Shown: piece after piece, positions 1 to 64,000 of the stretch
Numbering within the stretch: position 1 is the first letter of the stretch
How the letters are laid out: each line of letters begins with the position of its first letter
Origin: Pseudomonadota bacterium
Lineage (GTDB): Bacteria; Pseudomonadota; Gammaproteobacteria; Burkholderiales; Burkholderiaceae_C
Assembly (NCBI GenBank): GCA_021819435.1
Contig: JAKARB010000004.1
Span: forward strand, 1 to 64,000
Reading direction: 5' to 3'
DNA: 64,000 nt
Program-made: the position numbers and the translations under genes
The notes under the pieces: generated by a model
Database searches by the model: none
What the model was told of the DNA's origin: nothing
What the model saw: only the letters and a program-made list of their open reading frames with translations

Positions 1-64
1 GCTCAACGACCAGCTTGACTGCCTCAAGCTTGAACTCTCGGCTGAACAGCCTTCTCGTTGCCAT
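1..64 (-). CDS. IS3-family transposase OrfA, N-terminus only (partial)
   Basis: Reading leftwards from an ATG at 64, the frame gives MATRRLFSREFKLEAVKLVV and then leaves the window. This is the usual beginning of the small helix-turn-helix OrfA protein of IS3-family elements, which binds the terminal repeats and is fused to OrfB by frameshifting. A strong GGAGG lies just upstream (about 71-77 on the + strand). Only 21 codons are visible, so the subgroup cannot be named. Confidence 0.75.
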   Translation of the reverse strand, partial: MATRRLFSREFKLEAVKLVVE

Positions 65-125
65 AAACCACCTCCGGTTTGACTTCACACCTTAACAAGG
101 TGTCCTTCAAACCGGCAGCAGCCCA
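1..125 (-). mobile_element. IS3-family insertion sequence, one end
   Basis: The OrfA start is preceded by about 60 bp of non-coding DNA that, read on the minus strand, begins TGGGCTGCTGCCGGTTTGAA and continues with GGACACC. Terminal TG and an internal GGACACC-like block are typical of IS3-family inverted repeats. The outer boundary is placed near 125, with a few bases of uncertainty because the other end and the target duplication lie outside the window. Confidence 0.6.
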
Positions 126-219
126 ATTGGCTGGTCTGGTGGGGCTGTGGCCACTGAACCTGTTTGTGCGGCGGGCCTACCAGGTACTGAGCCCCATGGC
201 GCCTCGTGACACGCTCTGA
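126..219 (+). pseudogene. Truncated C-terminal coding fragment next to the IS end
   Basis: Immediately outside the presumed IS end a frame reads through about 30 codons to a TGA at 217-219, with residues such as LAGLVGLWPLNLFVRRAYQV, a plausible membrane-protein tail. It has no start of its own and looks like the end of a gene interrupted by the IS. The family is not recognisable from so few residues, and a chance open stretch cannot be excluded. Confidence 0.3.
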
Positions 220-257
220 GCCTCTGCCGCTCGCAAATCCAAATCTCAAACCAAATC

Positions 258-2165
258 ATGACCATCCATCAATCGACAGGGCTTTCTCGATGGGCTGCGG
301 CATGCCTGGTCGCGCTGCCATTGAGCTGCTTCGCACAGGCGTCGCCACTGTGGGCAGAGGCTGCGCGCGCGCACCTCTATGGCATTGGTGGCGGCTATGA
401 CACCGCGCTGCAAGGCTATGTGCAAGAGGTCATGCGCCACGCGCAGGGCCCACGCATCGACATCGTCATGCTGCCAGCCGCCTTCGCCGATGACCCGGTC
501 TTGCCGGAAGACCCCGGCATCCTGGCGGATGACGTGGCCGCCCTGCAAGGCGCTTGCGAAGCCGTGCTGGCGCGTTCGCAGGCGGCTCGTGTGCGGTTTT
601 CGCAAGGCTGCAACGTGCGCTCCGCGCCGTTGTACGTGGCGGCCGATGCCCGCGATCCAAACGTGTTGGAGGCTTTGTACTCCCCTTCACTCGATGGCGT
701 TTTCTTCAATGGGGATGACCAGGGTTATGCCATGCGCATCCTGGCCAACACACCTGCTGAAGCAGCCTTGAACAGGCTGGCGGGGCGCGGTGTGGTGGTC
801 GGGGGCACCAGCGCGGGCGCGGCCATCCAGTCTCTGGTGATGAACGCGGGCTATACCGAAGCGGGTGATGCCACCACGGCCTTGCAAAAGGGCGCCATCG
901 ACATGTGGTGGCGCCAAACACCCAATCAGCGTGGCCTGATCTTTGGCAGCCAGCGCCTGGTGATCGATGAGCACGTATATTCACGCGGCCGCCTTGGCCG
1001 CATGATCAACGCCTCAGCGCAGACGGCCGAAGCCTTGGGGCAAGGCGGCTTGCTGGGCGTGGGGCTGGACTACGACACAGGCATCGCCATCGATGGCGAC
1101 CGCCAACTGCGCTCGGTCTCCGGGGTGTCGTCGGCGGTGGTGGTGGACTTGCGCACGGCCGACGCGCGCTATCGCTGGCAGGGAGAGCAACAGGCCCTGT
1201 CCGCGCGCCGCGTGCTCACGCACCTGTTGCCCCCGAGTCAGGCCATCGGTTTTGACCTTGCCCGGCGCGCCCCCCTGTTGGGCGGCATGAGACTGAACTG
1301 GTTGGGGCAGGGCCTGCCGCCCATCCGTCCGCAACTGGCCGTGAGCGATGCAGTGGCCACCTTGATGCTGTCAGGTGACATCTCGGGCGACCTGGGTGGC
1401 CCCGTCTTGCACCGCTTCACAGCCTTGGCCAAACCTGCTCCATTGTCAGAGGCTAGGCCGCCACGGGGCCTGGTGCGAGCGGGCCAGTTGTTGATCGTGG
1501 CCTCGGCTTTTGCCAGTGCCGATGACGCGCGCGCCCTGGTCAGTACATACAACCAGGCCCTGGCTGACGCCGGCTGGACGGGCAGCGCCGCACGTGTGCT
1601 GATCCAGGGGCAAGATCTGCTGGACCCCAAGCAATTTGCCTCCGCCACAGGTGTGATCTTTGTGGGTGGCGAGCAGGCGCGTCTGGCGACAGCACTGGCC
1701 GATCCTCGCCTGCGCGCATCGATCTGGCAGGCCCTTCACTCTGCCCAGGTGGTGATGTTTGAGGGCGCCATGCTCGCCGCCGTGGGCGAGCGCTTCGATG
1801 CCGTCAGCGGTGGCGACTCGCAGGACGATGCCATTGCCGCCTTCCGTGCCGACAACGCGCAAGTGCAGGCGGGTCTGGGCCTGGTGCGCGGGGCAGTGTT
1901 CGAGCCTCGCCTGCAGTTGGAGCGCCGCTGGGGCCGCCTCTATGGCATGGCCGCGCACTGCCGTGCGTGTGGCGTGTGGGGCATCAGCGAATCCTCCGCC
2001 ATCGTGATCGCCAAAGGTCAGGCCCAAGTGCTGGGCGCCAATCCGGTTGTGGCGCTCGATGCGCGCCGTGCTTTGTTCGCCACGGGTGACAACGGCGCGC
2101 TGGCCGCGTTCAACGTGCTGCTGGATGTGTACGAACCCGGCGACGTGCTGGGCCGAAGCTGGTAG
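258..2165 (+). CDS. Cyanophycinase-like exopeptidase (peptidase S51), exported, 635 aa
   Basis: Predicted serine exopeptidase that cleaves cyanophycin (multi-Arg-poly-Asp) to beta-Asp-Arg dipeptides. Residues 1-27 form a signal peptide ending CFAQA, so it should act in the periplasm or outside the cell. The N-terminal half carries the S51 hallmarks: the nucleophile motif GGTSAGAA with Ser185, a preceding FFNGDDQ segment, and DEHVYSRGRLGRM in place of the family's D-x-HF-x-R-x2-R-x2-R-(L/M) block. At 635 aa it is much longer than the usual 270-430 aa. Residues from about 400 onward look like a second S51-fold copy (IFVGGEQARLATAL resembles the first copy's NGGDQ region), but GTSAG is replaced by FEGAMLAAVG, so that half should be inactive. 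No cyanophycin synthetase gene is in the window. The ribosome site is weak, but the signal peptide fixes the start. Confidence 0.85.
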   Translation: MTIHQSTGLSRWAAACLVALPLSCFAQASPLWAEAARAHLYGIGGGYDTALQGYVQEVMRHAQGPRIDIVMLPAAFADDPVLPEDPGILADDVAALQGACEAVLARSQAARVRFSQGCNVRSAPLYVAADARDPNVLEALYSPSLDGVFFNGDDQGYAMRILANTPAEAALNRLAGRGVVVGGTSAGAAIQSLVMNAGYTEAGDATTALQKGAIDMWWRQTPNQRGLIFGSQRLVIDEHVYSRGRLGRMINASAQTAEALGQGGLLGVGLDYDTGIAIDGDRQLRSVSGVSSAVVVDLRTADARYRWQGEQQALSARRVLTHLLPPSQAIGFDLARRAPLLGGMRLNWLGQGLPPIRPQLAVSDAVATLMLSGDISGDLGGPVLHRFTALAKPAPLSEARPPRGLVRAGQLLIVASAFASADDARALVSTYNQALADAGWTGSAARVLIQGQDLLDPKQFASATGVIFVGGEQARLATALADPRLRASIWQALHSAQVVMFEGAMLAAVGERFDAVSGGDSQDDAIAAFRADNAQVQAGLGLVRGAVFEPRLQLERRWGRLYGMAAHCRACGVWGISESSAIVIAKGQAQVLGANPVVALDARRALFATGDNGALAAFNVLLDVYEPGDVLGRSW

Positions 2166-2301
2166 GCCCAAGGGCGTGCATCAATTGCTGTCGATCACTG
2201 AAGGAATTCATCATGGAGACTCAGGCCGAGCCTCTCCTTCGCCAATGAGTCTCCCAATTGGCCCCGGCTGTCAAAGGACGCCATGGGACGCCAAAACGCA
2301 A

Positions 2302-2325
2302 AAAGCCCCGTGGTGGCGGGGCTTT
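2302..2325 (-). terminator. Rho-independent terminator of tRNA-Ser
   Basis: A perfect 9-bp stem, AAAGCCCCG and CGGGGCTTT around a 6-base loop. On the minus strand it is followed by TTTTTGCGTTTT. It lies 45 bp beyond the tRNA 3' end and faces the cyanophycinase gene, so it may also insulate the convergent transcripts. Confidence 0.7.
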
Positions 2326-2369
2326 CGCGTGGTAACTCGGGTCTTTATGGGACGCTGTGATCGTGACTC

Positions 2370-2460
<91 letters not shown>

Positions 2461-2489
2461 GTGCAGCCCGCAAGTATAGCAAGGTTTGC

Positions 2490-3635
2490 TCAGTTGACCG
2501 ACACCTTCTTGCCGTCCTTGTAGGTGTAGAGCGTCATGGCCGGGTTCTTCAGCTCGCCGTTGGGCTCGAACGACACCTTGGCCGTCACGCCGCTGTAGGC
2601 CGCTTCGACGATCTTCGGGCCGTAGACCTTCGGGTCGGTCGAGTTGGCGCGCTTCATGGCGTCCACCAGCACCATGGTCGCGTCATAGGTGTAAGGCGAG
2701 TAGACCTGGAACTGCTTGGGGAACATGGCCTCGTACTTCTCGCGCCAGGCCTTGCCCTGGGGCAGTTTGTCGAGCGAGGCGCCACCCACGGCGCACACCA
2801 CGTTGCCCAGCGTGCGCGCGCCGCTGGCGAGCTTGACGAGCTGGTCGGTGCAGATGCCATCGCCGCCGAACAGGTAGGCCTTGGTCAGGCCGAGTTGCTG
2901 CATCTGGCGCAACATCGGGCCGGCCTGCGGGTCCATGCCACCAAAGAAGATGCCGTCGGGCTTCTTATTCTTGATGGCCGTGAGGATGGACATGAAGTCC
3001 ACGGCCTTGTCGTTGGTGTACTGCTGGCTCACCACTTCCATGCCCAGTTGCTGGGCCGTGCGCGCGAACACCTCGGCCACGCCCTTGCCGTAGGCCGTGC
3101 GGTCGTCGATGATCGCGACCTTCTTGAGCTTGAGCACATCACGCGCGTAGCGGGCCAGGCCGGCGCCCAGCTCGTTGTCGTTGGCCAGCAGGCGGAAGAC
3201 GTTCTTGTAGCCGAGCTGCGTCAGCTCGGGGTTGGTGGCCGAGGGCGAGACCATGGGCAGGCCGCACTGGTTGTAGACCTTGGCCGCCGGGATGGTGGTG
3301 CCCGAGTTCAGGTGCCCAACCACGCCGTTGACCTTGGCGTCGCACAGCTTTTGTGCGGCGGCCGTGCCTTGCTTGGGATCGGCGGCGTCGTCTTCGGCCA
3401 CCAGCTCGAACTTGACCTTCTTGCCGCCGATGGTCAGGCCCTCGGCGTTGAGTTCGGCCACGGCCATGCGGGCGCCGTTTTCGTTGTCACGGCCATAGTG
3501 GGCTTGCGGGCCGGAGACCGGGCCGACGTGGCCGATGCGCACCACGGTCTGGGCCTGGGCCGGCGTGGCGCAAAGTCCGGCGAAGATGAGGCCGGCAGCG
3601 GCCAGCAGCGAAGACGGGATCGGACGCAGTTTCAT
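2490..3635 (-). CDS. Branched-chain amino-acid ABC transporter substrate-binding protein (LivJ/LivK type)
   Basis: Periplasmic ligand-binding protein of a hydrophobic amino-acid ABC importer, 381 aa. The start at 3635 (MKLRPIPSSLL) was chosen because it gives a signal peptide ending PAQA and follows GAGG. The mature part begins with VVRIGHVGPVSGPQAHYGRD and has the type I periplasmic-binding fold pattern, including GVVGHLNSGTTIPAAKVY and MVSPSATNP, where the ligand backbone is normally bound. No permease or ATPase genes adjoin it, so it is an orphan subunit that must serve a transporter encoded elsewhere. The ligand (Leu/Ile/Val or another amide or amino acid) cannot be deduced. Confidence 0.93.
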   Translation of the reverse strand: MKLRPIPSSLLAAAGLIFAGLCATPAQAQTVVRIGHVGPVSGPQAHYGRDNENGARMAVAELNAEGLTIGGKKVKFELVAEDDAADPKQGTAAAQKLCDAKVNGVVGHLNSGTTIPAAKVYNQCGLPMVSPSATNPELTQLGYKNVFRLLANDNELGAGLARYARDVLKLKKVAIIDDRTAYGKGVAEVFARTAQQLGMEVVSQQYTNDKAVDFMSILTAIKNKKPDGIFFGGMDPQAGPMLRQMQQLGLTKAYLFGGDGICTDQLVKLASGARTLGNVVCAVGGASLDKLPQGKAWREKYEAMFPKQFQVYSPYTYDATMVLVDAMKRANSTDPKVYGPKIVEAAYSGVTAKVSFEPNGELKNPAMTLYTYKDGKKVSVN

Positions 3636-3743
3636 CAGGACCTCGTTGGTGTTTCGTTGGGTTGAATCGGTGAGAGCCGGGGTGGGATGCAGGGGCAGCC
3701 TGGTGGGCGAGACGAGCAGATCAAGCAATCGGCGGGCCGGTGC

Positions 3744-4193
3744 TCAGCGCTGGCGCAGCTTCGCCAGTTCTTGAGCGACGGAGCGGGCAACCACGTCTTT
3801 CAGGGTCCGGTTGAGTTCGTCTCGCAGGTCACGCGCGATGGCTTCGGTGTGGCGGGCAAGCAAGGGGGCCATGGCTTCCTTCAAGCGGAATTCGAGCATG
3901 CCGTCGATCTGCTTTTGCACGTCGGAGAGCACGCGGTGCGCAAGTTGGGCCTCGGTCACGTTCGAGGAGGCCTCCTGCGGCGCCCCGGCCGTGGGCGTGA
4001 GCTGCTGGTTTGAAGGAGGCAACGGTTCGGTCGGCAAAGGCGCCACGACTTCGGCGAGCACGGGCAAGGCATCCAGCGGCACGGGGGGCTTGGCGGCAGG
4101 CACTGCGGGCGCAGCAGGCACCTGAGGCTGCACCTCGATGACCTCTGTCAAGGTCGGCACGTGCGCTGGATGAGGGCGTGAGATGCCGTTCAT
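3744..4193 (-). CDS. Hypothetical protein, Pro/Ala-rich with C-terminal amphipathic helix
   Basis: 149 aa with no enzyme motif. The first 75 residues are rich in Pro, Ala and Val and look disordered. The rest (EAQLAHRVLSDVQKQIDGML onward) is a charged helical segment resembling small alpha-helical proteins that sit beside holC in Burkholderiales. Its ATG overlaps the holC stop codon (TGATG), so it is translationally coupled to holC. Function is unknown; the coupling suggests co-expression with pepA and holC, not necessarily a replication role. Confidence 0.75.
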   Translation of the reverse strand: MNGISRPHPAHVPTLTEVIEVQPQVPAAPAVPAAKPPVPLDALPVLAEVVAPLPTEPLPPSNQQLTPTAGAPQEASSNVTEAQLAHRVLSDVQKQIDGMLEFRLKEAMAPLLARHTEAIARDLRDELNRTLKDVVARSVAQELAKLRQR

Positions 4194-4633
4194 CAACGGG
4201 CCTCGTCCTTGACTTCGTGGGGCTGGACATCCCAGCCCTGCGCGGCGTAGGCCTTCCAACGCTGGCGGCCTTGCTGGCGGTCGTCAGGCTCGCTGGAAAC
4301 GAGGTCGAACAGGCGCTCGAAACGGTCCATTCCGGCGGGCATCTCTCGTCCGATGTTGACCAGGATGCTGCGCTCGCCCGGCGCCGAAGCTGCATCTGGC
4401 GAGAGCCAGATGGGCGTGGCGTGCAGGCGCTCGGGCAGTGGCTTGCCGGCCGCGAGCACATGGGGCAGAAACTCTTGGTCGTCGAAGGTCCAAAGCTCGC
4501 GGTCGAGGGCTTGCAAGGAGGCGAGGTCACCCGTCACGGCCACCCGCGCGCCGGCGCGGTGCGCCTTGCGCAGCAGCCTGCATGCGTAGGCCAGCTTGTT
4601 GCCGATGCCGTGGTGAAACTCGACCCTGCGCAT
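4193..4633 (-). CDS. holC: DNA polymerase III chi subunit
   Basis: Chi is part of the clamp-loader complex; it binds psi and single-strand-binding protein and links the replisome to SSB-coated DNA. The 146-aa protein starts MRRVEFHHGIGNKLAYACRL, the normal chi opening, and keeps the core LWTFDDQEFLPH and the later ILVNIG and F-R-x-F-D/E-L patterns. The pepA-holC order with the same strand is widely conserved in proteobacteria. The gap to pepA is 33 bp and the stop overlaps the next start. Confidence 0.93.
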   Translation of the reverse strand: MRRVEFHHGIGNKLAYACRLLRKAHRAGARVAVTGDLASLQALDRELWTFDDQEFLPHVLAAGKPLPERLHATPIWLSPDAASAPGERSILVNIGREMPAGMDRFERLFDLVSSEPDDRQQGRQRWKAYAAQGWDVQPHEVKDEAR

Positions 4634-4666
4634 GGAGCGTTCCCTGCCTGACCGTTGGCCTGCCGA

Positions 4667-6310
4667 TCAGGCCTTCGCCGCCGGCTTGATCGATGACTTG
4701 CGCGCCACAGCGGGCTTCACCTGCTTCTCCGGCTTCACAGACTTGCTGGCAGCCTTGGGCGCTTTCGTGGTCTTCGTGGTCTTGGCCGCAGCCCTGCCCG
4801 GCTTGGCCTCGCGCGGCGCCAGCGCATCCTTGCCCGCAGCGGCCTGGTCCAGCAGGAACTGGGTCAGCAGGCCCACGGGGCGGCCCGTGCCACCTTTGGC
4901 GCCACCCGACTTCCAGGCCGTGCCAGCGATGTCGAGGTGAGCCCAGCGGTAAGCCTGGGTGAACTTGCTGAGGAACCACGCCGCCGTGATGGAGCCGCCC
5001 TCGCGGCCGCCCACGTTGGCCAGGTCGGCGAAGTTGCTCTTGAGGCCTTCGCCGTACTCGTCGTCGAGCGGCATGCGCCAGGCGGTGTCCTGCGCGGCTT
5101 GACCAGCCTGGAGCAGCGCCGAGGCCAGTTCGTCGTCCTTCGAGAACAGGCCGCTGTGCAGGTTGCCCAGAGCGATCACGCAGGCGCCGGTCAGCGTGGC
5201 GATGTCGACCACCACGGCGGGCTTGAAGCGCTCGGCGTAGGTCAGCGCGTCACACAGGATGAGGCGGCCTTCGGCGTCGGTGTTGAGGATCTCGATGGTC
5301 TGGCCCGACATGCTGGTGACCACGTCGCCCGGCTTGGTGGCCGTGCCGCTGGGCATGTTCTCGCAAGTGGGGATGAGGCCGACGACGTTGATCTTCGGGG
5401 CCAGCAAAGCCAGGCTCTGGAAGGTGCCCAGCACGCTGGCGGCACCGCCCATGTCGAACTTCATTTCATCCATGCCCGCGCCGGGCTTGAGCGAGATGCC
5501 GCCGGTGTCGAAGGTGATGCCTTTGCCCACCAGCACAACGGGAGCCTGGCCCGCCGCGCCGCCTTCATAACGCAGCACGATGAACTTGGGCGGCTGTGCC
5601 GAGCCGTTGGTGACCGACAGGAAAGAGCCCATGCCGAGCTTTTCGAGCGCCGGGCGCTCCAGCACTTCGGCCTTGATCGACTTGCTGGACTTGGCCAGGC
5701 GGCGGGCCTCGGCGGCCAGGTGGGTGGGCGTGCAATGGTTGGCCGGGCGGTTGCCCAGTTCACGCGCCAGGGTCACGCCTTCGGCGATGCCCTGCCCTTG
5801 CTGAATGCCCGCCTTCACGGCAGCGGCTTGATCGTCGGCGCTCAGCAGGGTGACTTTCTTGAGCGCACCGGCCTTGGGGGCGCTGGGCTTGGTCAGGCGG
5901 AACACATAGGTGGCGTCGGCCACGGTCAGCACCGTGACGCGGGCGTGATCGGCATCGAGCTTGAAGCCTTCTGCGGCGGCGATGGCCACGTGGCCGGCAC
6001 CGCCGTCTTTCAACAGAGACAAGCCCTTGGCCACGGCGGCCTTGAAGGATTTGGGCTTGGCATCGGCGGCGACGGCCAGCACCAAGCGGGCGGTCTTCAC
6101 GCCACGCGGGCGATGCAGGTAGAGCGCGCGGCCGGCCTTCAGGGCCAGGTCATCGGCCTGAATGGCGTCCTGGATCAGGGCGTCGAGCACCGGATCGGCG
6201 GTCTGGCTCTGCTCGGGCGTGAGCACCAGCAGCAGCGCATCGGCGTTGACCTGAGACAGGGTCGAACCCTGGGCGACGGAAGAACGGTAGTCCATGCGGT
6301 GCAAGTCCAT
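4667..6310 (-). CDS. pepA: Leucyl aminopeptidase (cytosol aminopeptidase, M17)
   Basis: Dizinc aminopeptidase releasing N-terminal residues from peptides; PepA homologues also bind DNA in Xer recombination and carAB control. The protein (547 aa from the ATG at 6310; an in-frame ATG at 6295 is also possible) has the catalytic blocks GKGITFDTGG at 262-271 and NTDAEGR at 343-349, plus the metal-site region EMKFDMGGAA. It is longer than the usual ~500 aa because of a C-terminal tail of about 55 residues that is almost all Lys, Ala, Thr and Pro. First gene of the pepA-holC-orf operon, divergent from lptF with only 26 bp between the start codons. Confidence 0.95.
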   Translation of the reverse strand: MDLHRMDYRSSVAQGSTLSQVNADALLLVLTPEQSQTADPVLDALIQDAIQADDLALKAGRALYLHRPRGVKTARLVLAVAADAKPKSFKAAVAKGLSLLKDGGAGHVAIAAAEGFKLDADHARVTVLTVADATYVFRLTKPSAPKAGALKKVTLLSADDQAAAVKAGIQQGQGIAEGVTLARELGNRPANHCTPTHLAAEARRLAKSSKSIKAEVLERPALEKLGMGSFLSVTNGSAQPPKFIVLRYEGGAAGQAPVVLVGKGITFDTGGISLKPGAGMDEMKFDMGGAASVLGTFQSLALLAPKINVVGLIPTCENMPSGTATKPGDVVTSMSGQTIEILNTDAEGRLILCDALTYAERFKPAVVVDIATLTGACVIALGNLHSGLFSKDDELASALLQAGQAAQDTAWRMPLDDEYGEGLKSNFADLANVGGREGGSITAAWFLSKFTQAYRWAHLDIAGTAWKSGGAKGGTGRPVGLLTQFLLDQAAAGKDALAPREAKPGRAAAKTTKTTKAPKAASKSVKPEKQVKPAVARKSSIKPAAKA

Positions 6311-6336
6311 AATGCGCGGGTTGATCGATCCGTCCG

Positions 6337-7452
6337 ATGTTATTCGATTCCTCCATTCGCAGAGAACTTTGGCGCAGCTTCAGTGGCACGCTCGTGGTGT
6401 TGCTGACCGTGCTGCTGACCATGGTGCTCATCCGCATCCTCAGCCAGGCCACCAAGGGCAACCTCGCGCCCACCGACGTGGGCCTGGTGCTGAGCTACAC
6501 CATCATCGGCCAGCTGCCGATCTTGCTGGCGCTGGCGCTGTTCGTCTCCGTGGTGGCGGTGCTCAGCCGCATCTGGCGCGACAGCGAGATGGTGGTCTGG
6601 CAGTCCAGCGGCGCGCGCCAGTTCCACTTCATCAAGCCCCTGTTGCGCATGGCCTGGCCAGTGCTGGTGATGGTGGCGCTGGCCTCGCTGGTGGCACGGC
6701 CTTGGGCGCAGAACCAGACGCAGATCCTCAAGGTGCGTTATGAGCAGCGCTCCGACATGGCGCGGGTGGCGCCCGGGCAGTTCCAGGTGTCGGCCGATGG
6801 CAAGCGCGTGTTCTTCATCGACAGCCACAGCGAGGGCCTGACTTCGGGCCGCAATGTTTTCATGGTGAACACAGATGGCGCCCAGGAGGCAGTCGTCACC
6901 GCGCGGCAGGGGCAGATCGAAGTGGTGGATGGGCAACGCTTCCTGGTGCTCAGCCAGGGCGAGCGCACCCAAACCGACTTGAGCACGGGAGAAAAGGCCC
7001 TCTCGCGCTTCGAGACCGCGCGCATCCGCGTGGGCGAAAAAATCACCCCGCCCGATGTGGCGCCCGATCTGCGCTCGATGTCGACCCCGGCGCTGGCCTT
7101 GCTGCGCAGCGCCCGGGCACAAGGCGAGATGGTCTGGCGCGTGGGCCTGATCTGGGCGGCCTTCAACATGGTGCTGGCCGGCCTGAGCCTGGCGGCTGGC
7201 AACACGCGGCGCAACAGCAACTGGAACCTCGTCTACGCCTTGCTGGTCTTCATCGTCTACTTCAACCTGCTGAGCCTGAGCCAGAACTGGGTGGCGCGCC
7301 AGCGCATGGACGCGGTCACGGCGCTGCTGGTGGTGCACGGCACCTTGACACTGGCTTGCCTGGCGGTGATCTGGTGGCGTGATGGGGGCTGGTCGATGTG
7401 GAGCCGGCGCGGCGCGGCGGCGCCGACCGCATCAGGCGAGGGCCAGGCATGA
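6337..7452 (+). CDS. lptF: LPS export ABC transporter permease LptF
   Basis: Inner-membrane half-permease of the LptB2FG machine that extracts lipopolysaccharide and drives it across the periplasm. The 371-aa protein has the family layout: membrane helices near the N-terminus (TLVVLLTVLLTMVLIRIL and the next two), a periplasmic beta-jellyroll region about residues 135-250, then three C-terminal helices (VGLIWAAFNMVLAGLSLAAG and following). MLFDSSIRRELWRSF is the usual Burkholderiales N-terminus. It overlaps lptG by ATGA and is divergent from pepA, as in many proteobacteria. Confidence 0.95.
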   Translation: MLFDSSIRRELWRSFSGTLVVLLTVLLTMVLIRILSQATKGNLAPTDVGLVLSYTIIGQLPILLALALFVSVVAVLSRIWRDSEMVVWQSSGARQFHFIKPLLRMAWPVLVMVALASLVARPWAQNQTQILKVRYEQRSDMARVAPGQFQVSADGKRVFFIDSHSEGLTSGRNVFMVNTDGAQEAVVTARQGQIEVVDGQRFLVLSQGERTQTDLSTGEKALSRFETARIRVGEKITPPDVAPDLRSMSTPALALLRSARAQGEMVWRVGLIWAAFNMVLAGLSLAAGNTRRNSNWNLVYALLVFIVYFNLLSLSQNWVARQRMDAVTALLVVHGTLTLACLAVIWWRDGGWSMWSRRGAAAPTASGEGQA

Positions 7453-8615
7453 AGACCGTTCGCCGCCTCATCTTCCGTGCCGTGGCCTGGCGCACCCTGC
7501 TGGTCGCGCTGGCTTTTTCCGGGCTGGCTTTCTTCATCGACTTCGTCGAGGTCTCGGATGACATCGGGCAAAACGGCTACACGCTGGCGGACGCCTTCGT
7601 CACCTGCCTGCTGATGCTGGTGCGACACGTGCATGACCTGATGCCCATCGCGGTGCTGATCGGCGGCATCCTGGCGCTGGCACGCATGGCGCAGACATCG
7701 GAGTTCACCATCTTGCGCACCGGAGGCCTGAGCCCGGCGCGGGCCTTGCATCTGCTCGCGCTGTTCGGCCTGATGGCAGCCGTGCTGGTGGCCGTCATCG
7801 GCAACTGGCTGGTGCCCATCGCAGAGCAGCAACTCACCCGCCAGCGCGCCACCTTCAGCACCGATCAGCAGGTCATGCTCGGACGGGCGGGCACCTGGCT
7901 GCGCGAAAAACGCGAGGTGCCGGGCCAAGGCACACACACCTTCACCGTCAACGTGGGCAGCGCCATCAACGAAGGCGAGTTCGGCCAGGTGCGCATCTTC
8001 GAGTTCGACGCCAATGGGCAGCTCAAGCGCCGCTTGGCGGCCGCAACGGCCCGCGTGGTCCCCAACCCCGCGCCAGGTGTTGGCGATGGTTCGATCTGGC
8101 AGTTGCGCGACGTGATCGACACGCGTTGGCTCTCGCACGAGCGGCTCACGCAGGACGCAGCACTGGGCGGCATCAAGGTCATCGACGAACGCCGGCACGA
8201 CAGCATGGATTGGGCCAGCAGCCTCACCCCGGTCGTGGTGACGGCCTCGGTGCTGCCGCCCGAGAGCATGTCGGTGCTGGCGCTGTGGCGTTACACCCGC
8301 CACCTCGACCTGAACGCGCAGGCGGCCCAGCGTTATGAGATGCAGTTCTGGAAGAAATCGGTCTACCCCTTCGTCTGCTTCGTGATGGTCGCCCTGGCCC
8401 TGCCCTTTGCCTACCTGCATGCGCGCAGCGGCGGCATGAACCTGAAGATCTTCGGCGGCATCATGCTGGGCATCAGCTTCATCCTGGTCAACCACATCGC
8501 CAGCCACCTCGGCCAGTTGCAGGATTGGCAGCCCTGGCTGGCTGCGGTGGCGCCCAGCCTGCTCTACACACTGCTGTCGATGAGCGTGTTCACCTGGCTG
8601 GTGCGCAGGCAATGA
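7449..8615 (+). CDS. lptG: LPS export ABC transporter permease LptG
   Basis: Partner half-permease of LptF in the LptB2FG lipopolysaccharide exporter. The start at 7449 (MKTVRRLIFRAV, 388 aa) overlaps the lptF stop, giving the usual ATGA coupling. Six membrane segments can be seen in two groups, with the periplasmic domain between (about residues 115-290, including KRRLAAATARV). The YPFVCFVMVALALPFAYLHA helix and GMNLKIFGGIMLGISF near the C-terminus are characteristic of LptG. LptB, LptC and LptA are not in the window. Confidence 0.95.
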   Translation: MKTVRRLIFRAVAWRTLLVALAFSGLAFFIDFVEVSDDIGQNGYTLADAFVTCLLMLVRHVHDLMPIAVLIGGILALARMAQTSEFTILRTGGLSPARALHLLALFGLMAAVLVAVIGNWLVPIAEQQLTRQRATFSTDQQVMLGRAGTWLREKREVPGQGTHTFTVNVGSAINEGEFGQVRIFEFDANGQLKRRLAAATARVVPNPAPGVGDGSIWQLRDVIDTRWLSHERLTQDAALGGIKVIDERRHDSMDWASSLTPVVVTASVLPPESMSVLALWRYTRHLDLNAQAAQRYEMQFWKKSVYPFVCFVMVALALPFAYLHARSGGMNLKIFGGIMLGISFILVNHIASHLGQLQDWQPWLAAVAPSLLYTLLSMSVFTWLVRRQ

Positions 8616-8647
8616 CCGCAACCGCGCCTTGAACGGAGCTTTGAGAC

Positions 8648-9070
8648 ATGTCCCGCACCGGCATCTTGCTGTTCGCCCATGGGGCGCGTGATCCGAACTG
8701 GGCCCTGCCCTTCGAGGCCGTGGCCCAGCGCCTGATTGCACGCGCTCGAGGAGCCGCTGCGACGCATGAGGCGGCCCCCGAGGTGACCCTGGCCTTCCTC
8801 GAATTCATGACCCCGGACATCGCCACCGCTGGCGACGACCTCGCCGCGCGCGGTTGCACAGTGGTTTCGGTGGTGCCCCTGTTCCTGGGCGCAGGTGGAC
8901 ACGTCCGCAAGGACCTGCCCAAGTTGCTCGACGAGCTCTCGGCCCGTCACCCGGGCGTCAGTTGGCGCCTGTGCCCAGCCGTGGGTGAAACCGACATCCT
9001 CATCCAAGGCATGGCGGACGCGGCTTGGTCCCTGGCCGAGGCTGCCCCGGCGCAAGCACCGCAGGGCTGA
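8648..9070 (+). CDS. cbiX: Sirohydrochlorin cobaltochelatase / CbiX-like chelatase
   Basis: Small class II chelatase (140 aa) expected to insert Co2+ or Fe2+ into sirohydrochlorin for cobalamin or siroheme. The metal-site motif FAHGARDPNW is at residues 9-18, and the second metal ligand region GAGGHVRKDLP at about 80-90. The length matches the one-domain CbiX form, half of the tandem enzymes. A GGAG lies upstream. It follows lptG by 32 bp and precedes cysB on the same strand. Siroheme is the cofactor of sulfite reductase, which fits the CysB neighbour, so a siroheme (ferrochelatase) role is plausible; this is inference. Confidence 0.85.
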   Translation: MSRTGILLFAHGARDPNWALPFEAVAQRLIARARGAAATHEAAPEVTLAFLEFMTPDIATAGDDLAARGCTVVSVVPLFLGAGGHVRKDLPKLLDELSARHPGVSWRLCPAVGETDILIQGMADAAWSLAEAAPAQAPQG

Positions 9071-9135
9071 GCCCCAACCTCTTCCCTGCCAGATACCCAT
9101 CCACTCCACGTTCGCCAGCGCCCACCGGAGCCCGC

Positions 9136-10113
9136 ATGAACCTGCACCAGTTCCGCTTCGTTCACGAAGCCGCGCGCCGCAACCTCAACCTCACCGAAAC
9201 GGCCAAGGCCCTGCACACCTCGCAGCCGGGCATCTCCAAGGCCATCATGGAGCTGGAGGAGGAGCTGGGCGTGGACATCTTCGTGCGCCACGGCAAGCGC
9301 TTGAAGCGCATCACCGAGCCGGGGCTGGAGGTGCTCAAGTCCATCGACGTGATCCTGCGCGAGCTGGGCAACTTGAAACGCATCGGGGAGGAGTACGCGA
9401 TGCAGGACGCGGGCACCCTGTCGATCGCGACCACGCACACTCAAGCGCGTTACGTGCTGCCCGAGCCCGTCGCCCAGTTGCGCCGCAAGTACCCCAAGGT
9501 GGCCGTGAGCCTGCACCAGGGGACGCCCGAGCAGGTGGCGCGCATGGTGCTGGACGAGGTGGCCGACATCGGCCTGGCCACCGAGTCGCTCAGCGACTTC
9601 CCGGACCTGGTGACCCTGCCCTGCTATGAGTGGCAGCACGTCGTGGTCATGCCGCCGTCGCACCCGCTGGCTTCGGTGCCTCGGCTGACGCTGGAGCAGT
9701 TGGCCGCCGAGCCGCTGATCTCGTATCACCCGTCGTTCACGGGCCGCAAACGCATCGACCAGGCCTTCTTGCAGCGTGGCCTCACGCCCAACGTCGTGCT
9801 CGAAGCGATCGACGCGGACGTGATCAAGACCTACACGCGGCTGGGCCTGGGCATTGGGCTGGTGGCCGAGATGGCGGTCAAGGACGACCCGACCATGTCG
9901 GCCCCGGGCAGCGACCTGGTGTGGCGGCCGGTCGGGCACCTCTTTGGGCCCAACATGGCGCGCCTGGCCTTCAAGCGGGGCGCCTACCTGCGCCAGTTCG
10001 TGCTGGCGTTCGCCGAGCTGATCTCAGATCGTCTGAGCCGCGCGCTCATCTTGCAGGCGATGCAGTCGCCCACTGGCGCAGCATCCGAAATGAGCCAGGA
10101 CCACGGGCTTTGA
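9136..10113 (+). CDS. cysB: CysB-family LysR regulator of sulfur assimilation
   Basis: LysR-type activator responding to O-acetylserine/N-acetylserine and sulfate status. Start at 9136 (MNLHQFRFVHEAARRNLNLT), 325 aa. The helix-turn-helix is TETAKALHTSQPGISKAIMEL (about residues 18-38), and EEELGVDIFVRHGKRLKRIT is the CysB/Cbl signature after it. The sensor domain includes TTHTQARYVLP and SYHPSFTGRKRIDQAF, as in CysB. In Burkholderiales it normally controls cys and ssu genes elsewhere. It is convergent with fimV with a 24-bp gap. Confidence 0.93.
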   Translation: MNLHQFRFVHEAARRNLNLTETAKALHTSQPGISKAIMELEEELGVDIFVRHGKRLKRITEPGLEVLKSIDVILRELGNLKRIGEEYAMQDAGTLSIATTHTQARYVLPEPVAQLRRKYPKVAVSLHQGTPEQVARMVLDEVADIGLATESLSDFPDLVTLPCYEWQHVVVMPPSHPLASVPRLTLEQLAAEPLISYHPSFTGRKRIDQAFLQRGLTPNVVLEAIDADVIKTYTRLGLGIGLVAEMAVKDDPTMSAPGSDLVWRPVGHLFGPNMARLAFKRGAYLRQFVLAFAELISDRLSRALILQAMQSPTGAASEMSQDHGL

Positions 10114-10137
10114 ACTGAAGCACCCGGACGCTCGGCC

Positions 10138-12012
10138 TCAGGCCCGGTCGTCCAACCGGTCGAAGTCGAGGTCCACCGAGAGCGGCTCTACGGCCGGCAC
10201 GTTGAGGTCGGCCGAGCGCACAGGCTGGGTGGCGGTCAGCGGCGCGACATCGGTGGAAGCCGGGTGCCTGCGCTCGGCGCGATCAGCCAGGTCTCGCGCA
10301 ACGGCGTAGAGGAACAGCAGTTCGCGATAGGCAGGCAGGTCGAATGCATCGGCGTCCGTGCCCAGGTGCACGAGCGACATCTCGAGCACGTCCATGGCAC
10401 GCGCGGGCTCGGCCCACAAGGCTTGCAGGCGTTCGATCACGCCAGGGTAATCGACCAGGCTGCGGCCGTGCTCCAGATCAGACTCCCAGGTGGGGGCGCG
10501 ACCGTTGAAGTGGGCATTGAAGCGCTCTTGCACGCGCTCGTAGTCGGCACGGCGGCCCAGCCGACGGTAGATCTCCAGCAGCTTGAGGTAAGGCCAGGGG
10601 ATCTCCTGCGCATGCCCGCCCAGGTGGACCTCCAGCAACTCGATGGCCGCTTCGTCCTGACCCAGCACGATGAAGAACTCGGCTTGCTGTTCAAGGTCGA
10701 TCAACTCTTCCACCGACACAGCCTTCAAGGGCTCGGGCGAGACCAGGGAAGGCTGCGGCGCTGACGTGCCAATGATCGATGCAGGCGCGGTGAACCGGTG
10801 GCCCGAGGCCGTCGCCGCAGCTGCTGCAACCGGCGTGGGCTGCAGGCGGTCTTCCTCGTCAGGCTCGGGGATGGGCCCGAGCAAATCGTCGTTGTCCAGT
10901 GGGTCGAGGTGCGGTTTGCTATGCGTGTCTTCGCTTTCAGGCAGGTTCAGCGGCGGCTGGCCCGTTTCCGGGCGCCACCAAGCGGCGGCCTGTTCCCGAC
11001 CACGGCGCACACCCCAGCCATGCAGCAGCCAGGCCACCAAGCTCAAACCGGCGAGCAAGGCGAGCACCAAAGGCCAGCTCAAGCCTGAACGCGCCGGCTG
11101 CTCCAGAGCCTGCATGCGGGCCTGCAAGGCCGAAACGCTCTGCTGGGTCTGTTCGCCGCTGCGCTGAAGGCTGTGCAAGCGCTGCTCGAGCTGCTCGACG
11201 TGCCTTTGCTGGCGCAGCATGTCCTCGGGCGTGGCATTGAGTGCGCGCCACAGCGCGGCAGCGGCATCGCGCCGGGCCTGCACTTCCGATGCGGCTTGCG
11301 CACCTTCGACGGGCGCAACCAACTGCCCCGACGAACGCAAGTTGGGCTGCACCAAAGAATCCGCATTGATCGGATCGAGCGCCAGGCGGGGGGCTTCTGC
11401 GCTCGCGACCACGGTCTTGTCTCGCTGGGCGCGACGGGCTTCCTTGCGCGAGGGCCCGCCATGTGGCCGGGAGCTCTGCGCGCTGTCAACCGACGCAACT
11501 TTCTCAGCCTTGCGTGGCACCCCGGAGCGAGCCTTGTCCTTCGCAGCGGGCACCTGCTCGGCATCGGAGGAAAGCCATGGCAGCGGGGCTGCCTGCGCGA
11601 TCAGGGGCGGCTGCATACCCGGCGGATCGGCCAGGGCCACGAAGCGGCGGGTGATGCGAGCTTGACAGCCAGCGCTCACCTGGATGTTGACAACCGGTTC
11701 GTTGATCAGGGCGGTGGTGCGCAGAACCAGGCGCGCGCCCATGCCGGCCGTGACCGTCTCCGACGGCTGCAATTCAACCGAGACAGCACCCGGGGCCACC
11801 CGGTCATCGCCAAAGAAGACTTCAGCGGACACGCATTCCTGCGTGACGGTTTCGCCAGCCTCGAGCCGCAGAGGCACGACGACGCGCAAGGTGTCGCCCA
11901 GCACAGCCTGACTTTCGGGCCGGCCCCATCCCAGGGACCACGCCGGCGAGGACCATGCCCATGCAACGCTCAGCGTCGAGACCGCAATCAGGAATCGTCG
12001 AGAAAATTTCAT
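10138..12012 (-). CDS. fimV: FimV/HubP-type polar membrane protein
   Basis: Inner-membrane scaffold of the FimV/HubP family, which positions type IV pili and polar machinery and contributes to motility. A signal peptide covers residues 1-26 (MKFSRRFLIAVSTL...), followed by the FimV N-terminal domain (SLGWGRPESQAVLGDTLRVV), a Pro/Ser/Lys-rich linker, a coiled coil at about 267-305, one membrane helix at about 313-334, and an acidic cytoplasmic part. A C-terminal TPR-like region (SVEELIDLEQQAEFFIVLGQ) ends the protein. At 624 aa it is short for FimV and no LysM repeat is obvious. The start at 12012 was chosen for the signal peptide; an ATG nine bases upstream is also possible. Confidence 0.85.
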   Translation of the reverse strand: MKFSRRFLIAVSTLSVAWAWSSPAWSLGWGRPESQAVLGDTLRVVVPLRLEAGETVTQECVSAEVFFGDDRVAPGAVSVELQPSETVTAGMGARLVLRTTALINEPVVNIQVSAGCQARITRRFVALADPPGMQPPLIAQAAPLPWLSSDAEQVPAAKDKARSGVPRKAEKVASVDSAQSSRPHGGPSRKEARRAQRDKTVVASAEAPRLALDPINADSLVQPNLRSSGQLVAPVEGAQAASEVQARRDAAAALWRALNATPEDMLRQQRHVEQLEQRLHSLQRSGEQTQQSVSALQARMQALEQPARSGLSWPLVLALLAGLSLVAWLLHGWGVRRGREQAAAWWRPETGQPPLNLPESEDTHSKPHLDPLDNDDLLGPIPEPDEEDRLQPTPVAAAAATASGHRFTAPASIIGTSAPQPSLVSPEPLKAVSVEELIDLEQQAEFFIVLGQDEAAIELLEVHLGGHAQEIPWPYLKLLEIYRRLGRRADYERVQERFNAHFNGRAPTWESDLEHGRSLVDYPGVIERLQALWAEPARAMDVLEMSLVHLGTDADAFDLPAYRELLFLYAVARDLADRAERRHPASTDVAPLTATQPVRSADLNVPAVEPLSVDLDFDRLDDRA

Positions 12013-12111
12013 TGGGTGCATGATGGGTATTACGGACGACTCTAGCATGCTGCCCGTGGACTCCATCCACCGATTTGATGCCTGTGTCTCGCCCATCCAA
12101 CCCAGATTTGC

Positions 12112-12882
12112 ATGACCACCGAACTCCAGACCGAGCGCCACGGCGCCACCCTCGTGCTGCGCCTGCACGGCCCCGCCACCCGCAACGCCTTGTCACCCCA
12201 GGTTTACGCTGCCGGCGTGGAAACCCTGAACATGGCCGAGAACAACCCGGACGTGCGCTCAGTGGTGCTCGCCGGGGCCAACGGGCATTTCTGCGGAGGG
12301 GGTGACCTGCAACGCCTGGCACACCAACGCGTGCACGACATGGCCGCCCAAGAGCGCAACCTCGACGCCTTCCACCAATGGATCGAGGCCCTGCACAGCT
12401 TCCCGAAACCGGTGATCGCGGCCGTCGAGGGGGTGGCGGCCGGCGGCGGGGTGTCGCTGGCACTGGCCTGCGACCTGATCGTGGCGGCTGACAACGCGCG
12501 CTTCTTGATGGCCTACAGCCAAGTCGGCCTGTCTTCGGATGGAGGCGCGAGCTGGCACTTGAGCCGAGCACTCGGCCGCCAGCGCGCGCTGGCCCTGCTG
12601 TGGCTGGGTGACAGCCAGTCGGCGCATGACTGGCATCAAGCTGGGCTGGTGCACACCGTGGCGCCCAACGGCCAGGCGTTGGACATCGCCTTGTCCATCG
12701 CAGAGCGGTTAGCCGAGCGGCCACAAGCTGTGCTCGCGAGTTTGAAGGAACTGGTCAACGAAGCCGACCAACCGCTGCGCGCCCACCTGGAGGCAGAAAA
12801 GCAACGATTCCTGAGCAACCTGAGCCAGCCCGCTGCCGGCGAAGCCATCGAAGCCTTCTTGCAACGGCGCGGCCGAGGCTAA
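12112..12882 (+). CDS. Enoyl-CoA hydratase/isomerase family protein (PaaG-like)
   Basis: Crotonase-fold CoA enzyme, 256 aa. The oxyanion-hole blocks are HFCGGGDLQRL (about 60-70) and VEGVAAGGGVSLALACDLIV (about 104-123). Where hydratases carry catalytic Glu residues, this one has YSQVGLSSDGGASWHLSRAL, the Asp-containing pattern seen in PaaG-type epoxyphenylacetyl-CoA isomerases and so-called oxepin-CoA hydrolases, so an isomerase-like role is more likely than simple hydration. No phenylacetate genes surround it. It is divergent from fimV (99 bp apart) and convergent with the next gene. Confidence 0.85.
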   Translation: MTTELQTERHGATLVLRLHGPATRNALSPQVYAAGVETLNMAENNPDVRSVVLAGANGHFCGGGDLQRLAHQRVHDMAAQERNLDAFHQWIEALHSFPKPVIAAVEGVAAGGGVSLALACDLIVAADNARFLMAYSQVGLSSDGGASWHLSRALGRQRALALLWLGDSQSAHDWHQAGLVHTVAPNGQALDIALSIAERLAERPQAVLASLKELVNEADQPLRAHLEAEKQRFLSNLSQPAAGEAIEAFLQRRGRG

Positions 12883-12905
12883 CCCAGGGCCGGATCAAAC
12901 CCGGA

Positions 12906-13571
12906 TCAGCGCCCCACGGCCACAGCCTTGAGCCCCATGGCCATCACCCGGAAAAGCTCTCCGACCAGCTTGAGTTGCAGCGGCTGCAAGCCATCGCCGG
13001 ACATGCGCAAGGTCAGCATGCCCCGGTTGACGGTCACCACCATCACCAAGGTGTCGGTCCACCAATTGCTGGCGGCCTCTTCCAGGGACAGCAGCACGGC
13101 GTCGTCAAGCCAGCGGCGCGCCACCGCTTCGGCGTTGCTGAACACCACCAGCCTTCGCGCCAGGGCTGCGTGGTCATTCAGGGGCACGCGAGGGTGCATG
13201 GCCAGCCAGCGCATCTCGTCTGGCAGGCTGTTGTCGATCTGAGTCTGCATGGCGTTGGTGAACCGGCTGAAGACATCGGTTTCCAGCACCAGCGACAGGG
13301 CACGGCTGAGCATGATCAATTGCACATCAGAGGCCACACCCGTGTCGCAGCGGAAGCGCAACTCCTTGCCCGAGACGTAACTGCGCTGCGAGGCGCCCCA
13401 TTCCACCCGCCAACCCTCGGGCGCTTCCACCACGAAGCCCGCCCCGACCTTGGCCTTGACCCGCTTGAACGTGTGGCCCTCAGCCTTGGCCCATGCGGCC
13501 AGCACCTGCCCTTCGTCGGCAGCGCCACCGCCGGTGGCGGAACCGATCATTCGCTTGAGCGCGTCGAACAT
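12906..13571 (-). CDS. Conserved hypothetical protein, 221 aa
   Basis: A soluble protein without signal peptide or membrane segment. I recognise no catalytic motif. It contains a basic N-terminal stretch (EGHTFKRVKAKVGAGFVVEA), Trp-rich segments (WRVEWGASQRSY, NWWTDTLVMVVTVNRG) and a hydrophobic C-terminus. Codon use looks like the neighbours', and the gene is bounded by the convergent hydratase gene and tRNA-Arg. The protein looks like a lineage-specific housekeeping hypothetical; function unknown. Confidence 0.8.
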   Translation of the reverse strand: MFDALKRMIGSATGGGAADEGQVLAAWAKAEGHTFKRVKAKVGAGFVVEAPEGWRVEWGASQRSYVSGKELRFRCDTGVASDVQLIMLSRALSLVLETDVFSRFTNAMQTQIDNSLPDEMRWLAMHPRVPLNDHAALARRLVVFSNAEAVARRWLDDAVLLSLEEAASNWWTDTLVMVVTVNRGMLTLRMSGDGLQPLQLKLVGELFRVMAMGLKAVAVGR

Positions 13572-13651
13572 GCGGATTGTTTGCCCTGGGTGACTTGCCT
13601 CGCTCGGCGAGAGGCGTGCTTGCGGAATAGGCGATAGCCCGGACCCCGATT

Positions 13652-13728
13652 TGGCCTGCCCGGAGGGACTCGAACCCCCGACCTGCTGCTTAGAAGGCAG
13701 CTGCTCTATCCAGTTGAGCTACAGGCAG
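13652..13728 (-). tRNA. tRNA-Arg (anticodon TCT)
   Basis: On the minus strand the acceptor stem is CTGCCTG paired with CGGGCAG (one G-T pair), followed by discriminator G and encoded CCA. The D-arm is GCTCAACTGGATAGAGC, the anticodon stem GCTGC/GCAGC encloses CTTCTAA (anticodon TCT), and the T-arm is GGGGGTTCGAGTCCCTC. Total 77 nt including CCA. Confidence 0.96.
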
Positions 13729-13760
13729 TCGCGCTGATGAGTTTACGCCATCGCACCATT

Positions 13761-16184
13761 TCAGGGCCGCCAGCGTGACAACCACAAGGCGTTGAGGACC
13801 ACGCTGACGCTGCTGAAGGCCATGGCCGCGCCCGCCAGCATGGGGCTGAGTTCGCCCATGGCCGCCAGAGGGATGCCGATGCCGTTGTAGCCAAAGGCCC
13901 ACAGCAGGTTTTGCCAGATCTTGGCGGTGGTGCGCCGCGAGACCTCAATGGCCGAGGCCACCAGGCGCGGGTCGCCGCGCATCAGGGTGACGCCGGCGGC
14001 CTGCATGGCGACATCGGTGCCGCCCTGCGGGTTGGCCATGGCCATGCCAACATCGGCGGCAGCCAGGGCGGGGGCGTCGTTGATGCCATCGCCCACCATG
14101 GCGACGATGCGGCGCTCGCCCGCATCGCCTTGTTGCAAACGGCGGATGTGGTCTGCCTTGTCCCCGGGCAGCACCTCGGCGATGACTTCGTTGATGCCCA
14201 ACGAGGCCGCCATGGCTTCGGCCGCACCGCGGTTGTCGCCAGAAATCATCACCGTGCGCACACCCATGGCCCGGAGGCGGGCCACGGCTTCGCGCGCCTC
14301 GGGCTTGGGTTCGTCGCCAAAAGCAAAGGCGGACACGGCTTCCCATCCGGCTCCGGCCTGGCGCATGAGCCAGGACACCGTGCGGCCTTCACGTGCCCAT
14401 TCCCGGGTTCGTTCGAGCAGGCGAGCATCGGCCTGCCCTGCGACCAGTTCGTCCACCCAGCGCTGGCTGCCCAGCCGCCACCCCCCCGCCAGCTTTCCGC
14501 GCGCTCCGCCAGGCGATGCACCGGCCTGCTCGGCGGACTCAGCCACGGTGCCTTCGATGCCCCGGCCCGCATGGGCTTTCACATCGCGCGCAATGGGGAT
14601 CTCGCGCAAGCCAGCCGCGGCATCCAGCACGGCCCGCGCCAAGGGGTGTTCGCTGCCGCCTTGCAAGGCAGCGGCCACAGCGAGGACCTCGTCGCGCGTA
14701 AGCGGGGACGAGCCATCGGCCTGCGACGACATATCCCCCGTCACCTCCCATGCCACCAGCCGGGGCTGGCCGACCGTGAGGGTGCCCGTCTTGTCGAAAG
14801 CCACCACCTGCACGCGGTGGGTGGTCTCAAGCGCCTGCGGATCCTGGATGAGGACGCCGTGGCGCGCAGCCACGCCCGTGCCCGCCATGATCGCGGCCGG
14901 CGTGGCCAGGCCGAGCGCACAGGGGCAGGCGATGACCAGCACGGACACCGCACGGATCAACGCCACCTCGCCGCCCAGCCCCGACCACCAGGCCCAGCCC
15001 CCCGCCAGCACCGCGATCAGCAGCACCACCGGCACGAACACCGCTGACACCCGGTCCACCAGGCGCTGGATGGGCGCCTTGCCGGCCTGGGCCTCGACCA
15101 CGCGGCGGATGATGGCCGACAGCATGGTCTGCCCGCCCACGGCGGTGACCTTCATCAACAGCCGGCCCTCGGCGTTGATGGCGCCGCCGCTGAGCCGGTC
15201 GCCCGGCCCGCGCGGCTGCGGCAGGGGCTCCCCCGTCAACAACGATTCGTCGACGTGGCTGTGACCCTCGGTGACGACGCCATCGGTCGGAACGCGCTCG
15301 CCCGGGCGGATCACCAGCACATCGTCGACCAGCACCTGCGCGAGCGGCACGTCGATTTCGCCCTGCGGGCCTTGGCGGCGGGCCGTTTCGGGCCTGAGGG
15401 CTTGCAGGGCATGGATGGCCTGGGTGGTCTGGCGGCGCGCGCGCGCTTCAAGCGCCTTGCCCAGCAGCACCAGGGTGATCACCACGGCAGAGGATTCGAA
15501 ATACAAGGCCGGTGCATGCTCGCCTCCATGCCCACCGTGCCGCCACCACAGCCACACCGAGAGCCCCCAGGCCGCCGAGGTGCCCAGGGCCACGAGCTGG
15601 TCCATGTTGCCGCTGCCGGCTTTGAGCGCCGCCCAGCCCGCGCGGAAGAAGCGCGCCCCCAGGATGAACTGCACCGGCGTGGCCAGCGCGAACTGCACCC
15701 AGGCGGGCCAGAAGTGGTGGTTGCCCCAGAGCATGGGCAGCACCAGTGGCAGGCTGGCCAGCGCCCCGAGCGTGACAGGCCCCCACACCGACCAGGCCGG
15801 CTCGACTGACTCAGGTGGGGCTTGGTCAGGCGCAAGCCATTGGGCTTGATAGCCCGCGCGGTCGACGGCGGCCAGCAAGGTGGCCACGGCCTTTGGTGCA
15901 TTCGGGGCCTGTGGCGCCTCAGCGGCCTCTGGGGGCTCGGTGCGGCTCGATCCGGCCGCGTCGATGGCGGCTTGGGCATCGGCTCGATCGGCCCAGCGCA
16001 CGGCCACGGTTTCGGTGGCGAAGTTGACCTGCGCATCGGCCACGCCCGGCACCTTGCGCAAGGCGCGCTCTACCCGGCCAACACAGGCGGCACAAGTCAT
16101 GCCGCGCACGGCGAGGTGGGTGATTTCGGTGGCGGGGCCCGAGCTGGGCTCCGCGCGGGATTCGGAGGAAGACATGGTGCGCAT
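13761..16184 (-). CDS. copA: Copper-exporting P1B-type ATPase
   Basis: Inner-membrane Cu(I) efflux pump, 807 aa from the ATG at 16184 (a TTG at 16190 and an ATG at 16175 are alternatives). Order of elements: one N-terminal metal-binding domain with GMTCAAC at about residue 28, eight membrane segments, the actuator motif TGEPLPQ, the transport motif CPC in VIACPCALGLATPAAI, the phosphorylation site DKTGTLT, the HP motif (SEHPLARAV) and the hinge MVGDGINDAPALAAADVGMA. The CPC and single CxxC fit subgroup P1B-1. The first domain is separated from the membrane region by an Ala/Pro-rich insertion (EPPEAAEAPQAPNAPKAV). It is transcribed away from copZ-cueR from a CueR-type operator. Confidence 0.95.
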   Translation of the reverse strand: MRTMSSSESRAEPSSGPATEITHLAVRGMTCAACVGRVERALRKVPGVADAQVNFATETVAVRWADRADAQAAIDAAGSSRTEPPEAAEAPQAPNAPKAVATLLAAVDRAGYQAQWLAPDQAPPESVEPAWSVWGPVTLGALASLPLVLPMLWGNHHFWPAWVQFALATPVQFILGARFFRAGWAALKAGSGNMDQLVALGTSAAWGLSVWLWWRHGGHGGEHAPALYFESSAVVITLVLLGKALEARARRQTTQAIHALQALRPETARRQGPQGEIDVPLAQVLVDDVLVIRPGERVPTDGVVTEGHSHVDESLLTGEPLPQPRGPGDRLSGGAINAEGRLLMKVTAVGGQTMLSAIIRRVVEAQAGKAPIQRLVDRVSAVFVPVVLLIAVLAGGWAWWSGLGGEVALIRAVSVLVIACPCALGLATPAAIMAGTGVAARHGVLIQDPQALETTHRVQVVAFDKTGTLTVGQPRLVAWEVTGDMSSQADGSSPLTRDEVLAVAAALQGGSEHPLARAVLDAAAGLREIPIARDVKAHAGRGIEGTVAESAEQAGASPGGARGKLAGGWRLGSQRWVDELVAGQADARLLERTREWAREGRTVSWLMRQAGAGWEAVSAFAFGDEPKPEAREAVARLRAMGVRTVMISGDNRGAAEAMAASLGINEVIAEVLPGDKADHIRRLQQGDAGERRIVAMVGDGINDAPALAAADVGMAMANPQGGTDVAMQAAGVTLMRGDPRLVASAIEVSRRTTAKIWQNLLWAFGYNGIGIPLAAMGELSPMLAGAAMAFSSVSVVLNALWLSRWRP

Positions 16185-16214
16185 GGCCAAAGCCGCTTCG
16201 ATCAGGATGATGCC

Positions 16215-16245
16215 AGTCTCGACCTTGACACCATGGCAAGGTCAA
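16215..16245 (-). promoter_or_regulatory. CueR-type operator/promoter of copA
   Basis: Read on the minus strand: TTGACC, then a 19-base spacer TTGCCATGGTGTCAAGGTC, then GAGACT. The 19-bp spacing and the ACCTTG...CAAGGT dyad inside it match MerR-family copper promoters such as E. coli copA. The -10 hexamer is poor, although the operator core is nearly identical to the copy at 16274-16304. The predicted transcript would start about 20 nt before the copA ATG. Confidence 0.8.
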
Positions 16246-16273
16246 GCAATGCGATGCGGCATGCACCCGGGCC

Positions 16274-16304
16274 TTGACCTTGCCACGGTGTCAAGGTTTA
16301 TCCT
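16274..16304 (+). promoter_or_regulatory. CueR-type operator/promoter of copZ-cueR
   Basis: TTGACC (16274-16279), a 19-bp spacer, and TATCCT (16299-16304). The spacer holds ACCTTG and CAAGGT half-sites around CCACGGTGT. This is the architecture of MerR-family activators that untwist an over-long spacer on binding Cu(I). The match to the E. coli copA promoter layout is close. It drives copZ, whose ATG is 52 bp downstream, and through it cueR, which gives autoregulation. Confidence 0.88.
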
Positions 16305-16355
16305 GGCTTCGCTGGCCCCCGCGCGATCAGGCCATCGACACAGAAAGGTTCCACC

Positions 16356-16562
16356 ATGAGCACCCAGCAACACGAACTCCAGGTCAAGGGCATGAGCTGC
16401 CAGCATTGCGTCAAGGGCGTGACCCGCGCCATCCAGGAGCAGGACCCGCAAGCCGAAGTGCAGGTCGACCTGGCCAGTGGCCGTGTCCAGGCCCGAACCA
16501 CCCTGCCCCGCGAAGCCGTGGCCCAGGCCATCACCGACGAAGGTTACGAGGTGCAGGCCTGA
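16356..16562 (+). CDS. copZ: Copper chaperone, heavy-metal-associated domain
   Basis: A 68-aa single HMA-domain protein with the metal-binding loop GMSCQHCVKGV (MxCxxC) at residues 13-23. It should carry Cu(I) in the cytoplasm and hand it to CopA or present it to CueR. AGAAAGG precedes the ATG. Its stop overlaps the cueR start (TGATG), so chaperone and sensor are made from one message. Confidence 0.93.
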   Translation: MSTQQHELQVKGMSCQHCVKGVTRAIQEQDPQAEVQVDLASGRVQARTTLPREAVAQAITDEGYEVQA

Positions 16563-16981
16563 TGGCCGCCTCGCAAGGCGCCCTGCCGCACATCGGCGAA
16601 GCGTCGAAGCGGACCGGCGTCTCGCCCAAGATGATCCGGCACTACGAGGGCCTGGGGCTGTTGCCACCCGCGCCGCGCACCGACAGTGGCTACCGGCTCT
16701 ATGACGACGAGGCCTTGCACACGCTGCACTTCATCCGGCGGGCGCGCGACCTGGGCTTCGGCATGGGCGACATCGCTCAGTTGCTGGACCTGTGGCGCAA
16801 CCGCCGCCGTGCCAGCGCCACGGTCAAGAAGCTTGCGCTGAGCCACATCGAGGCCTTGCAACGGCGCATCGACGAAATGGAGGCGATGAAGCGCACATTG
16901 GCGAAGCTGGCATCCGAATGCCAGGGCAACGACCGGCCGTCCTGCCCGATCCTGGACGACCTGGGCCGAAGCTGTGCATGA
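16562..16981 (+). CDS. cueR: Cu(I)-responsive MerR-family regulator CueR
   Basis: 139-aa MerR-type activator. The winged helix-turn-helix is HIGEASKRTGVSPKMIRHYE (residues 10-29), followed by the dimerisation helix. The C-terminal metal loop has Cys120 and Cys128 in ECQGNDRPSCPILDDL, the two-Cys arrangement that gives Cu(I)/Ag(I)/Au(I) specificity. The start is fixed by TGATG coupling to copZ. The two operators in the copA-copZ gap are its obvious targets. Confidence 0.94.
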   Translation: MAASQGALPHIGEASKRTGVSPKMIRHYEGLGLLPPAPRTDSGYRLYDDEALHTLHFIRRARDLGFGMGDIAQLLDLWRNRRRASATVKKLALSHIEALQRRIDEMEAMKRTLAKLASECQGNDRPSCPILDDLGRSCA

Positions 16982-17015
16982 TGTCAGACAGGTTCCACAA
17001 CAAGCCGAGGACGAC

Positions 17016-17900
17016 ATGTCCCTTCCCACCCAGCCCGGCTGGCCGTTGCAGGCGTCCGGCCTGAGCGCCTGCGGCATCCGCACCCGGGTGTTGCAAGGCG
17101 GTGCCGACCTCCGCGCCACGGAGGCCGTCGTCTTCGTGCATGGCAACCCGGGCTCCAGCGAAGACTGGCGAGAGTTGATGCAGGTGGCGTCACCCGTGGC
17201 CCGCGTGGTCGCGCTGGACATGCCCGGCTTCGGCCAGGCCGACAAACCGGCGAAGTACCCCTACTCGGTCGAAGGAGGCATGACCTTCCTGACCGAGGCG
17301 CTCAAGCAACTGGGCGTGGTGCGCGCCCACCTGGTGCTGCACGATTTTGGCGGCCCTTGGGGTCTGCTGTGGGCGGCCATGAACCCCTTGGGCCTGGCCA
17401 GCCTCACGCTGATCAACACGGGCGTGCTCAAGGGTTACCGATGGCATTACATGGCGCGCATCTGGCGCACGCCCATCCTCGGCGAGTTGCAGCAGTTGCT
17501 GACCAACGAAGCGGGCTTCCGCTGGGCCATCCAGCATGGCTGTCCCAAGGGCCTGCCCTTGCCCTTCGTTCGCCGCATGTACCGGGACATGGACTGGGGC
17601 ACCAAGCGCGCCATCCTCAAGCTCTACCGCGCGACGGACGACCTCGACAGCCAAGGCCGCATGCTCGAAAAGCTGCTGCTGCCACTCAAGCCGCCCACGC
17701 TCGTGATCTGGGGCGCCGCCGACCCTTACCTGCCGGTGCGCTACGCCCATCAGCAGCAAGAGACCTTCCCCGGGGCGAAGGTGGTGGTGCTGCCCGAGAG
17801 CGGTCACTTTCCGTTCGCGGACGATCCGCGTGGGGTGGCAGAGGCCTTGGTGCCCTTCCTGCAAGAGCAGGTGGGTCGCAGGCAGGGCATGGCGGCTTGA
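17016..17900 (+). CDS. Alpha/beta-hydrolase with Asp nucleophile (haloalkane dehalogenase-like)
   Basis: 294 aa. The start at 17016 follows CCGAGG; a GTG at 16974 opens the same frame but lies inside cueR. Oxyanion motif VFVHGNPGSSEDW; nucleophile elbow LVLHDFGGPWGLLW, in which Asp replaces the usual Ser, as in haloalkane dehalogenases and relatives; acid/His end PESGHFPFADDP. The Trp that follows the nucleophile in classical dehalogenases (DWGG) is Phe here, so halide binding is uncertain. The family also contains epoxide hydrolases and enzymes of unknown substrate. It lies 35 bp after cueR on the same strand but has no obvious copper link. Confidence 0.8.
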   Translation: MSLPTQPGWPLQASGLSACGIRTRVLQGGADLRATEAVVFVHGNPGSSEDWRELMQVASPVARVVALDMPGFGQADKPAKYPYSVEGGMTFLTEALKQLGVVRAHLVLHDFGGPWGLLWAAMNPLGLASLTLINTGVLKGYRWHYMARIWRTPILGELQQLLTNEAGFRWAIQHGCPKGLPLPFVRRMYRDMDWGTKRAILKLYRATDDLDSQGRMLEKLLLPLKPPTLVIWGAADPYLPVRYAHQQQETFPGAKVVVLPESGHFPFADDPRGVAEALVPFLQEQVGRRQGMAA

Positions 17901-17940
17901 AAAGCCCTCGCCCGCTGCGAGCGAGTGAGGCCCTCGGCGC

Positions 17941-18738
17941 TCAGGTCGGGTCGGTCGGGGTGTCCAACGCCACCTGCGTGTCAGAGAAATAGCGCCGAGG
18001 CTCGACGCCCAGCGTCCGCTTGAACATCGCGGCGAACGCACTGGCGCTGCGATAGCCCAGGCTGTCCGCCACCCGCGCAACCGGCACGCCGTTGGCGAGG
18101 TGGCCCAACGCCTCGACCAGCCGCGCCTGCTGCCGCCATTGCCGAAAGCTCATCCCCGTTTCGCGCTGGAAGCGGCGGGCCAGCGTGCGGCTGCTGGTGG
18201 CCTGCTGCTCGGCCAGGGTCTCCAGGGTCTCGCGGCTGTCGGGGTTGGCCACCAGCTCGGCGCACAGCCCGTTGAGGCGCGGCTCACGCGGCATCGGCAA
18301 GTGCAAGGCGGGCACCTTCAGGAAACGCAATTCGCTCAGCACCAGCGCCGCGATCTGCCCGGCCCGGCCCGCGCGGTCGTAATTCAGCGGCTCCTCGACC
18401 AGCGCCAGGATCAGCGCACGCAACAGCGGGCTGACTTCGATCAGGCAGCAGCCATCAGGCAAGCCAGGCGCCGCGTCCTGACGGATGTACAGCGTGCGCA
18501 TCTGCACCTCACCGAGCATCATCACCCGGTGGACCGTGTGCGCCGGGATCCACACACCGCGCACCGGTGGCACGACCCAGCAGCCCGCGTCGGTTTCGAC
18601 GCGCATGGCGCCGCTGCCGGCATAAACCAGTTGGGCGCGCGGGTGGCTGTGAGCCGGGGTTTCGCCCGCGCGGTAGTTGCGGGCCTTGGCGGTCACGGGG
18701 TGGGGGAGCGTCTGATGCATGTCGTCGTGAGTCGACAT
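17941..18738 (-). CDS. AraC-family transcriptional regulator with cupin sensor
   Basis: 265 aa. An N-terminal AraC-binding cupin (AHSHPRAQLVYAGSGAMRVE) is followed by a linker and two C-terminal helix-turn-helix units: TLETLAEQQATSSRTLARRF and VARVADSLGYRSASAFAAMF, ending FKRTLGVEPRRYF. The start at 18738 was preferred over a GTG at 18765. It is divergent from the fosmidomycin-resistance type MFS gene, 100 bp apart, so it is the likely local regulator of that pump; the effector is unknown. Confidence 0.88.
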   Translation of the reverse strand: MSTHDDMHQTLPHPVTAKARNYRAGETPAHSHPRAQLVYAGSGAMRVETDAGCWVVPPVRGVWIPAHTVHRVMMLGEVQMRTLYIRQDAAPGLPDGCCLIEVSPLLRALILALVEEPLNYDRAGRAGQIAALVLSELRFLKVPALHLPMPREPRLNGLCAELVANPDSRETLETLAEQQATSSRTLARRFQRETGMSFRQWRQQARLVEALGHLANGVPVARVADSLGYRSASAFAAMFKRTLGVEPRRYFSDTQVALDTPTDPT

Positions 18739-18838
18739 GTCGACGCCGGGGCTTGTCCACTTCACGATGTTTTTTGTCCAGACACGCTCATATCAGCCAT
18801 TCTAGACTGGGTGCTCCTTCCGCTGGAACCCCTTCACC

Positions 18839-20086
18839 ATGACCCAAACATTGGCGACCGAAGCCCCCTCCTCGACCGGGCCAGCCCCATCGCTCATCGG
18901 CTCGCGCACCGACGCCCGGCAAGGCACGGCCTACCCCGTGATCGCCGCGATCAGCTTCGCGCACCTGCTCAACGACATGATGCAGTCGGTGCTGCTGGCC
19001 ACCTACCCGATGCTCAAGCTCGGCTTGCACCTGAGCTTTGGGCAGATCGGCCTGATCACGCTGGCCTACCAGGTCACCGCCTCGCTGCTGCAGCCCGCCA
19101 TCGGGCTGTACACCGACCGGCGTCCGCAGCCGTACTCGCTGCCCGTCGGCATGCTCTTCACGCTGGTCGGCCTGCTGTCGCTGTCGCAAGCCGCCAGCTT
19201 TGAGGCCGTCGTGGTGTCGGCCATGCTGATCGGGATGGGCTCGTCCGTCTTCCACCCTGAATCGTCACGGGTGGCCCGCATGGCGGCCGGCCAGCAGCCG
19301 GGCTTCGCGCAGTCGCTGTTCCAGATCGGCGGCAACCTGGGCTCGGCCATCGGCCCCTTGCTGGCCGCGCTGATCATCGCGCCACGCGGCCAGGGCAGCG
19401 CGGCGTGGTTCTCGCTGTTCGCGCTGGTCGGCGTGGTCGTGCTGAGCTGGGTTGGGCGCTGGGCCAGCCAGCACACGGCCAGCTTCCGCAAGCGCATGCA
19501 GGCGCACACCGGCAACGGCCTGAGCCGCCGCCAGATTGGCTGGTCGCTCGCCATCCTGGGCATGCTGATCTTCTCCAAGTTCTTCTACATGGCCAGCCTG
19601 AGCAGCTACTACACCTTCTACCTGATGGACAAGTTCGGCCTGTCGACCTCGCAAGCCCAGGTCTACCTGTTCGTTTTCCTCTTCGCCGTCGCGGCGGGCA
19701 CCGTGGCCGGCGGGCCGATCGGCGACCGCATCGGCCGCAAGCGCGTGATCTGGGGTTCGATCCTGGGGGTGGCGCCGTTCACGCTGGCGCTGCCTCACGT
19801 CGGACTGTTCTGGACGGGCGTGCTCTCGGTCGTCATCGGCCTGATCCTGGCCTCGGCCTTCTCGGCGATCCTGGTCTATGCGCAGGAACTGGTGCCCAAC
19901 AAGGTGGGCACGATCTCGGGGCTGTTCTTCGGCTTTGCCTTCGGCATGGGCGGCATCGGCGCGGCGCTGCTGGGCCGGCTCGCCGACGCCACCAGCATCG
20001 AAACGGTGTACCAGGTCTGCGCCTTCCTGCCCCTGATCGGCTTGCTGACGGCGTTCCTGCCGACGATCAAGGCCGGTGACACATAG
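18839..20086 (+). CDS. fsr: MFS efflux transporter, fosmidomycin-resistance (Fsr) family
   Basis: 415-aa twelve-helix major facilitator. The family-typical first loop AISFAHLLNDMMQSVLLATYPMLK, the motif GLYTDRRPQPYSLPVGM between helices 2 and 3, and GGPIGDRIGRKRVIWGSILG in the second half all match the Fsr group of drug:proton antiporters, which exports fosmidomycin and related compounds. The natural substrate is not known. It is divergently paired with an AraC-type regulator. About 35 hydrophilic residues precede the first helix. Confidence 0.88.
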   Translation: MTQTLATEAPSSTGPAPSLIGSRTDARQGTAYPVIAAISFAHLLNDMMQSVLLATYPMLKLGLHLSFGQIGLITLAYQVTASLLQPAIGLYTDRRPQPYSLPVGMLFTLVGLLSLSQAASFEAVVVSAMLIGMGSSVFHPESSRVARMAAGQQPGFAQSLFQIGGNLGSAIGPLLAALIIAPRGQGSAAWFSLFALVGVVVLSWVGRWASQHTASFRKRMQAHTGNGLSRRQIGWSLAILGMLIFSKFFYMASLSSYYTFYLMDKFGLSTSQAQVYLFVFLFAVAAGTVAGGPIGDRIGRKRVIWGSILGVAPFTLALPHVGLFWTGVLSVVIGLILASAFSAILVYAQELVPNKVGTISGLFFGFAFGMGGIGAALLGRLADATSIETVYQVCAFLPLIGLLTAFLPTIKAGDT

Positions 20087-20121
20087 CAGGGCACAACCGG
20101 ATCGGTCAACGCCAAAAAGAA

Positions 20122-20151
20122 GAGCCGCAGCGGCCAAAACCGTTGCGGCTC
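20122..20151 (-). terminator. Rho-independent terminator of tRNA-Pro
   Basis: GAGCCGCAGCGG and CCGTTGCGGCTC form a 12-base stem with one G-T mismatch around a short loop. On the minus strand it is followed by a T-rich run (TTCTTTTTGG). It lies 13 bp past the tRNA end and 35 bp past the fsr stop on the other strand. Confidence 0.7.
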
Positions 20152-20164
20152 AACATGGGTTGGA

Positions 20165-20241
20165 TGGTCGGGGCGGTGGGATTCGAACTCACGACCCTCT
20201 GCTCCCAAAGCAGATGCGCTACCAGGCTGCGCTACGCCCCG
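20165..20241 (-). tRNA. tRNA-Pro (anticodon TGG)
   Basis: Minus-strand acceptor CGGGGCG pairs with CGCCCCG, then A and encoded CCA. D-arm GCGCAGCCTGGTAGCGC, anticodon stem TCTGC/GCAGA around TTTGGGA (anticodon TGG), T-arm GTGAGTTCGAATCCCAC. 77 nt. This is the tRNA reading CCN proline codons. Confidence 0.97.
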
Positions 20242-20252
20242 AACAAGCCAGC

Positions 20253-20280
20253 ATTGTAGCCGCAAGCTAGGGATGGTCGA
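20253..20280 (-). promoter_or_regulatory. Promoter of tRNA-Pro
   Basis: On the minus strand TCGACC (20275-20280) and TACAAT (20253-20258) are separated by 16 bp. The -10 lies about 12 bp before the tRNA 5' end, the expected place for a tRNA start. Confidence 0.55.
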
Positions 20281-20377
20281 TGCGCGACCGTTGCTAGAAC
20301 ATCTCTCTCCAATTTCGGTCTGCGCTTGACACGAGCCGGACACGCCACAACGGAACACCAACGGGAGGGAGCCGGCC

Positions 20378-21559
20378 ATGCGCACCACACCGCGTCTGAT
20401 CGCCATCCTGGGCGCGCTGCTCGCAGCGGCGCACGCCAGCTTGGCGCAACCCCTGAGCCCCCTGCCCCATGGCACGCGCATCGAGCAGGTCACGGTTTCT
20501 GGGATTTCATCGGGGGCCGCGATGGCCCTGCAATACGCCGTCGCCCACTCGGGCAGCGTGAGCGGCGTGGCGGCCATCGCCGGGCCGAGCTGGGGTTGCG
20601 CGCGGGGCCTGGTGAGCACGGCCATCAACGACTGCATGTGTGGCCGAGACACGGTGCCCAGCGCCTTGCCACTGGCGAAGGAGCTGGCCCGCGACGGCGC
20701 CATTGACGCGCTGCGCGATGGGCACCCTCAGGCGCTCGCACGCGGTTTCATCTTCCACAGCCCGCTGGATGCGACGGTGGTGGCGAGCACCGGCCAGGCC
20801 AGCGCCGCCTTCCTGGCGTCCTTCATCGGCACGCCGCCCACGGTGGACAACGGCAACGCGGGCGATGGCAGCAGCCGCGCTGGCCACGGCATCATCTCCC
20901 CCGCGGGGCATGACCACTGCGAGGCCAGCCCGCAGGACCGCAGCTACGTGCGCCAGTGCGGGCAGGAAGACAACGCGCGCGATCTTTTCCATGCGCTGTT
21001 CCCCGAGGTGCACCAGGACCCGGCCCTGCGGCGTTCCCCGGTGAACGCTGGCGACATCGAGGCCTTCGACCAGCGGCCGTTCATCGAGGCGGTGACGCGC
21101 TCGGGCGACTACATCGCGCCGGATTCGCTGGCGTTTTTCTGGTTTCCGGTGCGCAGTGAGCGCAGGAAACGGCTGGACATGGCCGCAACGGGCTACTTCC
21201 ACGTGCCGCCCTCTTGCCGGCAGCCTGGCGCGCGTTGCGGGCTGCACATCGCTTTCCATGGCTGCAAGCAGCAGGTGCGCGAGTTCGCGCTGACCACGGG
21301 CTACGTGAACTGGGCCGAGCAGAACAAGCAGATCATCCTCTTCCCGGCCATCGACCAGGGTGACACGCCGGTGTCGGAGAGCTGCGCTGCCGGCGCTGTC
21401 GACAAATCGGCGGACTCGGCCTGGTTCCAGCCCAACCCCAATGGCTGCTGGGACTGGTGGGGCTACCTCGATGGCGTTGAACGCACCCGCTACCTCACGC
21501 GCAAGGGCCCGCAGATGCGCGTGATCGAGGAGATGGTGCACGTCATCACTGGGCGCTGA
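20378..21559 (+). CDS. phaZ: Exported PHB depolymerase-like esterase
   Basis: 393 aa with a signal peptide (residues 1-23, ending ASLAQ). The lipase-type elbow SGISSGAAMALQYAVAHS places the nucleophile Ser near residue 45, in the N-terminal part, as in Rhodospirillum-type PHB depolymerases. Other family blocks are HIAFHGCKQQ (oxyanion/His region), DATVVASTGQ (acid region) and the C-terminal NPNGCWDWWGY. It should cleave poly(3-hydroxybutyrate) or its oligomers outside the cytoplasm. GGGAGGGAG precedes the ATG. Its stop overlaps the convergent hrpA stop by 14 bp. Cys residues are numerous, consistent with export. Confidence 0.8.
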   Translation: MRTTPRLIAILGALLAAAHASLAQPLSPLPHGTRIEQVTVSGISSGAAMALQYAVAHSGSVSGVAAIAGPSWGCARGLVSTAINDCMCGRDTVPSALPLAKELARDGAIDALRDGHPQALARGFIFHSPLDATVVASTGQASAAFLASFIGTPPTVDNGNAGDGSSRAGHGIISPAGHDHCEASPQDRSYVRQCGQEDNARDLFHALFPEVHQDPALRRSPVNAGDIEAFDQRPFIEAVTRSGDYIAPDSLAFFWFPVRSERRKRLDMAATGYFHVPPSCRQPGARCGLHIAFHGCKQQVREFALTTGYVNWAEQNKQIILFPAIDQGDTPVSESCAAGAVDKSADSAWFQPNPNGCWDWWGYLDGVERTRYLTRKGPQMRVIEEMVHVITGR

Positions 21560-24500
21560 TCTGCGCCCAGGCCTTCTCCAGCCGCTTGACGCTGACCGGC
21601 TGCGGCGTGCGCAGTTCTTGCGCGAACAGGCTGATGCGCAGTTCTTCGAGCAGCCAGCGGAACTCGTCGGTGCGCGGGTCGTGCGTGCCTTTGAGCTCGG
21701 CCAGGCGGCGCACCAGGCGCTGGTCGAGCGGACGCAGTTCGGCCATGCGTTGCGCATCGCGCGCGGGGTCGCCCTTGAGCTTGTCCAGCCTGAGGGTGAT
21801 GCCCTTGAGGTAGCGCGGGAAGTGCTGCAGTTGCGCATACGGCGTGGCGCTGACGAAGCGCTTGGGCATCAGGCGCTGCAGTTGCGCGGCGATGTCGTCG
21901 GCCACGTCTTTCGGGGGCTTGGCGTCCTTGAGCTTGCGTGTGGCGGCGGCGTATTCGGCGAGCACGGTGCCGGCCAGGCGCGCCACCTCCTGCGCGATGA
22001 GGTTCAGGCGCGTGCGGCCCTCCTCCACGCGGGCCTTGAAGCTCGCGGCATCGGCGGGCAGCGGGTCGTTCAGGTAGGCACGGTCCAGCGCCACATCGAT
22101 CACCTGCTCGCGCAGCTCGTCCGCCGTGCCCAGGCTCATGTAGGCCATCGCCATCTTTTGCAGATCGGGGATGTTCTTTTCGAGGTACTTCAGCGGCTCG
22201 CGGATCTGCAGCGCGACCAGGCGGCGCAGGCCCGCCCGGTGCTTGGCTGCGGCCACGTCGGGCTCGTCGAAGATGTCGATCTCGACGTGCGTGCCCTTGT
22301 CCACCAGCGCGGGGAAGCCGATCAATGTGTGGCCACCGCGCTGGATTTCCATCAGCTCGGGCAGTTCGCCGAAGGTCCAGTCGGTCAGCGGGGTGCTGGG
22401 CTGCGAGCGCGCGCTGGCGCCCGGCTTGCCCGTGGCCGAACCACCGCCATCTCTTGCGGCGCCATCGGCGGCCCCGCCTGTCGAGCGACGAGACGCCCCC
22501 GCCGAGCCGGCATGCGCGGCGTCACCCATGCCTTGACGGACTGCATGGCGCTCTGCCTGGTGATTGGGCTGGTGAGTGGGCCGGTGATTTGCCTGAGCGC
22601 CCGTCCGCCCCAAGCCGCCCGCGCCTGAAACCGGCTCGTTAAGCGGGCCGCCACGCTGGGGCTGATCGGCGTCCGCACCGGACACCACCTCCTGCGCCTT
22701 CAACGCCGCCAGCGCCTGGAACGCCCCGCGCGCCTGCGCGCCCAACTCCGCCTTGAGCGCCGCCAGGTTGCGCCCCATGCCCAACTGCCGCCCATGTTCG
22801 TCGACCACGCAGTGGTTCATGAACAGGTGAGGCGAGAGCATGTCGAGCTTGAAGTCGGCGCGCTTGACGTCGAGCTGGGTCTTGTCGCGCACGGCCTTGA
22901 GCAAGGCGTCCATCAAGCTGCCCTGGCCGAACGCCACGGACTGCACGAAACCCTCGGCGAACTCGGGCAGCGGCACCAGGCGCGCGCGCGGCTTCTGGTG
23001 CAGGCTCTTGACCAAGGCCAGCACCTTGTCTTTCAACATGCCGGGCACCAGCCATTCGCCGCGCTCTTCGCTGACCTGGTTGAGCGCGTAGATGGGCACG
23101 GTCACGGTCACGCCATCGCGGGCGTCGCCGGGCTCGTGCAGGTAGGTGGCGACGCAGTCCACGCCACCCAGGCGCACGTACTTCGGGAAAGCCGCGCTGG
23201 TGATGCCTGCGGCCTCGTGGCGCATCAGCTCTTCGCGGCTGAGGTGGAGCAGCTTGGGGTTCTCGCGGCTGGCGTGGCGGTACCACTTCTCGAAGCTGGC
23301 TCCGCTCATCACCTCGGGCGGGATTTGCGCGTCGTAGAAGGCGTGGATGAGATCGTCGTCAACCAGCACGTCCTGGCGGCGCGACTTGTGCTCCAGTTGC
23401 TCGACCTGGCCGATGAGCTTGCGGTTGTGCGCGAGGAAGGGCAAGCGCGTGTCCCACTCGTCGCCCACCAAGGCCTCGCGGATGAAGATCTCGCGGGCCT
23501 CGCGCGGGTTGACCAGGCCGAAGTTGACGCGCTTGTTGTTGTAGACGACCAGGCCGTACAGCGTGGCGCGCTCCAGCGCCACGACCTCGGCGGCCTTCTT
23601 TTCCCAGTGCGGTTCCAGCAGCTGTTTTTTCAGGAGGTGGCCGCCCATGGACACCAGCCATTGAACGTCGATGTTGGCCACGCCTCGCCCATAGAGCTTG
23701 GTGGTCTCGACGAGTTCGGCAGCCAGGATCCAGCGTCCCGGCTTCTTGCTCAGGTTGGCGCCCGGGTGCTTCCAGAACTTGATGCCGCGCGCGCCCAGGT
23801 ACCACTCGTCATCGTCCGACTTGCAGCCCACATTGCCCAGCAGGCCCGACAGCAGCGACAGGTGCACCTGCTCGTAGGTGGCGGGCGAGCCGTTGAGTCG
23901 CCAGTTGTGCTCGGCCACCACGGTGTGCAGTTGCGTGTGCACGTCTTTCCACTCGCGCACGCGGCGCGGGTTGATGTAGTTGTCGCGCAGCAGCTGTTCG
24001 TATTTGCGGTGGCTGAGCTTGTGCTTCTCAGGGGCACCAGGCTCGTGGTGCCCATGCCCACCGCGTGAATCATCCAGCCACTTCCACAGCTTGAGCGTGC
24101 CCATGAACTCCGACTTCTCGTCGTCGAACTGCTTGTGCTTCTGATCGGCCTGCTGTTGCTGGTCAATGGGCCGGTCGCGCACGTCCTGCACGCTCAAGCT
24201 GGCCGCGATCACCAGCACCTCGGCCAGGGCCTGGCGGTCCTTCGCTTCCAGGATCATGCGGCCCACGCGCGGATCCAGCGGCAGGCGAGCCAATTCGGTG
24301 CCCAGCTTCGTGATCTCGTTGTCGTCGTCAACCGCGCCCAGCTCATTGAGCAACTGGTAGCCATCGGCGATCGCCTTGCGCAGCGGGGGCTCGATGAAGG
24401 GGAAGTCCTCCACCTGCCCCAGGTGCAGCGACTTCATCCGCAAGATCACGCCGGCCAGCGAGGAGCGCAAGATCTCGGGGTCGGTGAAACGCGGCCGCGC

Positions 24501-25727
24501 GTTGAAGTCCTTCTCGTCATACAAGCGGATGCAGATGCCGTTGGCCACCCGCCCACAACGGCCCGCGCGCTGGTTGGCCGCCGCCTGGCTGATGGGCTCG
24601 ACCTGCAACTGCTCGACCTTGTTGCGGAAGGAATAGCGCTTGACGCGCGCACTGCCGCTGTCGATCACGTAGCGGATGCCGGGCACCGTCAGCGAGGTTT
24701 CGGCCACGTTGGTGGCCAGCACGATGCGGCGGCCGTTGCCCGTCTGGAAGACGCGCTCCTGCTCCTGCTGGCTCAAACGCGCGAACAGCGGCAGCACCTC
24801 GGCCACCACGCGGCCGTTGGCCAGGTGCTTGCGCAGGTGATCGGCCGCCTCGCGGATCTCGCGCTCGCCCGGCAAAAAGACCAGGATGTCGCCCGAGCCA
24901 TCGCGCCACAGCTCGTCCACCCCATCGGCGATCGCCTCGTTCAGCCCGTATTCGCGGCTTTCCTCGAAAGGCCGGTAGCGCTGCTCGACCGGGTACAGCC
25001 GCCCCGACACCAGGATGATCGGCGCCGGCACAACTTCTTGCCCCCACGCTTCGTGCTGCGCACTCTCGCTGCCCCCCACGGGGGCGCCGTCAGGCTTGGG
25101 ACGGCCCGGCGCCTGACGGGGCCGCGCAAAGTGCTTGGCAAACCGCTCGGCGTCGATCGTGGCCGAGGTGACGATGACCTTCAGGTCCGGCCGGCGCGGC
25201 AGCAACTGGCGCAGGTAGCCCAACAGGAAGTCGATGTTCAGGCTGCGCTCATGGGCCTCGTCGATGATGATCGTGTCGTAGGCCTTGAGGTCCGGATCAC
25301 CCTGGGTTTCGGCCAGCAGGATGCCGTCGGTCATCAGCTTGACCGAGGCACCGGGCTGGAGCCGGTCCTGGAAGCGCACCTTGTAGCCCACCACCTCGCC
25401 CAGCGGCGTGTTCAATTCTTCGGCAATGCGCTTGGCCACACTGGAAGCGGCGATGCGGCGCGGCTGGGTGTGGCCGATCAGCTTTGGGCGTTTGCCATGC
25501 TCGCGCGGCTGCCCCCAGCCGCCCCGGCCCAGGGCCATCGCGATCTTGGGCAACTGCGTGGTCTTGCCCGAACCGGTTTCGCCGCAGACGATGACCACCT
25601 GGTGCTCACGCAGGGCGGCTTCGATCTCGTGGCGCTTGCCGCTGACGGGCAAGGATTCCGGAAAGTTCAGGGTGGCTTGGCTCACGGCTGGCGGCGCGCT
25701 GGTGGACAGGCAGGCAAAGTCCGGCAT
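21546..25727 (-). CDS. hrpA: ATP-dependent RNA helicase HrpA (DEAH box)
   Basis: Large DEAH-box helicase that acts on stalled ribosomes and on mRNA processing in relatives. 1,393 aa from the ATG at 25727. Walker A GETGSGKTT is at residues 49-57, HTQPRRIAA follows, DEAH is at 156-159, SAT in VIVTSATID, and motifs V/VI are VLATNVAETSLTVPGI and QRAGRCGR. The HrpA-specific C-terminal half follows. It is about 90 residues longer than E. coli HrpA, mainly from two low-complexity inserts: about 200-232 (between the two RecA folds) and about 1,009-1,112 (Gly/Ala/His/Asn-rich). Divergent from the amidase gene. Confidence 0.95.
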   Translation of the reverse strand: MPDFACLSTSAPPAVSQATLNFPESLPVSGKRHEIEAALREHQVVIVCGETGSGKTTQLPKIAMALGRGGWGQPREHGKRPKLIGHTQPRRIAASSVAKRIAEELNTPLGEVVGYKVRFQDRLQPGASVKLMTDGILLAETQGDPDLKAYDTIIIDEAHERSLNIDFLLGYLRQLLPRRPDLKVIVTSATIDAERFAKHFARPRQAPGRPKPDGAPVGGSESAQHEAWGQEVVPAPIILVSGRLYPVEQRYRPFEESREYGLNEAIADGVDELWRDGSGDILVFLPGEREIREAADHLRKHLANGRVVAEVLPLFARLSQQEQERVFQTGNGRRIVLATNVAETSLTVPGIRYVIDSGSARVKRYSFRNKVEQLQVEPISQAAANQRAGRCGRVANGICIRLYDEKDFNARPRFTDPEILRSSLAGVILRMKSLHLGQVEDFPFIEPPLRKAIADGYQLLNELGAVDDDNEITKLGTELARLPLDPRVGRMILEAKDRQALAEVLVIAASLSVQDVRDRPIDQQQQADQKHKQFDDEKSEFMGTLKLWKWLDDSRGGHGHHEPGAPEKHKLSHRKYEQLLRDNYINPRRVREWKDVHTQLHTVVAEHNWRLNGSPATYEQVHLSLLSGLLGNVGCKSDDDEWYLGARGIKFWKHPGANLSKKPGRWILAAELVETTKLYGRGVANIDVQWLVSMGGHLLKKQLLEPHWEKKAAEVVALERATLYGLVVYNNKRVNFGLVNPREAREIFIREALVGDEWDTRLPFLAHNRKLIGQVEQLEHKSRRQDVLVDDDLIHAFYDAQIPPEVMSGASFEKWYRHASRENPKLLHLSREELMRHEAAGITSAAFPKYVRLGGVDCVATYLHEPGDARDGVTVTVPIYALNQVSEERGEWLVPGMLKDKVLALVKSLHQKPRARLVPLPEFAEGFVQSVAFGQGSLMDALLKAVRDKTQLDVKRADFKLDMLSPHLFMNHCVVDEHGRQLGMGRNLAALKAELGAQARGAFQALAALKAQEVVSGADADQPQRGGPLNEPVSGAGGLGRTGAQANHRPTHQPNHQAERHAVRQGMGDAAHAGSAGASRRSTGGAADGAARDGGGSATGKPGASARSQPSTPLTDWTFGELPELMEIQRGGHTLIGFPALVDKGTHVEIDIFDEPDVAAAKHRAGLRRLVALQIREPLKYLEKNIPDLQKMAMAYMSLGTADELREQVIDVALDRAYLNDPLPADAASFKARVEEGRTRLNLIAQEVARLAGTVLAEYAAATRKLKDAKPPKDVADDIAAQLQRLMPKRFVSATPYAQLQHFPRYLKGITLRLDKLKGDPARDAQRMAELRPLDQRLVRRLAELKGTHDPRTDEFRWLLEELRISLFAQELRTPQPVSVKRLEKAWAQISAQ

Positions 25728-25833
25728 TATCGGCTCGGGCCAGCCAGCACGGGTTAGCACGGGGTGCCAGCCTTGTGGAGGCGCGGCACCCTCGGGCCTT
25801 TTCACCCAACGTCCCCGCAGCCATCCAACCGAC

Positions 25834-27324
25834 ATGTCAATGAAGTTCGAAGAGTACGTGCAACACGATGCCATGGGCCTGGCCGAGCTGGTCCGCCAAG
25901 GCGAGGTTCAACCGTCGGAGCTGGTGAGCACGGCGCTCTCCCGGGTGGAGGCGGTGCAGCCCCAGCTCAACGTGCTGGCGCGCCGCATGGACGAAGAGCA
26001 CCGACGCCAGTTGCAGCAGCCCCTGGACAAGGCCCGCCCCTTCGCTGGCGTGCCCTTTCTGCTCAAGGATCTCTTCCAGGAGGCCGCTGGCTGGCCCACG
26101 GGCTGCGGCAGCAGGTCGATGCAACATGTCAAGGCCGATGCCGATGCCGATGTGGTGCGTCGCTGGCGCGAAGCCGGTCTGATCTTCATCGGCCAGACCA
26201 ACACGCCCGAGTTCGGCGCGCGCAACGTCACCGAGCCGCTCGTCAGTGGCCCCACCCGCAACCCTTGGGACAAGTCACGCACGCCAGGCGGTTCGTCAGG
26301 CGGCTCGGCCTCGGCCGTCGCGGCGGGCGTGGTGCCGATGGCCGGCGCCAACGACGGTGGCGGCTCCATCCGCATCCCAGCGGCCTGCTGTGGCCTGTTC
26401 GGCCTGAAGGTGGGGCGAGGCCGTGTTTCCCTAGGGCCGCAGTTCGGCGAACCCATGAACGGCGTGGCGGTGCAAGGCGTGGTCTCGCGCAGCGTGCGTG
26501 ACACGGCCGCCTCGCTGGACGCGCTGCAAGGCCCCGAGCCACACGCCCCTTATTTCATGCCAGGGCCGTCACGCTCCTACCTGGAGGCGTCCCAAGAGCC
26601 CCTCCGCCCGCTGCGCATCGGGTTCTCGTGGGCGTCGCCGCTGGGCACCGAGGTGCACCCCGAAGCCCGCCTCGCCGTCGAACAGGCCGCTCACCTGCTC
26701 GCATCCCTCGGTCACCACGTTGAAGAAGCCGAGCCCGAGGTCGACGGCACGCAATTGGCGCAAGATTTCTTGCTGAACTGGTTCGCCTGCCAGGCCGCCA
26801 TCGTCGACGACATCATCGAACGACACGGCGCCCGCGCCAGTGACTTCGAGCCCGACACCCGCGCCATGGCCTCGGTCGGCCGCAGCGTGAGCGGCCCGGA
26901 ACTGATGCGCAGCCTGGGCCGCTGGAACGACCACGTCCACGCGCTCTCGCGCTTCCACCAGCGCTTCGATTTCTGGCTGAGCCCGACGCTGAGCGCGCCG
27001 CCCATCCGCATCGGCGAAATGGACACACCGCGCAGCCTGCAGCTCATCAACGAGCTGGTGTCCGGGTTGAAGCTGTCGGGCCTGCTGCGTCACACACCGC
27101 AGTTCAAACACATCACCATCCAGAACCTGGCCTGGACGCCTTACACCCAGTTGGCCAACATCACCGGCCGGCCGGCCATGTCCGTGCCGCTGCACTGGAG
27201 CACGCAGGGCCTGCCTCTGGGCGTGCAGTTCACCGGCGCACTCGACTCCGAGTTCAAGCTGCTGCAACTGGCCTTCCAACTGGAAGCCGCACAACCCTGG
27301 TTCGACCGGCGTCCGGCGATTTGA
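25834..27324 (+). CDS. Amidase (amidase-signature family)
   Basis: 496 aa. The Ser-cisSer-Lys triad is visible as Lys78 (VPFLLKDLF), Ser154 within GGSSGGSA (152-159) and Ser178 in DGGGSIRIPA. This is the amidase-signature fold that hydrolyses amides, nitrile-derived amides or nylon oligomers. The overall sequence resembles the 6-aminohexanoate-cyclic-dimer hydrolase/fatty-acid-amide group more than GatA, and gatB/gatC are absent. The start at 25834 gives MSMKFEEYVQHDAMGL. It is divergent from hrpA with 106 bp between starts. Confidence 0.9.
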   Translation: MSMKFEEYVQHDAMGLAELVRQGEVQPSELVSTALSRVEAVQPQLNVLARRMDEEHRRQLQQPLDKARPFAGVPFLLKDLFQEAAGWPTGCGSRSMQHVKADADADVVRRWREAGLIFIGQTNTPEFGARNVTEPLVSGPTRNPWDKSRTPGGSSGGSASAVAAGVVPMAGANDGGGSIRIPAACCGLFGLKVGRGRVSLGPQFGEPMNGVAVQGVVSRSVRDTAASLDALQGPEPHAPYFMPGPSRSYLEASQEPLRPLRIGFSWASPLGTEVHPEARLAVEQAAHLLASLGHHVEEAEPEVDGTQLAQDFLLNWFACQAAIVDDIIERHGARASDFEPDTRAMASVGRSVSGPELMRSLGRWNDHVHALSRFHQRFDFWLSPTLSAPPIRIGEMDTPRSLQLINELVSGLKLSGLLRHTPQFKHITIQNLAWTPYTQLANITGRPAMSVPLHWSTQGLPLGVQFTGALDSEFKLLQLAFQLEAAQPWFDRRPAI

Positions 27325-27415
27325 GCCCCTGCCGGCCTGAGCCGCCCCACAAACCGCTAACATTTCGCCTGTCACGCTCCTCCTGCCTGCGAGCGTCCGC
27401 CTGATCCCCCCCACC

Positions 27416-28801
27416 ATGGACCTCGTCTTTCCGCACCTGTTCGTCCCCTGGTTCCGCTCGGTGGCTCCCCACATCCACGCGCACCGAGGCAAGATCTTCG
27501 TGGTCGGGCTCTCGGGTGAGCTGATCGCCGCCGGCAAGCTCGCCAGCTTCGTCCAGGATTTGGCGCTCATGCACGCCATGGGCATCAAGATCGTGCTGGC
27601 CCACGGCTTTCGCCCGCAGCTCGAAGAACAGTTGCGCGCCAAGGGGCAGGAATCTCGCTTCAGCCACGGCATGCGCATCACCGACGAGGTGGCGCTCGAC
27701 TGCGCCCAGGAAGCCGCCGGCCAGTTGCGCTATGAAATCGAAGCCGCCTTCTCGCTGGGGCTGCCCAACACGCCGATGGCAGGCGCCGCCATCAGCCTGA
27801 TCTCGGGCAACTTCATCACCGCGCGGCCCGTCGGCATCGTCGACGGAGTCGACTTCAAGCACACCGGCCTGGTCCGCAAGATCGACGCCATCGCCATCCG
27901 CCGCGCCATCGACACCGGCTCTCTGGTCATGCTCTCGCCCTTCGGCTTTTCGCACACCGGCGAGGCCTTCAACCTGAGCATGGAAGACGTGGCCACCAGC
28001 GCGGCCATCGCCTTGCAGGCCGATAAACTCATCTTCGTGACCGAGGTGCGCGGCATCCTGCAGGCCATCGTGCAGGAGCCCGCGCAGGCCGATGCGCTCG
28101 AAGCGCAGCACCACAACGACCCGGACGCCGAGATCGACCAGGAACTGGCCCTGGCCGACGCCAAACGCCTGCTGGCATCCCTGCCCAACCCGACCGAGCC
28201 CACCGACACGGCCTTCTACCTGCAACACGCGGTCAAGGCCAGCGAAGGTGGCGTCGAGCGCGTGCACATCATCCCTTTCAAGGTTGATGGCGCGCTGCTG
28301 ATGGAGGTCTTCACGCACGATGGCGTGGGCACCATGATCGTCGACGAAAAGCTCGAAAGCCTGCGCGAGGCCACGCCCGACGACGTGGGCGGCATCCTGC
28401 AGCTCATCGAGCCCTTCGAGCAAGACGGCACGCTCGTCAAGCGCAGCCGCACCGAGATCGAGCGCGACATCGCACAGTACACCGTCATCGAGCACGATGG
28501 CGTGATCTTCGGCTGCGCGGCGCTATACCCCTTCCCCGAAGCCGGCACCGGCGAGATGGCAGCGCTGACCATCTCGCCGAGTGTGCAAGGCCAGGGCGAC
28601 GGCGAACGCATCCTCAAGCGCATCGAGCAGCGCGCGCGGGCCATGGGCCTGCAAACCCTGTTCGTGCTCACCACCCGCACCATGCACTGGTTCAACAAGC
28701 GCGGCTTCGCACCGGTCGACCCGGACTGGCTGCCCGAGGCGCGCAAGCGGTCGTACAAATGGGACCGCCGCTCGCAGGTGCTGGTCAAGCACCTCAAGTG
28801 A
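27416..28801 (+). CDS. argA: N-acetylglutamate synthase
   Basis: First enzyme of arginine synthesis: acetyl-CoA plus glutamate gives N-acetylglutamate. The 461-aa protein has the classical two-domain form: an amino-acid-kinase-like domain (KIFVVGLSGELIAAGKLASF to about residue 290), which binds arginine for feedback, and a C-terminal GNAT acetyltransferase (GTGEMAALTISPSVQGQGDGERI, near residue 380). FPHLFVPWFRSVAPHIHAHR is the usual betaproteobacterial N-terminus. It stands 91 bp after the amidase and 51 bp before yggX. Confidence 0.95.
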   Translation: MDLVFPHLFVPWFRSVAPHIHAHRGKIFVVGLSGELIAAGKLASFVQDLALMHAMGIKIVLAHGFRPQLEEQLRAKGQESRFSHGMRITDEVALDCAQEAAGQLRYEIEAAFSLGLPNTPMAGAAISLISGNFITARPVGIVDGVDFKHTGLVRKIDAIAIRRAIDTGSLVMLSPFGFSHTGEAFNLSMEDVATSAAIALQADKLIFVTEVRGILQAIVQEPAQADALEAQHHNDPDAEIDQELALADAKRLLASLPNPTEPTDTAFYLQHAVKASEGGVERVHIIPFKVDGALLMEVFTHDGVGTMIVDEKLESLREATPDDVGGILQLIEPFEQDGTLVKRSRTEIERDIAQYTVIEHDGVIFGCAALYPFPEAGTGEMAALTISPSVQGQGDGERILKRIEQRARAMGLQTLFVLTTRTMHWFNKRGFAPVDPDWLPEARKRSYKWDRRSQVLVKHLK

Positions 28802-28852
28802 GCCACCGCCCCACCCCACTCCTCTGATCAGACAGAAAGCAAAGGCCCCCAC

Positions 28853-29125
28853 ATGGCACGCACCATCCAATGTTCGTACCTCAAGAAAGAAGGCGAAGGC
28901 CTGGACTTCGCGCCCTACCCCGGTGAACTGGGCAAGCGCATCTACAACGAGATCAGCAAGGAAGCCTGGCAGATGTGGCTCAAGCACCAGACCATGCTGG
29001 TCAACGAGAACCGCCTGAACCTCGCTGACGCCCGCGCCCGCCAATATCTGGCCCGCCAGATGGAGCAGTTCTTCTTCGGTGGCGGGGCTGAACAAGTGCA
29101 GGGCTACGTGCCCCCCTCAGCTTGA
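28853..29125 (+). CDS. yggX: Fe(2+)-trafficking / oxidative damage protection protein YggX
   Basis: 90-aa conserved protein that protects iron-sulfur clusters and takes part in iron handling. [20 protein letters not shown] keeps the conserved Cys7, and [18 protein letters not shown] is the family signature. The length is exactly typical. It is probably cotranscribed with argA. In gammaproteobacteria yggX usually follows mutY, so this placement is different. Confidence 0.95.
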
Positions 29126-29343
29126 GGGAATCACTTCAGTTCGCGAAAAAAACCCCAAGATGTAAGCGTTTGATGCAGACGGTTCGTGTAATCTTCTGCA
29201 AAGACCACGGGAGCACAGTTGTTTACGGTAGACGCGACCAACCGCGCCCTTGAGGCGCACACCATCGTCCGATCACCAGGACAGCTCGGTGGTTGGCGCG
29301 CGTTTGCCGTCCGCTCTTGACGCCAGGAGAGGTGGCGGCAACC

Positions 29344-30282
29344 GTGTTCTCTCCTAGCAGACTGGCGGGCGGCCCGAAAGCAGCCCTACCGATCCTCATG
29401 TACCACCGGGTGCTCGAACACCCGGACCCCTTGCAAGGTGAGATCCACCTGGCACGGGTGATGGACACCCAGTTCCGCACGCTGCGCCAGTTCTTCAAGG
29501 TGTTGCCGCTTGACGAGGCCGCCGAGATGCTGATGGCCGGCCGCCTGCCTCCGCGCGCCGTCTGCATCACCTTCGACGATGGCTACCGGGACAACCACGA
29601 CCTCGCCCTGCCCCTGCTTCAGCGCCACGGTCTCTCGGCCACGTTCTACGTGGCGAGCGCCTACCTCAACGGCGGGCTGATCTTCCACGATGTGCTGGTC
29701 GAGACCATCCGCCACGCGAGCACGGGCACCTTCGACCTCGGCATCGAGGGCATCCAGCCCCTGCACATCAGCGACGTGGCTTCCCGCATCGCAGCCGCCG
29801 AGCACCTCATGGGCGCCATGAAATACCTGCCGCCCGTGCAGCGCCAGCAGCTCTCCGAACGACTGATCGGCACCTTGGGCGCCAAAGCCCCGCGTTCATT
29901 GATGATGGGCGACGAAGAGGTCCGGGCAATGTCACGCCATGGCATGAGCATTGGCGGACACACGGCCCACCATGTGATCCTGTCGAAGCTGAGCCCCGAG
30001 GCCGCCCGCGAGGAGATCGTCTCCAACCAGCAAACGCTCTCCAGCTTGATCGACAAGCCGCTGGTGTCCTTCGCCTACCCGAATGGCAAGCCCGGCCTCG
30101 ACTACGACGCCAAGCACGTCGAACTGGTGCGAGAACTCGGCTACCGCAATGCCGTATCCACCCACTCCGCCGTGGGCACGCGGCAGGCCAGCGTCCATGA
30201 ATTGCCGCGCTTCGTGCTCAACGAGACCACGCCGATCGGCGTGATCCTGCGCATGCTGCGGATGACGACCTATGCGGTCTGA
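29344..30282 (+). CDS. Polysaccharide deacetylase (NodB/CE4 family)
   Basis: About 312 aa. The CE4 motifs are ITFDDGYRDNHDLALPLLQR (TFDDG, metal and catalytic Asp) and GGHTAHHVILSKLS (H-x3-H-type metal ligands), with YPNGKPG near the end. The protein would remove N-acetyl groups from a surface polysaccharide or peptidoglycan. No signal peptide is visible. The start is uncertain: the GTG at 29344 lies 14 bp after AGGAG, and an in-frame TTG at 29293 would add 17 residues. It stands alone, with no other polysaccharide genes nearby. IMYHRVLEHPDP-like text near the start resembles deacetylases of exopolysaccharide loci. Confidence 0.85.
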   Translation: MFSPSRLAGGPKAALPILMYHRVLEHPDPLQGEIHLARVMDTQFRTLRQFFKVLPLDEAAEMLMAGRLPPRAVCITFDDGYRDNHDLALPLLQRHGLSATFYVASAYLNGGLIFHDVLVETIRHASTGTFDLGIEGIQPLHISDVASRIAAAEHLMGAMKYLPPVQRQQLSERLIGTLGAKAPRSLMMGDEEVRAMSRHGMSIGGHTAHHVILSKLSPEAAREEIVSNQQTLSSLIDKPLVSFAYPNGKPGLDYDAKHVELVRELGYRNAVSTHSAVGTRQASVHELPRFVLNETTPIGVILRMLRMTTYAV

Positions 30283-30312
30283 GTCCATGCACTGACGCGC
30301 CACGGCCTCTGG

Positions 30313-30326
30313 GTCAGGCGCCTGAC
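30313..30326. promoter_or_regulatory. Perfect 14-bp palindrome before the GDSL gene
   Basis: GTCAGGCGCCTGAC is its own reverse complement and lies about 90 bp before the GDSL hydrolase start. It could be an operator, but no regulator is encoded next to it and no promoter hexamers stand out, so the role is open. Confidence 0.3.
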
Positions 30327-30418
30327 GTGTCTCGACTTGGCCGCGAGCGGCGGAAACCCCCATTCAACTCCTCAAGACGGACGCCTATCGTCTGAGCCTT
30401 TTCATGAGGAGTTTGCCG

Positions 30419-31585
30419 ATGTCACTTCGCCGAACCCGTTGGATGGCCTCGCTGAGCCTGGCCCTCGGATTGAGCGGATGGGGAATGCACACCCCCGCCC
30501 GCGCTGAAACTTCAGACACCCTGGCCGCTGTCGCCCTGCTGGGCTGGAACCTGGCCAGCCCCGAGCTGGCCGCCGTGCCTGCCGTCAGTCCCTTCCTGTG
30601 GAACGGCCTGATCAACAGCTTCACCCCCTTCCTGCAGCCCTACAGCGAGGCCATGCGCAAGCTCGCACTCACCTCTGCGCCCACGCTCAAACCCGTGCCC
30701 CAGGCGCCCCAGCCCTCGGGGCCGACGCTGGGCAACGCCTACAGCCAGATCGTCTCGTTTGGCGACAGCATGAGCGACACGGGCAACATGTACCAGGTCA
30801 CGATGCAACTGACCAACTGGGGCCTGCCCATGGCACCCAACGACCGGGGGCGCTTCTCCAATGGCCCGGTTGTGCTGGAGGTGATGTCCAACACGCTCAA
30901 CAAACCGCTGCTGAACTACGCCTTCGGTGGTGGGCAATCGGGGCGTGGCGGCCTGGTGCCGGTGTTCGGTCTGCAGATCGGCATGCTCAGGCAGGTGGAT
31001 GACTACACGAAGAGCCTGGGCCTCTTCAAACAGGCCGACAGCCAAGCCCTTTACGTGCTGTGGACCGGCCCGGATGACTACTACCAAGGCAGCAACATCT
31101 ACCTCACCACCACGAACGTGAAGGTGACGGCCAACCTGCTGCAAGCCATGACAACGCTCTACTTCAGGGGCGCACGCAACTTCTTCGTGCCGCTGATGCC
31201 CGACCTCAGCATCACGCCCTCGGCCCGGCTGCACGAGAAGTACCAATCGAACTACATGAAGAACGCCCGCGCGCGCAGCCAGGAACTGGCCAGCATGGTG
31301 ACCGCCATGCTCAAGTCCTTCGCCAAGACCTACCCGAACGCCAAGGTGCGCACCTTCGACACCTTCGCCTTCTCGCAGCAGCAGGTGGTGCAGGCAGCGG
31401 CCGACGGCTACAACGTCATCGATCCCTGCTACGACCCGCCGTTCATGGGCCTGCCCGGACCGGTGTGCGCGAACCCCGACAACCACCTGTTCTGGGACAC
31501 CAACCACCCCACCGCCGCAGGGGCAAGGGTGATCGGCTCAGCGTTCTCGCAGGCGGCCGTGGGGCCCGCCCTGCCATCAAGGTGA
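30419..31585 (+). CDS. Exported GDSL/SGNH-family lipase or esterase
   Basis: 388 aa. The start at 30419 (MSLRRTRWMASLSL) follows AGGAG at good spacing; the ATG at 30404 is the alternative. A signal peptide ends PARA at about residue 29. Block I is QIVSFGDSMSDTGNMYQ with the nucleophile Ser in FGDS; block III TGPDDY replaces the family's G-x-N-D; block V is DTNHPT (catalytic Asp and His). This is the layout of outer-membrane or secreted GDSL phospholipases and thermolabile hemolysins. About 90 residues precede the catalytic domain. Its stop TGA is directly followed by the stop of the convergent alpha-E gene. Confidence 0.88.
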   Translation: MSLRRTRWMASLSLALGLSGWGMHTPARAETSDTLAAVALLGWNLASPELAAVPAVSPFLWNGLINSFTPFLQPYSEAMRKLALTSAPTLKPVPQAPQPSGPTLGNAYSQIVSFGDSMSDTGNMYQVTMQLTNWGLPMAPNDRGRFSNGPVVLEVMSNTLNKPLLNYAFGGGQSGRGGLVPVFGLQIGMLRQVDDYTKSLGLFKQADSQALYVLWTGPDDYYQGSNIYLTTTNVKVTANLLQAMTTLYFRGARNFFVPLMPDLSITPSARLHEKYQSNYMKNARARSQELASMVTAMLKSFAKTYPNAKVRTFDTFAFSQQQVVQAAADGYNVIDPCYDPPFMGLPGPVCANPDNHLFWDTNHPTAAGARVIGSAFSQAAVGPALPSR

Positions 31586-32644
31586 TCAGGCCGGCATCAG
31601 GAAGTCGCGGCTGATGCCATAGCCCAAGTCGCCCACGCGGTCGAGGAACTGCGTGAGGTAGGCGTGCAGGCCGGTGGCCACGATCTCGTCGATGCGGCTG
31701 AACTGCAGGTCGGCGCGCAGCCGGCCAGCTCGGCGCAGGGTCTCGTGGCTGTGGTCGTTGGCCACGGCGCGCAGGTTGCTCACCACCTCATCCATGCAGT
31801 AGACGAGCGAGCGGGGCATCTCGGCACGCAGGATCAGCAGCTCCGCCACTTTCTCGGGGCGGATGACGTTGCGGTAGACCTTGCGGTAGACCTCGAAGGC
31901 CGAGACCGAGCGCAACACGGCCGACCAGTGGTAGAAGTCGACCTCCTTGCCCTCGTTGCCCACGCCCGAGCCGAAGAACTCGGTGTTGCGGGCGTGGAAC
32001 TTCACGTCGAGCAGGCGCGCGGTGTTGTCTGCGCGCTCCAGGAAGGTGCCGATGCGCTGGAAGTGGAAGGACTCGTCTTGCAGCATGGTGCCCAGCGTCA
32101 CGCCGCGCGAGAGGTGCGAGCGGAACTTCACCCACTCGAACAGCTCGGCAGGGTCTTTCGCCAGCGCGCCCGCCTTGATGAGGCGGTTGAACTCCAGCCA
32201 GGTCTGGTTCATCGTCTCCCAGACCTCGGTGGTGAGCGCGCCTCGCACCGCACGAGCGTTCTCGCGTGCCGCACGCAAGCAGTTGAGGATGCTCGACGGG
32301 TTGGTGGCGTCGGTGACCATGAAGGCCATGACATCGCGCGCGTTGACCTCGTCGTGCTTGTTGCGGTACTCCTGCATGAGCTCGCTGATGCTCAGCAGGC
32401 CCTGCCAGCCTTGCATGGCCGCCTCGTTGGACTGAGGCAGCAGCGACGTCTGGTAATTGACGTCGAGCAGGCGCGCGGTGTTTTCGGCGCGCTCCATGTA
32501 ACGGGCCATCCAGAAGAGGTGGTCGGCGGTGCGCGACAGCATGGGCTTGGTCTCCAGGTGCGAAGCGCTTGCTGCGCGCAAGGCCCCGGTTTCGGTCTCG
32601 ATCAGTTGGGTAGGCAGGTGGTCTTCGATGCGTTCGTTGAGCAT
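31586..32644 (-). CDS. Alpha-E domain protein (DUF403/COG2307)
   Basis: 352-aa all-helical protein. The alpha-E signature SRTADHLFWMARYMERAENTAR lies at about residues 37-58, and a repeat-like ERADNTARLLDVKFHARNTE occurs in the second half. It has no known catalytic residues. In the family these proteins are encoded beside circularly permuted ATP-grasp enzymes and transglutaminase-like proteins, and are thought to assist amide-ligation chemistry. The gene is second in a two-gene operon, 13 bp after the ATP-grasp gene, with GGAGG 8 bp before its ATG. Compare the fused copy at 36163-38763. Confidence 0.92.
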   Translation of the reverse strand: MLNERIEDHLPTQLIETETGALRAASASHLETKPMLSRTADHLFWMARYMERAENTARLLDVNYQTSLLPQSNEAAMQGWQGLLSISELMQEYRNKHDEVNARDVMAFMVTDATNPSSILNCLRAARENARAVRGALTTEVWETMNQTWLEFNRLIKAGALAKDPAELFEWVKFRSHLSRGVTLGTMLQDESFHFQRIGTFLERADNTARLLDVKFHARNTEFFGSGVGNEGKEVDFYHWSAVLRSVSAFEVYRKVYRNVIRPEKVAELLILRAEMPRSLVYCMDEVVSNLRAVANDHSHETLRRAGRLRADLQFSRIDEIVATGLHAYLTQFLDRVGDLGYGISRDFLMPA

Positions 32645-32657
32645 GGCCGGGCCTCCG

Positions 32658-34103
32658 TCAGTTCTCCAGCACCCAGGTGTCCTTGGTGCCGCCGCCTTGC
32701 GAGCTGTTGACCACCAGCGAGCCTTCTTTCAAAGCCACGCGGGTGAGGCCGCCTGGCACCATCTGCACGGTCTTGCCAGAAAGCACGAAGGGCCGCAGGT
32801 CGATGTGGCGTGGCGCGATGCCGCTTTCCACGAAGGTCGGGCAAGTCGACAGCGACAGCGTGGGCTGGGCGATGTAGTTGCTCGGGTTGGCGAGCAAGGC
32901 CCGACGGAAATCTTCGATCTGGGCCTTGGTGGAGGCCGGCCCCACCAACATGCCGTAGCCGCCCGCGCCGTGCACTTCCTTGACGACGAGCTCGCCCAGG
33001 TGGTCGAGCGTGTATTGCAGGTCGGCCTTGTCGCGGCAGATGTACGTGGGCACGTTCTGCAGGATGGGTTTCTCGCCGAGGTAGAACTCGATCATCTTGG
33101 GCACGTAGGGGTAGATCGACTTGTCGTCGGCAATCCCCGTGCCGAAAGCGTTGGCCAGCGTGACGTTGCCAGCGCGATAAGCGCGCAGCAGACCGGCCAC
33201 GCCCAGAGTCGAGTCCTTGCGGAAGACCTCCGGGTCCATGAAGTCGTCGTCGACGCGGCGGTAGATGACATCCACGCGCTGCGGCCCGCGCGTGGTGCGC
33301 ATGTAGACGAAGTCGTCCTTGACGAAGAGGTCCTTGCCTTCGACCAGCTCGATGCCCATCTGCTGCGCCAGGAAGGCGTGCTCGAAGTAGGCCGAGTTGT
33401 ACATGCCGGGGGTGAGCACCACTGCGGTCGGCTCGTTGACCGAGGCCGGCGCCAGCGCGCGCAGGGTGTCGAGCAGCAGATCGGGGTAATGCGCCACGGG
33501 CGCGATGCGGTGCTCAGAGAACAGCTCGGGGAAGAGCCGCATCATCATCTTGCGGTTCTCCAGCATGTAGCTCACGCCGGAGGGCACGCGCAGGTTGTCT
33601 TCGAGCACGTAGTAGGTGCCGCTGCCATCGGGGTTGCAGGCCCGCACGATGTCGATGCCCGAGATGATGGAGTAGATGCCGCCGGGCACGTTCACGCCCA
33701 TCATCTCCTTGCGGAACTGGGCGTTGTTGAGCACGGGCTCGGCCGGGATGACGCCTGCCTTCAAGATCTCCTGGCCGTGGTAGATGTCATCGAGGAATCG
33801 GTTGAGCGCGGCAACGCGCTGCTTGAGCCCCTTTTCCATCTCCTTCCACTCGTGGCTGGGGATGATGCGCGGGATCAGGTCGAAGGGGATGAGGCGCTCA
33901 GTGCCCGAGCCGTCCTCGTCCTTGTCGCCGTAGACCGCGAAGGTGATGCCCACGCGGCGGAAGATCATCTCGGCTTCGTCGCGCCGGGAAGACATCAACT
34001 CCTGCGGCTGGCGGCCGAGCCAGCGTTCGTAGGTTCGGTAATGGTCGCGCACCTGCTTGTCGGCGCCGGCGCTGCTGGCATGCATCTCGTCGAAGAATCG
34101 CAT
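32658..34103 (-). CDS. Circularly permuted ATP-grasp protein (COG2308)
   Basis: 481 aa from the ATG at 34103 (MRFFDEMHASS), which follows AAGAGGG. Family landmarks: GVNVPGGIYSIISGIDIVRA, the nucleotide-binding stretch VVLTPGMYNSAYFEHAFLA, and VKEVHGAGGYGMLVGP, where an ATP-grasp Gly-rich loop is expected. It ends with GGGTKDTWVLEN, shared with the larger paralogue. Permuted ATP-grasp enzymes of this group are predicted to form an amide or peptide bond via an acyl phosphate; no product is established. It is the first gene of the operon and lies behind a sigma-54-like promoter (34150-34165). Confidence 0.93.
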   Translation of the reverse strand: MRFFDEMHASSAGADKQVRDHYRTYERWLGRQPQELMSSRRDEAEMIFRRVGITFAVYGDKDEDGSGTERLIPFDLIPRIIPSHEWKEMEKGLKQRVAALNRFLDDIYHGQEILKAGVIPAEPVLNNAQFRKEMMGVNVPGGIYSIISGIDIVRACNPDGSGTYYVLEDNLRVPSGVSYMLENRKMMMRLFPELFSEHRIAPVAHYPDLLLDTLRALAPASVNEPTAVVLTPGMYNSAYFEHAFLAQQMGIELVEGKDLFVKDDFVYMRTTRGPQRVDVIYRRVDDDFMDPEVFRKDSTLGVAGLLRAYRAGNVTLANAFGTGIADDKSIYPYVPKMIEFYLGEKPILQNVPTYICRDKADLQYTLDHLGELVVKEVHGAGGYGMLVGPASTKAQIEDFRRALLANPSNYIAQPTLSLSTCPTFVESGIAPRHIDLRPFVLSGKTVQMVPGGLTRVALKEGSLVVNSSQGGGTKDTWVLEN

Positions 34104-34394
34104 CGGTTGACCCTCTTGGGGCTTTCGGAAACAGCGGTGACCGAGCAGATGCACTAACTGTGCCAGGTTACGGTACTTGCACCAAGTCAGGTTCCGCGGC
34201 CGTGGTTGCAGGCATGGCTCACGCAACATGATGGTGCAAAAGCAAGCTCACATGGTGCAAAACAGAGCGGTGGCAACGGTGTTTCAGGGGGCTTCAAGCA
34301 CCCATGCGCCATGGCGGTGCATGGGTGCGCTTGGCTACGCAGCGTGGTTTGTGCTGGCCCACATGGCCAGAGACATCACGGTGCGGGCAAAAGA
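34104..34394. other. Gene-free region with control sites of the ATP-grasp operon
   Basis: About 290 bp between the ATP-grasp start and the terminator of the PEP-CTERM gene. Besides the sigma-54-like promoter it holds two direct copies of ATGGTGCAAAA (34231-34241 and 34252-34262), 21 bp apart, and one inverted TTGCACCAA (34177-34185). GGTGCA/TGCACC is the half-site of NtrC. I see no convincing coding frame in the block. Confidence 0.5.
34150..34165 (-). promoter_or_regulatory. Sigma-54 (-24/-12) promoter of the ATP-grasp/alpha-E operon
   Basis: On the minus strand TGGCACAGTTAGTGCA: the -24 element TGGCAC is perfect, the -12 element is GTGCA (one off TTGCA), and the GG and GC dinucleotides have the invariant 10-bp gap. 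The expected start is about 35 nt before the ATP-grasp ATG. Assigned by eye. Confidence 0.65.
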
Positions 34395-34420
34395 AAAGCG
34401 GCACCTTTCGGTGCCGCTTT
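34395..34420 (-). terminator. Rho-independent terminator of the PEP-CTERM gene
   Basis: AAAGCGGCACC and GGTGCCGCTTT form a perfect 11-bp stem with a four-base loop. On the minus strand it is followed by TTCTTTTGCC. It begins 22 bp past the PEP-CTERM stop codon. Confidence 0.85.
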
Positions 34421-34441
34421 GCATCTGGCCTGATCCTGCGT

Positions 34442-35059
34442 TCAAGCGCCAGTTCGCGGTGCACGCCGCTGACGCCGAGCCCAGGCGACCACGGCGATCA
34501 GACCCATGGCGCCCATGGCGAGCGTGGAGGCCTCCGGCGCGGGCGAAGCGACGGCGCTGAACGAGTACTGCCACTCGTTCACGGGCCACCAGCCGTCGGG
34601 AGACGGCACCGGGGTGCCGATGATCCGCAAGGTGTACTCACCCTCCAGGAGCCGCGAGAAGGTGAAATGGACTGGGTCTGCGCTCGGGTTGAACGAATAG
34701 CTGTCCAGCAGGTTCCCGGAGCCGGCGGCGAACAACTCGACCCCGGTGAAGGTGTACGGCGACTCACCCGTTGAAGGCGAGCGCCAAACCGACCCGGCCT
34801 GTCCGACGATGTCGGTGAACCGCTGGGATGGCGCGACGGACTGGTCCTGCCAACTGATGAAGAAGCTGTGGTCGCGGTAGAAGGAGCCGGGCTCCGGGGC
34901 GTAAGGCTGGCCGCCATGCAGGTTGCCCCCACCCGCCACCCCCGAGCCCGGGCTCAGGTTGGTTTGAGCCTGAGCGAATGCATGCGCGCCGATGCAGGCG
35001 GCGACCAAGACGAGTTGGCTGAGCTTGCTGAACTTGCGGAACTCTGGAGATGCGTTCAC
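34442..35059 (-). CDS. PEP-CTERM sorting-domain protein
   Basis: 205 aa from a GTG at 35059 preceded by GAGGG; no ATG is better placed. It has a signal peptide (LVLVAACIGAHAFAQAQ), a small beta-rich, Trp/Tyr/Ser-rich domain, and the C-terminal sorting signal APEASTLAMGAMGLIAVVAW followed by ARRQRR, a variant of PEP with Ala between Glu and Ser. Such proteins are processed by exosortase (EpsH) and displayed at the surface or in exopolysaccharide. Exosortase genes are not in the window. The gene lies between the two ATP-grasp operons but has its own terminator, so functional linkage is only positional. Confidence 0.85.
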   Translation of the reverse strand: MNASPEFRKFSKLSQLVLVAACIGAHAFAQAQTNLSPGSGVAGGGNLHGGQPYAPEPGSFYRDHSFFISWQDQSVAPSQRFTDIVGQAGSVWRSPSTGESPYTFTGVELFAAGSGNLLDSYSFNPSADPVHFTFSRLLEGEYTLRIIGTPVPSPDGWWPVNEWQYSFSAVASPAPEASTLAMGAMGLIAVVAWARRQRRAPRTGA

Positions 35060-35086
35060 GTTCGACCCTCGGGATTTTGATGAGCG

Positions 35087-35127
35087 AAAAAAAGGGGTGT
35101 ATCCCAATGCGGAAGCCTCCACACCCC
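35087..35127 (-). terminator. Second intrinsic terminator, in the PEP-CTERM leader
   Basis: On the minus strand GGGGTGT, a 20-base loop, ACACCCC and seven T residues (35087-35093). It lies only 27 bp upstream of the PEP-CTERM start codon. Either it is a back-up terminator for the transglutaminase operon or a leader attenuator. Confidence 0.6.
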
Positions 35128-35144
35128 CGAATCCGGGTGGTCAT

Positions 35145-35170
35145 CAAAAAAAGCGCCCCCAAAAGGGGCA
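35145..35170 (-). terminator. Terminator of the transglutaminase/ATP-grasp operon
   Basis: GCCCC TTTT GGGGGC followed by GCTTTTTTT on the minus strand, about 50 bp past the stop of the last gene (35219). Confidence 0.75.
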
Positions 35171-35218
35171 AAAAAGCGACAAGTCGACCACCCATCCCCC
35201 TAAGAAGCGGACAAGGTT

Positions 35219-36166
35219 TCAGCCTTCGTTTTGCAAGCGGGTGGTCACGCGCACCACCAACTGATGGCGCCCGCCGCCTCGGATCACCCCGCGCAGCGGC
35301 GTGACATCGCCGAAGTCTCGTCCATGGGCCACGCGCACATGGTGCACGCCGGGCACGCAGTCGTTGGTGGGGTCGAGGTCGAGCCAGTCATCGGCCAGCG
35401 GCAGGCCCAGCCCCGGCACCCAGACGCTGAGCCAGGCGTGCGAGGCGTCGGCCCCCACCAAGGGCGCCTCGCCTGGCGGCGGGAGGGTCAGCAGGTAGCC
35501 GCTGACGTAGCGAGCGGCCAAGCCGCACGCGCGCAGGCAGCCCAGCATGAGGTGGGCGAAGTCTTGGCAGACACCCTGGCGACGCTCGAACACCTCCAAG
35601 ATGGGCGTGGAGATGTCGGTGGAAGCTGGCGCGTAGGTGAAGTCGCGGTGGATGCGCTGCATCAGCTCGATGACGGCTTCTGCCAGCGGGCGATCATCGG
35701 CCAGGGAGACACCGGCGTAGGCCCGCAACTCCGGGTGCAAGGGCACGAAAGACGAGGCGTAGAGGAACTCGCTGGCGGCCTCGAACGGGGCGTGAGCGAA
35801 ATAGGCCAGGCGTTGACGCACTTCGCCGCAGGTCGGGCCACTCGTGGCGTCCAGCTCGCGATATCGGTGCAGCACCTCGACCTCGCTTCGGGCCTGCACG
35901 CGCAGCTCGGCGTGCGCCGCGTGCATGGCGAAATAGGCGCGGCTGTTGCCATGGCTGTCGCGCCGGACGCTGTGCTGGGCGGGCGTGGGCTCCACCACCA
36001 TGTCGAAGGACAGCAGTCGCTGCCCGCCATCGGAGAGCGGGCGCAAGCAGGCGATGTGCTGCGACTGCTCCACCGGGTTGTCGTAGTGGTAGAGCGTTTC
36101 GTGCTCGACAGACAGCCGGGCGCTGCCGACTTCGGGCGTCGACACGGGCGGACACAGCAGGGTCAT
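35219..36166 (-). CDS. Transglutaminase-like cysteine protease family protein
   Basis: 315 aa. An N-terminal bacterial transglutaminase-like region (SVEHETLYHYDNPVEQSQHI) precedes the papain-like core, with the triad Cys200 (RRQGVCQDFAHL), His243 (ADASHAWLSVWVPG) and Asp265 (WLDLDPTND). It has no signal peptide. In this family the enzyme may cleave or transfer amide bonds. Last gene of the three-gene operon; its start overlaps the stop of the ATP-grasp-alpha-E gene (ATGA). The terminator lies just downstream. Confidence 0.92.
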   Translation of the reverse strand: MTLLCPPVSTPEVGSARLSVEHETLYHYDNPVEQSQHIACLRPLSDGGQRLLSFDMVVEPTPAQHSVRRDSHGNSRAYFAMHAAHAELRVQARSEVEVLHRYRELDATSGPTCGEVRQRLAYFAHAPFEAASEFLYASSFVPLHPELRAYAGVSLADDRPLAEAVIELMQRIHRDFTYAPASTDISTPILEVFERRQGVCQDFAHLMLGCLRACGLAARYVSGYLLTLPPPGEAPLVGADASHAWLSVWVPGLGLPLADDWLDLDPTNDCVPGVHHVRVAHGRDFGDVTPLRGVIRGGGRHQLVVRVTTRLQNEG

Positions 36167-38763
36167 GCGCTCACCATGGAGTCGTTGGGCTCGGCATGCA
36201 CGAAATACTGGCGGGCGATTTCGTCGGAGAGGCGCCAGCCGGCGTCCAGCAGACGATCACACAAGGCCAGCACGCGAGCATGGCCCTCGACCGGCGAGCA
36301 AAGCGCGTCGAGCTCGACGCCGACGCCCTGGTGCGGCAGCAACACCAACAGGTCGTCGTGCAGGCCAGTGCGGTCGGGCAGCTTGCCCAGCTCGGTGCGC
36401 AGGCGGCGCAGCACGCAGGCCAGCGCGCGCGGGTTGCTTTCGTCGTGCACCAACAGGGCCAGCAAGGCCGGCACTTCCAGGCGACGCTGGAAGCGCGCGC
36501 GGAAGGTGATGGCGCTGTCGAACAGGTCAAGCAACTGGTCGAAGCCTTGCGCCTGGGCCAGGGCGTGCTGTTCCCAGAACGCACGCAGGAAGCCTGTGTA
36601 ACCCACAAGCCGCTCGATCAGTCGACCCACGGTGAGCAGGCGCCAGCCCACGTCGCGGGTCATGCGGTCGGTCTGGGCGCCGGTGACGGCGGCGAGTTGC
36701 ACGGCGAGTTGCTCCAGCGCGGCATCGGCCTGTTGCAAGCCAGGATGCTGACCGGTGGGCACATCCTGGATGAGGGCTTGGCGGAAGTTTTCGCCCAGGC
36801 TGCGCAGCAGGCGGGCGTGGGCGGGCGACAGGCGCTCGCGCAGCGATTGCGACGAGCGCGAAAGCGCCTCGAGGTTGTAGCCCAGGCTGAACGCGCCCTG
36901 GGTGGCCTGCTCATCGGAGAGGGCGTCGAGCACGGCACGCTCAAACACGCGCGGCGACTTGTGCAGCGGGGGAGCGCCCGGCGGCACGAGGCCGTTGAGG
37001 CGGGCGAGGTCTGAGAGCGCCTGCAGCACGTGCTCGTCGGCATCGTCCTCGCTGGTCTGCAGGCTCAGCAGGCCTTGCACGAGGCGCAACTGCTGCTCGG
37101 CCCGCTCGGTGTAGCGGCCCATCCAGAAGAGGTTCTCTCCAGTGCGGCTGGCCACAGGGCGCTGGCGCTGGGCGAGCTCATCAGCGCGCACGGCGCTGGG
37201 CAGCATCGAGAAGGTGTCGACCGCCTCTTCGGTGAGCACCCAGGTGTCCATCGAGCTGCCGCCCAACTGCATGGAGACGGGACCGGCGTCGCGCGTGGCG
37301 ATGCGGGTCATGCCGCCGGGCAGCACCTGCCAGCCACCTTGCCCATCAGACAAGGCATAGACGCGCAGCGAGGCCCCGCGCATGGCGATGTGCCCGCCCT
37401 GCCAGACCGGCGCCTGCGCGTAAGGCACGAAGCCTTGCACGGTGTAGGCCGCCGGGTCATGGCCGATGCGCTCGCGCCAGCTCTGCAAGGCGGGTTGGGA
37501 CAAGGTCTGGCCCAGCACCGCGTCAAAGCTTTGGCGCAGGCGCGGCGAGCCGAAGCCAGGCGTGCCGGCATAGGGATAGCTGGGGCGGATGACCTGGTGG
37601 GCGAGATCGGGCTCGATGTCCGCCCAGGCCGAGGCTTCGCCGCACCACCAGGTCGGCAGCGAAGGCAGGCTGAGTTCTTCATCCAGCAGATGCCGGGACA
37701 AGGCGGGCAGGAAGCCGTGCACTGCGGGCGATTCAAGGAAGCCGGTGCCCAGGGCGTTGGCCAGCACCACGTGACCGGCGCGCACCGCCTGCATCAAACC
37801 GGGCACGCCGAGGTGCGAATCGGCGCGCAGCTCCAGTGGGTCGCAGAAGTCATCGTCCAGGCGGCGCAGCAGGCCATGCAAGGGCTCCAGGCCCTGCACG
37901 GTCTTGAGGAAGAGCCGTTCATCGCGCACGACGAGGTCGCCACCTTCGACCAGGGGCAGGCCCAGGTAGCGCGCCAGGTAGGCCTGCTCGAAATAGGTTT
38001 CGTTGTAGGGCCCGGGGGTGAGCAGGGCCAGGCGGGGCGAGAGGCCATCGGCACAGGGCAGCGCCAGCTCGGTGAGGGTGTCGACCAGGCGGCGGTAGCC
38101 CGAAGCCAGGTGCTGCACGTTCATCGCCCGGTAGGCATCGGGGAACTGGCGTGAGACGATGAGCCGGTTCTGCATCACGTAGCCCAGGCCAGATGGCGCC
38201 TGCGTGCGGTGCGAGACCACCCACCACGAGCCATCGGGCCCGCGCACCAGGTCGAAAGCCAGCACGTGCAGGTAGACGCCGCCGGGCGGGGTCACGCCCT
38301 GCATGCCGCGCAGGTAGCCCGGGTGGCCCAGCACCAGGGCCGATGGCAGCAATGCCTGTTTCAGCAGGTTTTGCTCGCCATAGGTGTCGGACAGGATGGC
38401 GTTGAGCAGGCGTGCGCGCTGGGCCACGCCCTGTTCGATGCCAAGCCACTCTTGCGCGCCGATGATGTGCGGCAGCACCTCCAGCGACCACGGCCGGCTG
38501 GGACCGCCTTGGGAGTTGTAGACGTTGTAGGTGATGCCGTCTTCGCGGATCTGCCGGGCCATGAGGTCCTGGCGGCGCTGGAGGTCGTCCAGCGGGGCGC
38601 CGAGGTGCTGCGCGAAGTCTCGCCACAGGGGCCGCAAGGCGCCCTCCTCCTCGCGCAGCTCATCGAAATGCCCAGGCTCCACCGGCCGGGCGCGGCGCAG
38701 CAGGTCCTGGGCCGCGTTCGGGTCCGGTCCGGTGTCGTCGAAAAGAGGCAGGTTGGCTGTCAC
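36163..38763 (-). CDS. Circularly permuted ATP-grasp / alpha-E fusion protein
   Basis: 866 aa. Residues 1 to about 525 align in layout with the stand-alone ATP-grasp protein (GVTPPGGVYLHVLAFDLVRG, LLTPGPYNETYFEQAYLARY, ending GGSSMDTWVLTEE). From about residue 545 the alpha-E signature ASRTGENLFWMGRYTERAEQ starts the second domain. So the two proteins encoded at 31586-34103 exist here as one chain, arguing that they work together. Predicted role: ATP-dependent amide-bond synthesis. It overlaps the transglutaminase gene by four bases and follows the DUF2126 gene by 15 bp. Confidence 0.93.
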   Translation of the reverse strand: MTANLPLFDDTGPDPNAAQDLLRRARPVEPGHFDELREEEGALRPLWRDFAQHLGAPLDDLQRRQDLMARQIREDGITYNVYNSQGGPSRPWSLEVLPHIIGAQEWLGIEQGVAQRARLLNAILSDTYGEQNLLKQALLPSALVLGHPGYLRGMQGVTPPGGVYLHVLAFDLVRGPDGSWWVVSHRTQAPSGLGYVMQNRLIVSRQFPDAYRAMNVQHLASGYRRLVDTLTELALPCADGLSPRLALLTPGPYNETYFEQAYLARYLGLPLVEGGDLVVRDERLFLKTVQGLEPLHGLLRRLDDDFCDPLELRADSHLGVPGLMQAVRAGHVVLANALGTGFLESPAVHGFLPALSRHLLDEELSLPSLPTWWCGEASAWADIEPDLAHQVIRPSYPYAGTPGFGSPRLRQSFDAVLGQTLSQPALQSWRERIGHDPAAYTVQGFVPYAQAPVWQGGHIAMRGASLRVYALSDGQGGWQVLPGGMTRIATRDAGPVSMQLGGSSMDTWVLTEEAVDTFSMLPSAVRADELAQRQRPVASRTGENLFWMGRYTERAEQQLRLVQGLLSLQTSEDDADEHVLQALSDLARLNGLVPPGAPPLHKSPRVFERAVLDALSDEQATQGAFSLGYNLEALSRSSQSLRERLSPAHARLLRSLGENFRQALIQDVPTGQHPGLQQADAALEQLAVQLAAVTGAQTDRMTRDVGWRLLTVGRLIERLVGYTGFLRAFWEQHALAQAQGFDQLLDLFDSAITFRARFQRRLEVPALLALLVHDESNPRALACVLRRLRTELGKLPDRTGLHDDLLVLLPHQGVGVELDALCSPVEGHARVLALCDRLLDAGWRLSDEIARQYFVHAEPNDSMVSA

Positions 38764-38778
38764 GATCCTGACATCGTA

Positions 38779-41700
38779 TCAACCGCCCTTGGCTTTGCGC
38801 AGATCCAGCGTGAGCGGATGTTCCAGCCCGGCGGGAAGAGGTCGCACATCCATCGCGCCCGGTGTGTGGCCCATGCGGAAGAAGCGCGCCAGGCGCCGGC
38901 TTTCGGCCTCGTAGGAGTTGACGGGGAAGGTGTCGTAGTTGCGGCCGCCCGGGTGCGCGACGTGGTACTGGCAGCCGCCCAGCGAGCGCTTGAGCCAGGT
39001 GTCGACCAGGTCGAAGGTGAGCGGCGCGTCGACGCCGATGGTGGGGTGCAGGCACGAAGGCGGCTGCCAGGCGCGGTAGCGCACACCGGCCACGAACTCG
39101 CCAACGCGGCCCGTGGGATGCAGCGGCAGCACGCGGCCGTTGACCGTGACCACGTGACGGTTGCCATTCAGGCCAGTGGCGCGCACCTCCAGGCGCTCCA
39201 TGGACGAATCCACGTAGCGCACGGTACCTCCTGGTGCACCCTCTTCACCCATCACGTGCCAGGGCTCGAGTGCACCGCGCAAGGTCAGGCGCACACCGGC
39301 CGTCTGCACTTCGCCGATGTAGGGGAAGCGGAACTCGAAGTGCGGCGCGAACCACTCGGGCTGGAAGTCGAAGCCGGCCATCTGCAGCTCGGCCAGCACG
39401 TCGGCAAAGTCCTGCTCGACGAAGCTGGGCAGCATGAAGCGGTCGTGCAGGCCCGTGCCCCAGCGGGTCAGGCGGGTGGCGCCGTGGCCCTGGTAAGGCG
39501 TCTTCCAGAACCACGCGATCAGGGCGCGCAACAGCAGTTGCTGCACCAGGCTCATCTTCGCGTGGGGCGGCATCTCGAAAGCGCGCAGCTCAAGCAAGCC
39601 GAGGCGTCCGGTCGGGCCATCGGGCGAGTAGAGCTTGTCGATGCAGAACTCGCTGCGATGGGTGTTGCCGGTGGCGTCGATCAGCAGGTTGCGCAGCGTG
39701 CGGTCGATGAGCCAGGGCGGGCACTGGCCCCAGATGGCCATCTGGCGCTCGATCTCCTTCATGCCGATCTCGGCCTCGTAGACCTGGTCCATGCGCGCTT
39801 CGTCGATGCGTGGCGCCTGGCTGGTCGGGCCGATGAACAGGCCCGAGAACAGGTAGGACAACGAAGGGTGGTTGTGCCAGAAGGTCAGCAGGCTGGGGAT
39901 GAGATCGGGGCGGCGCAGGAAGGGGCTGTCGGCCGGCGTGGCCCCGCCCAGCACGAAGTGGTTGCCGCCGCCGGTGCCGGTGTGGCGGCCGTCGACCATG
40001 AACTTCTCGGTGGACAGGCGGGTTTCGTGCGCGGCCTGGTAGAGGAACTCGGTGTGGTCGACCAGTTGGCCCCAGTTCGACGCCGGATGGATGTTGACCT
40101 CGATGACGCCGGGGTCGGGCGTGACCTGGAGTACCTTCAGGCGGGCGTCGCGCGGCGGCGGGTAGCCTTCGAGCACGATCTTCAAGCCGGTCTCGGCGGC
40201 GGTGGCTTCGACGGCGGCGAGCAGGTCGAGGTAGTCGTCCAGGCTGGCCAGCGGAGGCATGAACACGTAGAGCACGCCGCCGCCCTTGCCTTCGGCCTCG
40301 ACCTTGGGGCCACTGGCGCGGTCGGGATTGCGGGCCTCCACGCACAACGCGGTGCGCGTGATCCAGTGCGCCGACTCGAAGCGGTTGGGGTGCTTGGCCG
40401 GGTCCACATCCGAAGGCGTGGCGGGGCCTGCGGCCGCGACGACCGGGTTGGCGGCCAGGTCGCCCCACTCGCCATTGACACCCTCACCGCCCAGGCCTTC
40501 AATCGGCTGCCCCTGGATGGAGACCGCCCCACCCTGCGCGAACCCACCGCCCACGGCATGCGGCCCGTATTGAGCCCGCAAGGCGGCGGCATCGGCCAGC
40601 GGCGCGCGGGGTGCAAACGGATCGTGGTGATGCATGAAGGGGTACTGCCCGCGCGTGACCCAAGGCAGAGAGTCCAGCGGCAGGCGATAGCCCATCGACG
40701 AGTCCCCCGGGATCAGGTACATGCGCTCGTCGCGGAAGAACCAGGGCCCGGTGACCCAGCGCGGCCCGCTCAGGCCGGGCGCATGCTGCCACTCGCGCTT
40801 GAGCGGCAAGGCGTAGCCCACGGTGTGCGTGAGGCCCTGGTCGTAGACGCGGCGCAGGCGCACCCGTTCGAGCTCGTCGTCGAGCTTGGATTCGAAGGGG
40901 TCGACGTTGATCGGCAGGCGGCGCTCGCGCCACAGGTAGTACCAGGTGTCTTCAAACCCCGGCTGGATGTGGGCCGGCCCCACCCCCAACTTGTTCGACA
41001 AGGTCTCGATGAAGCGCTTGGCATCGTCGCTGGTGTAGTGCTCGGCCTGGCGTTCGTCGGCGAACAGGCTGGGGTCGTGCCAGCAGGGCTGGCCGTCGGT
41101 GCGCCAGAAGATGGACAGGGCCCAGCGCGGCAGTTGTTCGCCCGGGTACCACTTGCCCTGCCCGAAGTGCAGGAAGCCGCCTTCGCCATATTTGGCTCGC
41201 AGCTTGTGGACCAAGGTGGTGGCCAGGCCGCGCTTGGTGGGGCCGAGGGCATCGGTGTTCCACTCGGCGCCATCGCGGTCGTCGACCGACACGAAGGTGG
41301 GCTCGCCGCCCATGGTCAGGCGCACATCGCCCGTTTGCAGTTGGGCGTCCACCGCCTGGCCCAGCGTGTCGATCTCCGCCCACTGGTCTTCGGTGTAGGG
41401 CTTGGTCACGCGCGGCGATTCATAGATGCGCGTGATCGACATCTGGTGATCGAACTCGACCTCGCACTCGTCCACCGCGCCGCTGATGGGCGCCGCGCCT
41501 GATGGCTCGGGCGTGCAGGCCACGGGGATGTGGCCCTCGCCGGCCAGCAGGCCCGAGGTCGGATCCAGGCCGATCCAGCCCGCGCCGGGCAGGTAGACCT
41601 CGCACCAGGCGTGCAAGTCGGTGAAGTCGACCTCGGTGCCCGAGGGACCATCCAGCGCGGCCACGTCGGCCTTGAGCTGGATGAGGTAGCCCGAGACGAA

Positions 41701-42297
41701 GCGCGCGGCCAAGCCCATGTGGCGCAGCGTCTGCACCAGCAGCCAGCCCGTGTCGCGGCAGGAGCCGGACCGCTTGGTCAGCGTCTGCTCGGGCGTCTGC
41801 ACGCCGGGCTCCATGCGGATGGTGTAGGCGATGTCGCGTTGCAGGCGCTGGTTCAGTCCGACCAGGAAGTCGATGGTGCGCACCTCGCTGCGGTCGATGC
41901 TGTCGACAAAATCCTGGAACGCTGGCGTGAGCTCGCCTTTGACGAGGTAAGGCGCGAGGTCGTGGGCAGTGGCCTCGTCGTACTGGAAGGGGTAGTTCTC
42001 GGCGTGCGGTTCGAGGAAGAAGTCGAACGGGTTGTAGACCGCCATCTCGGCGACCAAGTCGATGGTGACCTTGAACTCTTGCGTGCGCTCGGGAAAGACC
42101 AGGCGGGCGAGGTGGTTGGCGAAGGCGTCTTGCTGCCAGTTGATGAAGTGCATCACCGGCTCGACCTTCATCGAGTACGAGAGGATGCGGGTGCGGCTGT
42201 GCGGCGCAGGGCGCAGGCGCACGACCTGGGGTGATAGGTTCACCAGCCGGTCATACCGGTAGTGGGTGACGTGATTCAGGGCAACGTGGATGGACAC
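38779..42297 (-). CDS. Transglutaminase-like / DUF2126 protein
   Basis: 1,172 aa from a GTG at 42297 that follows GGAG. An N-terminal transglutaminase-like domain has Cys180 (KRSGSCRDTGWLLVQ), His229 (FTDLHAWCEVYLPG) and Asp245 (GLDPTSGLLAGEGH). From about residue 300 to the end lies the large DUF2126 region (LTMGGEPTFVSVDDRDGAEW; GGNHFVLGGA; HRSEFCIDKLYSP), which has a glutamine-synthetase/GCS-like ligase appearance in the literature's view. The three-gene order ligase-like/ATP-grasp/transglutaminase suggests coupled making and breaking of amide bonds. First gene of the operon, behind a sigma-54-like promoter. Confidence 0.93.
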   Translation of the reverse strand: MSIHVALNHVTHYRYDRLVNLSPQVVRLRPAPHSRTRILSYSMKVEPVMHFINWQQDAFANHLARLVFPERTQEFKVTIDLVAEMAVYNPFDFFLEPHAENYPFQYDEATAHDLAPYLVKGELTPAFQDFVDSIDRSEVRTIDFLVGLNQRLQRDIAYTIRMEPGVQTPEQTLTKRSGSCRDTGWLLVQTLRHMGLAARFVSGYLIQLKADVAALDGPSGTEVDFTDLHAWCEVYLPGAGWIGLDPTSGLLAGEGHIPVACTPEPSGAAPISGAVDECEVEFDHQMSITRIYESPRVTKPYTEDQWAEIDTLGQAVDAQLQTGDVRLTMGGEPTFVSVDDRDGAEWNTDALGPTKRGLATTLVHKLRAKYGEGGFLHFGQGKWYPGEQLPRWALSIFWRTDGQPCWHDPSLFADERQAEHYTSDDAKRFIETLSNKLGVGPAHIQPGFEDTWYYLWRERRLPINVDPFESKLDDELERVRLRRVYDQGLTHTVGYALPLKREWQHAPGLSGPRWVTGPWFFRDERMYLIPGDSSMGYRLPLDSLPWVTRGQYPFMHHHDPFAPRAPLADAAALRAQYGPHAVGGGFAQGGAVSIQGQPIEGLGGEGVNGEWGDLAANPVVAAAGPATPSDVDPAKHPNRFESAHWITRTALCVEARNPDRASGPKVEAEGKGGGVLYVFMPPLASLDDYLDLLAAVEATAAETGLKIVLEGYPPPRDARLKVLQVTPDPGVIEVNIHPASNWGQLVDHTEFLYQAAHETRLSTEKFMVDGRHTGTGGGNHFVLGGATPADSPFLRRPDLIPSLLTFWHNHPSLSYLFSGLFIGPTSQAPRIDEARMDQVYEAEIGMKEIERQMAIWGQCPPWLIDRTLRNLLIDATGNTHRSEFCIDKLYSPDGPTGRLGLLELRAFEMPPHAKMSLVQQLLLRALIAWFWKTPYQGHGATRLTRWGTGLHDRFMLPSFVEQDFADVLAELQMAGFDFQPEWFAPHFEFRFPYIGEVQTAGVRLTLRGALEPWHVMGEEGAPGGTVRYVDSSMERLEVRATGLNGNRHVVTVNGRVLPLHPTGRVGEFVAGVRYRAWQPPSCLHPTIGVDAPLTFDLVDTWLKRSLGGCQYHVAHPGGRNYDTFPVNSYEAESRRLARFFRMGHTPGAMDVRPLPAGLEHPLTLDLRKAKGG

Positions 42298-42351
42298 GCG
42301 GATCTCCAACTTGGCGGACAGCCATCGATTGGCTGCGCTGAATGTGACACG

Positions 42352-42367
42352 AGCAAGTTGCGGACCA
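42352..42367 (-). promoter_or_regulatory. Sigma-54-like promoter of the DUF2126 operon
   Basis: On the minus strand TGGTCCGCAACTTGCT: the -12 element TTGCT is perfect, the -24 element TGGTCC differs from TGGCAC at two positions, and the GG/GC gap is 10 bp. The predicted start is about 43 nt before the GTG at 42297. Confidence 0.5.
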
Positions 42368-42393
42368 AGGCCGCCCCGGCGCCCTGCCCGTCG

Positions 42394-43122
42394 TCACCCT
42401 GTCACGGGTTTGGCCACAGCCGAGCCGTCGGCCTGCCACCAACGCGGCGCCATGGCGCACACCACCAGGGTCACGCTGACCACATCCTTGGGCAACACGA
42501 CTTCGGCCGGGCCACCTTGCCAGGGCGTGATCACCATCGAGTCTTCGCGGTCGAGGAGCAGTTTGCACAGGCGCAAGCCGCCCTTGCGCAGGGTGATCAG
42601 CACGAGGTCGTCGGGTTGCAGGGGCGAGTGCGGAGACAGCACCAGGTAGTGGCCGTCGGGCGCATAAGGCGCGAGGCCCTGCCCTTGCACGAGCATGGCG
42701 TGGCAGTGTTCGCCCATCCAGGGCAGGCCCAGAGAGCCGCCAGGGGCCGGCTGGGTCTTGGGCGTCCCCACGCGCTGAGCCACCTGCTTGCCATCGGCAC
42801 GCAAATGCACCACGCCATGAATGGGCACCCTCACGAGGGGGGTGCCCTCTTCTTCGCTGAGTGATTCGGCGGCAACCGGCGGGGCTTTCTCCAAAGGTTG
42901 CCCCTCGCCCCTGGCGAGCCAGTCGGCGCGCACGCCCAGCTCGCGGGCCAAGGCGGGCGTGTGCGAACTGCCTTGCGCCCCGGCATCGAGGTCACACAGG
43001 TATTGGATGGCCTGCGGTTTGACCCCGATGGCCCGAGCCAATTCGCTCTGGTTCGTGCGCCCGGCACGCCGCATGGCCCATCCCAGGCGACCGGCGTAAC
43101 TTTCCCACTCTCTGTTTTTCAT
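42394..43122 (-). CDS. CI-like repressor: HTH plus S24-like domain lacking the catalytic Ser
   Basis: 242 aa. Residues about 10-50 form an XRE helix-turn-helix (NQSELARAIGVKPQAIQYLC); the C-terminal half has the LexA/CI S24 fold (MLVQGQGLAPYAPDGHYLVL). In active S24 proteins the segment reads G-D-S-M-x-P; here it is G-Q-G-L-A-P, so the nucleophilic Ser is missing, and the usual Ala-Gly/Cys-Gly cleavage site appears as HG in VPIHGVV. It therefore should not self-cleave in the SOS response. It is divergent from a Cro-like gene, as in phage immunity regions, yet no phage genes are near. Confidence 0.85.
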   Translation of the reverse strand: MKNREWESYAGRLGWAMRRAGRTNQSELARAIGVKPQAIQYLCDLDAGAQGSSHTPALARELGVRADWLARGEGQPLEKAPPVAAESLSEEEGTPLVRVPIHGVVHLRADGKQVAQRVGTPKTQPAPGGSLGLPWMGEHCHAMLVQGQGLAPYAPDGHYLVLSPHSPLQPDDLVLITLRKGGLRLCKLLLDREDSMVITPWQGGPAEVVLPKDVVSVTLVVCAMAPRWWQADGSAVAKPVTG

Positions 43123-43133
43123 GCGGCGATGCT

Positions 43134-43200
43134 ACAAAGATCTTTGTGAGCCGCATTGCCATAATTTTTGTTTTGATGTACAAAATCAACTACAAATAAC
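43134..43200. promoter_or_regulatory. Operator/promoter region between the CI-like and Cro-like genes
   Basis: Contains a perfect 14-bp palindrome ACAAAGATCTTTGT (43134-43147) and TTTTG-ATGTA-CAAAA (43171-43185). Probable cro promoter: TTGTTT (43168-43173), 17 bp, TACAAA (43191-43196). Probable repressor promoter on the minus strand: TTGATT (43184-43189), 17 bp, AATTAT (43161-43166). The second dyad overlaps both promoters. The DNA is markedly AT-rich compared with its surroundings. Confidence 0.6.
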
Positions 43201-43213
43201 GAGAGAGGAAAAG

Positions 43214-43441
43214 ATGCTCCCCAGAGAAGCATTGGCACGTGCCATCGAGATCGTGGGTTCACAGAGCCGACTCGCCCGCGAGATCGGCGGCGGGGTGACC
43301 CAGGCGCACGTGCATTACTGGCTGACTCAGGCGAAGGCGGTGCCGGCCGAGTACTGCCCCGCGATCGAACACATCGTCAAACACGCCGTGCGCTGCGAAG
43401 AACTCAACCCGCACGTTGACTGGTGGGTGCTGCGGCGCTGA
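43214..43441 (+). CDS. Cro/YdaS-like small DNA-binding protein
   Basis: 75 aa from the ATG at 43214, preceded by GAGAGGAAAAG. ALARAIEIVGSQSRLAREIG and VTQAHVHYWLTQAKAVPAEY form a short helix-turn-helix of the YdaS/Cro group, and CEELNPHVDWWVLRR is a common ending. Facing the CI-like repressor gene, it is the likely antagonist in a two-gene switch. YdaS-type proteins are also annotated as toxin-antitoxin partners, but no toxin gene follows. Confidence 0.8.
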   Translation: MLPREALARAIEIVGSQSRLAREIGGGVTQAHVHYWLTQAKAVPAEYCPAIEHIVKHAVRCEELNPHVDWWVLRR

Positions 43442-43482
43442 ACGAGCGCCCAACGAACAAGAACGAACACCCAACGCTTTGC

Positions 43483-43602
43483 GCGATCTCCCGCAACAGC
43501 CTGCCAGCGCCGGTTCTCCGGATCAGCGTCAACACCGCCTTGAGCAGGGGCCCCTCCCTTACCTGTTCAGCCGGGCTGCTTTGTTGGCAGGTGGGAGATC
43601 GC
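43483..43602 (+). repeat. 10-bp inverted repeat with 100-nt loop, ending in a T-run
   Basis: GCGATCTCCC (43483-43492) and GGGAGATCGC (43593-43602) are perfect reverse complements and the second is followed by TTTTTAT. The stretches next to the arms (CAACAGCCTGCCAG and TTGTTGGCAGG) are also partly complementary. It may end the cro transcript as a long-loop terminator. Confidence 0.5.
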
Positions 43603-43627
43603 TTTTTATCCTTTGCGTTCCGTTGAA

Positions 43628-44515
43628 TCACCGGGCGACGATGCGCCGCTGGTCATCGGTGCGCAACACCAGGCTGCCATCGCGCTGCAATTGCCAGGCC
43701 CTGGCCTGCGCCAGCACCGCAAGGAAACGGGCCTCCTGCTCCATCAGCGCGAGCACGCAGATCATGCGGGTGGTTGACATGCCACGTACCTCGAAGCTGG
43801 CGCCCTGGAGCTGGAATGAACCGGTGTAGCGGTTGCAGCCGGCACGCCCTGAGATCTGCCCCTGCTGATCGAAGACCAGTGTGGTGCGGCTGTTGTCCAC
43901 CACACTGCGACCATCGATGCTCTCCACCACCCATTCGCGCACGGTGAGGTCGCTCGGCGGCCCGCTTTCGGCTGACGCGCCCCCGGTCTGCGCGACCACC
44001 GGAGTCGGGGCTGCCAGGGGCGCGCATTCAGGGAAGGCCCGACCGTCGACCATCAGCATGCCCCGATCACCCTTGGACCAGAAACTCGTGCCCGGGTAGG
44101 CTGTTGAGGCGAAGCGGGCGCCCGAGGCGCTGCGCTGGGCTTGCAACAGGTATCGCTTGGCACCCACGTTGAGTTCGGCCTGCTCGGCGTTGGCCCGCAC
44201 GGAGATCTCCTGCTTGCCGCAGCGCAGGGTGGCAAAGGGGCCGATCAAGGCGGTCAGGCCATTCGGGCCATTGGTGCCCTTGGAAGCGGCGCCGCTGGAA
44301 CCGCCAGGTCGGTTGGACGAGGCCGATCCCGCCGACGCTCCGGCGGGCTTCGAGCCAGAGGAACCGCCCGAGCCGCCCGACCCCGAGGCGCATGCGCCCA
44401 ACAGCAGGGCCGAGGCGATGGCGAACAGGCAAAGGCGCGCCCGGCGTGCGCCACGCACTGAGAGCACAGAGGGCACAGAGGAGACGGCGGGGCAAGGCAG
44501 GTCAGAGCGGGCCAT
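43628..44515 (-). CDS. Lipoprotein with MliC-like and META (HslJ-like) domains
   Basis: 295 aa from the ATG at 44515. Lipobox LLGAC at about residues 38-42, then a Gly/Ser-rich linker. First domain (LRCGKQEISVRANAEQAELN, then SASGARFAS and FWSKGDRGMLMVDGRAFPEC) has the Cys pair and SASGxxY/F pattern of MliC-type C-type lysozyme inhibitors. Second domain (REWVVESIDGRSVVDNSRTT, GRAGCNRYTGSFQL) is a META domain. It should be anchored in a membrane and may protect peptidoglycan from lysozyme. Neither neighbour points to a specific pathway. Confidence 0.85.
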   Translation of the reverse strand: MARSDLPCPAVSSVPSVLSVRGARRARLCLFAIASALLLGACASGSGGSGGSSGSKPAGASAGSASSNRPGGSSGAASKGTNGPNGLTALIGPFATLRCGKQEISVRANAEQAELNVGAKRYLLQAQRSASGARFASTAYPGTSFWSKGDRGMLMVDGRAFPECAPLAAPTPVVAQTGGASAESGPPSDLTVREWVVESIDGRSVVDNSRTTLVFDQQGQISGRAGCNRYTGSFQLQGASFEVRGMSTTRMICVLALMEQEARFLAVLAQARAWQLQRDGSLVLRTDDQRRIVAR

Positions 44516-44601
44516 GGTCAAGCTCCAAGGGGCGACAACGCTGCCATCGATGCTAAGGCTCGGCAGGCGCCGAGTCCGCCATCAGGGCCTGTGCACTTGC
44601 A

Positions 44602-45360
44602 TCAACGTGCAACCTGCTCCGGGGCCATGGCCGCCAGCGTCTGCGTGCCGGCCACGATCATGCGCACCATCAGGATGAGCTCCTCGGTGAGGCGCCCTTG
44701 CTCACTTTGCGGCATGTCCATCGCCGCCGCTCCCATGGTGAAGACCAGGCGGGTGATGGCCTTGGCTGTCAAGCCGGGTTCGAACAAGCCCGTGTCATTG
44801 GCCTTGGCCAGGCGCACCAGGTCGTGGCGCAGTTCGTCTTCGAAGTAGCTGAGCTGGCGGTCCACCGCCTGCTTGAAGGCGTCCGATCCCACCGAGCCCT
44901 CGCGCAGCAGGATGTGCAGCAGCTTGTCGTCGCGCTGGAGTTGCTCCATGAAGGCTTCGACCGAGCCGCGCACCACGCTGCGATCCACCGTGGCGCGCTG
45001 GCGGGCCTCGCCGATGATCTGCCGCAATGAGCTGCCAGCCCGGTCGATCAAGGCAACGGCCAGCTCGTCCATGTCGCGGAACTGGCGGTAGAAGCTGTTG
45101 GGCGCGATGCCCGCCTCCCGCGCCACCTCGCGCAGGCTGAGCGAGGACACGCTGCGGTGCGGGCCGACCAGGCGCAACGCGGCCACGACGATGTCCTCGC
45201 GCGAGATGACGGCCTTGCGCCCCGGCGACGTTCCCCGCGCAGGGGCGTGCTCGATCGGGTCCAGAACAGAGGCGGCGGAAACGTCGGCGGAGGCCATCAG
45301 CAGGGGGATTCCAAGGGCCGCGCTGGAGGCGGCATTGCGTTGGGTCAAACCGGTTCGCAT
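44602..45360 (-). CDS. fabR: TetR-family repressor, FabR/DesT type
   Basis: 252 aa. The ATG at 45360 is preceded by GGGAGGGG at ideal spacing, so the long N-terminal extension (about 50 residues before the HTH) is accepted. The helix-turn-helix SLREVAREAGIAPNSFYRQF matches FabR/DesT regulators, which sense acyl-CoA saturation and repress unsaturated-fatty-acid genes. It is divergent from a ferredoxin reductase-desaturase operon, the same arrangement as Pseudomonas desT-desCB. The name fabR follows the usual annotation of the family; the role here is closer to DesT. Confidence 0.88.
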   Translation of the reverse strand: MRTGLTQRNAASSAALGIPLLMASADVSAASVLDPIEHAPARGTSPGRKAVISREDIVVAALRLVGPHRSVSSLSLREVAREAGIAPNSFYRQFRDMDELAVALIDRAGSSLRQIIGEARQRATVDRSVVRGSVEAFMEQLQRDDKLLHILLREGSVGSDAFKQAVDRQLSYFEDELRHDLVRLAKANDTGLFEPGLTAKAITRLVFTMGAAAMDMPQSEQGRLTEELILMVRMIVAGTQTLAAMAPEQVAR

Positions 45361-45391
45361 GATACCCCTCCCGATTTAATGCACAAGTGTA

Positions 45392-45419
45392 TAGACAAAC
45401 GTCTTTCAACCCGTATACT
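45392..45419 (+). promoter_or_regulatory. Promoter/operator of the desaturase operon
   Basis: TAGACA (45392-45397), 16 bp, TATACT (45414-45419). A dyad AGAC-AAAC-GTCT (45393-45404) overlaps the -35 element and is the best candidate FabR/DesT-type operator. The coding start is 33 bp after the -10. Confidence 0.6.
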
Positions 45420-45451
45420 GGCGCGATCTCCTCCATGAAGATCGTCTCACC

Positions 45452-46636
45452 GTGAGTGCATCCGCCCCGGCCGTCAAAGGCCTCTCCTCTTCCGCCGGCT
45501 GGCTCCAGCGTGTCGCCGCGCCGATGGTCGACCCCGAGGTCTTCGACTTCTGGGTGCGGCACCTCAACCCGGCCTGGTCCTGGAGCCGCCCGCTGGCGAC
45601 CATCGTCGAGCGTCGCGTCGAAGCGCGCGACACCGTCACGCTCGTGCTCAAGCCCAACCGGCATGTCGGCGACTTCCTGGCAGGCCAGCACGTCAACGTC
45701 AGCGCCGAAGTCAACGGCCGCCGCGTGACGCGCAGCTACAGCTTGACGAACGTGCCTTCGCAGGGCCGCTCACGGCGCCTGTCGATCACCGTCAAGCGCG
45801 TCGAAGGCGGCGCGCTGAGCACCCACCTCGTCCAGCAAGCCCGCGTCGGCGATGTGCTCGGCATCGGCCCGGCCTTCGGTGAGATGACGCTGCCGCCCCA
45901 GCCCCAGGGCCGCTGGCTCTTCCTCGCCGCAGGCTCCGGCATCACGCCGCTGATGGGGCTGACCCGGGCGCTTGCCGCCCAGCGCATGCCTGTCGACCTC
46001 ACGCTGCTGTACTGGGTGAAGACGCACGCCGAGCTGTGCTTCCTGCAGGAACTGCGCGCCTTGAGCACGCGCTTTCCGCGCATGCGCTTGCAGGTCATCG
46101 TCACGCACGAAGCGGCATCGGTGCCCGGCGAGGCCCAAGGCTTGATCAGCGCCTCGCAACTTGCTGAACTCGTGCCCAAGCTGAGCGAACACCAGGTGTT
46201 CGCCTGCGGCCCTGGCGGTTTCGTCGTGACCGCGCGCGAGTTGTGCGCCGAGCGCTGCCAGGCCTTCATCGCCGAAGGCTTCACGCCGGCCGCGCCGTCT
46301 GGCATTGCGGGCGCGCGTGGCAACGGCGTCGATGTCAACGCCAATGCCAACGTGGAAGCCGAAGCCCATGCCCACGCCAGCACTGTGCGCGTCACGCTGC
46401 AACGCACCGGCCGCGAGCTGCGACTGAGCACCGGCCTGAGCCTGCTCGAAGCGCTCGAAGCCGAGGGCCTGAACCCGCCCTCGGGCTGCCGCATGGGCGT
46501 GTGCCACAGCTGCGTGTGCCCGCGCGTCGAAGGCACCACGCAAGACATGCAATCTGGCGAGACACAGTCCGAAGCAAACATGGCCGTGCGCCTGTGCGTC
46601 AGCCGCGCCTGCTCCGACCTCACGCTCGACATCTGA
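45452..46636 (+). CDS. Ferredoxin reductase (FAD, NAD(P)H, 2Fe-2S) for the desaturase
   Basis: 394 aa from a GTG at 45452. FAD-binding RSYSLTNVP, NAD-binding region AAGSGITPLMGLTRAL and FACGPGGFV, then a C-terminal plant-type 2Fe-2S domain with SGCRMGVCHSCVCP and a last Cys in RLCVSRAC. It passes electrons from NAD(P)H to the membrane desaturase encoded next. A linker of about 35 residues (VDVNANANVEAEAHAHAS) separates the domains. Equivalent in position and build to DesC. 33 bp before the desaturase gene, so cotranscribed. Confidence 0.92.
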   Translation: MSASAPAVKGLSSSAGWLQRVAAPMVDPEVFDFWVRHLNPAWSWSRPLATIVERRVEARDTVTLVLKPNRHVGDFLAGQHVNVSAEVNGRRVTRSYSLTNVPSQGRSRRLSITVKRVEGGALSTHLVQQARVGDVLGIGPAFGEMTLPPQPQGRWLFLAAGSGITPLMGLTRALAAQRMPVDLTLLYWVKTHAELCFLQELRALSTRFPRMRLQVIVTHEAASVPGEAQGLISASQLAELVPKLSEHQVFACGPGGFVVTARELCAERCQAFIAEGFTPAAPSGIAGARGNGVDVNANANVEAEAHAHASTVRVTLQRTGRELRLSTGLSLLEALEAEGLNPPSGCRMGVCHSCVCPRVEGTTQDMQSGETQSEANMAVRLCVSRACSDLTLDI

Positions 46637-46669
46637 AGCCCCCAATCCACCTTGCCCCTCACGCACACC

Positions 46670-47782
46670 ATGAGCACCCTCACCCGACGTGAACCGAGCC
46701 CGGACGACCTCGCGCGCTTCGGTGCCGAGATCGACGACCTGCGCGCCCGCACCGTGGCCGACCTGGGCGAGCGCGACGCGCGCTACATCCGCCGCATCTA
46801 CGCCGCCGTGCGCTGGATCGAGGTGCTGGGCCGCGGCATGCTGATGGCATGTCTGTTCATGCCTGAGGGATGGCTGTGGCCGATGGTGCTGGCCGGCGGC
46901 TTCGTGCTGGGCATCGCCAAGATCCTCGACAACATGGAGCTGGGCCACAACGTGATCCACGGCCAGTTCGACTGGATGGGCGACCCGCGTTTCCAGGGCA
47001 AGACCTTCGAGTGGGACATCGTGGGCACCAGCGACAACTGGCGCAAGACGCATAACTTCAAGCACCACACCTACACCAACGTGCATGGCATGGACGATGA
47101 CATCGGCTACGACGTGCTGCGCTTGTTCCCTGAGCAGAAGTGGCACCCGGCGGCGCTGTTGCAGCCGCTGTATGCGGTGATCTTCGCGCTGTTGTTCCAG
47201 TGGGGCGTGGCGATCCAGGATTTGCGCGTGGGCCGCGTCTTCATCGGCCGCATCACATGGCGTCAACTGGCCCGCGAGGCCGCTCCGACGCTGCGCAAGG
47301 CGCGCCGCCAGCTCATCAAGGACTACCTGGTGTTTCCGCTGTTGGCGGGGCCGGCGTTCTGGTCGGTGTTCCTGGGCAACCTGCTGGCCAACGGCATCCG
47401 CAATGTCTGGACTTACACGGTGATTTTTTGCGGCCACTTCACGACCGATGTGCAGACTTTTCCCAAGGGCGTGGTGAAGAACGAGACGCGTGCGCAGTGG
47501 TACCTGCGGCAGATCCAGGGTTCGTCGAACCTGTCGGGCAGCAAGCTGCTGCACATCATGACGGGGAACCTGAGCCATCAGATCGAGCATCACCTGTTCC
47601 CCGATGTGCCGGCCAACCGTTATGCGGAGATGGCGCCGGTGGTGCGTGACATCTGCCGTCGGTATGGCATCCACTACAACACGGGGTCGATGGTGGGGCA
47701 GTTCAGCCAGGTGATCTGGCGGATCTTGCGGCACAGCTTCCCGAGTTCGCCGGCGCCGATGGAGCCCAGTTTGGCGCGTTGA
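46670..47782 (+). CDS. Membrane fatty acid / acyl-CoA desaturase
   Basis: 370-aa integral membrane di-iron desaturase that introduces a double bond in acyl chains. Start at 46670 (MSTLTRREPSPDDL). Histidine boxes: GHNVIH at 92-97, HNFKHH at 128-133, and QIEHH near residue 305. Hydrophobic spans lie between (MLMACLFMPEGWLWPMVLAG, PLLAGPAFWSVFLGNLLANG). The sequence fits DesB-like enzymes acting on acyl-CoA. Together with the reductase and the divergent TetR-type regulator it makes an inducible membrane-fluidity unit. Confidence 0.92.
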   Translation: MSTLTRREPSPDDLARFGAEIDDLRARTVADLGERDARYIRRIYAAVRWIEVLGRGMLMACLFMPEGWLWPMVLAGGFVLGIAKILDNMELGHNVIHGQFDWMGDPRFQGKTFEWDIVGTSDNWRKTHNFKHHTYTNVHGMDDDIGYDVLRLFPEQKWHPAALLQPLYAVIFALLFQWGVAIQDLRVGRVFIGRITWRQLAREAAPTLRKARRQLIKDYLVFPLLAGPAFWSVFLGNLLANGIRNVWTYTVIFCGHFTTDVQTFPKGVVKNETRAQWYLRQIQGSSNLSGSKLLHIMTGNLSHQIEHHLFPDVPANRYAEMAPVVRDICRRYGIHYNTGSMVGQFSQVIWRILRHSFPSSPAPMEPSLAR

Positions 47783-47865
47783 GGGGAGTCCTTGGCTTGG
47801 TCGCTGAGGCTCTTGTTTGGTGGCTTGGTGGAGCGTTTTTTCGGGGCAACGCGAGGCGGGGCTGC

Positions 47866-48067
47866 GGCGGTGTGTGGGCGGGCTTCAAGGGTGGTGGTCC
47901 TGCCTGCGGCAGGACTGCCCTGCGGTGCTCAGCTCGATCAGGTGGCTGCGGAACTCGCGGCCTGCGGCCGCTCAAACAGTCCTCGCCATCCCCTTGCCTG
48001 CGGCAAGGGGCAACCTGATCGAGCTTGTGCTCCTCGGCACCACCCAGGCGCCCGCCCACACACCGCC
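47866..48067. repeat. Multi-branched inverted repeat with three TGC-loop hairpins
   Basis: Outer arms of 18 bp are perfect: GGCGGTGTGTGGGCGGGC (47866-47883) and its complement at 48050-48067. Inside are 13-bp arms AGCTCGATCAGGT (47931-47943) and 48013-48025. Three hairpins share the loop TGC: 47898-47916 (stem GTCCTGCC), 47957-47971 (GCGGCC) and 47990-48010 (CCCCTTGCC). All arms are exact. Confidence 0.85.
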
Positions 48068-48190
48068 TCCGCCCTTTTCCGCCTCGCTCGTGGCATGCCA
48101 CGTCACCACGCATGCGAAGGTTGGCGAGTCATGCACCGCCGTCCGCATGAGAGAGCCTGCGCATGCGGAAAGCGGGGCATCAGGGGCGAA

Positions 48191-48403
48191 GCCGGCATCG
48201 GCTCGGGCGCCTCGCGGGTGCCGAGGAGCGGAGCGGCGAGGTGGGCATGCGAAGCATGCTTCGTCATCTGACTGGCCTGAGTTGTTTGAGCGGAGCGCCC
48301 ACAGGGCGCGCAGCGAGTTCGAAGGCCCCACCTCGCCGCGAGCCCCGGAAGGAAGTCACGCCAAAGGCGTGACCACCCGCGCGGCGCCCGAGCCGATGCC
48401 GGC
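48191..48403. repeat. Second nested inverted repeat
   Basis: Outer arms of 30 bp match at 29 positions: 48191-48220 (starting GCCGGCATCGGCTCGGGCGC) and 48374-48403. Inner arms of 13 bp are perfect: GCGGCGAGGTGGG (48233-48245) and 48327-48339. Within them lie the palindrome GAAGCATGCTTC (48251-48262) and the hairpin GCGCCC-ACA-GGGCGC (48295-48309). Confidence 0.85.
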
Positions 48404-48554
48404 GCAGCACCGCCCCGCGCTGCCCCGAAAAAGCGCTCAAACATCGGATCAGCTCAAGCCTGATCAACTCAGCCACCAAGCACGGCCACCATCAGAGCCA
48501 AACACCAGGCCCCCGCCCTATCATCGACAGCCTCACAAGCAGTACCCACCCACC

Positions 48555-49010
48555 ATGGCCCGCCTCCAATTCGAACTGCCCGCCCAGTTCATCTTCTCCA
48601 CCGACATCCCCATCTACATCAGCCACGTCAACCAAGGCGGCCACCTCGACAACGCCCAACTGCTGACCCTCGTCTCGGAAGCCCGCGTGCGCTTCTTCCG
48701 CTGGCTCGGCTACCCCGGTGAAATCGGCGTCGAAGGACTGACCATCGTCGTCGGCGACATGCTGGCTCAGTACAAGTCAGAAGCCTTCTACGGCGAAACC
48801 ATGCAGGTCGACATGCTCCCCGACGATTTCAACAAGTACGGCTTCGACCTCGTCTTCCGCCTGCGCGACCAGGCCAGCGGGCGCGAAGTCGCGCGCGGCA
48901 AGACCGGCGTGGTCTTCGTGGGCGATGCGCCCGGCGGCGGCAAGAAGGTGTCGACCGTGCCCGAGGCCTTCATGGCGCGGTTGCGTGCACGCCAAGGCGC
49001 CCATCACTAG
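48555..49010 (+). CDS. Thioesterase of the 4HBT hotdog-fold family
   Basis: 151 aa from the ATG at 48555 (MARLQFELPAQFIFSTDIPI). Family pattern: YISHVNQGGHLDNAQLLTLVSEARVRFF, with the Asp/Glu of the hotdog helix, followed by beta strands. 4HBT enzymes hydrolyse acyl-CoA thioesters. The open frame continues upstream into the repeat block, but no start signal supports an extension. Substrate unknown. Confidence 0.85.
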   Translation: MARLQFELPAQFIFSTDIPIYISHVNQGGHLDNAQLLTLVSEARVRFFRWLGYPGEIGVEGLTIVVGDMLAQYKSEAFYGETMQVDMLPDDFNKYGFDLVFRLRDQASGREVARGKTGVVFVGDAPGGGKKVSTVPEAFMARLRARQGAHH

Positions 49011-49079
49011 AGCCACTGGACACCCCATAGGCAGGCAGATGCGAGCGCCCATGGCGGGCTACCCTTGTTCAGCCTTCCG

Positions 49080-49826
49080 TCAATCGGCGTGGAACAGGTG
49101 GCAAGGCACGCGGTCTTGCCACAGCGCCAGCCGGATCGGCATCTCCAGCACATCGTCCGCTGCGCAGGCGCGTTGCAGCAACTCCCGTTTGGCGGCGCCG
49201 GTTGTGTGGATGGCCAGGTGGCGGGAGGCGAGCAAGGCCTGAGGCGTCCAGGACAGGCGCTTGAACGGCGCGTTCGGCGCACGAGGCACTTCGGCCACGA
49301 GGCACAGGCGCTCGCTGGGATCAGCCAAAGCGTCCAGCAGCTCGGCCGAACGCGGAAACAACGATGCCGTGTGCCCATCAGAGCCCATGCCCAGCACCAC
49401 CACATCGACGGGCCAGCTCAGGGCCGCCAAGCGTGCAGCCAGCTCATTGCAAGCCACATCCAGTTGATCCAGGCTTGATTGGGCGGCAAAGCAAGGCAGC
49501 CATTGCGCTTGGGAGGCCCGGCCCTGCAGAAGGTGGGTGCGAACCAGACGGGTGTTGCTGTCGGCGTGGGTGGGGGGCACGGCGCGTTCGTCGGCCAGTG
49601 TCACGGTCACCTTCGACCAGTCGAGGTCGGCATCGCGCAAAGCCTGGAAAAACGGCACGGGGGTGGTGCCGCCAGAGACCACCAGCGTCGCGCGCCCCCG
49701 GGCCGCCAGGCCTTCGCCCAAACGCCCGGCCACCCAGCCGGCCAGCAGCCCGGCAAGAACATGGGCGTCGGCCGCTTCGTGCCAAACAGGATGGGGACGG
49801 GGGCTATTGCGGGGAGAAAACTGCAT
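49080..49826 (-). CDS. pgl: 6-phosphogluconolactonase
   Basis: 248-aa enzyme of the pentose-phosphate and Entner-Doudoroff routes hydrolysing 6-phosphoglucono-lactone. Sugar-phosphate sites are SGGTTPVPFFQAL (about 50-62), ADERAVPPTHADSN (about 78-91) and GMGSDGHTASLFP (about 145-157). zwf and edd are not adjacent. Convergent with the thioesterase gene. Confidence 0.94.
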   Translation of the reverse strand: MQFSPRNSPRPHPVWHEAADAHVLAGLLAGWVAGRLGEGLAARGRATLVVSGGTTPVPFFQALRDADLDWSKVTVTLADERAVPPTHADSNTRLVRTHLLQGRASQAQWLPCFAAQSSLDQLDVACNELAARLAALSWPVDVVVLGMGSDGHTASLFPRSAELLDALADPSERLCLVAEVPRAPNAPFKRLSWTPQALLASRHLAIHTTGAAKRELLQRACAADDVLEMPIRLALWQDRVPCHLFHAD

Positions 49827-50003
49827 GGGATGCCTACCGCGAGCGTGGCCGCCATCATAGGCCGGTTACATTGTTGCGGCGCAGCACTTTCGGTGTGATG
49901 ATCGTCATGCTGACATTGATAAACTGACAAGGCTCGCTGTCAGAAGGGTCGCCAAGTGACCCTGGTGACCCTTGTTTGCCCTATCCACCCCAAGGAATTC
50001 CAA

Positions 50004-51188
50004 ATGACTCGTGAAGTCGTCTTCGTGGGCGCCGCCCGCACCGCCATCGGCTCTTACGGTGGTTCGCTGAAAGACATCCCGCCGGCCGACCTGGGCGCCC
50101 TGGTCATCAAAACCGCGCTGGAGCGCGCTGGCGTGCAACCCAAGGATGTCGGCCATGTGGTCATGGGCAGCGTGATCCCCACCGTCCCGCAAGACGCCTA
50201 CATCAGCCGCGTGGCCGCCCTGAACGCCGGTGTGCCGCAAGAGGCCCCAGCTTTCAACGTCAACCGCCTGTGCGGCTCGGGCCTGCAGGCCATCGTGTCT
50301 GCGGCCCAGGCGATCCTGCTGGGCGACTGCGATGTCGCCATCGGCGCCGGTGCCGAGTCGATGAGCCGTGGCGCCTACCTGGTCACCTCCAACCGCTGGG
50401 GTGCCCGCATGGGTGACGTGAAGATGCTGGACTACGTGCTCGGCGCGTTGCAGGACCCGCGCCTGCACATCCACATGGGCATCACTGCCGAGAACGTGGC
50501 CGCGCGCTATGAGATCTCGCGTGAGCAGCAAGACGCCTACGCGACGCAATCACAGCAGCGTGCCGCCGCCGCCATCGAGGCCGGGGTGTTCAAGGAGCAG
50601 ATCGTCCCCGTCGAGATCAAGACCCGCAAGGGCGTGGTGCTGTTCGACACCGACGAAGGTGTGAAGCCCGACACGAGCGCGGAAGCGCTGGCCAAGATGA
50701 AGCCTGCTTTCAAGAAGGAAGAAGGCACCGTGACCGCCGGCAACGCCTCGACCTTGAACGATGGCGCGGGCGCCGTGGTGATGGCGTCGAGCGAGAAGGC
50801 CAAGGCCCTGGGCCTCAAGCCGCTGGCCCGCCTGGTGTCCTACGCCCACGCTGGCGTCGAGCCGGAGTACATGGGCATCGGCCCGGTGCCCGCTTCCAAG
50901 CTGGCCCTCGAAAAGGCCGGCCTGAAGGTGTCGGACCTCGACCTCATCGAAGCCAACGAAGCCTTCGCCGCCCAAGCCTGCGCAGTGTCCAAGGAAATGG
51001 GCTTCCCCAACGACAAGACCAACCCCAATGGTTCGGGCATCTCGCTGGGTCACCCGGTGGGCGCGACCGGCGCCATCCTGGTGACCAAGGCCATCTACGA
51101 GCTGCAACGCACCGGCGGCCGCTATGCGCTGATCACGATGTGCATCGGCGGTGGCCAGGGCATCGCGATGGTGATCGAGCGCGTTTGA
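50004..51188 (+). CDS. Acetyl-CoA C-acetyltransferase (thiolase)
   Basis: 394 aa from the ATG at 50004 after AAGGA. Catalytic Cys is in NRLCGSGLQAIVSAAQ (about residue 89), the His in NEAFAAQA and GHPVGATGA, and the second Cys in MCIGGGQGIAMVIERV. It condenses or cleaves acetyl-CoA/acetoacetyl-CoA. PhaA or AtoB roles both fit; no phaB or phaC is beside it, although a PHB depolymerase gene is at 20378. It ends at a clear terminator. Confidence 0.93.
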   Translation: MTREVVFVGAARTAIGSYGGSLKDIPPADLGALVIKTALERAGVQPKDVGHVVMGSVIPTVPQDAYISRVAALNAGVPQEAPAFNVNRLCGSGLQAIVSAAQAILLGDCDVAIGAGAESMSRGAYLVTSNRWGARMGDVKMLDYVLGALQDPRLHIHMGITAENVAARYEISREQQDAYATQSQQRAAAAIEAGVFKEQIVPVEIKTRKGVVLFDTDEGVKPDTSAEALAKMKPAFKKEEGTVTAGNASTLNDGAGAVVMASSEKAKALGLKPLARLVSYAHAGVEPEYMGIGPVPASKLALEKAGLKVSDLDLIEANEAFAAQACAVSKEMGFPNDKTNPNGSGISLGHPVGATGAILVTKAIYELQRTGGRYALITMCIGGGQGIAMVIERV

Positions 51189-51240
51189 GCACGTTTCAGA
51201 GCGTTTGAGCGCGGGGCACTTGGCCCTGCCCTCACACAGC

Positions 51241-51265
51241 AAAGGCGCCTCACGAGGCGCCTTTT
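51241..51265 (+). terminator. Rho-independent terminator of the thiolase gene
   Basis: AAAGGCGCCT-CACG-AGGCGCCTTTTT: a perfect 10-bp stem, four-base loop and T-run, 53 bp past the stop. Confidence 0.9.
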
Positions 51266-51342
51266 TCGTTTTCCAATGTCAGGGGTTTTGCGCACACAAC
51301 CAAGCACCCGAAGCGCGCCCCGAAACACCAACGAGAGCCATT

Positions 51343-51378
51343 GTTGAGAATAAGTCTTATTTGCGAATAAGATTCGCA
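51343..51378 (+). promoter_or_regulatory. Fur-like iron box, three overlapping dyads
   Basis: AATAAG-T-CTTATT (51349-51361), CTTATT-TGC-GAATAAG (51356-51371) and TGCGAAT-AAG-ATTCGCA (51362-51378) overlap. The TTGAGAATAAGTCTTATTTG stretch resembles betaproteobacterial Fur sites. It lies 40 bp before the ATG of the next small gene. Confidence 0.6.
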
Positions 51379-51418
51379 CATCGAAGCCACCGAGCCTCGG
51401 CTCATCGGGGAAGCCACG

Positions 51419-51619
51419 ATGTCCACAGGACTCTCAGACCAGCAGGTGATCCTGCGCCGCTGGCAGCATCACCGCATGCACATCCGTTGCGGGCTGTCGC
51501 CCCACCAGACTTGGCGCGTGGCGCCCTACCTGCAGATGGGGCAGCAGCTCATCGAACGCGGGCACGGCAGCGAGGTCGGCATGCCATTGCGCATGCCCGG
51601 TGACGACGAAAGGGCCTGA
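51419..51619 (+). CDS. Small hypothetical protein, 66 aa, behind a Fur-like box
   Basis: MSTGLSDQQVILRRWQHHRM and onward; GGGGAAG precedes the ATG. It is rich in His, Gln, Met and Arg, has no membrane segment and matches no family I know. Because it follows a putative iron box it may be iron-regulated. It is followed three bases later by a 30-codon gene, so the two are probably cotranscribed. Coding status is supported by start signal and context only. Confidence 0.5.
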   Translation: MSTGLSDQQVILRRWQHHRMHIRCGLSPHQTWRVAPYLQMGQQLIERGHGSEVGMPLRMPGDDERA

Positions 51620-51622
51620 ACC

Positions 51623-51715
51623 ATGCGACACAACCGATGGCAGGCCACGCTCGAATGGTTGGTGCTCACCGCGATCATCGTGTCGACCTGGGTGTTCGTG
51701 CCCATTCAGGGCTGA
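51623..51715 (+). CDS. 30-aa single-membrane-helix peptide
   Basis: Reads MRHNRWQATLEWLVLTAIIV followed by STWVFVPIQG and a TGA. A short basic N-terminus is followed by one hydrophobic helix, the pattern of small inner-membrane proteins. It starts three bases after the previous stop and ends 23 bp before the convergent RND pump gene. It is below usual gene-caller length; the coding claim is tentative. Confidence 0.4.
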   Translation: MRHNRWQATLEWLVLTAIIVSTWVFVPIQG

Positions 51716-51738
51716 CGGCACCGGGCCTCCAGCCAGAC

Positions 51739-54700
51739 TCAACCCGCCGCCAGCTCCTGCCCCCGCAGCCTGCGCGCCTGCCGGCCGCTCCAGGCCACCA
51801 TGTCATCCACCCCTGTGAACACCACGGGGATCACCAGCAGGCTCAAGAAGGTGGACGTGATGAGCCCGCCGATCACGACGATGGCCATGGGCGCGCGGAA
51901 GCTCGGGTCCACACCCACACCCAGCGCGATGGGCACCATGCCCGCGCCCATGGCGATGGTGGTCATGATGATGGGCCGCGCGCGCTTGCGGCAGGCGTCG
52001 ATGACGGCCTCCCAACGCGAGAGTCCGTGCTCGTTGCGCGCGATCAGCACGTAGTCCACCAGCAGGATCGAGTTCTTCGTGGCGATGCCCATGAGCATGA
52101 TCAAGCCGATCATCGAGGGCATCGACACCGCCGTCTGCGTGACCCACAGCGCAAAGATCGCGCCCGGCACCGACAGCAGCAGCGCGGCCAAGATGGTCAC
52201 CGGCTGCACGAAGCCCTTGAAGAGCAGCACGAGCACCACGTAGATGCACAGGATGCCCGTCAGCATGGCCAGGCCGAAGCTGGAGAAGAGCTCGGCCATG
52301 GCCTCGGCATCGCCCACCGGCTGGATGCCCACGCCCGGCGGCATCTGCTTGAGGCTGGGCAGGTTCATCACCGCCTTCTCGACCTCGCCCAGCGGCTGCT
52401 GGTTGAGCTCGATCTCGAAGTTGATGGTGCGCTGGCGGTCGAAGCGGTCGATCTGCGCGGGGCCGCTGTCGATCGACAGGTCAGCAACGTTGCCCAGCGG
52501 CACGGGCCCGCGCGACCCCGGCACGGGCAGGCGAGAAAGCAGATCCAGGTCGGTGCGGGCCTCGGGCGGCAGCTTGACCACCACCGGCACCTGGCGTTGC
52601 GACAAATTGAGCTTGGGCAAGGTCTGGTCGTAGTCGCCCTGCGTGGCCACGCGCAGCGTGTCGGCGATGGCGGCGGTGCTCACGCCCAGGTCGGCCGCGC
52701 GGGCCGCGTCGGGGCGCACCACCAGCTCCGGCCGCACCAGGCTCAGCGAGGACACCACGCTGCCGATGCCAGGGATGGTGCGCAAATCCTTCTCGACCCG
52801 CGCGGCGTGTTGCATGAGCGTGGCGCCATCTTCGCCAGAGAGCTTGAAGACGTACTTCTCAGCCGAGCCGCCGAAGCCCACCTTGATGCGAGCACCGGGC
52901 AGCGCCACCAGCTCGCCACGCAGTTGGGACTCGATGGCCTGCTTGCTCAGGCCCTTGCGTTGGGTGCGGTGGGTCAGGTTGAGCGTCAGCGTGGCCTTGG
53001 TGACATTGCCGGCCCCGGTGGGCGCGAACGGATCGGCGCCCGAAGCGCCGCCGCCAATGGCCGTGTAGATCATCTTCACGTGCGGGTGCTTCTCGACGAT
53101 GGCGCGGGCTTGCTCGGCCAGCGCGAAGGTCTGGGCGTAGGTGCTGCCGGGCGGCAGCTCGATCATCACCTGCGTCTGCGACAGGTCATCAGGCGGGATG
53201 AAGCCGGACGGCAGCCTCGACAGCAGGAAGAACGAACTCACAGTGAAGGCCAGCACCATCAGCATCGTCTGCCAGCGGTGGCTCAGGCACCAGCGGGCCC
53301 AGCCCAGGTACATCGTCATCCAGCGGGGCTCGGGGTGCTCCTTCTCGGGTGCCTTGAGCAGGTAGGCCGCCATCATCGGCGTGAGCATGCGCGCCACCAC
53401 CAGCGAGAAGAACACGGCGATGGCCGCCGTCCAGCCGAACTGCACGAAGAACTTGCCCGGCACGCCGTCCATGAAGGCCGTGGGCAGGAAGACGGCGATC
53501 AGCGTGAAGGTGGTGGCGATCACGGCCAGGCCGATCTCGTCGGCGGCTTCCATCGCGGCTTCGAGCGGCTTCTTGCCCATGGCCAGGTGGCGCATGATGT
53601 TCTCGATCTCGACGATGGCGTCGTCCACCAGGATGCCCACCACCAGCGACAGAGAGAGCAGCGTCACCACGTTGATGGTGAAGCCGAAGAGGTGCATCAC
53701 GCCGAAGGCCGGGATCACCGACAACGGCAAGGCGGCCGCTGCCACCACGGTGGCGCGCCAGTCGCGCAGGAAGAACCACACCACGATGATGGCCAGCACC
53801 GCACCTTCATAGAGCAGGTGCATGGAGCCTTCGTAGTTCTCGATCACGGGTTGGACGAAGTTGAACGCCTCGTTGAGCTTCACATCGGGGTGCTCGGCGC
53901 GCAACTCGTCGAGCGCCGCGAGCACGCCTTCGCGCACCGCCACTTCACCGGCGCCGAGTGCTCGCGAGATCTCGAAGGCCACCACCTTGCGGCCATTGAG
54001 CATGGCGCCTTGCCTTTGCTCGACCACCGTGTCACTGACCTTGGCGATCTGGTCGAGCCGAACGCGGCGGCCGTCGCTCAGGGTGATGTCCATGGCGGCG
54101 AGTTCTTCGGCCGAGCGCACGATGGCCACGGTGCGCACCGACTGCTCGCCGCCGCCGAGGTCCACGCGCCCGCCTGAGGCTTCCTGCTGCACGTTGCGCA
54201 ACTGGCGCGAGACATCGGCCGCCGTGGCGTTGAGCGCCAGCAGCCGCGCGGGGTCGAGCTCGACACGCACCTCGCGCGTGACGCCGCCCACGCGCGTCAC
54301 CGAGCCCACGCCCTTGACGGCCAGCAGGCGCTTGGTCACGTCGTGATCGACGAACCAGGACAGGGCCTCGTCGTCCATGCGGTCGGAGGCCACCGTGTAG
54401 GTCAGGATGGGCGAGCCCGCCACGTTCATCTTGGAGATGACGGGGTCGCGCAGGTCACCAGGCAGGTCGGCACGCACGCGCGACACGGCATCGCGGATGT
54501 CGTCCACCGCCTCCTGCGTGGGCTTTTCGAGGCGGAACTCGGTGGTCACGGAAACCGTGCCGTCCTGCACCTTGGTGTAGATGTGCTTGATGCCTTGCAG
54601 CGTGGCGATCGAGTTCTCGATCTTGCGTGCGACCTCGGTTTCGAGCTGGGCCGGCGCAGCACCGGGCAGCGAAGCCGTCACCGTGACCGTGGGCAGGTCG

Positions 54701-54819
54701 ATGTCGGGGAAGTTCTGGATCTTCATCTCCGCAAAGCCCATCAGGCCCACGACGGTGAGCAGGATGAACAGCAGGACAGCGGGGATGGGGTTCTTGATCG
54801 ACCAGGATGAGACGTTCAT
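51739..54819 (-). CDS. RND efflux transporter permease (HAE1 type)
   Basis: 1,026-aa proton-driven inner-membrane pump. Twelve helices with two large periplasmic loops; MNVSSWSIKNPIPAVLLFIL opens the protein and the ion-coupling helix contains the acidic pair in SLSLVVGILVDDAIVEIENI. The C-terminal half repeats the fold (GLIMLMGIATKNSILLVDYV). It overlaps the membrane-fusion gene by ATGA. An outer-membrane channel gene is not in the window, so a TolC-like partner is encoded elsewhere. HAE1-type pumps export hydrophobic or amphiphilic drugs. Confidence 0.94.
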   Translation of the reverse strand: MNVSSWSIKNPIPAVLLFILLTVVGLMGFAEMKIQNFPDIDLPTVTVTASLPGAAPAQLETEVARKIENSIATLQGIKHIYTKVQDGTVSVTTEFRLEKPTQEAVDDIRDAVSRVRADLPGDLRDPVISKMNVAGSPILTYTVASDRMDDEALSWFVDHDVTKRLLAVKGVGSVTRVGGVTREVRVELDPARLLALNATAADVSRQLRNVQQEASGGRVDLGGGEQSVRTVAIVRSAEELAAMDITLSDGRRVRLDQIAKVSDTVVEQRQGAMLNGRKVVAFEISRALGAGEVAVREGVLAALDELRAEHPDVKLNEAFNFVQPVIENYEGSMHLLYEGAVLAIIVVWFFLRDWRATVVAAAALPLSVIPAFGVMHLFGFTINVVTLLSLSLVVGILVDDAIVEIENIMRHLAMGKKPLEAAMEAADEIGLAVIATTFTLIAVFLPTAFMDGVPGKFFVQFGWTAAIAVFFSLVVARMLTPMMAAYLLKAPEKEHPEPRWMTMYLGWARWCLSHRWQTMLMVLAFTVSSFFLLSRLPSGFIPPDDLSQTQVMIELPPGSTYAQTFALAEQARAIVEKHPHVKMIYTAIGGGASGADPFAPTGAGNVTKATLTLNLTHRTQRKGLSKQAIESQLRGELVALPGARIKVGFGGSAEKYVFKLSGEDGATLMQHAARVEKDLRTIPGIGSVVSSLSLVRPELVVRPDAARAADLGVSTAAIADTLRVATQGDYDQTLPKLNLSQRQVPVVVKLPPEARTDLDLLSRLPVPGSRGPVPLGNVADLSIDSGPAQIDRFDRQRTINFEIELNQQPLGEVEKAVMNLPSLKQMPPGVGIQPVGDAEAMAELFSSFGLAMLTGILCIYVVLVLLFKGFVQPVTILAALLLSVPGAIFALWVTQTAVSMPSMIGLIMLMGIATKNSILLVDYVLIARNEHGLSRWEAVIDACRKRARPIIMTTIAMGAGMVPIALGVGVDPSFRAPMAIVVIGGLITSTFLSLLVIPVVFTGVDDMVAWSGRQARRLRGQELAAG

Positions 54820-56009
54820 GAACGCTCTCCCACCACGCGCACCGTGTCGCCATCGGCGAGGAAAGCCACGCCCGCGGCGACCACTTGCGCGCCGTCCTTC
54901 AGGCCTTCGATCACCTCGACGCGCTCGCCCTGGCGGCGCCCCACCTTCACCTTGACTTGGCGCACCGAGGTCTGCGCGGCTTCTTGCTGACCCGATGGCG
55001 CGCCCTCCAGCACGAAGACGTACGAGAACCCATCGCGCAGCAGCACCGCCGTCTGCGGCACGGTCAGGCCGCTGGCCTGGCCCACCGCCACCTTGCCCGG
55101 CGCGAACATGCCCGCGCGGGCGCCGGCCTGTGCGGCCGAGGCTGGCAGGTCGACGTAGACGATGCCGTTGCGGGTGCCGCCATCGACCGTGGGGGCGACC
55201 ATGCGCACGCGGCCCTCCACCGGCTGGCCGCCCGGCGGCGTGGCCAGGGCCTTCATGCCGGGCTGCACGCGCGTGAGGTCGGCCGAGGGCAGCTCGGCGC
55301 GCCATTCCAGGCGGCTCTGGCGGATCAGGCGGAAGAGTTCGACACCCGGCTGCGCCACGGCCCCCACGGTGGCCGAGCGCGCGGAGATCACGCCGTCATC
55401 GGGCGCGAGCACGCGGGTCTGGCGGCCACGCAATTCTTGGGTGGCCAGCAGCGCCTTGGCCGACTCGACGCGCGCCAGCGCCGTCTGCTCCGAGGTCAGC
55501 GAGCGCTGGGCTTCCTGTGCGCTGATGGCGTCGGCCGCGCGCAGCTTGCGGGCTCGGTCGGCGTTGGACTTGGCCTCGGCGGCCAGGGCCTCGGCCTCCA
55601 GCAGGCTGGCGCGGGCGTTCTGGATGTCGGCGAGCACAGCTTCGTTGGCCAGCGTGGCCAGCACCTGGCCTTTGCGCACGCGGTCACCCACGTTGACGAG
55701 CACGGCATCCAGGCGCAGGCCCGCGAGTTCGGCCCCGACCACGGCTTCCTGCCAGGCGGCGATGGCGCCGTTGGCGTTGAGCTCCAGCGGCCAGTCGGCC
55801 TGCTCGGGGCGCACCACCTGGACGCTCAGCGCCGGGCGGGCCGAGCGCGCGGTGTGCCCCTTGCCGTCTGCCGCCTTGGCTGCTGCGCTCGGCGCTAGGG
55901 CCTCTTCTTTGGCAGAAGCCCGTGAAGCCTGGTACCAGGCCACGGTCACGACAGCGGCGATGACAGCCGCCACGAAGGCGCCGCGCTTGAACGTCAGTTG
56001 CTTGTTCAT
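54816..56009 (-). CDS. RND efflux periplasmic adaptor (membrane-fusion protein)
   Basis: 397 aa. N-terminal signal anchor (FVAAVIAAVVTVAWYQ), then the lipoyl/biotinyl half GAIAAWQEAVVGAELAGLRL, an alpha-hairpin of about 60 residues (NARASLLEAEALAAEAKSNA), the second lipoyl half (VLAPDDGVISARSATVGAVA) and beta-barrel domains. It links the pump to an outer-membrane duct. It lies 70 bp after the TetR gene on the same strand, so a tetR-mfp-rnd operon is likely. Confidence 0.92.
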   Translation of the reverse strand: MNKQLTFKRGAFVAAVIAAVVTVAWYQASRASAKEEALAPSAAAKAADGKGHTARSARPALSVQVVRPEQADWPLELNANGAIAAWQEAVVGAELAGLRLDAVLVNVGDRVRKGQVLATLANEAVLADIQNARASLLEAEALAAEAKSNADRARKLRAADAISAQEAQRSLTSEQTALARVESAKALLATQELRGRQTRVLAPDDGVISARSATVGAVAQPGVELFRLIRQSRLEWRAELPSADLTRVQPGMKALATPPGGQPVEGRVRMVAPTVDGGTRNGIVYVDLPASAAQAGARAGMFAPGKVAVGQASGLTVPQTAVLLRDGFSYVFVLEGAPSGQQEAAQTSVRQVKVKVGRRQGERVEVIEGLKDGAQVVAAGVAFLADGDTVRVVGERS

Positions 56010-56079
56010 GTTTCGATCTCTTCCTCAACTTTTCATTGGTGTTGTGGGCTCTGGCTGTGCCATCTCCACGCTGACACGC

Positions 56080-56784
56080 TCACACGCTTCGCCCCGCGCG
56101 CCGCGCCCGTTCGTGGTTCACCAAAGCCAGCCCGAAGCCCACCAGGCGCTCCAACACCCGCTCGGTGGCACCTTCGCCGTGCAAGAGGCCAGGCGCCAAC
56201 CCATCCATGAAGGGCCGCGACATGCAGTAGTCATGCACCATGGCCGACAAGGCGAAAGCCAGTTGATGCAGGTCGTCGTCGGGCTCGCTGGCGCCGGTGT
56301 GCCGCGCCAGCATCGCCACCATGCGTTGGTGAACCGGCATGATGTGCTGCACCACGATGTCCTGAAGCGAATCGCTGGGCTCCAGCATCTCGCGCAGGTA
56401 CAGCCGCATCTCCACGTCGGGCGGTTCGCCGGCTTGCGGCAGGCACAGCAGGCCAGACATCACGCGGCGCAACGCTTGCTCCAGCGTCAGGCCGGGGTCG
56501 TCGAAACCGGCCAGGGCTTCATTGGTCATCTCGATGGGGCGCAGCAGCGTGGCGCGGTACAGGCCGGCCTTGTCCCCGAAGTAGTAGTGGATGGCCGCCA
56601 CGTTCTGGCCGGCCGCCTGGCAGATCTCGCGCGTGGAAGCCCGGGCGTACCCCTTCTCAGCGAAGATGCGGGTGGCCTCCTGCAGCAGGCGCTCGCGGGC
56701 GCGGGCGCCACGCTCTTGGCTGGCCGAGCCCTCCTGCACCGCCGGAGCGCCAGAAACAAAATCAAGCGCTTGATTGATTTTCAT
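56080..56784 (-). CDS. TetR/AcrR-family regulator with CecR-type C-terminal domain
   Basis: 234 aa from the ATG at 56784 (MKINQALDF); upstream in-frame starts lie in the promoter region and were rejected. HTH: STREICQAAGQNVAAIHYYFGDKAGLYR. The C-terminal half (CLPQAGEPPDVEMRLYLREM) resembles the CecR/DUF1956 ligand domain, which often controls neighbouring efflux genes. It is the first gene of the efflux operon; a perfect palindrome covers codons 2-7. Confidence 0.88.
   Translation of the reverse strand: MKINQALDFVSGAPAVQEGSASQERGARARERLLQEATRIFAEKGYARASTREICQAAGQNVAAIHYYFGDKAGLYRATLLRPIEMTNEALAGFDDPGLTLEQALRRVMSGLLCLPQAGEPPDVEMRLYLREMLEPSDSLQDIVVQHIMPVHQRMVAMLARHTGASEPDDDLHQLAFALSAMVHDYCMSRPFMDGLAPGLLHGEGATERVLERLVGFGLALVNHERARRAGRSV
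56760..56775. promoter_or_regulatory. Perfect 16-bp palindrome over the tetR start (candidate operator)
   Basis: AATCAAGCGCTTGATT is its own reverse complement. It lies inside codons 4-9 of the TetR gene, just after the ATG, where a bound dimer would block elongation or initiation. It is the strongest dyad near the efflux operon. Confidence 0.55.
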
Positions 56785-56878
56785 GGTGGCGCATCGTAGA
56801 CCACAAAGTGCCGGGCGGGCAAGCCTGTCCGAATCCCCTGTCTGACGCCAAGCGCGCCCAAACGGCAGAATCGCGCCC

Positions 56879-57775
56879 ATGCAGTTGATCCCCTGGACCC
56901 ACGCCACGAGCGCAGGCTTCACACTCAGAGGCTGGCACAGCGCCCCGAGCGGCCGCCCCCTGCTCCACTTCCTCCACGGCAACGGCTTTTGCGGCCGCGT
57001 CTACGAACCGATGCTGCGCCACCTGGCCGAGCACTTCGACCTCTGGCTGAGCGACGCGCAAGGCCATGGCGACAGCGACCACGGCGGCAAATTCGTCGGC
57101 TGGAACCGCAGCGCCGATCTGGCCGCCGAGGCGCTGAAAGCGCAAGGCCAGGCCTTCGCCGATGTGCCCTGGTTCGCCGCCGGCCACAGCTTCGGCGGTG
57201 TGCTCACCAGCCTGATCGTGGCGGAGCAGCCCAAACTGTTCCAGGCCGCCGTGCTGCTCGACCCGGTGCTCTTCACCCCGCCGATGCTGCTGGGCGCCTC
57301 GGTGGCCGAACTCACGGGCGTCATGCGCCACACCCCGCTGGCCCGCCAGGCTCGCGCCCGACGCGATCACTGGGCCAGCCGCGACGAGGCCCGCGCCAAC
57401 CTCACTGGCCGGGGCACCTACAAAGGCTGGGCCCGCGAGGCCATGGACGCCTTCCTCACCCATGCCCTGGCCGATGTCGAAGATGGCGTGCGCCTGAAGT
57501 GCCGCCCCAGCCGCGAGGCCGAAATCTTCGGCTCCATGCCCGACCGACTGTGGTCGCTGCTGGGTCGGGTGCGCAAGCCCGTGCACGTGCTGCATGCCGA
57601 GCACACCTTCCCCTTCGTCGGCGAATCGGTGGCGCGCTGGACGGGCCTCAACGATCACGTCAGCGCGGAGCAGGTGCCCGGCGGACATTGCTTCATGCAA
57701 GAGCGGCCCACCGATGCCGCCAGGCGCGTGGCGGCCGGGCTGCTGCCCCACGACGATGTGCGGCGGCCAGCCTGA
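56879..57775 (+). CDS. Alpha/beta-fold hydrolase
   Basis: 298 aa. Oxyanion motif HFLHGNGFCGRVYEPML, nucleophile elbow GHSFGG with Ser near residue 105, and His in GGHCFMQERP near the end. An ordinary Ser hydrolase of unknown substrate, divergent from the TetR gene (94 bp between starts). No dehydratase or transport genes suggest a pathway. Confidence 0.88.
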   Translation: MQLIPWTHATSAGFTLRGWHSAPSGRPLLHFLHGNGFCGRVYEPMLRHLAEHFDLWLSDAQGHGDSDHGGKFVGWNRSADLAAEALKAQGQAFADVPWFAAGHSFGGVLTSLIVAEQPKLFQAAVLLDPVLFTPPMLLGASVAELTGVMRHTPLARQARARRDHWASRDEARANLTGRGTYKGWAREAMDAFLTHALADVEDGVRLKCRPSREAEIFGSMPDRLWSLLGRVRKPVHVLHAEHTFPFVGESVARWTGLNDHVSAEQVPGGHCFMQERPTDAARRVAAGLLPHDDVRRPA

Positions 57776-57983
57776 GGCGCCGAAGCTGAAACTCGGCTCC
57801 GACACCCGCCACGGCCCCGACGCGGACACGGACGCCGACGCGATCCATGGACCCGCCCCTTGGATCCTCGGAATTGCGCCATCACTGCGGTGTTCATCGG
57901 GGCAAGCTAGGCAGCCCAGGCCGCGCACCATGCATGGCATGAAGCTGCCCCATGTGTGCCCGCCTCCATCCACGGCTCCGGCC

Positions 57984-58511
57984 ATGACGCCTGAGCGGAC
58001 CGGCCCCAGGCTCGTCCGCCAAGCGAGCACACGCCCGCGCGCGGGGTTGAACGCCGCCGCGCTGCTCACCAGCGCCGCGCTCATCGCCGTGCCCGGGCTC
58101 GGCCTGACGGGCTGTACGCTGCGCCCCATGCAACAGCAGCAAGAAACCCAGGTCGACAGCGTCACCCTGAGCACCGAAGCCACGGCAGGCGTGGGCGGCA
58201 CGCCCTTCTGCCTGCACCTGCGGCATGGCAACGGCTTCTACGTGGCTTACAGCCGCAACCGGGTCGAGGCCTGGGTGACCGATGGCCGCTGCGCCGACAA
58301 AGGCCCCGAGCGCGTGGTCGACGCCATTCGCATCAATTGGCATGCCGACCTTCGCGACTCGCAAGAAGGCCGCCAGTGCATGCAGACCGAGCGCTGCACG
58401 CACACCGAGGACAACGTCATCGAAGGCAGGTTCTTCCGCTGTGCAACGGCGGCCGCCCGCCAGGGTAACCAAAGCGCCTACGTCTCCAGCGACGAAGCCC
58501 GCTGCAATTGA
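57984..58511 (+). CDS. Cys-rich putative lipoprotein
   Basis: 175 aa from the ATG at 57984 (MTPERTGPRLVRQA); the frame is open further upstream, so 57930 or 57939 are alternatives. A hydrophobic stretch LLTSAALIAVPGLGLTGC fits a lipoprotein signal with lipobox LTGC. The mature part has at least six further Cys (in PFCLHL, DGRCAD, RQCMQTERC, FFRC and DEARC), suggesting disulfides, and ends in Asn. No known domain is recognised. It is convergent with the TauE-like gene, 58 bp away. Confidence 0.65.
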   Translation: MTPERTGPRLVRQASTRPRAGLNAAALLTSAALIAVPGLGLTGCTLRPMQQQQETQVDSVTLSTEATAGVGGTPFCLHLRHGNGFYVAYSRNRVEAWVTDGRCADKGPERVVDAIRINWHADLRDSQEGRQCMQTERCTHTEDNVIEGRFFRCATAAARQGNQSAYVSSDEARCN

Positions 58512-58569
58512 TCGCGCGCCGGCAGCACGGGGCGCAGGGCCAGCCGGCCGCCGCCATGCCAGATCGAGT

Positions 58570-59397
58570 TCACAGCATCATCGCGGCGGCCACCAACAGC
58601 AGCGCGCAGAACGCCTGCCCCAGCACGCGCTGCGGCAGGCGGTGCGCCAGGGCCACGCCCCACGAGATGCTCAACAAGCCGCCCATCGCCAGCGGCAGGC
58701 CGCGCGACCAGTCCACCTTGCCTGCCATGGCGTAGGTGCACAGCGCCACCAGCGCACCCGGCACCACCGCCGCCAGCGCCAGGCCTTGCGCCGTGGTCTG
58801 CCGACGCACGCCGAACACCGTGGTCAATGCCGGCACGGTCACCAGCCCACCGCCCACCGTGAACAGGCCCGAAAACACACCGCTGACCAGGCCAAGCGCG
58901 CCCAACCAAGGTCGCTTCAGCGCAGCTTGGGCATCCGCCACGGCACCCACATCGGAAGTAACGCCCTCAGCCGCCCGCTCGCGCCGCCGCGCGCCCCAGT
59001 ACAACAAGCCTGCCAACCCCACCAGGAAGCTCGCGAAGGCCCAACGCAAGCGCCCCGCATCAAGGTGGGTGGCCCAATGCGCCACCAGCCAGGTCGAGCC
59101 CACTGCGGCGCCACCCAGCCAACCGGCGTCTTTCAGGTCGATGGGGTTGCGCTGCTTGTAGCGCCAGAAACCCAGCATCACGTTGGGCGTGATCATCACC
59201 AGCGCCGTGCCCTGTGCCACCGGCTGATCCAGCCCGAAGCCCAAGGCCAGCACGGGGATGGCGATGAGCCCGCCGCCAATGCCAAAGACACCGCCCACCG
59301 CGCCCAGGATCACGCCCAAGACCAAATCGGCCAGCACATGCCAATGAAGGGATGGATGCAAAACGGGCCACAGAAAATCGAGGTTCAGCCAGGACAT
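58570..59397 (-). CDS. TauE/SafE-family sulfite/sulfonate permease
   Basis: 275 aa from the ATG at 59397 (start uncertain; a GTG/ATG at 59424 is possible). Two repeated halves each contain the GG-loop pattern: GAVGGVFGIGGGLIAIPVLA and VSGVFSGLFTVGGGLVTVPA. Eight or so membrane helices. The family moves sulfite, sulfoacetate, taurine breakdown products or other organic anions. Divergent from the LysR gene, 74 bp apart, so it may be its target. Confidence 0.88.
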   Translation of the reverse strand: MSWLNLDFLWPVLHPSLHWHVLADLVLGVILGAVGGVFGIGGGLIAIPVLALGFGLDQPVAQGTALVMITPNVMLGFWRYKQRNPIDLKDAGWLGGAAVGSTWLVAHWATHLDAGRLRWAFASFLVGLAGLLYWGARRRERAAEGVTSDVGAVADAQAALKRPWLGALGLVSGVFSGLFTVGGGLVTVPALTTVFGVRRQTTAQGLALAAVVPGALVALCTYAMAGKVDWSRGLPLAMGGLLSISWGVALAHRLPQRVLGQAFCALLLVAAAMML

Positions 59398-59471
59398 GCC
59401 CAGGAGTCTGACACCCACCATCATTGCGCGGATGAAGGCAAAATCAAACCATCATTGCATTGAACGCAAAG

Positions 59472-60383
59472 ATGAACCCCACATCCGACCTCGCTTTCTT
59501 CGTCACCCTGGCCCAGTCACGCAGCCTTTCGGCGGCCGCACAGGAGCTGGGCCTCTCCACCGCGGCGGTGAGCCGGCGTCTGGCCGCGCTGGAGTCGCGC
59601 CTGGGCATCCGCCTCATGCAGCGCACCACCCGGCGCACCTCGCTCACACAGGAAGGGCTGTGCTACCTCGAAGAAAGCCGCCGCATCCTGGCCGACATCG
59701 AGGCGCTGGAGGAAGACATCTCCGGCCGCAGCGCGACGCCTCAGGGCCTGCTGCGCGTCAACGCGGGCTTTGGCTTCGGGCGGCACCACATCGCACCGGC
59801 CATCACCGACTTCGTGCGCCAGCATCCGCAGGTCGAGGTGCAGTTGCAGCTCACCGACCGCCCGATGCAGTTCGGCGAAGATGGCGTGGACGTGTGCATC
59901 CGCTTCGGCGAGGTGCCCGATGCGCGCGTGACCTCGCGCAAGCTGGCGGGCAATCGGCGCCTGTTCGTGGCCACGCCCGCTTACCTGCGCCGGCATGGCA
60001 CGCCCGAAACCCCCGCCGACCTCAAGCGCCACCGCTGCATCGTCATCCGCGAGCGCGACGAGGTCTACGGCCAATGGCAGTTGCGCTGCGGCACCCTCAA
60101 GCAGACGGTGAAGGTGCAAGGCCCCGTCTCAACCAACGACGGCGAAACCGCGCTGGGCTGGGCCCTGCAGGGCCTGGGCATCCTGCAACGATCGCAATGG
60201 CATGTGGCGCCTTACCTGCGCTCGGGCCGGCTGGTGCAGGTGCTCACCGACTGGGAGCTGCCCAGCGCCGACATCCACGCCGTGTACCCTGCGCGGCGCA
60301 ACCTCTCGGCCAAGGTCCTCGCCTTCGTCGACCACCTGAGCGCGCGGTTCGCGCCCCTGCACCAAGACTGGATGACGCCATGA
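59472..60383 (+). CDS. LysR-family transcriptional regulator
   Basis: 303 aa from the ATG at 59472; a TTG at 59460 would add four residues. HTH: LSAAAQELGLSTAAVSRRLAAL. The effector domain has the usual two-lobe layout (VNAGFGFGRHHIAPAITDFV to DRPMQFGEDGVDVCIRFGEV). It overlaps the next gene by ATGA, which is unusual since LysR regulators more often face their target. Targets may be the divergent TauE-type permease or the downstream gmm gene. Confidence 0.9.
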   Translation: MNPTSDLAFFVTLAQSRSLSAAAQELGLSTAAVSRRLAALESRLGIRLMQRTTRRTSLTQEGLCYLEESRRILADIEALEEDISGRSATPQGLLRVNAGFGFGRHHIAPAITDFVRQHPQVEVQLQLTDRPMQFGEDGVDVCIRFGEVPDARVTSRKLAGNRRLFVATPAYLRRHGTPETPADLKRHRCIVIRERDEVYGQWQLRCGTLKQTVKVQGPVSTNDGETALGWALQGLGILQRSQWHVAPYLRSGRLVQVLTDWELPSADIHAVYPARRNLSAKVLAFVDHLSARFAPLHQDWMTP

Positions 60384-60940
60384 AAGCCAACTCGCCACCC
60401 GCATCGGCCCTGTTGCCAGCGGCCCAGTTCGCCCAAGCCTGCGAAGCCTTGCCGCTGGTCTCGATCGACCTGGTGCTGACCGACTCGGCCCAGCGGCTGC
60501 TGCTGGGCCTGCGCCGCAACGCACCTGCGCGCGATTGGTGGTTCACGCCGGGCGGCCGCATCCGCAAGAACGAGCCCTTGGCCGAGGCACGCCGCCGCAT
60601 CGCCGCCGAAGAGCTGGGGCTGCCCGATGCAGCCGTGCGCCGCGCCACGCTGATGGGTGCCTGGGATCACTTCTACCCCGACAGCGCCTTCGACGCGTCC
60701 ATCTCGACCCACTACGTGAACCTGGCCCTTTGGCTGCGGCTCACGGCTGATGAGGTGGCTGCTCTCACCCTGCCAGCAGGCGAAGGCGAGCAGCATGCGC
60801 AATGGCAATGGATGCCGCTGGCGCAAGCCGAGCAGGACGAAGGCGTGCACCCGCACGTGAGGGTGTATGCGGAGTGGGTGCGTGGCGAGCAGCGCCTGGG
60901 TGGCGGTTTGGCGGCGCCATCCGCGCATGAAGAAGCGTAA
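60380..60940 (+). CDS. gmm: GDP-mannose mannosyl hydrolase (Nudix)
   Basis: 186 aa. The Nudix box GGRIRKNEPLAEARRRIAAEELGL has the GX5E...EELG frame, but the REUXEE core reads RIAAEE, lacking the first Glu, as in GDP-mannose mannosyl hydrolases that attack the sugar and not the diphosphate. MGAWDHFYPDSAF and STHYVNLALWLRL match E. coli Gmm. It hydrolyses GDP-mannose/GDP-glucose to GDP and sugar. Start overlaps the LysR stop. No other GDP-sugar genes are nearby. Confidence 0.88.
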   Translation: MKANSPPASALLPAAQFAQACEALPLVSIDLVLTDSAQRLLLGLRRNAPARDWWFTPGGRIRKNEPLAEARRRIAAEELGLPDAAVRRATLMGAWDHFYPDSAFDASISTHYVNLALWLRLTADEVAALTLPAGEGEQHAQWQWMPLAQAEQDEGVHPHVRVYAEWVRGEQRLGGGLAAPSAHEEA

Positions 60941-61397
60941 AGCCCCCGACAGCGATGCCAGGGCGTGACGCCCCCGACGCCGCCTCATGACGCGCCCACG
61001 CATCACATTTCGCTTGTCACGCGCAAGGCCGCGCATCTACACTGCGCCCCGTGTTCATTTGAGCGAGGTTCCCTCCGTGGAATGCCCCCCTGGTCCCTGT
61101 CATGGTGAGGTCGAGATGACCTCAGGCTCCGCCGACTAGCGCTCGCTCATCCGTACGCAGGCCGGCCCCGTGCCTGATGCACCCTCTGGCGCCCCACACG
61201 GCCGCCCTCCCCCTGACAGCCCCTTGTCCGACGCTTCGCGTCGTCCCTTCCTGGATGCCATTCGGGCGGCCTGCACGGCCTGCGCTGAAAAAGGCTTCCT
61301 CGGCAGGTTCGCGCGAAGTTCGTCACACGCATGTCAACCCTGGCTGCGACGATGCATGTGATCGTGCGCGTCGCGGTCAGCCCTGGTCCGTCAGTTC
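60941..61397 (+). other. Gene-free 457-bp region with a candidate structured leader
   Basis: No convincing gene. A promoter TTGTCA (61014-61019), 18 bp, TACACT (61038-61043) would start RNA near 61050. Just beyond it lie TGAGCGAG (61060-61067) and its perfect complement CTCGCTCA (61142-61149), enclosing a hairpin TGAGGTC-GAGAT-GACCTCA (61106-61124) and other complementary bits. The leader runs about 350 nt to the permease ATG. It matches no riboswitch consensus I can recall. Confidence 0.5.
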
Positions 61398-63143
61398 ATG
61401 AAGTCCACCGCCCCCCAACTGGCCGTTGCAACGGTCCGCCCCTCGTTCACCCGCATCGACGGCATCGTCCTGCTCACGCTCTTTGGCTTGTTGTGGAGCG
61501 CGATGCACTTCGGCCACGGCATGTTGGTCGCATTCGACCCAAGCCAGGCCACCCCATTCGACTTCTCCATCGGCCAGATCCCGTATTACGCGGGCCGCAC
61601 CCTGCTGCGCATGTGGATCGCGTTCGCCTTCTCGCTGGCGTTCGCCATCGGCCTGGGCTTCCTCGCAGCCAAGAACCAAGTGGCCCGCGCCGTCATCCTG
61701 CCCGCGCTGGACGTGCTGCAATCCGTGCCTGTGCTGGGCTTCCTGTCGGCCACCGTCGCCGGTTTCATGGCCTTGTTCCCGGGCAGCCTGCTGGGCGTGG
61801 AATGCGCGGCCATCTTCGCCATCTTCACTGGCCAGGTCTGGAACATGGCCTTCGGCTTCTACCACTCCATGGTCACGGTGCCCACCGACATGCAGGAGGC
61901 CGCGTCGACCTACGGCCTGAGCCCCTGGCAGCGCTTTCGGACGGTGGAGCTGCCCGCCTCGACGCACAGCCTGATCTGGAATTCGATGATGTCCTTCGGC
62001 GGGGGCTGGTTCTTCGTGGCGCAAAGCGAAGCCATCAACGTCATGAACAAGGACATCAAGCTGCCGGGCCTGGGCGCCTACATGGCGGTGGCCATCGAAC
62101 GTGGCGACCACACCGCCGCGCTGCTCGCCGTGCTGGCCATGCTGGCGGTGATCCTCGCGAGCGACCAACTCGTGTGGCGGCCCCTGCTGGCCTGGGCGGA
62201 CAAGTTCAAGATCGAGCTCACCGAATCGCAGCACGCGCCAGCGTCGTGGGTCCACACGCTGCTGCAGGGCGCGCACGTCTTCACATGGCTGCGCGAGGCG
62301 CTGTGGGAGCCGCTGCTCGATCGCATCGAGCGCCTGCAGGCGCGCGTGGCGCCACGCCGCACGAACCATCATGCCCGCCAGATCAAGCACTGGCTCTGGC
62401 GAGCCGCAGGCATCGCCGCAGGCGCCTGGCTGGGCTATGAGGTCATCCGGGGCGCCCTGTCAGCGCTGGCCATCCTCCATGGCCGCCTGACGCTGCCCGA
62501 GCTGCTGCACGTGAGCTGGCTGGGCACGCTGACCATGCTGCGCGTGCTCGCCATGACGGTCATCGCCACCGCCATCTGGACGCCCGTGGGTGTGTGGATC
62601 GGGCTGAACCCTCGCGCCGCGCGCTTCGCGCAGCCCCTGGTGCAGATCGGCGCGTCCTTCCCCGTCAACATGACGTTTCCCATCGTGGTCGGCTTCTTCG
62701 TGGCCCACCACATCCCCATGAACTGGGGCAGCATCCTGCTGATCGCCATGGGCACGCAGTGGTACATCCTCTTCAACGTGATCGCCGGGGCCATGGCCAT
62801 CCCCAACGACCTCAAGGAAGCCGCGCGGGTGTACGGCCTGAAGCGATGGCAGCTTTGGCGCACCCTCATCCTGCCGGCCATCTTTCCGTTCTGGGTCACG
62901 GGTGCGTGCACCGCGGCCGGTGGTGCCTGGAACGCCAGCATCGTCGCCGAGGCCGCCGCGTGGGGCGACACCCGGCTCACGGCCGATGGCCTGGGTGCCC
63001 TGATCGCCGACGTCTCCCAACGAGGTGACACGCCCATGCTCATCCTGAGCATCGGGGTGATGTCGCTGTTCGTCGTCGCCATGAACAAGTTGGTGTGGCG
63101 CCGCCTGTATGGCTTCGCCGAACGCCGCTTCCGCCTGGACTGA
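61398..63143 (+). CDS. ABC transporter permease, duplicated NitT/TauT type
   Basis: 581 aa with two copies of the BPD permease domain in one chain. Each has its cytoplasmic EAA loop: EAASTYGLSPWQRFRTVELP (about 175-194) and EAARVYGLKRWQLWRTLILP (about 475-494). A cytoplasmic linker of about 80 residues joins them (about 270-340). So one gene supplies the whole membrane channel. The family is grouped with nitrate/sulfonate/bicarbonate-type importers; the ligand here is unknown and no binding-protein gene is in the window. Confidence 0.9.
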   Translation: MKSTAPQLAVATVRPSFTRIDGIVLLTLFGLLWSAMHFGHGMLVAFDPSQATPFDFSIGQIPYYAGRTLLRMWIAFAFSLAFAIGLGFLAAKNQVARAVILPALDVLQSVPVLGFLSATVAGFMALFPGSLLGVECAAIFAIFTGQVWNMAFGFYHSMVTVPTDMQEAASTYGLSPWQRFRTVELPASTHSLIWNSMMSFGGGWFFVAQSEAINVMNKDIKLPGLGAYMAVAIERGDHTAALLAVLAMLAVILASDQLVWRPLLAWADKFKIELTESQHAPASWVHTLLQGAHVFTWLREALWEPLLDRIERLQARVAPRRTNHHARQIKHWLWRAAGIAAGAWLGYEVIRGALSALAILHGRLTLPELLHVSWLGTLTMLRVLAMTVIATAIWTPVGVWIGLNPRAARFAQPLVQIGASFPVNMTFPIVVGFFVAHHIPMNWGSILLIAMGTQWYILFNVIAGAMAIPNDLKEAARVYGLKRWQLWRTLILPAIFPFWVTGACTAAGGAWNASIVAEAAAWGDTRLTADGLGALIADVSQRGDTPMLILSIGVMSLFVVAMNKLVWRRLYGFAERRFRLD

Positions 63144-63160
63144 CAACATAGGTGCCCGAC

Positions 63161-64000
63161 ATGAACATTCATCACATCCACCAAAGCACCCCTGCGACCG
63201 CGCCCGCGCCCATTGCCGAACTCCGCGCCGTCAGCAAGTCCTACGTCACCGGCGGCGGGCACGAGCTGAAGGTGCTCGACCAGATCGACCTGGCGGTCCA
63301 CGAAGGCGAGTTGCTGGCCCTGCTGGGCCAGTCCGGCTCGGGCAAGTCCACCATCCTGCGCTGCCTGACCGGCTTGGTGGAACCCACCTCGGGCCGGGTG
63401 CTCCACCATGGCGCGCCGCTGCACGGCATCAACGAAGACGCCTCGGTGGTGTTCCAGACCTTCGCGCTCTACCCCTGGTTGACGGTCGAACAGAACGTCG
63501 CCGTGGGCCTGATGTCCCGCCACGTCAGCCGCGAGGAACGAGAGCAGGCGGTCGACCGCGCCATCGACCTCATCGGCCTGGGCAATTACCACAAGGCCTA
63601 CCCGCGCGAGATTTCGGGCGGCATGCGCCAACGCGTCGGCATCGCCCGCGCCTTGGTGTCGAACCCGCGCATGCTGTGCCTCGACGAAGCCTTCAGCGCG
63701 CTCGATGTGTTGACGGCGGAGAACCTCAGGCAGGAGCTCGTCAGCCTGTGGCGCACGCCCGGTACCGGCTTGAGCTCCATCTTCATGGTGACGCACAACA
63801 TCGAAGAGGCGGTGGAGATGGCCACGCGCATCGTGGTGCTCTTTCCGCGCCCCGGCCGCGTGGGGCTGGTGCTCGACAACCCCCTGCCCTATCCGCGCGA
63901 CACCAAGAGCGCCGAGTTCCAGCGCCTGGTGAGCGTCATCCACGAATGCATCACCACCACCACCCTGCCAGACTTGCCGCCTGAAGTGCCCGTCGCGGGC
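63161..64000 (+). CDS. ABC transporter ATP-binding protein (NitT/TauT type), partial
   Basis: Starts at 63161 (MNIHHIHQSTPATAPAPIAE) and is open to the window end, at least 280 residues. Walker A GQSGSGKST, Q-loop VVFQTFALYPW, signature ISGGMRQRVGIARAL, Walker B MLCLDEAF, and a D-loop ALD. It energises the preceding permease, 17 bp upstream. Since the nucleotide-binding domain of about 250 residues is already finished, the continuing frame suggests a C-terminal extension as in related anion transporters. Confidence 0.92.
   Translation, partial: MNIHHIHQSTPATAPAPIAELRAVSKSYVTGGGHELKVLDQIDLAVHEGELLALLGQSGSGKSTILRCLTGLVEPTSGRVLHHGAPLHGINEDASVVFQTFALYPWLTVEQNVAVGLMSRHVSREEREQAVDRAIDLIGLGNYHKAYPREISGGMRQRVGIARALVSNPRMLCLDEAFSALDVLTAENLRQELVSLWRTPGTGLSSIFMVTHNIEEAVEMATRIVVLFPRPGRVGLVLDNPLPYPRDTKSAEFQRLVSVIHECITTTTLPDLPPEVPVAG

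Follow-up and report, generated by a model that had tools for sequence, protein, structure and literature searches.

Two operons of permuted ATP-grasp, alpha-E and transglutaminase genes with sigma54-type sites and a predicted pseudo-ligase

Genes and sites of the locus

The locus occupies positions 31586–42309 of the window, the whole stretch of 64,000 nucleotides that was analysed. The window comes from a genome of 4.41 Mb that is 99.84% complete; Aquabacterium parvum is a relative, with 93% identity across the fusion protein described below. An initial annotation had placed here an alpha-E gene and a permuted ATP-grasp gene as separate copies, together with an ATP-grasp/alpha-E fusion beside a transglutaminase gene and a transglutaminase-DUF2126 gene. 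All five genes were confirmed by Pfam, with scores far above cut-off, and the assignment to peptide-ligase families was borne out; a sixth ORF, of PEP-CTERM type, scored just above its cut-off. The five genes are on the minus strand and their translations contain no internal stops. In the direction of transcription, the order is TGD, FUS, TG, the PEP-CTERM ORF, AGs and aE, and the features are as follows.

42353..42367, minus strand: sigma54-like site TGGTCCGCAACTTGC upstream of TGD, 8/10 consensus, 73 bases 5' of GTG 42294
38779..42294 (long ORF to 42309), minus strand: TGD, transglutaminase domain plus PF09899 putative amidoligase (PF09899, 1330 bits)
36163..38763, minus strand: FUS, ATP-grasp/alpha-E fusion, predicted pseudo-ligase (PF14403, 462 bits; PF04168, 171 bits)
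35219..36166, minus strand: TG, transglutaminase-like cysteine hydrolase/transferase (PF08379 and PF01841)
34442..35122, minus strand: PEP-CTERM ORF between the two operons (PF07589, 22.0 bits, cut-off 20.7)
34305..34321, minus strand: NtrC-like palindrome TGCACCGCCATGGCGCA upstream of the AGs sigma54-type site, 11/12 positions, coordinates taken from offset −218 to ATG 34103
34151..34165, minus strand: sigma54-type site TGGCACAGTTAGTGC upstream of AGs, 9/10 consensus, 62 bases 5' of ATG 34103
32658..34103 (start given by the ORF tool, 34229), minus strand: AGs, circularly permuted ATP-grasp ligase, stand-alone copy (PF14403/PF04174; PF14403, 557 bits)
31586..32644, minus strand: aE, alpha-E protein, stand-alone copy (PF04168, 338 bits)

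Two of the starts were revised. The long AGs ORF is homologous to PDB entry 3n6x only from its residue 46 onwards (E 1.2e-212), and the true start of AGs is therefore probably ATG 34103. The aligned relatives of TGD begin M-S-I-H at GTG 42294, which is for this reason its probable start; the end initially assigned to the locus, 42297, lies a few bases off both candidate TGD starts. Because the start of TG lies within the stop of FUS (36163–36166), these two genes are probably translationally coupled.

The PEP-CTERM-type ORF is present in three related loci (L093, L094 and L107) and absent from four others (L095, L098, L099 and L100), and we judged it to be a lineage-specific insertion outside the system. 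Clustering of the neighbouring ORFs yielded no further conserved partner. The largest of these clusters look like antisense shadows.

Active-site residues of the two ATP-grasp proteins and their partners

The alignments comprised 109 AGs proteins, 107 of them distinct, and 124 FUS proteins, 122 of them distinct, with residues numbered according to AGs from ATG 34103. In AGs, E168, N170, K328, K375, E376, the three glycines of the loop and D435 were invariant (109/109, window included). By contrast, E168, N170, K328, E376 and D435 were kept in 0 of the 124 FUS proteins (one gap at 435), and the three loop glycines never occurred together, being found singly in 15, 14 and 6 proteins. At position 375, 84 of the FUS proteins have K and 27 have R. 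FUS carries instead a nearly invariant replacement motif, R-T/C-Q-A-P-S-G, with R at position 170 in 119/124 and Q at position 172 in 118/124; D151, R283, D285, D286 and R437 are retained in 120–123 of the 124. The only E-x-N triplets of the window FUS are at its residues 130, 775 and 858, none of them at the metal site.

The E168-x-N170 of AGs resembles, in its context, E330-x-N332 of E. coli Gss and E115-x-N117 of YgiC, residues which, like their AGs equivalents, presumably bind Mg. The sequence profiles of AGs and of Gss/YgiC did not align, and a literature search gave no useful backing for the residue roles in Gss/glutathione synthetase; the assignment of the metal ligands thus rests on the similarity of fold, the shared E-x-N and the putative roles of the residues in Gss and glutathione synthetase. 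A structural model of FUS (pLDDT 84) gave 3n6x and eukaryotic glutathione synthetases as its best matches in the PDB, so the ATP-grasp fold is retained.

In a phylogenetic tree, all 44 FUS sequences were split from all 49 AGs sequences with a support of 1.0. The loss of residues also extended to the aligned fusions of Acidobacteria and Alphaproteobacteria, and to six of seven class-level fusions, the six being those with a readable motif. The occurrence of the loss across such distant fusions, together with the fully supported split, indicates that it is old and stable. The supposition that the ATP-grasp proteins possess nucleotide-binding residues therefore holds for AGs (intact in 109/109) and fails for FUS, in which the E-x-N and the glycine loop were lost across 124 sequences. 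Nor are the two operons the two complete-looking clusters that had been described: neither is complete by itself, since AGs-aE has no adjoining transglutaminase or Anbu gene and the fused ATP-grasp lacks both the E-x-N and the glycine loop.

As judged from these residues, FUS is probably a pseudo-ligase that is dead for ATP use. AGs, which keeps its putative metal- and nucleotide-binding residues, should be an active ligase; the ATP-grasp protein of the Yersinia Anbu operon is described as releasing phosphate from ATP (PMC6376114). A pseudo-ligase such as FUS did not appear to have been reported before in the open-access literature searched, where neither DUF2126 nor such a pseudo-ATP-grasp was the subject of any paper found.

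The position of FUS is as constrained as its motif. TG lies directly 3' of FUS in 111 of the 117 cases with downstream room (28/28, 78/83 and 5/6), and the six exceptions may partly reflect the distance window, a TG gene being present at L128, L161, L137 and L108. TGD precedes FUS in 84/112. The catalytic triad of TG, C200/H243/D265, is conserved in 115, 115 and 113 of 115 sequences, respectively, and in TGD both C179/H228/D244 and E902/R904/E907 are invariant among 41 sequences. The DUF2126 part, which may be a GS-like ligase with a GS/GCS-like fold, gave a poor model (pLDDT 63.5) that at E 0.001 matched only the chains of 3isr, a transglutaminase-like protease, and no ligase in the PDB. The alpha-E part of FUS keeps two ER motifs, as in the stand-alone copies; E128, N129, E143, D206, R210, D213 and H327 are each found in at most 7 of 118 sequences. 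No sequence match to alpha-E was obtained among solved structures (best E 1.7).

Some so-called pseudokinases remain enzymes with changed chemistry, and the replacement motif could likewise make FUS an enzyme of altered chemistry, with or without a nucleotide. The near-invariance of this motif and the retention of D151, R283, D285, D286 and R437 are a constraint which argues that FUS has a definite function, and a K or R still occupies position 375 in most copies. However, the E-x-N, K328, E376, D435 and the glycine loop were lost jointly, and several alpha-E residues are gone from the same protein. On balance, we consider it unlikely that FUS acts as such an enzyme.

Promoter sites, Anbu and linkage of the operons

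Sigma54-type sites were scored against TGGCAC-N5-TTGC with the GG and GC obligatory, a site being defined by at least 8 of the 10 positions. Over the whole window, the pattern occurred at chance level (120 matches versus a mean of 112.8 in shuffled sequences), so the case for the sites rests on the comparison with relatives. Among fetched loci of the family, 49 of 61 AGs genes had a sigma54-type site of at least 8/10, as compared with 413 of 3000 random 300-base stretches. TGD had such a site in 18 of 20 instances when it headed the transcript versus 1 of 15 when it was internal (family loci with a DUF2126 score >300, leaving out copies cut at the ends of stretches). This was also the case in the named loci, the best 80 of 590: a site was found at 21/23 AGs genes and 33/37 TGD genes heading a transcript, against 5/56 FUS genes and 66/489 other genes. 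The corresponding figure for other genes in the family set was 41/397; after the greedy gene filter of this comparison, 25/61 AGs genes and 23/35 TGD genes of the family remained. The named loci are nearly all betaproteobacterial by title, and overlap with the family sample (two identical AGs and two identical FUS cores) means that they are not fully independent of it. That a promoter of this type accompanies TGD when it heads the transcript did not appear to have been reported in the open-access literature searched.

NtrC-like palindromes matching at least 10 of 12 positions were present upstream of 16/61 AGs genes versus 90/3000 controls; upstream of TGD, no clear enrichment was detected (2/35). 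NtrC half-sites also occur near the AGs palindrome of the window. In the 15 class-level AGs stretches scored for sigma54-type sites, 5 reached 8 positions, of which 2 were within 100 bases of the start. Beyond the family, as far as the sequences indicate, the sigma54 sites are not a general feature. The window genome encodes two copies of rpoN, and NtrC scored above cut-off.

These findings agree with published control in two other bacteria. In Burkholderia cenocepacia, I35_5080-5083 are described as common targets of NtrC and sigma54 (PMC5491218). In Pseudomonas putida, PP_2685-2688 are reported to increase when nitrogen is limiting or during growth on nitrate (PMC7801951, PMC8050072, PMC3325844), and their control by NtrB/NtrC is described as likely (PMC7801951, PMC8050072). 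The hint of nitrogen limitation in the initial annotation thus gained support from both the sites and these accounts.

The absence of Anbu from the window had been taken as a sign of a possible variant of the system. At the level of the genome this was incorrect: an Anbu protein query identified an Anbu gene on another contig (G000:C7:71815-72552, 53% identity to the query), which is therefore not in the same operon as the ligases. The encoded protein matched the designed Anbu 5loy (E 7.8e-92) and the solved Anbu structures 5nyj (1.3e-70) and 5nyf (4.9e-70), and it retains T1, D17 and K32, described as candidate catalytic residues (PMC6376114). The Pfam proteasome model PF00227 gave no match in the window genome, a false negative, and retrieved some Anbu genes of the family with low scores. 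Surveys that rely on this model can accordingly undercount Anbu. The neighbour of the window-genome Anbu gene was recognised by eye as pyrG, which by the same means was found near Anbu in just 5 of 20 loci.

In the family sample of 150 genomes (141 genera), aE was present in 130, DUF2126 in 95 and Anbu in 121. Anbu occurred in 120 of the 130 genomes with aE versus 1 of the 20 without it, and DUF2126 was always accompanied by aE (95/95). The same was true of the phylum sample of 120 genomes, in which aE occurred in 66 and DUF2126 in 39, with aE in 39/39 of the latter. No Anbu match was obtained in 9 of the 95 DUF2126 genomes of the family, so Anbu can be dispensable. DUF2126 as a replacement for Anbu was ruled out by the 86/95 that have both. 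Unlinked Anbu genes showed little enrichment of sigma54-type sites (4/19 versus 14% of random stretches), so that no membership of Anbu in this regulon is apparent here.

An alternative reading is that the locus serves nitrogen salvage by protein degradation, in which transglutaminase-type cysteine peptidases and Anbu would do the main work and the ligases would secondarily mark or repackage peptides. The NtrC-like sites, the published induction by nitrogen limitation, the conserved triads of the two transglutaminase domains and the T1/D17/K32 of Anbu are all consistent with this reading. However, the most strictly conserved member that we observed is an ATP-dependent ligase whose residues are intact, and purified Anbu is reported not to cleave standard proteasome substrates (PMC6376114). 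We therefore regard degradation as the primary role only as an outside possibility. Published data on Anbu further include pull-downs with Y. bercovieri Anbu that are reported to have yielded no specific partners (PMC6376114), and co-expression with the operon proteins that is reported to have given no different form of Anbu; the authors of the latter structural study considered a role in peptide synthesis less likely (PMC5666114).

The expectation that the two operons would be adjacent in relatives was upheld in the family: of the 92 genomes compared, 72 have DUF2126 and a separate aE within 20 kb of each other, at a median distance of 6.2 kb. In the other 20, the two were farther apart on one contig (3 genomes) or on different contigs (17 genomes). 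Many of these 17 are fragmented assemblies. The count covers 92 of the 95 DUF2126 genomes, the other three having no separate alpha-E among the matches listed, and it is independent of the hand choice of family stretches. Linkage failed in part of the phylum sample. There, a fusion-size aE frame, defined as an open frame of at least 800 aa rather than by individual inspection, was counted by hand in 38 genomes, all of which also had a separate aE (38/38); the two shared a contig and lay less than 20 kb apart in 24/38, and did not in 14/38.

The family stretches fetched numbered 60, from 60 of the 130 alpha-E genomes, which were picked largely for contig size and for coverage of different genera; seven of the stretches had been shifted to take in a fusion or another place already seen. 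In layout, the relatives have either a single operon-like row, AGs-aE-TGD-FUS-TG, or the order of the window, TGD-FUS-TG-AGs-aE, or divergent operons. Outside the family, DUF2126 occurs directly in AGs-aE(-Anbu) clusters without FUS (class-level stretches L176, L180, L184 and L192), and FUS-TG was also found without DUF2126. These variable combinations indicate three modules: the core AGs-aE, to which Anbu may or may not be linked; TGD; and FUS paired with TG.

Proposed system and comparison with known systems

Overall, we favour, as somewhat better than an even proposition, the interpretation that the locus encodes one amide-ligase/amide-hydrolase system whose two operons each have a sigma54-type promoter and whose Anbu gene lies elsewhere in the genome. 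The initial suggestion that one operon makes an amide-linked peptide which an independent, paralogous set edits or remakes could account for the presence of both domains, ATP-grasp and alpha-E, twice in the locus and for the deep divergence of FUS from AGs, but it is quite improbable given that neither metal ligand is present in any of the 124 fused ATP-grasp sequences and that none of these combines the three loop glycines, which makes FUS unlikely to be a second canonical ligase, that DUF2126 also occurs directly in AGs-aE(-Anbu) clusters without FUS, and that sigma54-type sites are found at both operons. The shared regulation, the consistent co-occurrence and the single-operon arrangements are better explained by a single system.

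In this single system, nitrogen limitation would lead NtrC and sigma54 to activate both AGs-aE and TGD-FUS-TG, as suggested by the recurrence of the sites in relatives. With ATP and Mg, AGs would then activate a carboxylate for amide formation, consistent with its invariant residues, and aE would be its partner, as the existence of the ATP-grasp/alpha-E fusion suggests. To go by its family name, DUF2126 may be a second, differently folded ligase joined to a transglutaminase domain. FUS would act as a copy of AGs-aE that has lost the handling of ATP and Mg while retaining several other conserved residues; since TG nearly always follows it, FUS probably presents or regulates a substrate for TG. 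Finally, Anbu may trim or degrade the product, as its co-inheritance with the ligases suggests. A more specific version, which we put forward tentatively and think doubtful as it stands, is that FUS is an ATP-dead, fused copy of AGs-aE in which the acyl-substrate site persists, and that it passes conjugates on to the coupled TG hydrolase. Together with AGs, DUF2126 and Anbu, the two would then make up a bacterial conjugation/deconjugation system induced by nitrogen starvation, an analogue of pupylation and not a relative of it.

The proposal narrows the search for function: AGs is expected to be an active ligase and FUS an inactive one, FUS goes together with TG, and both operons should respond jointly to nitrogen limitation. 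Anbu would be part of the system even when encoded far away, and the system is common in the family, with Anbu in 121/150 genomes and the partner ligases in 130/150.

Iyer et al. reportedly predicted in 2009 a system of permuted ATP-grasp, permuted GS-like ligase, Ntn-peptidase and alpha-helical domain proteins. This prediction is cited in PMC5666114, PMC6376114 and PMC3597751. The window and its genome share with that system PF14403, PF04168, transglutaminases, DUF2126 (presumably the GS-like ligase) and Anbu. It differs in that Anbu is unlinked, that there are two operons with sigma54-type sites and that the fused ligase is predicted to be inactive. In P. putida, PP_2687 is presumably the alpha-E protein. 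It is called hypothetical in the accounts of PP_2685-2688 (PMC7801951, PMC8050072, PMC3325844), which describe a transglutaminase-domain protein, circularly permuted ATP-grasp genes and a proteasome-like beta subunit, as in the present system; this operon includes Anbu, and the parts of these accounts dealing with it mention neither DUF2126 nor a fusion. The likeness to B. cenocepacia I35_5080-5083 comprises DUF404/407 (ATP-grasp), DUF403 (alpha-E), transglutaminase-like and large transglutaminase-like proteins, and the sections of the report that concern these genes contain no analysis of ligase residues (PMC5491218). We infer that the large I35_5080-5083 protein carries DUF2126. According to the model, the ATP-grasp part of FUS shares its fold with eukaryotic glutathione synthetase. 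The E-x-N motif is common to AGs, E. coli Gss and YgiC (PF03738), whereas FUS lacks it. The system is thus of a kind already predicted in 2009, and its layout is common in the family.

Genes adjoining and separating the two operons

The two operons, encoding the TG-DUF2126 protein, ATP-grasp/alpha-E fusion and transglutaminase-like protein (TGD-FUS-TG) and the stand-alone ATP-grasp and alpha-E proteins (AGs-aE), are accompanied by the following features:

30404-31585, GDSL-type esterase (PF00657), convergent with the alpha-E gene
34442-35122, PEP-CTERM ORF, an insertion separating the operons
42394-43122, ORF immediately upstream of the TG-DUF2126 gene, weakly similar to HTH and S24 peptidase families

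The esterase resembles bacterial lysophospholipase models, with a score below the cut-off. Among the relatives' loci compared, a counterpart of the PEP-CTERM ORF was seen in L093, L094 and L107, and no such ORF lies between the operons in L095, L098, L099 and L100. Judged by eye, a terminator-like hairpin follows this ORF at ~34420. The similarities of the upstream ORF fell below every cut-off; this ORF could be a CI-like regulator.

The Anbu gene

G000:C7:71815-72552 (L067:9716-10537), Anbu gene of the same genome, on another contig

This gene yielded zero Pfam matches, even at E 10, and zero NCBIfam matches at E 1; surveys based on annotation can overlook it.

Layouts in relatives

L087:3265-4326, putative zinc-binding metallopeptidase (by annotation), opposite strand, between the alpha-E and TG-DUF2126 genes

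The metallopeptidase gene is contained in the cluster of Caballeronia sp. SL2Y3 (L087). At some loci, for example L136, L147 and L172, the FUS-TG pair is present and the DUF2126 gene is absent within the fetched stretch. At L115, an extra transglutaminase gene sits between the TG-DUF2126 and fusion genes.
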